From positions 1 to 27,050 of the IMG/VR virus record IMGVR_UViG_3300025872_000253: DNA of 27,050 nt; one strand, given 5' to 3'. The position numbers were made by a program, and so were the translations under genes. The DNA comes from a virus. Shown here piece by piece: positions 1 to 27,050 of the stretch (position 1 is its first letter; every line of letters starts with the position of its first letter). The notes beneath the pieces were generated by a model. It worked only from the letters and a program-made list of their open reading frames with translations, searched no databases and had not been told where the DNA came from.

Positions 1-743
1 CATCCAATACAAAGCTTGATACAAAGATCAAAACTTGGCGTTCCACGGATCTTTCTGAGCAGACGCTAACGTATACCTGGGCAAGTTCACAATCGATTGC
101 TGGCGTGGCGTTAGTGTTTACCAATCTGATAGCCAATTCAACGGTGCGGATCAAGCTGTATACGTTGGCCGGCGATGTTTCACCAGCTTATGATTCAACA
201 ACAAAAACAATCAGTTTTGCATATCCAGCGCCGAGCGGATTCAGCACAATCAACTCAACCAGTTTCGCCTACGGCGGCGGCAATCACTGGTCATGGTTTT
301 TTACTGAAACTTTATGCAAGAAGATGGAGATCATCATAAACAGTAGCGGCAATCCAGATAATTTCATGGAGGTAAGCCGCGTTGTTGCTGGCAAAGTTTG
401 GACGCCAACTTATAACGCCAACTACACGTTGCCGGTGCGCTGGATCGATAGCACAACAAGCGTGCGGCTGGATTCTGGCGATCACGTTGCAGAACGTGCG
501 CCAATGTATCGAGCAATGGCGCTGGACATGGCAATCATGCGCCAAGCAGATAAAGAAAAACTGGCAACAATACGAAGAATGAATGGCTCTGCTGTACCGA
601 TATTCATTAACGCAATGCCACAAGCCGCAACGGCTGAGGATGAAGCATTCTTGCAGCTATACGGGCGCATGAGCGATGAATTATCAATCGAGTTATTCAG
701 TTACGATATGTATCAATCACAGATCGAGGTGGTTGAGATATAG
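1..743 (+). CDS. Phage tail-associated protein, 5'-truncated by window edge
   Basis: The reading frame is open from base 3 to the stop at 743, so the gene begins left of the window; a GTG at 105 is probably only an internal valine. The visible ~246 residues begin with a Thr/Ser/Trp-rich beta-type segment (TWRSTDLSEQTLTYTW), followed by a beta-rich domain and a more helical C-terminal third (MALDMAIMRQADKEK). This resembles the conserved tail-tip or fibre-associated proteins found just upstream of fibre genes in siphoviruses, but I cannot name a family. It is the first of a run of + strand late genes. A structural role is inferred from position and composition only. Confidence 0.7.
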   Translation, partial: SNTKLDTKIKTWRSTDLSEQTLTYTWASSQSIAGVALVFTNLIANSTVRIKLYTLAGDVSPAYDSTTKTISFAYPAPSGFSTINSTSFAYGGGNHWSWFFTETLCKKMEIIINSSGNPDNFMEVSRVVAGKVWTPTYNANYTLPVRWIDSTTSVRLDSGDHVAERAPMYRAMALDMAIMRQADKEKLATIRRMNGSAVPIFINAMPQAATAEDEAFLQLYGRMSDELSIELFSYDMYQSQIEVVEI

Positions 744-749
744 CAGCAC

Positions 750-778
750 CCGCCCCATCGTCGTGAGACGCCGGGCGG
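750..778 (+). other. Intergenic two-tier hairpin with GTGA tetraloop
   Basis: After the stop at 743, CCGCCC (750-755) pairs with GGGCGG (773-778), and inside it CGTC (759-762) pairs with GACG (767-770) closing a GTGA loop of the GNRA class. There is no T-tract after it, so it is not a typical intrinsic terminator. It may protect an mRNA 3' end or be a processing site. It lies 13 bases before another GNRA hairpin leader. Confidence 0.55.
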
Positions 779-791
779 CCACCGATTAACA

Positions 792-827
792 TTAACGCCG
801 CGAGGCGCTGGAGCAATAAAAATGGCA
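792..827 (+). promoter_or_regulatory. Repeated hairpin/RBS leader, copy 1
   Basis: CGCC (796-799) and GGCG (804-807) form a 4-bp stem with a GCGA loop, immediately followed by the Shine-Dalgarno TGGAG (809-813) and the ATG at 822. The 36-base block, through the first two codons, differs from the block at 1026-1061 at only three positions. One difference changes the loop from GCGA to GTGA, so the GNRA class is kept. It looks like a reused translation-initiation module. Confidence 0.65.
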
Positions 828-1013
828 CACGTTTTAACAACTAAGGGCTTGATCGAACGCGCAGAATTAGAGGTCAATGATATAATTACCGAAGAAGAAA
901 ATGCGCGGGTTTTTGCAACAGAATGGCGGCACAATGGCGAGTTAGTGCGCCGTGATGTTAACGTCAACATACTTGCTGGAGTGCAGCTAGCAGGTGAGCA
1001 GCAAACAATGTAG
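822..1013 (+). CDS. Small hypothetical phage protein (63 aa)
   Basis: It starts at an ATG 8 bases after a GGAG ribosome binding site inside the hairpin leader. The protein is short, acidic and soluble, with a charged N-terminal half (ERAELEVNDIITEEENARV) and a short beta-like end. There is no signal peptide, membrane segment or motif I recognise. Its place between tail-associated genes suggests a minor tail or tail-assembly role, which is inference only. Confidence 0.7.
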   Translation: MAHVLTTKGLIERAELEVNDIITEEENARVFATEWRHNGELVRRDVNVNILAGVQLAGEQQTM

Positions 1014-1025
1014 TTTTTTTCAACC

Positions 1026-1061
1026 TTAACGCCGTGAGGCGCAGGAGCAATAAAGATGGCA
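1026..1061 (+). promoter_or_regulatory. Repeated hairpin/RBS leader, copy 2
   Basis: CGCC (1030-1033) pairs with GGCG (1038-1041) around a GTGA tetraloop, followed by AGGAG (1043-1047) and the ATG at 1056. It is the second near-identical copy of the leader at 792-827. Confidence 0.65.
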
Positions 1062-1523
1062 AATACTCAAGCGATTTGTAAATCCTTTCGCGTGGATCTT
1101 TTAAACGGCATTCACGCATTCGGTACAACGGTAGCACGCGGCGGCACTAGCGCGGACACCTTCAAAATGGCGCTGTATCTAACGACAGCAACCGTTGACG
1201 CATCAACCACAGCTTATTCATCAACAAATGAACTGGCTGCTACTGGTAACTACACGGCAGGCGGCGCAACAGTCACAAATGGTAACGCTCCGGCTAATAC
1301 TGGCGGCACTGGCATTGTGGCATTCTGGACACCAAGCGCGTCAGTAACCTGGTCGAATTTAACCTCATCAGGGTCGTTCGATTGCGCGTTGCTTTACAAC
1401 TCATCACAAAGCAACAAGGCAATTGCATCGTTTACGTTCGGCACTCAATCAGTTACATCCGGCAATTTCTCGCTGACGATGCCAACCAATGATCTGACAA
1501 CCGGCTTGATCCGCATATCTTAA
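1056..1523 (+). CDS. Phage structural (tail/fibre-associated) protein, 155 aa
   Basis: The ATG is placed by the AGGAG site in the repeated leader. After a basic N-terminus (ANTQAICKSFRVDLLNG), the protein is Ser/Thr/Gly/Ala-rich and predicted all-beta, with alternating small residues (TGNYTAGGATVTNGNAPANT) typical of trimeric fibre or baseplate accessory proteins. I recall similar proteins beginning with a MANT-like motif in proteobacterial phages just before fibre genes, but I cannot assign a named family. The next gene begins 2 bases after the stop, so the two are probably translationally coupled. Confidence 0.7.
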   Translation: MANTQAICKSFRVDLLNGIHAFGTTVARGGTSADTFKMALYLTTATVDASTTAYSSTNELAATGNYTAGGATVTNGNAPANTGGTGIVAFWTPSASVTWSNLTSSGSFDCALLYNSSQSNKAIASFTFGTQSVTSGNFSLTMPTNDLTTGLIRIS

Positions 1524-1525
1524 TC

Positions 1526-1783
1526 ATGGCGTTAACGCTCAAGTATCAAACCAAAGCGCAGCTATTAACACGGCTGCGCGAGCGTTATCGCACGCTATCA
1601 AAGCACGAGTTGGCAAAGTTGGCGGCATGGCTTTACGACAGATATGTTGCAGGTGATTTCACGGCGGCGCAGATACGAACGGCTTTCGGCCTTGATACAA
1701 CTTCAAAATGGGATGCGTTTCGCACAAAGATCCAAGCTTTGCGCGATCAATATGTGGCAATTGATGGAGCGGTTGGCGAATGA
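1526..1783 (+). CDS. Small helical phage protein (85 aa)
   Basis: The ATG follows the previous stop by 2 bases. The protein is basic and strongly helical (QLLTRLRERYRTLSKHELAKLAAWLYDRYVAGD), with a DNA-binding-like or chaperone-like character. Its end overlaps the next start by 4 bases (ATGA). No family is recognised. It may be a small tail assembly factor, which is inference from its position in the fibre operon. Confidence 0.7.
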   Translation: MALTLKYQTKAQLLTRLRERYRTLSKHELAKLAAWLYDRYVAGDFTAAQIRTAFGLDTTSKWDAFRTKIQALRDQYVAIDGAVGE

Positions 1784-1983
1784 TTACAGTGATCGAGGAT
1801 GATATACCCGGCAATCCGCGCATGGTTTATTACAAAGTAACCGATGATTTTGGTAGCGATCATCGATACGGCCCGGTTATAACGGTTGATCCTGCATTCG
1901 ATGCTGAAGCGTTTAAAACAGCAGTGCAAGCAAAGGTTGCTGAGATGTTGGCGCAGAACGAGTTTAATCAATTGATAGGATGA
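1780..1983 (+). CDS. Small acidic phage protein (67 aa)
   Basis: It overlaps the upstream gene by 4 bases (ATGA), indicating coupled translation. It begins with a beta-rich segment (MITVIEDDIPGNPRMVYYKV) and ends in a helix (FKTAVQAKVAEMLAQNEFNQLI). It resembles the short tail accessory proteins found between fibre genes, but no family is recognised. Confidence 0.65.
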   Translation: MITVIEDDIPGNPRMVYYKVTDDFGSDHRYGPVITVDPAFDAEAFKTAVQAKVAEMLAQNEFNQLIG

Positions 1984-1984
1984 T

Positions 1985-3541
1985 ATGGCCACATACTACG
2001 TTGACGATGGGGGCGGTAAGGCTGTTACGGCAGCCACTAACGCCAATCCTTGCCAAGTCACAATCACAGGTCACGGATTCAGTACCAACGATAAAGTGGT
2101 GTTTCACAATATCGGCGGCATGACGCAGCTTAATTTCACCAATGGATCAACCGGATACACTGTCACCGTTGTTGATGCAAACAACATAACCATCGGTGTT
2201 GATTCTACTGCTTACGGTACATACACAAGTGGCGGCACAGCGCACAATGGATTAAGTTGGGGCGCAGCATATACAAGTGTATCGGCGCTTGATGACGTGT
2301 TTACATTTGCATCGGGTGACATTGTATATATTGGTCATGACCATGTGTGTCAGTATGCGCACACTACAAACAGAACCATTACACTACCTGTATCCGGCCT
2401 GCCAACTATTTTTATTTCCGCAACAACGGGCAGCAATCCGCCAACATATCAAGCAAGCACGACAAACCAAATTGATACAAGTGAAGGCGCTTATAACTTG
2501 ACGCTGGACGGATCGTGCGCGTTTTATGGGTGTTGTATCAAAGTAGGAGCAAATTTTATTGTTTCGCCGGATAATGACGAAATTGTACGATTAGATAATT
2601 GCATTATTAAACTCGGAGCAAATGGTTATTTCAGAAATTCAGTCCCGCATGGGAAATTAAATGTAATTAATATTACATTTGATTTAACAAGTGATGGAAC
2701 TACAGCACGATCTGGCGCTGTGTTATCGTTACGGGGAACGTCATCATTCGTTTATATCAATGGGGTAACATTTATAAATGCTGGATACCGAACCGGGACG
2801 GTATTTGATTCAAATACAGATGTATCTGTATTATATATTGACGGCGCTGATTTCAGTGGTTTTACAAATGCGACCGTGTGTGAAATTTTTAACCCAGCCA
2901 CGTCTATCGGTAAAATCATTATTGAAAATAGCAAAACCGCTGCGACATGGACTGCATTTGCTTCTGGGACGCCCTATATAAATTCAGCTTTTTTATTTCG
3001 AAATTTTGGAAGTGGTGACCAGCCTGCCAGCTTAATCGACAAGAAACCCGAAGGAGACATAGTTTCAAGCAGCATCATTTACCGCTCATCTGGAGCGAAA
3101 ATCGAGGGCTCAGCTACAAGTTGGCTGGTTACAACTACAGCAAATTGCTCACAGGACGAACCATACTATTCACCAGAAATTTACGGATACATCAGCAGCA
3201 CAGGATCAAAGACGCTCGATCTCTATATTACAAACGATACCGCTGATTTTTATGATAACGAAGTATGGCTAGAAATCGATTATCTAGGCGCAGCAAGCAG
3301 TGGCCAATGGAGTAACAAATCTGATTATATGGCTGACAGGCTGGCAACGGCAGCGCTTCAAGCTGACGACACCGGCAGCACTTGGAACGGATCAGGGCCG
3401 AGTTATACATATAAACAAAAATTATCAGTTACGGCAACAGTTAACACAGCAGGCATGTTTCGCGCCCGTGTGTGTGTTGGCGTTGCATCAATAGCATCTA
3501 CTCGCAAGTTTTACATCGATCCACTGGTCACAGTATCTTAA
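1985..3541 (+). CDS. Tail fibre/tailspike-like protein with FCCH-like N-terminal domain
   Basis: A 518-residue protein starting one base after the previous stop. Residues ~10-85 (NANPCQVTITGHGFSTNDKV, then VTVVDANNITIGVDS) match the short beta domain recorded in phage proteins as the ubiquitin-activating-E1 FCCH-like fold. The middle (~90-330) has short beta turns with periodic hydrophobics (LDNCIIKLGANGYF, VLSLRGTSSFVYINGVTF), as in right-handed parallel beta-helix tailspikes. The C-terminal ~150 residues look like a beta-sandwich receptor-binding or trimerisation domain. A host-surface-binding role is inferred. Enzymatic depolymerase activity cannot be judged, since no catalytic motif is evident. 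Confidence 0.75.
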   Translation: MATYYVDDGGGKAVTAATNANPCQVTITGHGFSTNDKVVFHNIGGMTQLNFTNGSTGYTVTVVDANNITIGVDSTAYGTYTSGGTAHNGLSWGAAYTSVSALDDVFTFASGDIVYIGHDHVCQYAHTTNRTITLPVSGLPTIFISATTGSNPPTYQASTTNQIDTSEGAYNLTLDGSCAFYGCCIKVGANFIVSPDNDEIVRLDNCIIKLGANGYFRNSVPHGKLNVINITFDLTSDGTTARSGAVLSLRGTSSFVYINGVTFINAGYRTGTVFDSNTDVSVLYIDGADFSGFTNATVCEIFNPATSIGKIIIENSKTAATWTAFASGTPYINSAFLFRNFGSGDQPASLIDKKPEGDIVSSSIIYRSSGAKIEGSATSWLVTTTANCSQDEPYYSPEIYGYISSTGSKTLDLYITNDTADFYDNEVWLEIDYLGAASSGQWSNKSDYMADRLATAALQADDTGSTWNGSGPSYTYKQKLSVTATVNTAGMFRARVCVGVASIASTRKFYIDPLVTVS

Positions 3542-3552
3542 TAGGATAAATT

Positions 3553-6500
3553 GTGGCGATAGCAGAATTAACGGCACAGAGAAACAGCACCGGCGGTGCT
3601 GCTAGTACGTCCGTTACGTTCACATATCCATCTACTCCAACGCAAGGCAACCTTCTCGTTGCGGTGTTTTCTTGGCGCGGTGACACAACAGTTACCGGCA
3701 CGCCTTCGGGATGGTCGTTAGCAACCAACAGCGGCAACGCATCCGGCCTTGACGGTGCGATCTATTACAAAATTGCTGGCGCATCAGAGCCAACAGTTCA
3801 CACATGGACATTGGGCGCATCAAATAAGTTTGCAGGCTGCGCCTCCGAATGGTCTGGTATCGTTTCAGTATCGCCGTTAGATAAAACAAACTCGAATACT
3901 GGAACCGGTACGGCTGGCACTTGCGGCTTAACCGGCACGCTATCGCAAGCCGATGAACTTGTTGTGTCGATGTTTTCTAACATCGACATTTACACATGGG
4001 CGTCACATGATAACGGCGCAACAGAGATACGTGAAGCGGCGTCCACTGGTGGTAGTGCAGCTACACGTAATAACACTTCGCTTGCAACAAAAATAGTCTC
4101 CGCAACAACTAGCGTTAATTACGGTGCAACACTGTCGACATCGGGCACTTGGTCGAGTGCGGTGGCAACGTTCAAAGCCGACCTTTCGGTCAATGTCGCG
4201 CTAACCGGGCAAAGTTGTACTGTTACGCAAGGATCTGTTACTGACGCAACATCAGCAGCCATAACCGGCCAAAGTTGCACCGTTGCCATCGGCAATCTGA
4301 TCGAAGAAACCACAAGATCACTAACCGGGCAAAGTTGTACTGTTGCACAAGATTCGCTCGGAGCTTCTGCGCCAGCGGCCAACGTAACAGCATTATTTGC
4401 GAGCGATGCAATCGTTCAAACGACCGGGATATCCGGCGCGTCATTGGTTGGTGGATCGCTACTACAATCGCCGCCTATTGGTGACACAAATGTTGCCTTA
4501 ACAGGCCAATCTGTAACAACAGCAATCGGATCAATAGCCGAAACGCTAACCACTGCTCTTACAGGCGCAGCGGTGGCGCTATCGCTCGGATCGGTAACGC
4601 CTTATACTGAAACATCGGTACAGTTAACCGGTCAATCTGTATCTGTTGCACAGGATTCACTAAGCAAAACCACAACAGCATCGTTATCAGGCCAAAACGC
4701 TACGGTAGCGCAAGGCACGGTAACAGCAACCAGTAATTTCGGTATATCCGGCCAATCTGCAACGATTGAAAATGGTTCGCTTGTTATCAGCCTAAACAGA
4801 AGTTTAACAGGCACAGCATTACCGGCAGCATCAGGATCATTAACAGCAAGCAATAGTTTTGCCGTAACCGGACAAGCTGCAATTATTGGACAAGGATCGG
4901 CTGGTATCGGTGTTGGTGTATCCGGTCATAGCTTATCTGTCGCACAAGGATCGGTCGCAAACGGCGGCATCGATACCGCGATAACCGGTCAGTCGTTAAC
5001 GGTTAATCGATCAAACATTGTAGGCGATGCTTCGGTTGGACTATCTGGTCAAAGTATATCGGTAGCAACAGGATCACTTGCTGCAACTGTAAACAAAGCA
5101 TTAACAGGCCAAGCAATTGTCGCGGCAATTGAATCAGTTGCATCCGGCGTAAGTTTGTCAATCACAGGACAATCAGCGCAAGTATCACAGGATGTTCTAA
5201 CAACATCACAGGATGTTTCGGCGGCGCTAACCGGTCAAGCATTAGCGGCAAGCAAAGGTGACATTGCTGCAAACGCAACTAGCGCGTTATCAGGTCAATC
5301 ATTAGCGGCTGTTCAAGGCAGCATATCAGCAACGCAAGACATTAACACGGCGCTGACAGGTCAAAGCGTAAGCGTTAGCAGCGGTTCGCTAGCAACAGAA
5401 ACAGCTAGCACGCTATCCGGCCATGCGCTGATAATCAATCAAAACACCGTTGTTGGCGATGTTTCTATCGCCACAACAGGCCAAGCAATCCAAGCCGATC
5501 TTGGATCAATCAGCGGCACGATTGCGGCATCAATAAGCGGCCAATCAACAACGGCGCAAACTGGCGATGTAACGGCAAGCGCAAGCGTTACATTATCCGG
5601 CCAATCTTTAACCGCAAGCCAGGGCAGCATATCGGTCACGCAGGATGTGTTTGCAGCGCTTACAGGCCAATCTGTAAGCATAGATCAAGGATCAGTAGCG
5701 GCGGCATTAGATAACGCGATAACCGGCCATTTCTTGCTGGTCAATCACAATACGATTGTTGGTGATTCATCGGTAACGTTAACCGGGCAAGTATTAACGG
5801 CACAAGCTGGCAGCATTGCCGCAGAAACAGCCAGAGCGATAACCGGGCAATCGGCATCGGTTGCTATTGAATTGGTTACGGGCGAGATTGCGCCGGTTTT
5901 ATCTGGACAATCACTATCTGCAAGCCAAGAATCATTATCGGTTACAAGTAATGCGTCGTTAACCGGACAAGATATTGCTGCCAACAATGGCAGCATTGGC
6001 ACGATGCAAGACGGCAACGTCACGCTAACCGGGCAGGCTGCGCCAATAGCCCAAGGATCGCTTGGTAAAACATCCGATACCAGCATAACCGGGCAAAATT
6101 TAACGGTTGCACAAGGCACAGCAACAGCATCGCCAGCATTACCAATTACAGGTCATGATCTATCGATTGCGCACGGCACGATCACGCATGGCGGCGTAGA
6201 TGTTGCGCTAACCGGGCAATCGTTATCAATCAATCAATCCGGCATTGTTGGTGATGTTACGCTGGCAATATCCGGCGCTGATCCTGTTTCGATCAATACC
6301 GGCAGTATAGCAGCCGATCAATCAGTACATCTTACCGGCCAATCGCTCGCTGCATCCGCTGGCGACATGCAGGCCATATCAGCGGTTGGCGTTGCTGGCC
6401 AGCAGGTAGCAACCGATCAAGGCGCAGTATTAACGGCGATTGATAGCGCAATCAGCGGTGTATCGCTTGGCGTTACAAGTGGCAGCATAGCAGCAGATCA

Positions 6501-7116
6501 AGCAGCAGCGATAACAAGCAATAGCGTCGCGGTTGATAGCGGCAGCATGGCGAAACAATGGACGGTATCGGTAGCAGGACAGGGCGTTTACCTGAACAAC
6601 GAGCAGCCAACGGGCAGCAGATCGCTACCAATAACCGGTCATGAGATAACAGCAGCGCTTGGCAGTGTTGGCGTTTATATCGATTATTCAGCCGATCTGA
6701 TCGGGCAGGCTGTAACGGCTCAAGCTGGCAGCATAGCAGCAGCAACAACGCAACCAATAACAGGTCACGAAGTTGTTGCAGCACAGCAAACAACAGAACC
6801 GGCCTTATCTGCCGAAATCGCAGCCGATCCGCTCAGTTTAGCGGCTGGCACATTAGCAAAAGAATCCGATAGGCAGATAACCGGCGCAGCAGCACAAATC
6901 GCGCAAGGCACGATAACAGGCGGCACAAATGATAAGAGCGCAGCGCTTACCGGCCAATCGTTAAATGTCGCGCAAGGATCACTACAGAAACGGTTGATTC
7001 TGCGAGATACAACAACGATCACGGCAACATTGCCAGCGCCAACATTAACCGCAGAACTAGCTACGCAGGGTATTACAGCGACATTCTATCAACCAACAAT
7101 GAGCGCTAAATTATGA
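3553..7116 (+). CDS. Giant tail fibre/surface protein with ~44 TGQ repeats
   Basis: A 1187-residue protein starting at GTG 3553; no ATG lies nearer the upstream stop. Residues ~1-212 form a beta-sandwich, lectin-like domain (aromatic/Gly/Thr-rich, LLVAVFSWRGD, WTLGASNKFAGCASEWSG) of a type seen in phage and bacterial surface proteins. Residues ~215-1150 are about 44 tandem repeats of ~20 residues, with consensus x-[LI]-[TS]-G-[QH]-[SA]-h-x-[VA]-x-x-G-[ST]-h. The final ~37 residues are Thr/Pro/Ala-rich. There is no signal peptide and little Cys outside the first repeats. The Ser/Thr/Gly/Ala bias suggests an elongated beta-solenoid or stacked fibre shaft. The next gene starts inside its last codons (ATGA-type overlap). 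The structural role is inferred from position and repeat architecture. Confidence 0.75.
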   Translation: MAIAELTAQRNSTGGAASTSVTFTYPSTPTQGNLLVAVFSWRGDTTVTGTPSGWSLATNSGNASGLDGAIYYKIAGASEPTVHTWTLGASNKFAGCASEWSGIVSVSPLDKTNSNTGTGTAGTCGLTGTLSQADELVVSMFSNIDIYTWASHDNGATEIREAASTGGSAATRNNTSLATKIVSATTSVNYGATLSTSGTWSSAVATFKADLSVNVALTGQSCTVTQGSVTDATSAAITGQSCTVAIGNLIEETTRSLTGQSCTVAQDSLGASAPAANVTALFASDAIVQTTGISGASLVGGSLLQSPPIGDTNVALTGQSVTTAIGSIAETLTTALTGAAVALSLGSVTPYTETSVQLTGQSVSVAQDSLSKTTTASLSGQNATVAQGTVTATSNFGISGQSATIENGSLVISLNRSLTGTALPAASGSLTASNSFAVTGQAAIIGQGSAGIGVGVSGHSLSVAQGSVANGGIDTAITGQSLTVNRSNIVGDASVGLSGQSISVATGSLAATVNKALTGQAIVAAIESVASGVSLSITGQSAQVSQDVLTTSQDVSAALTGQALAASKGDIAANATSALSGQSLAAVQGSISATQDINTALTGQSVSVSSGSLATETASTLSGHALIINQNTVVGDVSIATTGQAIQADLGSISGTIAASISGQSTTAQTGDVTASASVTLSGQSLTASQGSISVTQDVFAALTGQSVSIDQGSVAAALDNAITGHFLLVNHNTIVGDSSVTLTGQVLTAQAGSIAAETARAITGQSASVAIELVTGEIAPVLSGQSLSASQESLSVTSNASLTGQDIAANNGSIGTMQDGNVTLTGQAAPIAQGSLGKTSDTSITGQNLTVAQGTATASPALPITGHDLSIAHGTITHGGVDVALTGQSLSINQSGIVGDVTLAISGADPVSINTGSIAADQSVHLTGQSLAASAGDMQAISAVGVAGQQVATDQGAVLTAIDSAISGVSLGVTSGSIAADQAAAITSNSVAVDSGSMAKQWTVSVAGQGVYLNNEQPTGSRSLPITGHEITAALGSVGVYIDYSADLIGQAVTAQAGSIAAATTQPITGHEVVAAQQTTEPALSAEIAADPLSLAAGTLAKESDRQITGAAAQIAQGTITGGTNDKSAALTGQSLNVAQGSLQKRLILRDTTTITATLPAPTLTAELATQGITATFYQPTMSAKL
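4195..7002 (+). repeat. Tandem ~60-66-bp coding repeats (TGQ motif)
   Basis: About 44 degenerate units encode [LI][TS]G[QH]S-type repeats. One spacer of ~30 residues interrupts the array after the third unit. Higher-order order is visible. Units containing IVGD (or VVGD) recur four times (near 5020, 5455, 5760 and 6245), and units containing TQD-type linkers recur before ALTGQ. The units starting at 4201 and 4321 are nearly identical in DNA for more than 20 bases, suggesting recent duplication or gene conversion. Confidence 0.85.
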
Positions 7117-7406
7117 TATGCAAAGATAAATTATTCATCAATACAGATATTGATATTGTTATTACGCTGTCTGGCATCTTGGCTAACGATATTGTATCCG
7201 GTGTTGTAACGCTAACAAGCAACGATAACAGCGTGACATTTTCAGGCGCGGCGGTTGATATTGGGGCAACAAATATAACGCTCAAAATTGCCAATTCAGA
7301 TATTACTGTCGCCGGTGTTTATGCGGTGAAAATCACGGTAACAGATACAAGCGGCGCGGTGCGTGGATTAACGCCATGTCCGGGTACGATAACGTTTTAT
7401 GAATAG
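7113..7406 (+). CDS. Small beta-sandwich phage protein (97 aa)
   Basis: Its ATG overlaps the end of the repeat-protein gene (stop at 7116). The sequence is all-beta with Ig-like spacing (DIVITLSGILANDIVSGVVTL, then VYAVKITVTDTSGAVRG). It resembles small Ig-fold tail or baseplate proteins that partner with fibres (BppU-like N-terminal domains), a weak structural analogy only. It is probably the last gene of the tail module before lysis. Confidence 0.65.
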   Translation: MICKDKLFINTDIDIVITLSGILANDIVSGVVTLTSNDNSVTFSGAAVDIGATNITLKIANSDITVAGVYAVKITVTDTSGAVRGLTPCPGTITFYE

Positions 7407-7425
7407 TTATGAAAAAGGTGTAATT

Positions 7426-7734
7426 ATGCCGACAGAAATTGACCTGCAATTTGTTATTAATGGGTTTTTTGGGGTTATTGCTTTCTTTGCAGGCTGGGTC
7501 ATTAATTTAACGCTTGCAGCTTTGAAAGAACTGCAAATCGCAGACAAAGAGTTGGCGGAAAAGGTCGCTCATATCGAAATACTGGTAACAGGCGATTATA
7601 TTAAAAAATTAGAATTTGAGCGGCTATCTGACGCGCTAATTGTCAAGCTGGATAAGATCGAATCCAAATTAGACAAAAAAGCGGATATATCTTCGCTCAA
7701 ATGCTTAAATCATAAAGGGTGCGACATTACATGA
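7426..7734 (+). CDS. Membrane-anchored coiled-coil protein of the lysis cassette
   Basis: I place the start at ATG 7426 because AAGGTG sits 7 bases upstream; an in-frame ATG at 7399 would overlap the previous gene. The 102 residues begin with a hydrophobic helix (FVINGFFGVIAFFAGWVINLTLAAL), followed by a charged heptad-type coiled coil (~35-85: ELQIADKELAEKVAHIEIL, then LSDALIVKLDKIESKLDKK). This topology is common in small phage proteins encoded just before the lysozyme (haemolysin XhlA-like or i-spanin-like). A lysis accessory or i-spanin role is plausible but unproven. Confidence 0.7.
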   Translation: MPTEIDLQFVINGFFGVIAFFAGWVINLTLAALKELQIADKELAEKVAHIEILVTGDYIKKLEFERLSDALIVKLDKIESKLDKKADISSLKCLNHKGCDIT

Positions 7735-8207
7735 GAATGAGCAAACACGGGCGCGAGTTGCTGATCGAGTGGGAAGGGTACAGCAACGAGGTTTATCAAG
7801 ATACCGCAGGTAAATTCACAATCGGCGTCGGGCATCTGCTTACACGCGATGAATTGGCATCCGGCAAAATCCTGATCTTGGGTGAACCGGTGAAATATCA
7901 CGACGGGTTAACTAGCTTACAAATAGATCACTTGCTGACACAAGACCTTGCTGGCGCAGAAGGTGCGGTGAATAGCGGCGTTAATATCGGCCTAAATCAG
8001 AACCAGTTCGACGCGCTAGTTTCGTTTGTATTTAATGTGGGGCGGCAGGCATTCTATCAATCCACATTGCGCCGGATATTGAACGAAGCACGTTACACCA
8101 AAGTGCCTGAACAGATGCGTCGCTGGAAATGGTCGGGCGGTAAAGTGGATCACGGGTTAATCAATCGGCGTGAAAACGAAATCAAGTTATTCGAGGGCAT
8201 GATATGA
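7731..8207 (+). CDS. Endolysin, T4-type lysozyme (GH24)
   Basis: A muramidase that cleaves the N-acetylmuramic acid-N-acetylglucosamine bond of peptidoglycan. From ATG 7731 the catalytic triad spacing E-8-D-5-T is intact: E15 (WEGY), D24 (VYQDTAG) and T30 (FTIGVGH). The later RRxxEIKLF ending is typical of the family, and 158 residues is a normal length. There is no signal peptide or SAR helix, so it should depend on the holin for export. The start overlaps the previous gene by 4 bases; a GTG at 7719 and an ATG at 7737 are alternatives. The end overlaps the next gene. Confidence 0.95.
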   Translation: MRMSKHGRELLIEWEGYSNEVYQDTAGKFTIGVGHLLTRDELASGKILILGEPVKYHDGLTSLQIDHLLTQDLAGAEGAVNSGVNIGLNQNQFDALVSFVFNVGRQAFYQSTLRRILNEARYTKVPEQMRRWKWSGGKVDHGLINRRENEIKLFEGMI

Positions 8208-8449
8208 AAAAAACATTATTGATTTTTGCATTACTAACATTGATCGGCTGCAAATCTGAGCAAGCAAAAGAGATGCTGCAAACAGCAAGCCGAGAAGCCA
8301 AGATCCTGAACGCGAAATATTGCGCTGAAGAAAACGCGCACTGGCGCGAAGTGTTTATCACGGCAATCAGATCACAAATACCACTTTATCCTGACGGCGG
8401 TTATTGTGAGATGAAGGACATTGTTAACGAGCTGATCGAGGTGGTTTGA
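8204..8449 (+). CDS. Small lipoprotein in the lysis cassette
   Basis: An 81-residue protein with a lipoprotein signal: a KK n-region, a hydrophobic stretch (TLLIFALLTLIG) and lipobox LIGC with acylated Cys at residue 16. The mature part is charged and helical with three further Cys. Its start overlaps the endolysin stop by 4 bases, and its stop overlaps the next start by one base. It could be an o-spanin-type or a host-envelope-modifying lipoprotein. A second and better Rz1-like candidate lies at 8701-8922, so I do not assign a spanin role here. Confidence 0.8.
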   Translation: MKKTLLIFALLTLIGCKSEQAKEMLQTASREAKILNAKYCAEENAHWREVFITAIRSQIPLYPDGGYCEMKDIVNELIEVV

Positions 8450-8535
8450 TGAAAGTGTTTTTGGCGTCAGTATTGGTGTCTGCATTGATTGTTTTTGCGT
8501 TTACGTCAGGCGTCATTGTGCGCGGTTGGTTTTGA
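8449..8535 (+). CDS. 28-residue single-pass membrane peptide
   Basis: ATG 8449 shares its A with the preceding TGA (TGATG), which suggests translational coupling. The peptide is a single hydrophobic helix (MKVFLASVLVSALIVFAFTS) ending in VRGWF. It sits between the lipoprotein and the holin-like gene. It could be a pinholin, antiholin or lysis regulator. The function is inferred only from size, hydrophobicity and position. Confidence 0.55.
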   Translation: MKVFLASVLVSALIVFAFTSGVIVRGWF

Positions 8536-8546
8536 TAGGAGGCAAC

Positions 8547-8831
8547 ATGAATAAAGTATCAGCAATTTTTTCAATTCCCGATGTTTTGAAGCAGGGGAAG
8601 ATGGTGGCCAACCCGGCAGCTTGGAAAACTGGGCAGATCACTGCATCGGTATTGTCGGCGCTGCTTGTGACATTGCTTAACTTGGGGCGAGTATTTGGCT
8701 ATGAATTACCGGTCACGGATGAGCAGGTTAATATTATCAGTGCTGGTGTTGTTACACTTGTCGGCTTGTTCGTCGTACCCGTTACGACCGTCGCAAGCAC
8801 AGAAAAAATCGGATTTAAAGCTAACGATTAA
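8547..8831 (+). CDS. Holin-like membrane protein (94 aa)
   Basis: The start at ATG 8547 is fixed by a strong AGGAGG 6 bases upstream. Two hydrophobic helices are visible, ~32-48 (ASVLSALLVTLLNLG) and ~64-80 (IISAGVVTLVGLFVVPV), ending ATSEK-like (ASTEKIGFK). This pattern is common in two-helix phage holins of proteobacterial phages. It would permeabilise the inner membrane to release the endolysin. A second frame inside this gene encodes a lipoprotein (8701-8922). Confidence 0.7.
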   Translation: MNKVSAIFSIPDVLKQGKMVANPAAWKTGQITASVLSALLVTLLNLGRVFGYELPVTDEQVNIISAGVVTLVGLFVVPVTTVASTEKIGFKAND

Positions 8832-8922
8832 ACCGGTTTTATTGACGCTGGATCGCTCCGAATTGCCTGGGTATGTACCAAATGCACAGGCAATCGGGGT
8901 CAAGATAAAAATTGAATTCTAG
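8701..8922 (+). CDS. Rz1-like o-spanin lipoprotein, nested out-of-frame in the holin gene
   Basis: The +1 frame relative to the holin gene is open from ATG 8701 (or 8719) to 8922. The product has a lipoprotein signal (MSRLILSVLVLLHLSAC) with lipobox LSAC followed by SS, then a short extended mature domain with Pro residues (YPLRPSQAQ, ELPGYVPNAQ) and no helix-rich region, as in outer-membrane spanins. It continues 91 bases past the holin stop and ends 6 bases before the next gene, filling what would otherwise be empty sequence. Rz1 genes are usually nested in Rz; here the host frame is a holin-like gene. A fully intact Rz partner is not obvious; the coiled-coil protein at 7426 is one candidate. 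Confidence 0.7.
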   Translation: MNYRSRMSRLILSVLVLLHLSACSSYPLRPSQAQKKSDLKLTIKPVLLTLDRSELPGYVPNAQAIGVKIKIEF

Positions 8923-8928
8923 GCAAAC

Positions 8929-9675
8929 ATGAATATATTACTAGGCGAATCTGAGCCAATGCGTAAGCTGCGCGAATCTATCGAAAAACTGGCGCAAAGC
9001 AACGTGACGGTGCATATAACCGGCGAATCAGGCACAGGTAAAGAACTTGCTGCTCGGATGATTCACGAAAAAAGCGCACGCCATGACAAGCCATTCGTTG
9101 CGGTTAATTGCGGCGCGATACCAGCGGATCTGATGGAAAGCGAGTTTTTCGGACACAAGAAAGGCGCATTTACAGGATCAATCGCTGATCGTGACGGATA
9201 TTTTCAAGCGGCAAATGGCGGCACATTGTTTTTAGATGAAGTTGCTGATTTGCCGCTGATGATGCAGGTTAAATTGCTTCGAGTGTTGCAAGATAAAATA
9301 GTGCGAAGGCTGGGCGAGAATCAAGAAAAGAAAATCGATGTACGCATCATTAGCGCATCAAACAAGAACCTTTTTAAATGCGTAAAAATAAATAATTTTC
9401 GAGAGGATCTGTATTACAGATTATGCGTTATCAATTTAATCACGCCATCATTGCGCGAGATACGCGGGGATATATCAATCATCGCAAAGGATATTGTTAA
9501 GCGGCGATGCAATGCAAACAACCGTTCTGTTTCTGGTTTTATTGATGAGTCGCTGGACATTCTTAGCCGTTACGATTATCCAGGGAACGTGCGAGAGCTT
9601 GAGAACATTTTAGAGCGTGCAATTTTTTTGTGCGATGCAAAAAAAATCGAAGGAAAGCATATCCATTTTTTTTAG
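8929..9675 (+). CDS. Stand-alone sigma-54 activator-type AAA+ ATPase
   Basis: This 248-residue protein is only the central domain of a bacterial enhancer-binding protein. Walker A is GESGTGKE (32-39). The L1 loop GAFTGS (79-84) replaces the last Ala of the canonical sigma-54-contacting GAFTGA with Ser. Walker B is GTLFLDE (98-104), sensor I lies around ISASN, the arginine fingers are R158/R164 (FREDLYYRL), and sensor II is GNVREL (219-224). There is no receiver, GAF or PAS domain before it and no Fis-type helix-turn-helix after it. Both alternative frames past the T8 run at the stop close within a few codons and encode no HTH, so simple frameshift truncation is unlikely. It lies between the lysis genes and attP, a usual cargo site, and ahead of the terminator at 9842. 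It might remodel host RNA polymerase-sigma-54 without specific DNA binding, or be a degenerate relic. Confidence 0.9.
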
Positions 9676-9709
9676 CAATTGACGTACGAAGCACGTAGAG
9701 ACAAAAATG

Positions 9710-9728
9710 ATTACGGATTTTTTACGGA
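9710..9728 (+). other. attP P-arm: two direct arm-type integrase sites
   Basis: ATTACGGA at 9710-9717 and TTTACGGA at 9721-9728 are direct repeats 11 bp apart, i.e. one helical turn. They lie about 40 bp left of the tRNA-like core and match the three sites right of the core. Confidence 0.65.
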
Positions 9729-9764
9729 ACAAAGCGATCTAATCGTTTATTTATGCGGTCTTTG

Positions 9765-9784
9765 GAGTCCTCTTCTGGGCACCA
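9765..9784 (+). other. attP core resembling a tRNA 3' end
   Basis: GAGTCCTC then TTCTGGGCACCA fits nucleotides from the T-loop through acceptor strand TCTGGGC, discriminator A and CCA of a tRNA whose 5' acceptor strand would be GCCCAGA. Just upstream, the T-stem 5' strand and C56 are not conserved (GGTCT and TTGGA), so no complete tRNA is present. This is expected for a phage core that shares only the tRNA 3' end with attB. The host tRNA identity is not determined; tRNA-Phe is one with a GCCC acceptor. Confidence 0.65.
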
Positions 9785-9841
9785 ACGAGCAAAATTCATT
9801 TAATTCCATTCTTCGCTATTCTTCTCTGAAAATCAATATAC

Positions 9842-9879
9842 AAGCCGGTTTTAATGTCATTTAACCGGCTTTGTTTTTT
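9842..9879 (+). terminator. Intrinsic terminator between AAA+ gene and integrase
   Basis: AAGCCGGTT (9842-9850) pairs perfectly with AACCGGCTT (9863-9871) across a 12-base loop, followed by TGTTTTTTA. It ends the + strand late/cargo transcription before the integrase. It lies inside the attP region, between core and right arm. Confidence 0.85.
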
Positions 9880-9916
9880 ACTTATCTTCTATTCTTTTCC
9901 ATTCTTTCCGGTAAAC

Positions 9917-9947
9917 TTTACGGAATTTTTACGGATGGTTTTACGGA
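9917..9947 (+). other. attP P'-arm: three direct arm-type integrase sites
   Basis: TTTACGGA occurs at 9917-9924, 9928-9935 and 9940-9947, at 11- and 12-bp spacing, all on the same strand. The last copy touches the integrase ATG at 9948, and its GGA is the only ribosome-binding-like sequence there. Integrase bound at this array should repress its own expression. Two plus three arm sites around a core matches the lambda Int-type attP plan. Confidence 0.7.
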
Positions 9948-10949
9948 ATGGCATCGTTTAGAAAAAAAGGTAGTGGCTGGGAGGTATCAGTTTGTCGCAA
10001 GGGCGTCCGGCGGTCAAGGACATTTGACACAAAATCTGAGGCAAGCTTTTGGGCTGCTGAGATAGAACAAGAAATTCTATCCGGTCACGCCGGAAAAATT
10101 CCGGACAAAACATTTGCGGAATTATTACGTCGTTACGGAAATGACGTAAGCGTACATAAGCGTGGCTGTGAGTGGGAGCTGAAGCGAATAAACATGATTT
10201 GCCGCGATGAAGTGGCTGCGGTTATGCTGTCGCAGCTTAGGTCAGAAATATTCGCGTCATGGCGCGATAGACGGCTGCGTGTCGTGTCGGTTGGCACAGT
10301 GCTTCGAGAATGGAATTTATTGAGCCATGCGATCAATGTGGCCGTGAAAGAGTGGGGATGGCTGAAAGAAAATCCACTTAAGAGTGTGCGGCGTCCGGCG
10401 CAACCAAAAGCACGGGATCGGGTGATTAGTGATGATGAGATCGAGCGATTGTTGTTCGCGCTCGGATACGATTATGAACGTTACCCGGCAACATTCTCTG
10501 CCAGGGTAGGGGCGGCGCTATTGTTTGCAATTGAAACGGCTATGCGTGCGGGTGAGATTTGCGGATTGACCTGGGGTAATGTTGATATTGATCGACGCAC
10601 AGCAAGGTTAATTGAAACAAAAAACGGACATAAGCGCGAAGTTCCGTTGTCCGGAGAAGCGATCCGGATTATCAATCAATGTAAAGTCAATCAAGAATCC
10701 GTACCACAGAGTAAAGAAAATTTGGTATTCGGTCTACAATCTAGCCAGATCGATTCGCTTTTTCGGAAAGCAAAAAAGATGTCCATGATTGAGGATTTAC
10801 ACTTCCATGACAGCCGAGCGACCGCCATAACCAGGCTTGCTAAAAAAGTTGATATTCTTACTCTTGCGCGAATATCAGGGCATCGTGACCTGAGGATGCT
10901 TCAGATTTATTACCGAGAAAGCGCTGAGGATATTGCTAAGCGGATTTAA
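9948..10949 (+). CDS. int: Tyrosine-type phage integrase
   Basis: A 333-residue site-specific recombinase that integrates and excises the phage at the tRNA-like core. An N-terminal arm-binding domain (~1-45, FRKKGSGWEVSVCRKGVRR) is followed by a SAM-like core-binding domain (~52-150) and the catalytic domain. The R-K-H-R-H-Y set is complete: R200 (TAMRAGE), K225 (ETKNGHKRE), H287 and R290 (HDSR), H312 (SGHRD), and the nucleophile Y321 or Y322. The start abuts the third arm site, suggesting autoregulation. It is transcribed rightward and converges with the left early operon that ends in the Xis-like gene, unlike lambda where int and xis share an operon. Confidence 0.97.
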   Translation: MASFRKKGSGWEVSVCRKGVRRSRTFDTKSEASFWAAEIEQEILSGHAGKIPDKTFAELLRRYGNDVSVHKRGCEWELKRINMICRDEVAAVMLSQLRSEIFASWRDRRLRVVSVGTVLREWNLLSHAINVAVKEWGWLKENPLKSVRRPAQPKARDRVISDDEIERLLFALGYDYERYPATFSARVGAALLFAIETAMRAGEICGLTWGNVDIDRRTARLIETKNGHKREVPLSGEAIRIINQCKVNQESVPQSKENLVFGLQSSQIDSLFRKAKKMSMIEDLHFHDSRATAITRLAKKVDILTLARISGHRDLRMLQIYYRESAEDIAKRI

Positions 10950-11035
10950 GTAAATCGTTTCGCGGATAAATCATGACTCGCGGAAAAGCAAACAATGCGG
11001 AGCAAATGACCATCCGTTCACAAAACAAATTAATC

Positions 11036-11341
11036 TCATGATTGTTGTCCAGTTTTTTTAGGTTTTCTTCTGCGCTCAATTTCTTCCTCATGCGAAAAAA
11101 ACCAATCAATAACTTTTTGCGCGTTCCAGCGCGGATAACTTTTCCCGGTAGCCAATGATGCTTTAATCGGCCTGGGGAAACTCGGAAGCGGTGCATATTT
11201 TGCTTGAAACGTTGTCACTTCCACGCGCAGGTAAGCGGCGCATTCGCTAGAATCCCACGGCGTTTGATCAAGCGGTGTTGTTGGTGCCATGTTACGGGCG
11301 ATTACTTTACCGAGCAATTCAATGTCTATTGTTGTTGTCAT
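11036..11341 (-). CDS. AlpA/excisionase-like DNA-binding protein
   Basis: A 101-residue winged-helix-type protein. Residues ~25-80 show the pattern W-S-S-E-C-A-A-Y-L-R-V, then FPRPIK and YPRWNAQKVIDWF, as in phage AlpA-family and excisionase-like proteins that read a helix-turn-helix plus wing (SYPRW). It is the last gene of the left operon, opposite and convergent to integrase, and overlaps the preceding gene by 23 bases. A role in directing excision is inferred; an AlpA-type regulator of int is the alternative. Confidence 0.75.
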   Translation of the reverse strand: MTTTIDIELLGKVIARNMAPTTPLDQTPWDSSECAAYLRVEVTTFQAKYAPLPSFPRPIKASLATGKSYPRWNAQKVIDWFFSHEEEIERRRKPKKTGQQS

Positions 11342-11552
11342 AATTTTGTTTAAATTTATAGAATATTTTTGGATGTATAAAAATTACATCATTTGTTTCT
11401 AGGCAGCCGGGTATTATTTTGAAACCATATTTTTTTATAAATTTTTTTTGTAATCTTTTGTTTCTGCTTTTTTTGGCCGGGATTAATGTTTCCGCTAAAT
11501 CAGAAATTATTATTTTCTTGCCACACATATAGAGGAGCGATGATTCAAGCAT
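11319..11552 (-). CDS. Small basic phage protein (77 aa)
   Basis: ATG 11552 is preceded by AAGGTGAAAA, a good ribosome binding site, and overlaps the stop of the upstream gene by 8 bases. The product is Lys/Ile-rich (KKSRNKRLQKKFIKKYGFKIIPG), with an N-terminal segment that could be a helix-turn-helix (IIISDLAETLIPA). It runs 23 bases into the Xis-like gene. A DNA-binding role is possible; no family is recognised. Confidence 0.65.
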   Translation of the reverse strand: MLESSLLYMCGKKIIISDLAETLIPAKKSRNKRLQKKFIKKYGFKIIPGCLETNDVIFIHPKIFYKFKQNYDNNNRH

Positions 11553-11697
11553 TTTTCACCTTGAGGCAATGCTGACACATTGTTATTTTTGTTCCTTCTT
11601 GAATATGCTTTTCAGCACCACAAATCCAACCAGGTATTATCCACACATACTCAACAAACGTATGACCCCACATAAAGCACAGTAATTTATTAATCAT
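11545..11697 (-). CDS. 50-residue Cys-containing small protein
   Basis: ATG 11697 lies behind AAGGTAA and inside the last codons of the upstream gene (8-base overlap). Its own stop overlaps the next ATG by 8 bases, so it sits seamlessly in the left operon. The sequence MINKLLCFMWGHTF has a Cys/His pair and later C-x2-C (MCQHCLK), suggesting a small zinc-binding ribbon. No function can be assigned. Confidence 0.65.
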   Translation of the reverse strand: MINKLLCFMWGHTFVEYVWIIPGWICGAEKHIQEGTKITMCQHCLKVKNA

Positions 11698-11866
11698 TTT
11701 TTACCTTGCTAAATGGCGAATCTTGTTTGGGTATATTCTTCAGTAAATTATCCATGCGTTCTTTCTGTAACTTTTGGGGGCAATCTGCAAGTAAGCAGAT
11801 TGTTCTTATTGATTGATATGGTATCGGTTCCATAACCCCGCATTTTTTACAGCAGTCATGACTCAT
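11690..11866 (-). CDS. 58-residue small protein with N-terminal Cys cluster
   Basis: ATG 11866 overlaps the preceding stop by 4 bases (ATGA), and the stop overlaps the next start by 8 bases. The N-terminus HDCCKKCG and later CLLADC give two Cys pairs that could bind zinc; the C-terminal half is a charged helix. It is a typical accessory gene of the left early operon with no assignable function. Confidence 0.65.
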   Translation of the reverse strand: MSHDCCKKCGVMEPIPYQSIRTICLLADCPQKLQKERMDNLLKNIPKQDSPFSKVKND

Positions 11867-12174
11867 TTCGGCGGCTCCGGTTTGTGTATCGGTATGACGT
11901 GGGTTATGTAATCTTTGTCGTAAACTATCAATCCAGCACTACTAGAAAAAACATCATATTCATCATAATATGCCATTTCGATATGATTGCCGGTTAGGTC
12001 AATAATCCAACACCATCCAACAAATCCAGACTTTAAAAACTCACCCAGAGTCATCCATTTACCTTGCAATTCTTCACACGCCTCCAGACATGAATCAAAC
12101 GCGCTAACAGCATCATCCTTGCAAGAGGTTTCACGCTGCAATTTTAGTAGCGTTTCTTCGGTTATTCCGCGCAT
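11863..12174 (-). CDS. Hypothetical phage protein (103 aa)
   Basis: It overlaps the RdgC-like gene upstream by 13 bases and the next gene by 4. An N-terminal helical part (LLKLQRETSCKDDAVSAFDS) is followed by a Trp/Tyr-rich beta part (GWCWIIDLTGNHIEMAYYDEYD). It looks soluble and acidic. No motif or family is recognised; expression with recombination genes is inferred from the overlaps. Confidence 0.65.
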   Translation of the reverse strand: MRGITEETLLKLQRETSCKDDAVSAFDSCLEACEELQGKWMTLGEFLKSGFVGWCWIIDLTGNHIEMAYYDEYDVFSSSAGLIVYDKDYITHVIPIHKPEPPK

Positions 12175-12941
12175 GATTGATCCTTATATAAGATCCTTGC
12201 CCTATTTGCCATCCACCAATCATCAAACCCTTGATCTGTGTTTGTGCCTGGCGCGTTATGCCAATGACGATAAAATTCTGTAGCGGCGGTTTTTGCTATG
12301 CCGTCTGGCGCAAGTGCTTCGGCTATAGCGTTCCATGCTTGCGCATCGTCGTGGTACTCCGCTGCCTTCTTGGTTTTGGCTTCTGCTTCCGCTGCCAGCC
12401 TGATGTCATCATTAATCTTTGCCAAAGTTTTTTGCGCTTGATCCCGACTAGCACGCAACAACGCTATTTTGTTTTTGATGGCTTCGATTTTTTCTTCAGA
12501 TGGCGCAGCCTCGGTGTCACTATTCATCATAGCCAATTGTTCGCGCGCAGCGGTTGATGTGGTTTCGATACACAGCAGATCATGCTCGGTATTGATCCAC
12601 ACATTGACCAGCTTGCTGACGGTAAAAGCCTTCACATAAAGCTCTTCAATGATCTGCTCTTTCAAATCACGCTTTTGTTTTTTGCCGACTCTGTAGCCTT
12701 GGTCTTTTTTGATTTGATCGATCCGCGCTTTCAGTTCCTTATCAATAACCTGAGCAGGTAATAACTTTTCCTGCTTTTCGCACGTTATCAAGTGATTCGA
12801 GCCGACAGAAATGAATGGATCGTTATCGCGCAAAACCATCCACGCATAACCCAATTTACCGGGTATCGATAGATTGTTGTTCAATAATTCAAAATTCGGT
12901 TTCCAGCCTTTTTCTGATCTAAATATTGTTAAATTTTTCAT
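12162..12941 (-). CDS. RdgC-like N-terminal domain fused to an unrelated C-terminal domain
   Basis: Of 259 residues, ~1-140 follow the RdgC pattern: an FKNL-like start (MKNLTIFR), then EKLLPAQVI, a basic helix ending LKEQIIEEL, KAF, VNVWI and an ETTST-A segment. These correspond to the EKILP, LKDEV, AFSR, MMWID and DCAS-A positions of E. coli RdgC. RdgC is a ~300-residue ring-shaped DNA-binding protein that inhibits RecA. The C-terminal RdgC half is missing. Instead a ~45-residue coiled coil (EEKIEAIKNKIALLRASRDQ) leads to a domain with AWNAIAEALAPDGI, a motif I associate with phage SMC/AAA-type proteins. Its operon holds RecT and YqaJ, so a role in homologous recombination or RecA control is likely. 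It is probably a genuine chimera. Confidence 0.7.
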   Translation of the reverse strand: MKNLTIFRSEKGWKPNFELLNNNLSIPGKLGYAWMVLRDNDPFISVGSNHLITCEKQEKLLPAQVIDKELKARIDQIKKDQGYRVGKKQKRDLKEQIIEELYVKAFTVSKLVNVWINTEHDLLCIETTSTAAREQLAMMNSDTEAAPSEEKIEAIKNKIALLRASRDQAQKTLAKINDDIRLAAEAEAKTKKAAEYHDDAQAWNAIAEALAPDGIAKTAATEFYRHWHNAPGTNTDQGFDDWWMANRARILYKDQSCAE

Positions 12942-13498
12942 TGATTCACTGTCCTTTTGTTATGTAGATCATTTCTAGCGCCCGGATACTTTTTGCGTAT
13001 GCCAAGAGCGCACATTATTCGCGCCACATATTTTGGATTTCCTTTAACAGCAGCGAAGATTTGCGCTTCACTTTTCCCAGCTTTGTGCAATTCAGATATT
13101 TTCTCCTTTAGAGATTTCTCTGCATCAAATCCCATTTGTCTTTTTGCTTTCAGCACATAATCACAAAACGTACTGAACGATAGCGCTTCCCCTGCTTTAT
13201 TGAGCGGCAGCCATTGATTGCCGCTCTCCACCTCCTCTTCTTGGATATGCTCAAAGATGTCGAACCGATCTGTAATGCCAGCGTTAACTGCTTCAATAAT
13301 TTTTCCGATCAACAACGTTTTTTCTTCATTAGTTATCTTTCTTCTAAGCGCGTGCCTCTCCGATACATCTCGTGTGTGTTCTTTTTTTGTTTTTGATGGT
13401 TTTAAATCTGGCATGAGTAGGCATACTTGGCCGCATGACGCTAACCATAACAATTCTTTAATGTTGTGCTGTACTTGCTGTGCCATGTTATTCATCAC
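12938..13498 (-). CDS. Hypothetical protein between RecT and the RdgC-like gene (186 aa)
   Basis: It overlaps recT upstream (stop 13495) and the RdgC-like gene downstream, both by about 4 bases. It is mostly helical and charged. The C-terminal third has an HTH-like run (AQIFAAVKGNPKYVARIMCALGI) followed by basic residues, consistent with DNA binding. Starts at 13498, 13495 and 13486 are possible (MMNNM). No family is recognised. Confidence 0.65.
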   Translation of the reverse strand: MMNNMAQQVQHNIKELLWLASCGQVCLLMPDLKPSKTKKEHTRDVSERHALRRKITNEEKTLLIGKIIEAVNAGITDRFDIFEHIQEEEVESGNQWLPLNKAGEALSFSTFCDYVLKAKRQMGFDAEKSLKEKISELHKAGKSEAQIFAAVKGNPKYVARIMCALGIRKKYPGARNDLHNKRTVNQ

Positions 13499-14460
13499 TC
13501 AACACTGAAGTCGTCTTTGTCGTTTGGCGTTGGCTGCTTTTTCTGCTTGTCTACCGAATTAGATTCGACGGAGTTAGAATTTGTGGCCGCAGCGGAATTG
13601 CCCGAATTAACTGCTTCCTGATTTTTGGGTTTCTCTGTTTCAACAGGTTTTTCTTGCGAGTCGGTTTGGTTGTCGCCAATTATTTCGCCGGTGGATTCGT
13701 CGATAATGAGTGACCCATCGCTTTCAATGACAACCGGCTTCCCTTCGTCATTTGCAGATTCAATTTTTTCTAAGCTTTGCATTTCGATTGACATTGGAAG
13801 GTATTTCCAGCCTCGACGAATGATGGTTTTCTTAATCATTTCGTCCCGATCTGTTTCCCACGGAGTTTGTCCGCCAGATTTAACAGCAGAACTGCGCGCT
13901 TTAATTTTCATCACTTCAGCCACAGTCATCCACTCAAAATGACTGCCGCCATCCTTAAAGTGGGCAACCATGTAGACAAGCTTTGGCTCTCCGCGCTCGC
14001 CATTAAGATTCGGTTTGTGTGTTACTTTTGTTTGTAATCCAAGCTCTAAATCAAAAACATCGTTCTCGTAAACAACCTCAGCATTGATGCTGCTTATTTC
14101 ACCGGATCGTCTGGATAAAGATATAAGCCCACGATAACCTGGCATCATCTTGATTTCGCCCTTGAATGGCACTAGATAGGCTTGGCCTAAAGCTCCACCA
14201 ATCTCAAGCCCAAGATGTGACGCCTGGACAACTGCGTTTACAAAACTTCCAGGGTTCTGAATAGCAATCTTTAAAAGATATGAATTGCTTCTAAGCTCAT
14301 TCAGGGCGATTCTTGCCATTTTTTCCGGGGTAACATTCTTTGCTACCACGGATTTTATTTGCCCAAGTCGATCAGCCAGAAATTTAGATAAATCACCAAT
14401 ATTTTCAGGTTCTTTTGCTGCGGTTCCGGTTGCTGCCGCTTTTAATGCCGCTGTACTCAT
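13495..14460 (-). CDS. recT: RecT-family single-strand annealing recombinase
   Basis: A 321-residue protein matching RecT: KMARIALNELRSN, then NPGSFVNAVVQASHLGLEIG, the hallmark PGYRGLISLSRRSGEI, and AEVVYENDVF. It also has the KKTIIRRGWKYLP segment near the end of the fold (~180-240). RecT binds single-stranded DNA and anneals homologous strands, working with a 5'-3' exonuclease, here YqaJ at 15005-15961. The last ~80 residues are a low-complexity, acidic, Asn/Ser/Glu-rich tail, as in many RecT proteins. A homing endonuclease gene separates it from its exonuclease partner. Confidence 0.95.
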   Translation of the reverse strand: MSTAALKAAATGTAAKEPENIGDLSKFLADRLGQIKSVVAKNVTPEKMARIALNELRSNSYLLKIAIQNPGSFVNAVVQASHLGLEIGGALGQAYLVPFKGEIKMMPGYRGLISLSRRSGEISSINAEVVYENDVFDLELGLQTKVTHKPNLNGERGEPKLVYMVAHFKDGGSHFEWMTVAEVMKIKARSSAVKSGGQTPWETDRDEMIKKTIIRRGWKYLPMSIEMQSLEKIESANDEGKPVVIESDGSLIIDESTGEIIGDNQTDSQEKPVETEKPKNQEAVNSGNSAAATNSNSVESNSVDKQKKQPTPNDKDDFSVE

Positions 14461-14463
14461 TTT

Positions 14464-14997
14464 CTAATTTCTCCTATCGTAAAATTTCCAATTCCATCCG
14501 CCAGCTTGCTTAAATTTTCCGTGCAGGGCGCCATGTATTGTTGAGTAATCGATTCCTGTCTCTTTAGATGCTTTTCTGATATTTTCGTAAGTAATTTGGA
14601 TGTGATTAGTGTCGCTAGACATAACAACTGGCTTGCTTCTGTGATGTTTATATCCGATAATAGGATTTGCGCACACCGTGTTATTAAGCAATCCGGCTTC
14701 ATACGCATGTCTCGAATTTTGTTTTGCAGTACACCACTGAAGATTGCTAATCGAATTGTTACTTTTGTTTCCGTCCAGATGATTCACATAAGGCAAATTG
14801 TTGGGATTAGAAATAAAATGTTGAGCTACCAATCTATGTATATACCGATAGTTCTTTGCTCCAAGTGAAACCTGGGAATATCCTGCTCCAGCATGTTTAG
14901 GCTTTAGCACTAATCCGGTTTTTATGTTCCTGACCATTCCAGTATCGCTAACTTCATAATTTGGGAAATTATTGATATTCATCCACATTACACTCAT
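14464..14997 (-). CDS. HNH homing endonuclease (NUMOD4-type)
   Basis: A 177-residue free-standing endonuclease. A NUMOD4-like N-terminus (MWMNINNFPNYEVSDTGMVRN) is followed by the HNH core around HRLVAQHFI, VNHLDGNKSNNSISNLQW and AKQNSRHA (~55-105). A C-terminal NUMOD1-like HTH (NIRKASKETGIDYSTIHGAL) gives target specificity. It sits between exonuclease and recT with gaps of 7 and 3 bases, consistent with insertion of a mobile gene into a recombination operon without breaking it. Confidence 0.9.
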   Translation of the reverse strand: MSVMWMNINNFPNYEVSDTGMVRNIKTGLVLKPKHAGAGYSQVSLGAKNYRYIHRLVAQHFISNPNNLPYVNHLDGNKSNNSISNLQWCTAKQNSRHAYEAGLLNNTVCANPIIGYKHHRSKPVVMSSDTNHIQITYENIRKASKETGIDYSTIHGALHGKFKQAGGWNWKFYDRRN

Positions 14998-15004
14998 GAT
15001 TTCC

Positions 15005-15961
15005 TCATTTCAGAATAAATGGTCTTGCACCTGGTTTGGTTGTTTTGAATCTTTCAACAATCATTTGCATTCCTAATTTATCGATGGCACTTGTCTTTGC
15101 GGCGAGCGCATAGAAAGCCTCTTCCCAGTCGATTTTTGTACTCTCTTTATTGTTCTTCCATGAAATAAGCTTTTGACCGTTATGCATTAATAATGCAGCT
15201 TCGCCCATACGTTCCTTGATTTGGGTTATCAGCACATCTAGGCGTGTTTCTGCAGCCTTTAGATGTGCCTTCGTACTTGATGCCTGAGCTATCAATTCGA
15301 TAAGCTCTTCGTCAGCTTCCATGATTGTCCCGGCATCAAAACGGTACAACCTGTTTATGTCATCGGCTGTGGTTGGCTGAGGTGGCTCTCGTAGCTGGAT
15401 ACGCTCCCAAAACTCAATTTCTTTGCTGCGGATAATTTGGATTAATTCATCGTCTCGCTCTATCCAATGGATTCGCAGGTCATCTGTTCCGATCAATGCA
15501 GCAACAATCGTTTTATTGCGCCTCGTGACCATTTGCCCGTGCGCGACTTGCGAAACGTACCAAATAGGAATCTCGTCCGTTCCTTCTTCTCCCCAATCCT
15601 TTGCAGCAAACGGCGAAACTGTTTTCATTTCTCCATTTACATGCTCACCATCCAGCATCAACTCCAAATCAATCTCAGCAGCCAAGAAACCATGCTCAGG
15701 ATCAACATAACGCTCATTTCTCGTAATGATCTGTACGTCATGGCCGCGATCTTCAAGTTCATCAACCAGCATTTCAATCACAATCGGTTCCCATCGTTTG
15801 CCGCGATTAAATATCCTCTGCTTGGCCGGTGTAATTTCTTCTTGAAATTCGCCTGTTTTTTCTTGATACAAAGCAAACGCAGATTTCCACGGCGAAACGC
15901 CAAGAATTGCTGCTGCGTCCGAGCCTCCAATCCAGCTTCTCCTTTCCACGCGTTCGATCAT
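15005..15961 (-). CDS. YqaJ-type phage recombination exonuclease
   Basis: A 318-residue lambda-exonuclease-fold nuclease. The N-terminus (RSWIGGSDAAAILGVSPWKS) is characteristic of YqaJ. The catalytic set is visible: E58 (GKRWEP), D98 (LAAEIDLEL), E111-x-K113 (NGEMKTVS) and Q138 (SQVAHGQM). It should resect double-strand ends 5'-3' to give substrate for RecT, the equivalent of lambda Exo/Bet. The start overlaps the upstream gene by 4 bases. Confidence 0.93.
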   Translation of the reverse strand: MIERVERRSWIGGSDAAAILGVSPWKSAFALYQEKTGEFQEEITPAKQRIFNRGKRWEPIVIEMLVDELEDRGHDVQIITRNERYVDPEHGFLAAEIDLELMLDGEHVNGEMKTVSPFAAKDWGEEGTDEIPIWYVSQVAHGQMVTRRNKTIVAALIGTDDLRIHWIERDDELIQIIRSKEIEFWERIQLREPPQPTTADDINRLYRFDAGTIMEADEELIELIAQASSTKAHLKAAETRLDVLITQIKERMGEAALLMHNGQKLISWKNNKESTKIDWEEAFYALAAKTSAIDKLGMQMIVERFKTTKPGARPFILK

Positions 15962-16290
15962 GCTTGCTCTTTCAGAAACTCCGGCGCTTCAATGCCGCGC
16001 ATGTTTTCTTTGAAGCGCTCCATCAGTAGATTCCTCGCGTCTCGGTTGCTGAGTTGAAGATTAAGATCGCAAGCATCCATGACGTACTCAACAACTTGCT
16101 GGCAGTGTTGAAGATTTTTGTATTCAGGCGATTCATAGAACTCCCCGCCGTCAAGTTCCGCATAATCGTTTTCTATGTTTTTTAAAGCTTCAAGCAAAGC
16201 GCCGAATGTGTTACAGATCCCTTCGCGCTCCATTAATATTTCAATACGTGCTACATCGCGCAGCCATAAATCACTATTCGTTTTATTCAT
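15958..16290 (-). CDS. Hypothetical early protein (110 aa)
   Basis: I choose ATG 16290 because GGAGG lies 7 bases upstream and the ATGA overlaps the preceding gene; an upstream in-frame start at 16359 lacks support. The protein is acidic and helical (LWLRDVARIEILMEREGICN, then NLLMERFKENMRGIEAPEFL). It is translated just before the exonuclease with a 4-base overlap, so it may act with it. No family is recognised. Confidence 0.7.
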   Translation of the reverse strand: MNKTNSDLWLRDVARIEILMEREGICNTFGALLEALKNIENDYAELDGGEFYESPEYKNLQHCQQVVEYVMDACDLNLQLSNRDARNLLMERFKENMRGIEAPEFLKEQA

Positions 16291-16571
16291 TTCTCGCCTC
16301 CAAATAACGCAATAAGCGGCTCCCACTGTTTTTTCTCTTCCATGTAGCCATTGCGCCAAGCCACAAACATTTCACCGGTCAGGTACGGATTGTCGGCGAT
16401 GCTTTTGTCGCGCAGATATGCCACAGAGCCTTGCTTCTCTGCTTTCGCTATCTGCATTTTTCTTGCTGCAATAACTGCTTTCAGTTTGGCGCACTGATAC
16501 GAGCAGCTAACCGGTAACGAGCGCAGGCAAGAAACAAACTCGGTTATAAAAATCAAAGATATTTTTAGCAT
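16287..16571 (-). CDS. Small basic protein with ribosome-modulation-factor-like C-terminus
   Basis: ATG 16571 has a clear GGAGG 7 bases upstream and overlaps the previous gene by 7 bases. The hydrophobic N-terminus (MLKISLIFITEFVSC) could be a signal or membrane helix. The C-terminal ~40 residues (NPYLTGEMFVAWRNGYMEEKK) recall the CPY...W..GW pattern of ribosome modulation factor-like phage proteins. This is a weak motif resemblance; function is unassigned. Confidence 0.65.
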   Translation of the reverse strand: MLKISLIFITEFVSCLRSLPVSCSYQCAKLKAVIAARKMQIAKAEKQGSVAYLRDKSIADNPYLTGEMFVAWRNGYMEEKKQWEPLIALFGGEK

Positions 16572-16726
16572 GATCGATCCTCCGATTTAGCTATTTCGGC
16601 CTGATCCGGTGTGCATAACTCTGGATAAACTTCACACCAGCGCATATTCGCCGCGTCAAAATCCACTATCAAGATCGTAAACACCAGCACTACACAACAT
16701 AGGATTGCAACGGTTTCGTGCTTCAT
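16565..16726 (-). CDS. Small single-pass membrane protein (53 aa)
   Basis: Start at ATG 16726, behind AAAGGGGAAAG. One transmembrane helix (VAILCCVVLVFTILIVDF) is followed by a ~30-residue Cys-containing tail (RWCEVYPELCTPDQ, ending RSC). The two internal Cys could form a disulfide if the tail is periplasmic. It is the first gene downstream of the HNH-AP2 gene and overlaps the following gene by 7 bases. No known function. Confidence 0.65.
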   Translation of the reverse strand: MKHETVAILCCVVLVFTILIVDFDAANMRWCEVYPELCTPDQAEIAKSEDRSC

Positions 16727-16745
16727 ACTTTCCCCTTTATCAGTC

Positions 16746-16791
16746 AGCCTGGCTTCCACAGGCTCCACCGTGTCGACGGCTTAAGGAGGTA
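16746..16791 (-). promoter_or_regulatory. Two hairpins and an anti-Shine-Dalgarno-like segment in a leader
   Basis: Between the HNH-AP2 gene and the membrane-protein gene, AGCCTG (746-751 of this kilobase) pairs with CAGGCT (759-764) and CCGT (768-771) with ACGG (776-779). On the transcribed - strand these follow ACCTCCTTA (16791-16783), which equals the anti-Shine-Dalgarno tail of 16S rRNA. It could pair with the downstream purine-rich binding site AAAGGGG. Function is unknown. Confidence 0.35.
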
Positions 16792-16795
16792 ACTT

Positions 16796-17296
16796 TTACA
16801 GCCCATGATTTTTGTGATAACCATGGATCGCTTCGGCGTTTTTTCTTGCGCACACAGCATCAAATAAATTGTTAAATCTTCCCAAACACACCTGCTTGCT
16901 TTTTATTCCAATCTTTGCGACCCATATCTTTCTATCTAGCCAAACCCCACAGATGCCGCTTTTATTGGTAATTCGCAGTCTCATGTTCCTGTTGTTCTCT
17001 GTGCTAGTTGCCTCTCGTAAATTTGCCCATCGATTATCAGTGCTGTCGTGATTTATATGATCGACGAACTTGTTTGGAAAATTTCCGGTCATGTAAAGAA
17101 AAGCCAATCTATGAGCCAAATAATTTTTATGACCAATTCCGATAAATCGATATTTGCTATCAACTCTTGATGACATTCTTGCTATCCATCCAGCTTCACA
17201 TCCAATACGTGCCTTGCCAGTTTCAATAAGCCAAGTAAAACGACCGATTTCTTTGTCGTAATGCAAAATGCTCTTTAATTCTGCTTGGCTGATCAT
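16796..17296 (-). CDS. HNH endonuclease with AP2 DNA-binding domain
   Basis: A 166-residue homing-type nuclease. The HNH core is HRLAFLYMTGNFPNKFVDHI, then NDSTDNRWANLREAT and ENNRN (~62-105). An AP2 domain follows (SGICGVW, WVAKIGIK, LGRFNNLFDAVCARKNAEA). It is the first gene after PL, where lambda carries N, so it is exposed to strong early transcription; no N-like antiterminator is visible. Probably a mobile gene. Confidence 0.9.
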   Translation of the reverse strand: MISQAELKSILHYDKEIGRFTWLIETGKARIGCEAGWIARMSSRVDSKYRFIGIGHKNYLAHRLAFLYMTGNFPNKFVDHINHDSTDNRWANLREATSTENNRNMRLRITNKSGICGVWLDRKIWVAKIGIKSKQVCLGRFNNLFDAVCARKNAEAIHGYHKNHGL

Positions 17297-17327
17297 TTTT
17301 AAAACTTACGGTGGCTGTCGATGAGAG

Positions 17328-17371
17328 AATAATACATAACTGTATTATTGGTGTCAATACATTTGTGTATT
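17328..17371 (-). promoter_or_regulatory. PL-like promoter with two repressor operators
   Basis: On the - strand, -35 TTGACA (17357-17352) is 17 bp from -10 TATTAT (17334-17329), predicting a start near 17322. Operator OL1 (17328-17349) has 9-bp arms AATAATACA and TGTATTATT around TAAC, a perfect palindrome covering the -10. OL2 (17356-17371) is AATACA-TTTG-TGTATT, overlapping the -35. Centres are 25 bp apart. The same half-sites occur between the repressor and Cro-like genes. Confidence 0.85.
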
Positions 17372-17410
17372 AAAAACCGATGATGCTAATGATGTTGGAA
17401 ATATCAATAC

Positions 17411-17434
17411 AAAAAAACCACTCAATTGCGGTTT
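17411..17434 (-). terminator. Second of tandem terminators upstream of PL
   Basis: On the - strand AAACCGC (17434-17428) pairs with GTGGTTT (17421-17415) using one G-U, around AATTGA, followed by a T run. The G-U is an A-C mismatch on the + strand, so the element is - strand specific. Confidence 0.6.
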
Positions 17435-17443
17435 ATGGGCAAC

Positions 17444-17466
17444 AAAAAACCCGCCGAAGCGGGTTT
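17444..17466 (-). terminator. Strong TTCG-loop terminator
   Basis: On the - strand AAACCCGC and GCGGGTTT form an 8-bp stem closed by the stable TTCG tetraloop, followed by a T6 run. It ends the insulated unit that starts at the 18481 promoter and shields PL from it. Confidence 0.9.
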
Positions 17467-17556
17467 GGTTATCTGGATGATTTGATTATGATTAGGGTGT
17501 TAGTGCATCAAGCATGCGTTGCCGCTCGATCAATTTGCGCGTTAAAGTGCGCGATT

Positions 17557-17793
17557 TCACGTTTTAGGCGGTTGTTTTTTTGTTGTTTGTTCCAACTGTT
17601 CATTTTTCAGTGCCGCGGCATTGAGTGTTGTTATTATCCAGTCTGTGAGTTTTATTCCATTCGATTGCGCGGTTTTTACCCACAAAGATTTATCCGATGT
17701 TTTGCAGCGTGCATGGATGTGAGAGGACGCGCGCTCATCATCTGGTTTTGCAGCATTGCTACGTTTGCCGCTGAGGCCGTGCTGTTTATCCAT
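17557..17793 (-). CDS. Putative ribbon-helix-helix protein (78 aa)
   Basis: After a basic flexible N-terminus, residues ~22-65 (ERASSHIHARCKTSDKSLWV, then KTAQSNGIKLTDWIITTLN) fit the strand-helix-helix plan of MetJ/Arc-type DNA-binding proteins found in phages and plasmids. It starts at the last base of the preceding gene's stop region (17793) and is the final gene before the tandem terminators. It is likely a small regulator; its target is unknown. Confidence 0.6.
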   Translation of the reverse strand: MDKQHGLSGKRSNAAKPDDERASSHIHARCKTSDKSLWVKTAQSNGIKLTDWIITTLNAAALKNEQLEQTTKKQPPKT

Positions 17794-18104
17794 TAGGCGC
17801 TCCCTGGCGGGTATGATATACCGCCTCCCAATTGATCCTCTGCCATTGTTTCAGCAATCAAATCATCGGCAACAGGATCATGCTCACCGCCATTTTTTAA
17901 ATGGTTGGCGTACCATTCGACAATCAATCCCGCCATATTATCCTCGTGAGATTCCCAAAATACATTTGGATCGATGCCGCTTGCATCGCAAATTGCATTG
18001 ATTATTTCAGTGTCAAATGTAATGCCGCCGCCCGATTTCCTGCTTAATTTAAGGTCACGGAAATTAATGTGCTGCGGGATCGATATTTTTACTTGTTTTT
18101 CCAC
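17793..18104 (-). CDS. Hypothetical protein with GTG start behind a terminator (103 aa)
   Basis: No ATG is available. The GTG at 18104 follows, by a few bases, the T-tract of the terminator at 18108-18128, so its ribosome binding site can only be the GGG of that hairpin. The product has a basic beta-like N-terminus (EKQVKISIPQHINFRDLKL) and an acidic C-terminus (DPVADDLIAETMAEDQLGGG). The position implies that expression depends on terminator read-through or antitermination. No family is recognised. Confidence 0.6.
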   Translation of the reverse strand: MEKQVKISIPQHINFRDLKLSRKSGGGITFDTEIINAICDASGIDPNVFWESHEDNMAGLIVEWYANHLKNGGEHDPVADDLIAETMAEDQLGGGISYPPGSA

Positions 18105-18107
18105 AAT

Positions 18108-18128
18108 AAAAACCCGGCTTTCGCCGGG
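18108..18128 (-). terminator. GAAA-loop terminator inside the 18412-17557 unit
   Basis: On the - strand CCCGGC (18128-18123) and GCCGGG (18118-18113) pair around a GAAA tetraloop, followed by TTTTTATT. It lies between two same-strand genes and directly abuts the GTG start at 18104, so it may act as an attenuator. Confidence 0.8.
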
Positions 18129-18136
18129 CTTGACAT

Positions 18137-18412
18137 TTAAAATCCTGACGCGGCTAGGTAAGTGTCTTGAAGATAGTTGCCTATTATTTCCCAGGCCGTA
18201 TCTTCGCAGTCATCATCCAACTCTTTAGTGATACTGTCGACCGTTTTTTGATCTCTGATTGATTCTTTTGATTCTGCGTATCCACCGGTATTTCCTACCC
18301 ATTTTACGTAAGGAATTGTAACTATAACTTTATCTTTGTAGATGCGTGCTACGTATTCGCTGTCGTAAATACCTACTTGGACGTCTTTGGTGATTGTATG
18401 CATCTGTTTCAT
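18137..18412 (-). CDS. Hypothetical protein of the insulated unit (91 aa)
   Basis: ATG 18412 has GGAGAG 6-7 bases upstream. The 91 residues start basic (MKQMHTITKDVQVGIYDSEYV), then form beta strands (YKDKVIVTIPYVKWVG) and an acidic helical C-terminus (KELDDDCEDTAWEIIGNYLQ). There is no signal peptide or membrane segment. It is the first full gene after a near-perfect promoter and is followed by a terminator, so it should be strongly and constitutively expressed, like a lysogenic cargo gene. Function unknown. Confidence 0.7.
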   Translation of the reverse strand: MKQMHTITKDVQVGIYDSEYVARIYKDKVIVTIPYVKWVGNTGGYAESKESIRDQKTVDSITKELDDDCEDTAWEIIGNYLQDTYLAASGF

Positions 18413-18413
18413 T

Positions 18414-18473
18414 TTAACTCTCCAGTTTAGTTTCCAAGTCCCGCTTGGCCGGTGCAACAATTATCTGCTGCAT
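18414..18473 (-). CDS. Possible 19-residue leaderless upstream peptide
   Basis: The predicted transcription start of the 18481 promoter (about 18474) coincides with ATG 18473, which opens a 20-codon frame (MQQIIVAPAKRDLETKLES) ending one base before the ATG of the next gene. A CCAAG/CTTGG hairpin (18434-18448) lies within it. It could couple translation or be chance. Confidence 0.3.
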   Translation of the reverse strand: MQQIIVAPAKRDLETKLES

Positions 18474-18480
18474 GGGATTA

Positions 18481-18508
18481 ATTATACCGAGATTATTTAA
18501 ATTGTCAA
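18481..18508 (-). promoter_or_regulatory. Near-consensus sigma-70 promoter of an insulated unit
   Basis: On the - strand TTGACA (18508-18503) and TATAAT (18486-18481) are both perfect hexamers, with a 16-bp spacer. No copy of the AATACA-N4-TGTATT operator overlaps it, so it should be active in the lysogen. It drives genes 18412 to 17557. Confidence 0.8.
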
Positions 18509-18525
18509 CACAAATAAAAATATTT

Positions 18526-18906
18526 TCACCGCAGCACCGAATACCCTCGTCCGCGCATGCAGTTGATGACCATCTGGCGCACTGTTAACGCTTCATTACC
18601 AAGGCCACCAAGACCGCCACCAGCAGCACCAGCAGCCGCAAGCGTACCAATATCAAGGCCAAGTATTGCGCCAAATATTGCGCCTGTTGCAGCGCCAATC
18701 GCTGCGCTACCAGCAGCGTTCCCAACGTAATTGGTGTTATGGTGCGCGATATTGTTGCATTGATAAATATCAGTTTGATAATCGCATTTCTGACACGCAG
18801 CCGGATCAATTACTACATGCTGATAGTTGATCGGGCGTTGAGCAGGATCGATTGCGGCGCAGCCGCTAATAGCAAGAGCAATATATAAAACAATTATTTT
18901 TTTCAT
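18526..18906 (-). CDS. Glycine-zipper lipoprotein in the rex position
   Basis: A 126-residue lipoprotein: signal KKIIVLYIALAISGC with lipobox ISGC (Cys16). A Cys-rich loop (CQKCDYQTDIYQC) follows, then a Gly/Ala zipper of about 40 residues (AIGAATGAIFGAILGLDIG, GAAGGGLGGLG) able to pack in a membrane, and a C-terminal MRGRGYSVLR. This architecture recalls outer-membrane glycine-zipper lipoproteins. It lies just downstream of the repressor on the same strand, so it is probably co-transcribed from PRM in lysogens. Superinfection exclusion or envelope conversion is a reasonable inference, not proven. Confidence 0.8.
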   Translation of the reverse strand: MKKIIVLYIALAISGCAAIDPAQRPINYQHVVIDPAACQKCDYQTDIYQCNNIAHHNTNYVGNAAGSAAIGAATGAIFGAILGLDIGTLAAAGAAGGGLGGLGNEALTVRQMVINCMRGRGYSVLR

Positions 18907-18948
18907 GTTTTTTTTTTAAAAGAAAGCCAGTCTTTAATTGTAACTAAA

Positions 18949-19356
18949 TTATTCTGCTCCATTGCTGTGCTTTGTGCCGTTGTTTTTTGGTTCTGGTTTT
19001 GCATCATCTCTATTAGATCCGTCACTTTTTAAATTAGATATTGATTCTGTGTTCATTCTGGCAATCGTGCCAACAATAGCCTTAAACTTTTGATCTGATA
19101 AGAGCTTGTCTAAGATAAATTTTGTTTCATCATCATAAACGACATCTTCAAGTGGTGTTTCTCCTCGAAGCTGGCTCACTGTAATTTTGTACGCTGCCGC
19201 TATTTTTCTCGCGGTATTGCTGTTCATGTCTGTTTGACCAGTCAAGAATCTGTGTATTGTTGGCTGTGTTATACCCGATATATCGGCGAGGTCATAAGGG
19301 CTATGCTTATGATCTTCCATGAGTTTTTTTAATATCGATATACCTTTATCGTTCAT
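18949..19356 (-). CDS. XRE-family phage repressor without peptidase domain
   Basis: A 135-residue DNA-binding protein with a lambda-type HTH at ~20-40 (YDLADISGITQPTIHRFLTG) and a helical continuation to ~65. It then has an acidic/polar tail (SDGSNRDDAKPEPKNNG) instead of the S24 autoprotease of CI/LexA. The start is placed at ATG 19356: the predicted PRM start falls on it and no ribosome binding site precedes it, as for leaderless lambda cI. A TTG at 19371 is the alternative. It should bind the AATACA-N4-TGTATT operators. Lack of a protease domain argues against classical RecA-triggered self-cleavage. Confidence 0.85.
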   Translation of the reverse strand: MNDKGISILKKLMEDHKHSPYDLADISGITQPTIHRFLTGQTDMNSNTARKIAAAYKITVSQLRGETPLEDVVYDDETKFILDKLLSDQKFKAIVGTIARMNTESISNLKSDGSNRDDAKPEPKNNGTKHSNGAE

Positions 19357-19364
19357 GTGCGCAT

Positions 19365-19429
19365 GATGCAATCTTGTATTGGCAACGTCAAATACATTAT
19401 CGTATTGACAGTAATACAGCAGTGTATTA
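19365..19429. promoter_or_regulatory. Right operator region with divergent PR and PRM promoters
   Basis: Three operator-like sites: 19412-19429 (TAATACA-GCAG-TGTATTA, perfect), 19391-19406 (AATACA-TTAT-CGTATT, one mismatch) and 19365-19380 (GATGCA-ATCT-TGTATT, weak), with centres 22 and 26 bp apart. PR (+): TTGACA 19405-19410, 17 bp, TATTGT 19428-19433, start near 19440. PRM (-): TTGACG 19391-19386, 17 bp, CATCAT 19368-19363, start near 19356. Both predicted starts fall on ATG codons, implying two leaderless mRNAs. Confidence 0.8.
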
Positions 19430-19439
19430 TTGTGTACCC

Positions 19440-19640
19440 ATGAACATACAAATAATGCTCCAGAAAATTTCTGAGGTCGGGTTGAGTGATTACGAAATCG
19501 CTCAGCAAATTTCTACTGATGATGATTTGGTTACTCAGCCTACCGTTAATCGATGGCGTAACGGTGTCACGAAAGAACCAAATTACGCCCGCTATATGCG
19601 TGTTAAAGATTTGTATGAGCGCATTGTTAAAGCAGCATAA
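19440..19640 (+). CDS. Cro-like regulator (66 aa)
   Basis: The first gene rightward from PR, divergent from the repressor. The HTH lies at ~17-42 (DYEIAQQI, then VTQPTVNRWRNG); its recognition-helix segment TQPT also occurs in the repressor (ITQPTIHRFLTG), suggesting both read the same operator. ATG 19440 coincides with the predicted PR start and lacks a ribosome binding site; ATG 19455 is the alternative. Expected to shut down the repressor and moderate early transcription. Confidence 0.85.
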   Translation: MNIQIMLQKISEVGLSDYEIAQQISTDDDLVTQPTVNRWRNGVTKEPNYARYMRVKDLYERIVKAA

Positions 19641-19655
19641 ATCCAACTTTTCTGA

Positions 19656-19886
19656 ATGATTGAAATGAGTATCTTCGGCAAATGCACTGACGAAATCAAA
19701 ACAAGGCTGCCTTTTGAGGCGGCCAATGATTTTGCAAGATCAGCGCATGATGCCGGCATGAATGAATCTGAGTACCTTCGTATGGTCATTTTTGTACACC
19801 TTTACGGAGAGGATGAGATTAGAAGGCTACAAGACAAGCAGCTTCAATTGTTGGCTAAACGGGGGCTAAAAATTGCCCAAAAATGA
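19656..19886 (+). CDS. Small RHH-like regulator of the right early operon (76 aa)
   Basis: It begins 15 bases after the Cro-like gene. Residues ~12-45 (DEIKTRLPFEAANDFARSAH, then NESEYLRMVIF) fit a ribbon-helix-helix fold: a strand with alternating charged residues, then two helices with the SEYLR motif. The C-terminal part is a charged helix. It sits where lambda carries cII, but is not a cII homologue by sequence. A regulatory role is inferred. Confidence 0.65.
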   Translation: MIEMSIFGKCTDEIKTRLPFEAANDFARSAHDAGMNESEYLRMVIFVHLYGEDEIRRLQDKQLQLLAKRGLKIAQK

Positions 19887-19911
19887 ATTCGCTGTACCGG
19901 AAATTAAACAA

Positions 19912-20163
19912 ATGAACATCATCACACCTCCCTGTGATTACAAACCCTTTGACCAAAGCGCTGGTAGCAGCGTCAGAACATACCTAGAGTATGACGAGGT
20001 GTTGAACTTGGTCTACGTGCTGGCGAAGTTTTGCCAGTTTGTCGGGAGTGGTTCCTTAAGCCGACTTCCGACACCTATTTTCCTTGCGATGGTGCAGCCA
20101 CCGCAACTCACAGCCAGCGGGTTTTTATCCTTCCCGCTGGTTTTTTTATTTGATCTGCTATGA
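19912..20163 (+). CDS. Doubtful ORF across a structured terminator region (83 aa)
   Basis: A frame from ATG 19912 stays open to 20163. It runs through at least five hairpins and an intrinsic terminator, its last 20 residues (LTASGFLSFPLVFLFDLL) are encoded by the terminator, and it lacks a convincing ribosome binding site. The first half (MNIITPPCDYKPFDQ) could be a short real peptide. I consider the segment more likely to act as RNA. Confidence 0.25.
   Translation: MNIITPPCDYKPFDQSAGSSVRTYLEYDEVLNLVYVLAKFCQFVGSGSLSRLPTPIFLAMVQPPQLTASGFLSFPLVFLFDLL
19921..20147 (+). ncRNA. Candidate structured RNA/attenuator ending in a terminator
   Basis: Five successive hairpins are visible: 19921-19938 (ATCACA/TGTGAT), 19959-19972 (CGCTG/CAGCG), 20020-20037 (CTGGC/GCCAG), 20040-20073 and the terminator at 20114-20147. 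The fourth has 10 paired bases, including one G-U, then a bulged G, then 4 more pairs (GGTT/AGCC, one G-U) around a 5-base loop. No strong gene fills the space. It could be a small RNA processed from the early transcript, or a cis element controlling passage into the replication genes, analogous in position to lambda tR1/nutR or to HK022 put sites. No sequence homology to those is claimed. Confidence 0.5.
20114..20147 (+). terminator. Strong intrinsic terminator in the right early operon
   Basis: CCAGCGGG (20114-20121) pairs perfectly with CCCGCTGG (20133-20140) across 11 bases, followed by T7. It lies between the early regulators and the methyltransferase/replication genes, so downstream expression needs read-through, antitermination or another promoter. 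Confidence 0.92.
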
Positions 20164-20399
20164 GTAAAGAAAAATATAGCCACTATTACAAAGATGTTGC
20201 GCATTTGCAGACCGTGGACGTTTACCGGGTGCTAAGTTTGTTTCTAGTAACTAATCCATGTTTGCAGCACGCAGCGAAAAAAATACTTTGCGCAGGTACG
20301 CGGGGGCAAAAAGAATTTGAGCAGGACATACGTGAGGCAATTGACAGCTTGAATCGCGCTTTGCAAATGATTGATGAAGATTTGAGCAAAAATGGATAA
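20160..20399 (+). CDS. Conserved-looking early phage protein (79 aa)
   Basis: It starts 13 bases after the terminator T-tract; the ribosome binding site is weak. The sequence shows the pattern DVYRVLSLF, PCLQHAAKKILCAGTRGQK, then DIREAIDSLNRAL, which I recognise from small phage early proteins. The HA-KK-G-RG-K-DI-EA spacing recalls DUF3310-like proteins, but I am not certain of the family. Soluble and helical; function unknown. Confidence 0.75.
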   Translation: MSKEKYSHYYKDVAHLQTVDVYRVLSLFLVTNPCLQHAAKKILCAGTRGQKEFEQDIREAIDSLNRALQMIDEDLSKNG

Positions 20400-20411
20400 A
20401 GCACGAAATAC

Positions 20412-21446
20412 ATGAGTAGTTATGCCTATTACAACGAATACGACAAAAATGCGGCAGCATGGTTGCGCGAGCTAATTAAGGAAGGATTAATAGCAAATGG
20501 TGAAGTCGATGAACGATCAATTGTTGATGTCACGGCAAATGATCTGCGAGGATTTAGCCAGCACCACTTTTTTGCAGGAATCGGTGGGTGGAGTTATGCG
20601 CTTAGACTCGCAGGATGGAATGACAATAAACCGGTATGGACAGCAAGCTTGCCTTGTCAACCGTTCAGTGCAGCAGGGAAAAAACTCGGGAAATCAGACG
20701 AACGACACTTATTGCCGCACTTTATCGAACTTGTTAAGCAGTGCAGACCTCCAGTCATGTTTGGAGAGCAGGTTCCTGGCGCAATTAAGCACGGATGGCT
20801 CGATGTTTTATACGCAGAAATGGAAGCGTGTGGTTACGCCTGCGGGTCGATCATTGCTGGCGCACACAGCGTCGGTGCGGCGCATATCAGGCAGCGATTG
20901 TACTGGGTGGGTGTCTCCAATGGCGCAAGATTGCAACAGAGGATCAAAACCTCCAAGGAATCACGATACTGGAGTGCCACTGAGTCAACAAGTGACGATG
21001 ATTTCAGGGTATCCAACTCCAGCAGCCAGAGATTACAAGAGCAACCTAGCAACGGAAGAATTTCACAAGAAACGAATGGAAATGTCGCGCGGGAAAACCC
21101 TTCCGGAAGTAGAGGGATGGGCAACTCCGCGCGTAACAACGAACCAAGGTTGCGGGAATCCGAAGAGAGCAATGGACAACAAAAGCCGCTTGGAAGATCA
21201 AATTTTCCTGGTATGCAATGGATTCACTGCCAAGACAACAAATACAGGCCAGTTAAACCCGGCATTTTCCCGCTGGCTAATGGCATACCCAAAGGAATGG
21301 TGTATAGCTGCGATCCGAGCGCACCGCACAATGAGAATGCAACGCAGGAAGCGCGCGCAATGAGGTTAAAAGGATATGGCAATGCAATTGTTCCGCTGGT
21401 TGCTGCTGAGTTTATTGGCGCATATATGTCAATTATGGGTGATTGA
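20412..21446 (+). CDS. C5-cytosine DNA methyltransferase
   Basis: A 344-residue enzyme that methylates cytosine C5 using S-adenosylmethionine. Motif I is FFAGIGGW (53-60), motif IV PCQPFSAAGK with catalytic C82, motif VI GEQV (E119, Q in place of the usual N), motif VIII IRQRLYWVG (159-167), and motif X GYGNAIVP (321-328). The target-recognition region (~168-270) is Ser/Asn/Arg-rich and low in predicted structure. An 80-residue-scale extension precedes motif I (YNEYDKNAAAWLRELI). Most of the gene is overlapped by a second open frame (20497-21363). Likely role: protection from host restriction or modification of phage DNA. Confidence 0.95.
   Translation: MSSYAYYNEYDKNAAAWLRELIKEGLIANGEVDERSIVDVTANDLRGFSQHHFFAGIGGWSYALRLAGWNDNKPVWTASLPCQPFSAAGKKLGKSDERHLLPHFIELVKQCRPPVMFGEQVPGAIKHGWLDVLYAEMEACGYACGSIIAGAHSVGAAHIRQRLYWVGVSNGARLQQRIKTSKESRYWSATESTSDDDFRVSNSSSQRLQEQPSNGRISQETNGNVARENPSGSRGMGNSARNNEPRLRESEESNGQQKPLGRSNFPGMQWIHCQDNKYRPVKPGIFPLANGIPKGMVYSCDPSAPHNENATQEARAMRLKGYGNAIVPLVAAEFIGAYMSIMGD
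20497..21363 (+). CDS. Overprinted second-frame protein inside the methyltransferase gene (288 aa)
   Basis: The +1 frame is open for 289 codons within the methyltransferase gene. Its translation is not random: it has W/Y-x-[TS]-P modules (GWVSPMAQDCNRG, GYPTPAARDYKSN, GWATPRVTTN), an upstream block ending VRRISGSDCTGW, and an ending GQLNPAFSRWLMAYPKEW. I recall these features from proteins annotated in many proteobacterial phages beside or fused to Dcm. A purine-rich site (AAGGAAGGA) lies ~10 bases before ATG 20497. It may be produced independently or by frameshifting as an alternative recognition region. Expression is not provable here. Confidence 0.55.
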   Translation: MVKSMNDQLLMSRQMICEDLASTTFLQESVGGVMRLDSQDGMTINRYGQQACLVNRSVQQGKNSGNQTNDTYCRTLSNLLSSADLQSCLESRFLAQLSTDGSMFYTQKWKRVVTPAGRSLLAHTASVRRISGSDCTGWVSPMAQDCNRGSKPPRNHDTGVPLSQQVTMISGYPTPAARDYKSNLATEEFHKKRMEMSRGKTLPEVEGWATPRVTTNQGCGNPKRAMDNKSRLEDQIFLVCNGFTAKTTNTGQLNPAFSRWLMAYPKEWCIAAIRAHRTMRMQRRKRAQ

Positions 21447-21448
21447 TA

Positions 21449-22258
21449 ATGCACTATTACCAGCTTAACATTGCTGACTATCGAAAAGATACTACTCATC
21501 TGACGCCGATTGAGCATTACATATACCGAACGCTTATTGATTGGTATTACCTAGATGAGTCGCCAATACCAAAAGAAACCCAGTCGGTTATGCGTCGGTT
21601 ACGGTTGGGAACCGAAGAAGAAGCGGGATTGTTGCGAAACGTTCTTTCTGACTTTTTTGTTGAAACCGAAAGGGGGTGGGAACACCAGAGGATCGAATTG
21701 GAGATAGCAGAATACTATAAAAAATGCCAAAAGAATAAGGAAAACGGCAAGAAAGGCGGTCGTCCAAAGTCAACTCCAGAGCCGGAGAAAACCCAGTCGG
21801 TTATTTTGGTTAACCCAAATGAAAGCGAATCAAACCCTAACCAAGAACCATTAACCAATAACCATAAACCAGTTTTAAAAGAAAAAAATATAAAAAAAGA
21901 AAACCGGGATTCTTTCCGAGAAAACTTATCGGATGTAACCGATCAGACATATTCTGATTTTAAAAAACTGAGATTGGCAAAAAAAGCTCCGCTCACAGAA
22001 AGAGCAATAGCAGCAATTCGCGACGAAGCTGCAAAAGCAGGCATTAACCTGGAAACAGCTTTGATCGAATGTTGCGCTAGGGGATGGACTGGGTTTAAAG
22101 CTGAGTGGTATCAAAAAACATCAGTGCCAATGCAACGCGGATCACCGGTAGTTCCTATTGATCGAAGCGAGTACAACCGGCAGCAAACGCGGATCGCAAA
22201 AGAGAAATTATTTGGCAGTTCAGAGGCTCCACGGGAAAAGGATGTGACAAATGGATAA
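21449..22258 (+). CDS. DUF1376/YdaU-type replication initiation protein (O-like)
   Basis: A 269-residue protein; I use ATG 21449 rather than TTG 21443. The N-terminal winged-helix domain (HYYQLNIADYRKDTTHLTPI, IEHYIYRTLIDWYYLDE, PIPKETQSVMRRLRL) is the DUF1376 signature of phage replisome organisers. A polar Asn/Pro/Lys linker (~110-150) follows, whose DNA carries 7-bp iterons. A C-terminal helical domain (KAPLTERAIAAIRDEAAKAG, GWTGFKAEWY) may contact the helicase loader. It corresponds in position and role to lambda O. Confidence 0.88.
   Translation: MHYYQLNIADYRKDTTHLTPIEHYIYRTLIDWYYLDESPIPKETQSVMRRLRLGTEEEAGLLRNVLSDFFVETERGWEHQRIELEIAEYYKKCQKNKENGKKGGRPKSTPEPEKTQSVILVNPNESESNPNQEPLTNNHKPVLKEKNIKKENRDSFRENLSDVTDQTYSDFKKLRLAKKAPLTERAIAAIRDEAAKAGINLETALIECCARGWTGFKAEWYQKTSVPMQRGSPVVPIDRSEYNRQQTRIAKEKLFGSSEAPREKDVTNG
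21839..21905 (+). other. Putative replication origin: 7-bp iterons plus AT-rich segment
   Basis: AACCA recurs at 21839, 21846, 21853, 21860 and 21867, an exact 7-bp period, immediately followed by an A/T-rich stretch (21872-21905). Seven is not a multiple of three, so the repeat is not a peptide repeat. Position inside the O-like gene matches the lambda ori layout of iterons followed by an AT-rich unwinding region. Confidence 0.6.
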
Positions 22259-22898
22259 CAGTCAATTCGATGAATTTAATGAATTACTGGATGTGATTTC
22301 AGAGCAATATGGAAAACCGTTATCCAGTGGAGCAAAAATGCTTTATTGGCAAGGTTTGAAGGATTTTGATTATAAAGCAATCCAGCAGGCATTGTATCGT
22401 CACATTCGAAATACCGATACCGGAATGTTCATGCCGAAAATTGCTGATGTTATCCGCATGCTGCAAGGCTCCACGCAGGATAGCGCAATGACTGCATGGG
22501 CAAAGGTTGATAAGGCTGTTAGGCACAAAGGGACTTATGTTGATGTTGTTTTTGATGATCCACTTATCCATCGCGTCTTGCACGATATGGGCGGATGGAT
22601 CGCTATTGGGCAAAAAACAGAAGATGAGTGGCCATTCGTTGCTAAAGAATTTGAAACACGTTATCGCGGTTTTAAGTCTCGCAGTGAAACCCCGGATTAT
22701 CCAAAAATATTGACAGGCATTGCGAATGCTCACAATTGCAGCCAGGGATTGGAGATTCAGCCTTACGTGATGATCGGAAACGAATTTGAGTGTAACAACG
22801 TGATTAACGGTGGAACTGAAAAACCATTGATCGGTTTTAAGCAAGCTGGTTCTGTTGTGCCGGATTTGCGGCTGGTTGAGAAAAGTGAGGTGGCATGA
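22251..22898 (+). CDS. Replication-associated protein, helicase-loader position (P-like)
   Basis: A 215-residue protein overlapping the O-like gene by 8 bases. The N-terminal half (FNELLDVISEQYGKPLSSGA, then LKDFDYKAIQQALYRHIRN, MFMPKIADVIRML) is a helical module common in phage proteins that follow an initiator gene. I associate it with DUF6475-type or lambda P-like helicase-loading functions. The rest has W/F-rich and acidic segments. There is no Walker motif, so it is not a DnaC-type ATPase. Confidence 0.72.
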   Translation: MDNSQFDEFNELLDVISEQYGKPLSSGAKMLYWQGLKDFDYKAIQQALYRHIRNTDTGMFMPKIADVIRMLQGSTQDSAMTAWAKVDKAVRHKGTYVDVVFDDPLIHRVLHDMGGWIAIGQKTEDEWPFVAKEFETRYRGFKSRSETPDYPKILTGIANAHNCSQGLEIQPYVMIGNEFECNNVINGGTEKPLIGFKQAGSVVPDLRLVEKSEVA

Positions 22899-23104
22899 TG
22901 GCAAACGAATGGCAAAGGCAATCGGCAGAAACAGCGCCGCATGATCGACGGATTTTGGTCGAATCTGATGGTGATTTTTTCTGCGTTGATTGGGTCAAGA
23001 ATCCACATACTGACGATGAGGCTTGGGCTATAGCTCAACTAAAAAATGGCGACAGAATTTTGATCAGAAAAATTGATTGCTGGTATGAGTTGCCGACAAA
23101 TTAA
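22895..23104 (+). CDS. Small DUF551-like phage protein (69 aa)
   Basis: Overlaps the preceding gene by 4 bases, with GAGGTGG upstream; ATG 22895 or 22898. The pattern W..A.TAPHDRRILVESDGDFFCVDW...AW and a closing WYELP resembles small DUF551-type proteins frequent in phage accessory regions. Function unknown. Confidence 0.7.
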   Translation: MMANEWQRQSAETAPHDRRILVESDGDFFCVDWVKNPHTDDEAWAIAQLKNGDRILIRKIDCWYELPTN

Positions 23105-23107
23105 CAC

Positions 23108-23164
23108 ACATGCAGGTTCCTATCATGATCACAAGCGGGTACTGCAAATTCGGAGCCTGCATGT
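23108..23164 (+). promoter_or_regulatory. Inverted repeat that sequesters a ribosome binding site and start codon
   Basis: A 13-base arm (23108-23120) pairs with 23152-23164 with one G-U, around a 31-base loop. The 3' arm contains both GGAG (23152-23155) and ATG 23161 of the following gene, so the folded mRNA would hide its start. Confidence 0.6.
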
Positions 23165-23337
23165 TTGTTAAACCTATCAAATCGATGGAATTAGAAATTG
23201 GAGAAAAAATGGAATGTAAAGCGTTGGAAATGATTAGAGAAGCAAGATATTTGCTTGATGATGAACTAAAAATAGATAGTAGTCGTGAGCTATCTATGAC
23301 TATAAAAAAATTGGACAAGGCGATTATGTGGAGGTAG
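23161..23337 (+). CDS. Small helical early protein (58 aa)
   Basis: ATG 23161 has GGAG five bases upstream, inside the hairpin described at 23108. ATG 23110 (75 aa) and ATG 23209 (42 aa, with its own TTGGAG site) are alternatives. The core is a charged helical pair (ECKALEMIREARYLLDDELK, ELSMTIKKLDKAIMW). No family is recognised. Confidence 0.55.
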   Translation: MFVKPIKSMELEIGEKMECKALEMIREARYLLDDELKIDSSRELSMTIKKLDKAIMWR

Positions 23338-23343
23338 CGCGAC

Positions 23344-23496
23344 ATGCAACTAAAATCCCAAAGCGTTGATTTGTCAAATGAAAATGGAATTATTTTAACT
23401 ATAAGCGATTGTATTTATTTAATGGAAAGATTAAGCGAGATGAGCGGAGCGATGGTGAAAATTTCTGAACATTTGAGTAAATTAAGTGATACCTGA
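23344..23496 (+). CDS. 50-residue small protein
   Basis: ATG 23344 follows GGAGG by 9 bases; the stop overlaps the next GTG start by 11 bases. The peptide (MQLKSQSVDLSNENGIILTI, then SEMSGAMVKISEHLSKL) is soluble with a C-terminal amphipathic helix. It fits the operon spacing with no gaps. Function unknown. Confidence 0.55.
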   Translation: MQLKSQSVDLSNENGIILTISDCIYLMERLSEMSGAMVKISEHLSKLSDT

Positions 23497-23743
23497 TCCA
23501 GCGCCAATACCAAGAAGGAATAAACCGCTAATTTGCGAATCAGTGTACGCGGAAACTGAGCAGGATCGGTTCAACAAGGAATGCAAGGCAACATTTGCTA
23601 TGTTCTATGACAAAAGGCGCAGATGGTTTGATCAGAACGGATTTGACGAGTATATGAAAGGTGTTGTTACAAAGCGCGGTCAGGAAGGTGCTAACAGGTT
23701 GCGAAAAGGCGTCAATTGGTTATTGGAAAGGATTGGATCATGA
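23486..23743 (+). CDS. Hypothetical phage protein (85 aa, GTG start)
   Basis: GTG 23486 lies inside the previous gene; no ATG is available before the conserved part. Basic helical protein with YDKRRRWFD, then EYMKGVVTKRGQEGANRLRK and WLLERIG. The pattern of a helix, KRG and a Leu-Arg helix recalls small phage proteins near replication genes (DUF7696-like, uncertain). Its stop overlaps the next ATG by 4 bases. Confidence 0.65.
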   Translation: MIPDPAPIPRRNKPLICESVYAETEQDRFNKECKATFAMFYDKRRRWFDQNGFDEYMKGVVTKRGQEGANRLRKGVNWLLERIGS

Positions 23744-23865
23744 AAAAACAAATCACAATTTCAAGTTTTGATTATTACCTGTCATTAATTGCGGCTTTGG
23801 CGATTGGTGCTGGCAGTGGTTTTGTTGTCGGTATGTTGATCGGTGTTTTGGGTAAATTGAGCTGA
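23740..23865 (+). CDS. 41-residue membrane peptide with Gly-rich helix
   Basis: ATGA overlap with the preceding gene. The sequence is a short polar head (MKKQITISSFDYY) and one long hydrophobic Gly-rich helix (IAALAIGAGSGFVVGMLIGV) with G-x3-G spacing that could oligomerise. A small inner-membrane protein of unknown role. Confidence 0.6.
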   Translation: MKKQITISSFDYYLSLIAALAIGAGSGFVVGMLIGVLGKLS

Positions 23866-23873
23866 GGGTTCGC

Positions 23874-24536
23874 ATGATCCAGCAAACTATAAAAACGGCA
23901 ACAATCATGAATGTTGATTGCATGGAATACATGCGCACGGTACCCGATGATTATTTTGATTTGGCTGTGTGCGATCCGCCGTATTTTGATGGTCCACAAA
24001 AACCTGGATATTACAAAGGGACAAGACAGAAAAGTGACGTTGGTACTTACAAAAATATAAGCACTTGGGAAGTTCCAGGGGAAGCATATTTTAATGAGTT
24101 GCTTCGAATTTCAAAAAATCAAATTATTTTCGGGATCAATTATCTTGATGTAAAAGCGCCAGGCGGGAGAATTGTTTGGGTAAAAGGATGTGAAAATAGC
24201 CCATTCAGCATGGCTGAAATAGCATATCAATCATTTTATAACCGCATAGATATGTTTCGCTATCTATGGGCTGGGTTCTGGAGGGAGCCTGGTGCATTGA
24301 AAGAGGTGAGAATACATCCGACACAAAAACCGGTACCTCTGTATGAATGGATTTTGGAAACATACGCCAAGTCGGGACAAAAAATATTCGATTCGCATCT
24401 TGGTTCTGGTTCAAGCGCTATCGCTGCTAATAACATGGGATTTGAATTTGTTGGGTGCGAGCTTGATCCGGATTATTTTGAGTCTGCATGTAAGCGTATA
24501 GCCAATCACTCTGCTCAATTAAGGATGTTCTCATGA
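23874..24536 (+). CDS. DNA N6-adenine or N4-cytosine methyltransferase
   Basis: A 220-residue amino-methyltransferase. Catalytic motif IV DPPY is at 34-37 and comes before the SAM-binding motif I region FDSHLGSGSSAIAA (172-185), a beta-class order. HPTQKPVPLYEWIL is the usual motif X-like lead-in. There is no long recognition domain, so specificity cannot be read. It is the second methyltransferase in the early operon and overlaps the next gene by 4 bases. Confidence 0.93.
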   Translation: MIQQTIKTATIMNVDCMEYMRTVPDDYFDLAVCDPPYFDGPQKPGYYKGTRQKSDVGTYKNISTWEVPGEAYFNELLRISKNQIIFGINYLDVKAPGGRIVWVKGCENSPFSMAEIAYQSFYNRIDMFRYLWAGFWREPGALKEVRIHPTQKPVPLYEWILETYAKSGQKIFDSHLGSGSSAIAANNMGFEFVGCELDPDYFESACKRIANHSAQLRMFS

Positions 24537-25297
24537 ATCAAGAAACTTACGAAACCATAGCAAAATTAGAGCAAACAATGCGTTCTATCGGTGTTTTGGA
24601 GTTTTCCGGTGAAATGCAATTGCTCGAATGGCAGAAAAGCACGTCTCGTGATGTTCCGAAGATTAAATTTGGATTGCTTGATGATGAAAGTCTCGAACCA
24701 TTTGAAATTGCAACGGTGAAAAAGGGCAAGATGGCAGGACAGATTTACCACGTTTTTGCGATCAGAATTGACGAAACATCAAATAAATCAACAGGAATTC
24801 ACGGGATCGAAAAGAGGGAAAATAAAGCAGAAAAAATACCGAACCAACTTGCACAAAAAATGCACCGAGACGGGTATTTCCGCAATTTAAAGCTATGGGA
24901 TGCGATGGAGGCGAAGGGAATTTATACCCAGGAAATGCATAAGTCGTGGGTTGAAAGTTTACCGTGCTGCGCGAGAATCGAATTTGCGCCGCACATTAGT
25001 TGCGGTGGTGATGTTGTAATGCACCACGTCAAAACATCAGCAAATTCAGGAGTCGGGATCAAGCCGAAGCATTGGTACGGTGTTCCGCTATGCCATAACC
25101 ACCACATGACATGGGCGCATGGATCGCATGCTGGATCAGCTACGCACGAGGATCGGCATGATGTGTTGTTGCCGCACGCTGTTCAATTGACTGCGGAGCG
25201 GATGAAATTGAAATTCAAAGAGGCGATGGGGTTATCAAGTTTGTCCGAGATGACTCAGGAAATGCTTGATGATTTTGAGAGGTATTTGTTTGGCTAA
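24533..25297 (+). CDS. DUF968-like HNH nuclease-type protein
   Basis: A 254-residue protein. The N-terminal ~95 residues form a beta-rich domain (LLEWQKSTSRDVPKIKFGLL, KKGKMAGQIYHVFAIRI). The C-terminal half carries an HNH-like zinc/metal site: CCARIEFAPH, MHHVKTSANSGVGIKP, VPLCHNHHMTWAHG, matching DUF968 phage proteins, whose place near recombination and Nin genes suggests structure-specific nuclease activity. The start overlaps the methyltransferase stop. Confidence 0.8.
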   Translation: MNQETYETIAKLEQTMRSIGVLEFSGEMQLLEWQKSTSRDVPKIKFGLLDDESLEPFEIATVKKGKMAGQIYHVFAIRIDETSNKSTGIHGIEKRENKAEKIPNQLAQKMHRDGYFRNLKLWDAMEAKGIYTQEMHKSWVESLPCCARIEFAPHISCGGDVVMHHVKTSANSGVGIKPKHWYGVPLCHNHHMTWAHGSHAGSATHEDRHDVLLPHAVQLTAERMKLKFKEAMGLSSLSEMTQEMLDDFERYLFG

Positions 25298-25314
25298 TAA
25301 ACAAAAGGCAATCT

Positions 25315-25497
25315 ATGAATTATACAGATGAAGAAAAATTCCGAGGCTATAGCGTATGCAATCAATGTAATGAATGCGTGAAGCTGTTGCAGGCTGGTTT
25401 TGATGTTGAAACGCATGTTTGTTCGGTTTGCCGGGAGGAGGTTGCTGATATTGATGATTTTACGATGAATGGCGCGGTGGATATTTTAAGCAAATAA
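25315..25497 (+). CDS. Small zinc-ribbon-like protein (60 aa)
   Basis: ATG 25315 is preceded by AAAGGC. Cys spacing C-x2-C-x2-C (CNQCNEC) and C-x2-C (CSVC) suggests zinc binding; the C-terminal end is acidic. Function unknown. Confidence 0.7.
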   Translation: MNYTDEEKFRGYSVCNQCNECVKLLQAGFDVETHVCSVCREEVADIDDFTMNGAVDILSK

Positions 25498-25571
25498 GCC
25501 AAGAAGCATGGGCACTCAAGAAAGTGTGAATCGTTACGGGATTTATATCTGTGTGTGAGGGGTGAGTGTCC

Positions 25572-25610
25572 ATGACTTGTTGGTTAGCTATAAAGAGCCA
25601 GAATGATTAA
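25572..25610 (+). CDS. Possible 12-residue leader peptide coupled to rusA
   Basis: A purine-rich GAGGGGTGAG precedes ATG 25572, which opens a 12-residue frame (MTCWLAIKSQND). Its stop overlaps the RusA start as ATGATTAA. The RusA gene has no other good ribosome binding site, so translational coupling is plausible. Confidence 0.35.
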   Translation: MTCWLAIKSQND

Positions 25611-25986
25611 ATTTACAATATTCGGAGAAGCAGCAAGCAAGGCGAACAGCCGAAAGATTGTGACAATTGCAGGGCGTCCGGCGTCTATCAAGTCAAGCAA
25701 AGCGCTGGCGTTTGAAAAATCTGCATTATTGCAAATACCGGTACAGGCAAAGCAGATGATTGAAGGTGATGTGGCGGCAACTATCAAGATATTTTATTCA
25801 ACACGCAGGCCGGATCTTGATGAATCAATTGTGCTGGATGTGTTGCAAGCAAAGTACAAGAAAGGCGAATTAATTAGGCGCGGGGTATACCTTAATGACA
25901 GGCAAGTAAAAGAAAAGCATGTATATCACGGCATAGACAAAGCGTGCCCACGTGTAGAGATTGAGATTAGGCCGATAGATGGATGA
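25603..25986 (+). CDS. RusA-family Holliday junction resolvase
   Basis: A 127-residue protein with the RusA layout: N-terminal strand (MIKFTIFGEAASKANSRK), acidic motif RRPDLDE with D71 and D73, then GVYLNDRQVKEKH with D99, and a final strand (CPRVEIEIRP). RusA cleaves four-way junctions. The usual DLDNxxK signature is altered: the Asn is Glu and the position of the conserved Lys appears to be Val (DLDESIV). Either the family member tolerates this or activity is reduced. It overlaps the next gene by 8 bases. Confidence 0.85.
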   Translation: MIKFTIFGEAASKANSRKIVTIAGRPASIKSSKALAFEKSALLQIPVQAKQMIEGDVAATIKIFYSTRRPDLDESIVLDVLQAKYKKGELIRRGVYLNDRQVKEKHVYHGIDKACPRVEIEIRPIDG

Positions 25987-26167
25987 CATAGACCGCGCAG
26001 GAGCGCACATCGATGCTACTGAAAAACAGATTATTGACGCAGCACGCAAGAAGGCGGCAAATATTCCGAAAGGATCGGCGGGCGAGTGCGAATGGTGCGG
26101 AGAATACTTTGAACGGCTGGTCAATGGTGCGTGCGGATGGTGTAGGGATGAATTCAGGCTTAAATAA
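25979..26167 (+). CDS. TraR/DksA-like zinc-finger protein (62 aa)
   Basis: The N-terminus DDIDRA fits the DxxDxA tip motif of TraR, which enters the RNA polymerase secondary channel. A helix follows, then a four-Cys zinc site, C-x2-C (CEWC) and C-x2-C (CGWC). The length matches phage TraR homologues. Likely to modify host transcription, like DksA/ppGpp. Overlaps RusA by 8 bases. Confidence 0.7.
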   Translation: MDDIDRAGAHIDATEKQIIDAARKKAANIPKGSAGECEWCGEYFERLVNGACGWCRDEFRLK

Positions 26168-26187
26168 CAAACATTGGAGAGGTAGTC

Positions 26188-26574
26188 ATGGGTATTTATG
26201 ATCTGGATGGATCAAGCGTAATAACAAGGCTGCAACATTGGGGTCGCTGGAAAATGTCTAGCGGTGTATCGCTTGGATACCCCAATCAATCAGCATTTAT
26301 GCATTTAGCAATATCAAGTAATCCGCATGATAGATTTGGTGAGATTGATAGCGATTGTATAGAAACAGATAGGGCTGTTGAGTTATTGCCTTTTGTTAAG
26401 CAGATTATCATTCGCGTTGAGTACGTTCTGCCATATAGCAGCGTAGCGATTAAGGCGAATCATTGCGGCATTAGCAAGCGATCATATTATAATTATTTGG
26501 AAGATGCACATGAAATGGTGGCGCAACTGATAAACAATAACAGGCGCAAGATCGATCAGCCGAATGCGGTTTAG
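26188..26574 (+). CDS. Q-like late gene antiterminator
   Basis: A 128-residue protein with strong GGAGAGGT upstream. The layout LQHWGRWKMSSGVSLGYP, then CIETDRAVELLPF, and a C-terminal HTH-like segment CGISKRSYYNYLEDAHEMVA matches the phage antitermination Q family. It is the last gene of the early operon, directly before a promoter-terminator pair, as Q is before PR'-tR'. It should load on polymerase at 26617-26652 and let it pass the terminator at 26677. Confidence 0.85.
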   Translation: MGIYDLDGSSVITRLQHWGRWKMSSGVSLGYPNQSAFMHLAISSNPHDRFGEIDSDCIETDRAVELLPFVKQIIIRVEYVLPYSSVAIKANHCGISKRSYYNYLEDAHEMVAQLINNNRRKIDQPNAV

Positions 26575-26616
26575 GTATAAGCGCAACAGATAATGAAAGT
26601 ATTGTTAATTAATGTG

Positions 26617-26645
26617 TTGTGCGACGTGCAGAAATATGTTATAAG
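26617..26645 (+). promoter_or_regulatory. Putative late promoter (PR'-like)
   Basis: -35 TTGTGC (26617-26622), 17-bp spacer, -10 TATAAG (26640-26645), predicting a start near 26652. Only ~25 bases separate the start from the terminator stem, so the basal product would be a very short RNA. Confidence 0.65.
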
Positions 26646-26676
26646 TCTGGCAAAATACAGAAATACTCAACAAAAC

Positions 26677-26701
26677 AAGCCACTTCCGCGTGGCTTTTTT
26701 T
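26677..26701 (+). terminator. Late-operon terminator (tR'-like)
   Basis: AAGCCAC (26677-26683) pairs with GTGGCTT (26690-26696) around TTCCGC, followed by T7 (26695-26701). It blocks late transcription until the Q-like protein acts. The following HNH ATG begins at the base after the T-tract. Confidence 0.88.
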
Positions 26702-27025
26702 ATGCCTGTTAAGAAATCAGGATGGTCAACAGTATCACGCCATAAGCGCGGGTACGGATCAAGCTGGGATAAGTTAAGGCTGCTTGTATTGCAGCGCGAC
26801 AACGGATTGTGCCAATGCCAAACTTGCAAGAACAACCAGCGAATCAAACAAGCAACAGAAGTAGATCACATCATACCAAAGGCCAATGGCGGCACGGATG
26901 AGTTATCAAACTTACAAGCGATCAATAAAGAATGTCACAAGATCAAAACAGCACAAGAACAAGGGCGCAGTCTGAATCCGAGAGTGACAATCGGATTGGA
27001 TGGATTCCCGACGGGGCGGTTTTAA
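26702..27025 (+). CDS. HNH endonuclease preceding terminase
   Basis: A 107-residue HNH protein. It has a basic N-terminus (RHKRGYGSSWDKLRLLVLQR), C-x-C-x2-C (CQCQTC), the EVDHI core, then GGTDELSNLQAINKECHKIKT. This type sits beside the small terminase gene in many cos/pac phages and takes part in genome packaging cleavage. I take ATG 26702, the first base after the terminator T-tract; the only possible ribosome binding site is inside the hairpin. Terminase would be expected just right of the window. Confidence 0.9.
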   Translation: MPVKKSGWSTVSRHKRGYGSSWDKLRLLVLQRDNGLCQCQTCKNNQRIKQATEVDHIIPKANGGTDELSNLQAINKECHKIKTAQEQGRSLNPRVTIGLDGFPTGRF

Positions 27026-27050
27026 TCTTTGTTGGTTTGATGCAAAGTAC

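Follow-up and report, generated by a model that had tools for sequence, protein, structure and literature searches.

The small subunit of M.EcoHK31I, a C5-cytosine DNA methyltransferase of E. coli, is reportedly read from the +1 frame within the gene of the large subunit, as Lee, Kam and Shaw are said to have described in 1995. This enzyme (specificity YGGCCR) is naturally split, with motifs I–VIII and X located in the large subunit and motif IX in the small one (PMC3404938). M.AquI (CYCGRG), another two-subunit C5-methyltransferase, is divided between motif VIII and motif IX (PMC3404938), i.e. within the variable region, and its small subunit holds both motifs IX and X. The multispecific C5-methyltransferases of the Bacillus phages SPR, phi3T and H2 combine several tandem target-recognition domains (TRDs) in one enzyme (PMC8936443), each of them being a single chain encoded in one frame.

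The window, i.e. the whole stretch of 27,050 bases of an IMG/VR virus record analysed here, is marked as a temperate phage or prophage by its genes for an integrase (9948–10949), a repressor (18949–19371) and a primosomal/replication protein (21443–22258). It contains a C5-methyltransferase ORF of 344 residues, alpha, at 20412..21446 on the + strand (as are all features of the locus given below), and entirely within it, in the +1 frame, a second ORF of up to 288 residues, beta, at 20497..21363, with its stop ending at 21363 and its start at ATG 20497 or ATG 20509. An earlier sequence-only reading had placed a nested +1 frame of 288 residues at the same coordinates. The locus probably specifies a C5-cytosine DNA methyltransferase that is naturally split into two polypeptides, read from nested frames of the same strand. 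Compared by subunit layout, M.EcoHK31I is its nearest precedent, since the two share the same division of motifs, a large polypeptide with motifs I–VIII and X and a small one with motif IX; the small ORF of the window is moreover read in a different frame within the large one, a trait that M.EcoHK31I is said to possess as well. The TRD of M.EcoHK31I is, however, predicted in the large subunit, whereas the recognition modules of the window lie in the small one, and the window belongs to a family of orphan phage enzymes with one to six exchangeable modules, unlike M.EcoHK31I. The family differs from M.EcoHK31I in that its nested subunit bears the recognition modules, in the exchangeable tandem arrangement of these modules and in scale. 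M.AquI, differing from the window in keeping motifs IX and X together, is closer to the half-nested pairs of loci L376 and L002, and the SPR, phi3T and H2 enzymes are likened to the window's modules by description. A search of one literature collection yielded no description of the nested alpha/beta family. Further downstream, the window holds a second, unrelated DNA methyltransferase gene (23874–24536; phrog_67, E 3.6e-45), after which comes an ORF resembling HNH endonucleases (24533–25297).

Alpha matched PF00145 (E 5.1e-22) and phrog_363 (E 4.1e-72), and its best Foldseek match in the PDB is M.HhaI (E 1.9e-8). Alignment with M.HhaI located the motifs characterizing a C5-methyltransferase catalytic domain: motif I, HFFAGIGG (20565..20588), aligned with FAGLGG of M.HhaI; motif IV, LPCQPFSAAGK (20649..20681), with the PCQ that contains the catalytic cysteine; motif VI, FGEQV (20760..20774), with GEQ replacing the usual ENV; and motif VIII, AAHIRQRLYWV (20877..20909). 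Motif X, KGYGNAIVPLVAAEFI, read directly at 21369..21416, is positioned just past the beta stop and therefore outside the overlap. In the AlphaFold2 model, the catalytic part (residues 1–170) is confident, with pLDDT mostly 87–97, as is the helix of motif X; pLDDT falls below 50 over residues 187–257, where the TRD would be expected. Neither a folded TRD in the AlphaFold2 model nor a conserved TRD in frame 0 was seen for alpha, and no motif IX was recognisable in frame 0, its pattern being found only in the +1 frame (148 cases), so that alpha does not combine a TRD and motif IX in its own chain. The claim of the sequence-only reading that frame one has all C5-methyltransferase motifs has thus to be corrected: it has only I, IV, VI, VIII and X, motif IX being found in the +1 frame.

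Beta matched phrog_1008 (E 7e-29), labelled DNA methyltransferase; no family was matched in Pfam and NCBIfam, and a PDB search gave nothing useful. As judged from AlphaFold2 and the sequence, it consists of a disordered start, a helix-hairpin element, tandem WxTP modules and a confident C-terminal LNPxxSRWLMGxPxEW segment. The N-terminal folded element (20740..20874; SADLQ...GSMFYTQKWKRVVTPAGRSLLAHTAS), conserved across A3, has a confidently predicted helix at residues 73–96 and strands at 101–109 and 115–123, as numbered from ATG 20509. Three tandem modules follow at 20905..21249 (singly 20905–21006, 21007–21114 and 21115–21249), proposed as the target-recognition region, and then the motif IX equivalent, QLNPAFSRWLMAYPKEWC, at 21250..21303, the helices of which are again confident. 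The modules are shared with other phages, and selection over them acts in the +1 frame. Both the W/Y-x-T/S-P modules and the ending LNPAFSRWLMAYPKEWC, to which the sequence-only reading had drawn attention, are present in the +1 frame. Taken overall, the model of beta is weak (pLDDT 60, pTM 0.28), and its structural details are therefore tentative. A Foldseek search against viral models returned four confident matches with low TM-scores; the two named ones are a methyltransferase of an Edwardsiella phage and an uncharacterised protein of a Xanthomonas phage, and the phage groups of both carry the nested pair.

The beta product was matched by tblastn in 222 phage records, with at least 80% of beta covered in 180 of them. 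With the window's own proteins as queries in viral contigs, one locus was retrieved for alpha and none for beta; alignments used as queries succeeded. GC-rich genes often contain open off-frame ORFs, and a tblastn match in another frame may be no more than shadow similarity. Since the matches to beta might be such shadows of the conserved methyltransferase, coding was tested directly in 182 distinct methyltransferase genes from IMG/VR, GTDB genomes and phage records, 170 of them with all landmarks. Openness was scored over about 265 codons per gene against a null model in which synonymous codons were shuffled within each gene, keeping both the protein and the codon usage. The +1 frame proved to be open in 169 of the 170 homologues, where 5.1 were expected from the shuffles, and the +2 frame in none of them; genes retrieved via alpha alone behaved in the same way (63/63 with 2.4 expected, and 55/55 with 1.4 expected). 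The single gene scored as closed, L100, retains a shorter nested beta ORF of 250 codons. These counts are not independent trials, because homologous genes are related; the betas form 64 groups at 50% identity. For the window alone, shuffling of the frame-0 synonymous codons predicted about five +1 stops (3.3 + 1.2 + 0.5 over three regions) and none was observed. The +1 frame is coding, not open by chance, and the dual-frame arrangement is present in hundreds of phage and prophage copies. That the +1 ORF would be a non-coding shadow of the conserved methyltransferase, or a product of base composition or codon bias, is hardly credible: GC-rich off-frame openness and shadow similarity in tblastn speak for it as general possibilities, but the observed openness exceeds the shuffled expectation too far, the +2 frame is always closed, and the wobble suppression and frame-switched substitutions described below add to the contradiction. 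Shadow similarity and a base-composition artefact were accordingly ruled out by the shuffles, the +2-frame control and the wobble suppression.

Many relatives carry GACGAAAGGAGnATnnnnGATG, in which an AGGAG element stands 8 nt ahead of the +1 ATG, and the arginine at this Shine-Dalgarno site is written AGG in 33% of cases, against 9% elsewhere. The combination of a Shine-Dalgarno element and a +1 ATG occurs in 129 of the 182 genes, compared with 37.8 ± 5.6 in the shuffles and 20 in the +2 frame. AGGAG, frequent in the relatives, is missing from the window at this place, and two beta starts are possible there. Its candidate ribosome-binding sites (20480..20503), read directly and paralleled by those of the homologues, are GGAAGGA (20480–20486), which would serve ATG 20497, and GGTGA (20499–20503), which would serve ATG 20509; +1 stops at 20488 and 20491 shut the beta frame immediately upstream. 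Beta has its own internal start within the methyltransferase gene, and presumably one of these two ATGs is used in the window. Upstream of the beta start, the +1 frame of the homologues is open in 10 cases, fewer than the 34 expected, and across motifs I–VIII, i.e. upstream of the TRD, it is open in 126 of 126 genes, with 12.8 expected. A programmed +1 frameshift near motif VIII, by which motifs I–VIII of alpha would be continued into the TRD and motif IX of the +1 frame, would explain the correct order of the catalytic, TRD and motif IX parts across the two frames as well as the existence of single-chain homologues. The resulting chimeric chain would be devoid of motif X, though, and would need neither an open +1 frame upstream of the TRD nor the conserved internal Shine-Dalgarno element and ATG of beta, so this explanation is improbable; in its frameshift-only form it was disfavoured by the latter two observations. 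The suggestion of the sequence-only reading that a programmed shift yields two target-recognition regions was likewise not supported, since beta starts independently, the part of the +1 frame preceding the TRD is kept open, and frame 0 has neither a conserved nor a folded TRD.

Comparison of third bases at fourfold-degenerate codons of shared residues, in gene pairs 30–60% identical in protein, demonstrated that wobble identity is 0.31 before the +1 start, 0.50 over motifs I–VIII, 0.80 over the +1 LNPAxSRWLMG stretch, where several frame-0 wobble columns are invariant (1.00), and 0.41 after the +1 stop. The distribution of nucleotide differences changes in parallel. Before the overlap, frame-0 codon position 3 accounts for 66% of them; in the TRD region, 61% fall on frame-0 position 1, the wobble position of the +1 codons, and 59% of the changes there are silent in the +1 frame but not in frame 0, versus 11% for the reverse; past the +1 stop, where motif X is encoded, position 3 leads once more with 60%. 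Modules common to gene pairs share 73% identity in the +1 frame and 40% in frame 0, the +1 identity being the higher one in 418 of 419 module pairs. Selection switches frame along the gene. Based on the substitutions and the module identities, the +1 frame is therefore the selected protein over the TRD, and the frame of alpha there (20913..21215), predicted to be disordered from its pLDDT, looks like a passenger. It is very unlikely that both frames supply a TRD, frame 0 keeping its own and the +1 frame adding another. Frame 0 does remain open across the TRD region in the alpha/beta family, and the large subunit of M.EcoHK31I has been stated to contain a predicted TRD (PMC3404938); against this stand the poor conservation of frame 0 over the region, the mostly non-silent character of its changes there, the disorder predicted for alpha and the locus L288, in which the TRD stretch of alpha is interrupted and beta is intact. 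Long-range dual coding, the other possibility raised by the sequence-only reading, is thus borne out by openness against shuffles, wobble suppression, frame-switched substitutions, an internal Shine-Dalgarno element with ATG and hundreds of homologues.

The motifs are partitioned between the two polypeptides, alpha having I–VIII and X and beta having the modules and motif IX, and they are found united in a single-chain homologue. In gp70 of mycobacteriophage ShiLan, the alpha profile matched residues 65–161 (E 7.6e-20) and the beta profile residues 198–353 (E 1.5e-7), the order of catalytic domain, modules and motif IX being collinear with alpha followed by beta. A further single-chain methyltransferase, L300, matched by the beta profile with E 2.1e-6, has LNPxxxxWLMGYP at the place of motif IX in M.HhaI; its LNPDWVEWLMGYPISW, directly before motif X, aligned with RKLHPRECARVMGYPDSY (motif IX) of M.HhaI, a match weak in score by itself and collinear with the strong catalytic one. 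From their position and from these single-chain homologues, the roles of TRD and motif IX may be assigned to beta, which most likely carries the half of the enzyme recognising the DNA sequence. Half-nested forms were found in Gordonia phage Upyo and in the second pair of L002, in which alpha ends after motif VIII and beta has the TRD, motif IX and motif X. Beta might also be a real, separately translated protein that is not a methyltransferase subunit, e.g. an overprinted anti-restriction or regulatory protein, given that its complex with alpha is a prediction and that the Pfam and PDB searches found no relative of known function outside the nested context. This is unlikely in view of the fusion of the same modules and motif IX to the catalytic domain in ShiLan gp70, the lack of a TRD and motif IX in alpha, and the presence of motif X, too, on the beta of half-nested forms.

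In the proposed split enzyme, alpha would supply SAM binding and catalysis (motifs I–VIII) together with motif X, with a disordered linker replacing the TRD of a normal enzyme and joining the catalytic part to motif X. The internal Shine-Dalgarno element and ATG would start beta in the +1 frame, the WxTP modules of about 34 residues acting as target-recognition segments and the subsequent motif IX forming the small domain. Beta, translated at a useful level, would then bind alpha to give one active enzyme, in which alpha flips and methylates the cytosine and beta reads the sequence. The assembled enzyme may methylate the phage genome, most plausibly against host restriction; the location in the early region of a temperate phage, and the fact that no restriction enzyme was recognised among the neighbouring genes scanned in the window, suggest a role in protecting phage DNA.

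Database records variously annotate alpha only, beta only, both or neither, and since usually only one of the two is given, most descriptions of the enzyme cover just one of its halves. Both coding sequences are annotated in Escherichia phage K1G and Paenibacillus phage Pagassa, which, together with phrog_1008, supports the resemblance seen in the sequence-only reading to phage proteins annotated on their own; W5_chr3 has beta only, Pseudomonas phage Riah neither and others alpha only. A complete alpha ORF with nested beta was left unannotated or partly annotated in Riah (L008, 1431–2324) and in Kosakonia phage Kc259 (L374, 1117–2205). The two proteins of the window are members of phrog_363 (alpha) and phrog_1008 (beta), which each bear the label DNA methyltransferase, with no statement in the PHROG library that they represent one locus in two frames. 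If the enzyme is indeed split, alpha cloned or recoded by itself would be inactive or behave aberrantly, and the methylomes predicted for these phages would have been based on the wrong frame for the recognition domain.

Each beta has one to six modules in tandem (median 34 residues; three in the window), located between motifs VIII and IX, and without a solved structure. Module families recur in as many as 35 genes, and such families include two of the three modules of the window. Paenibacillus, Bacteroides, Stenotrophomonas and Kosakonia phages have nested forms as well; a long nested +1 ORF is absent from the ordinary single-chain methyltransferases of phages GAP161 and phi3Ts. A search with LNPxWVEWLMG revealed a second branch, with 64 of 81 ORFs in the +1 frame of an ORF having motifs IV and X; because these loci were picked by the beta motif, their +1 openness is not independent evidence, and only the frame of the partner ORF counts as such. 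It is a serious possibility, falling somewhat short of probable, that beta is a string of exchangeable target-recognition cassettes, by which one phage locus would encode a two-subunit multispecific methyltransferase, its specificity evolving by trade of cassettes of about 100 nt selected in the +1 frame and stop-free in frame 0. Dual coding of this kind would be a widespread means by which phages accumulate specificities that evade restriction; it would extend over Pseudomonadota, Bacillota and Bacteroidota phages, and actinobacteriophages would have it in half-nested and fused form. The nested, half-nested and fused versions together offer extensive comparative material on long dual coding of one strand, through which the start and resolution of overprinting become testable.

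Several related loci deviate from the nested form. The second split methyltransferase of L002 (3999–5676) lies directly downstream of a nested pair, its alpha having motifs I–VIII only and its +1 ORF of 515 codons containing modules, motif IX and motif X. L288 (542–2082, reverse strand) is in three pieces, i.e. an alpha ending after motif VIII, an intact +1 beta and motif X in a separate small ORF, and represents either a decayed or a three-part enzyme. In L100, an HNH endonuclease-like ORF (1978–2502) is found out of frame within the alpha gene, just past the beta stop, with alpha remaining open across it (576 codons); a similar HNH insertion, likewise hidden, has been reported in the ShiLan methylase (PMC11855218). 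Finally, beneath the single-chain methyltransferase of ShiLan (L375, 1502–1960) there is a +1 stretch in which two LPTP modules and an N-terminus like that of beta persist; it looks as though a change of frame had fused a nested ancestor.
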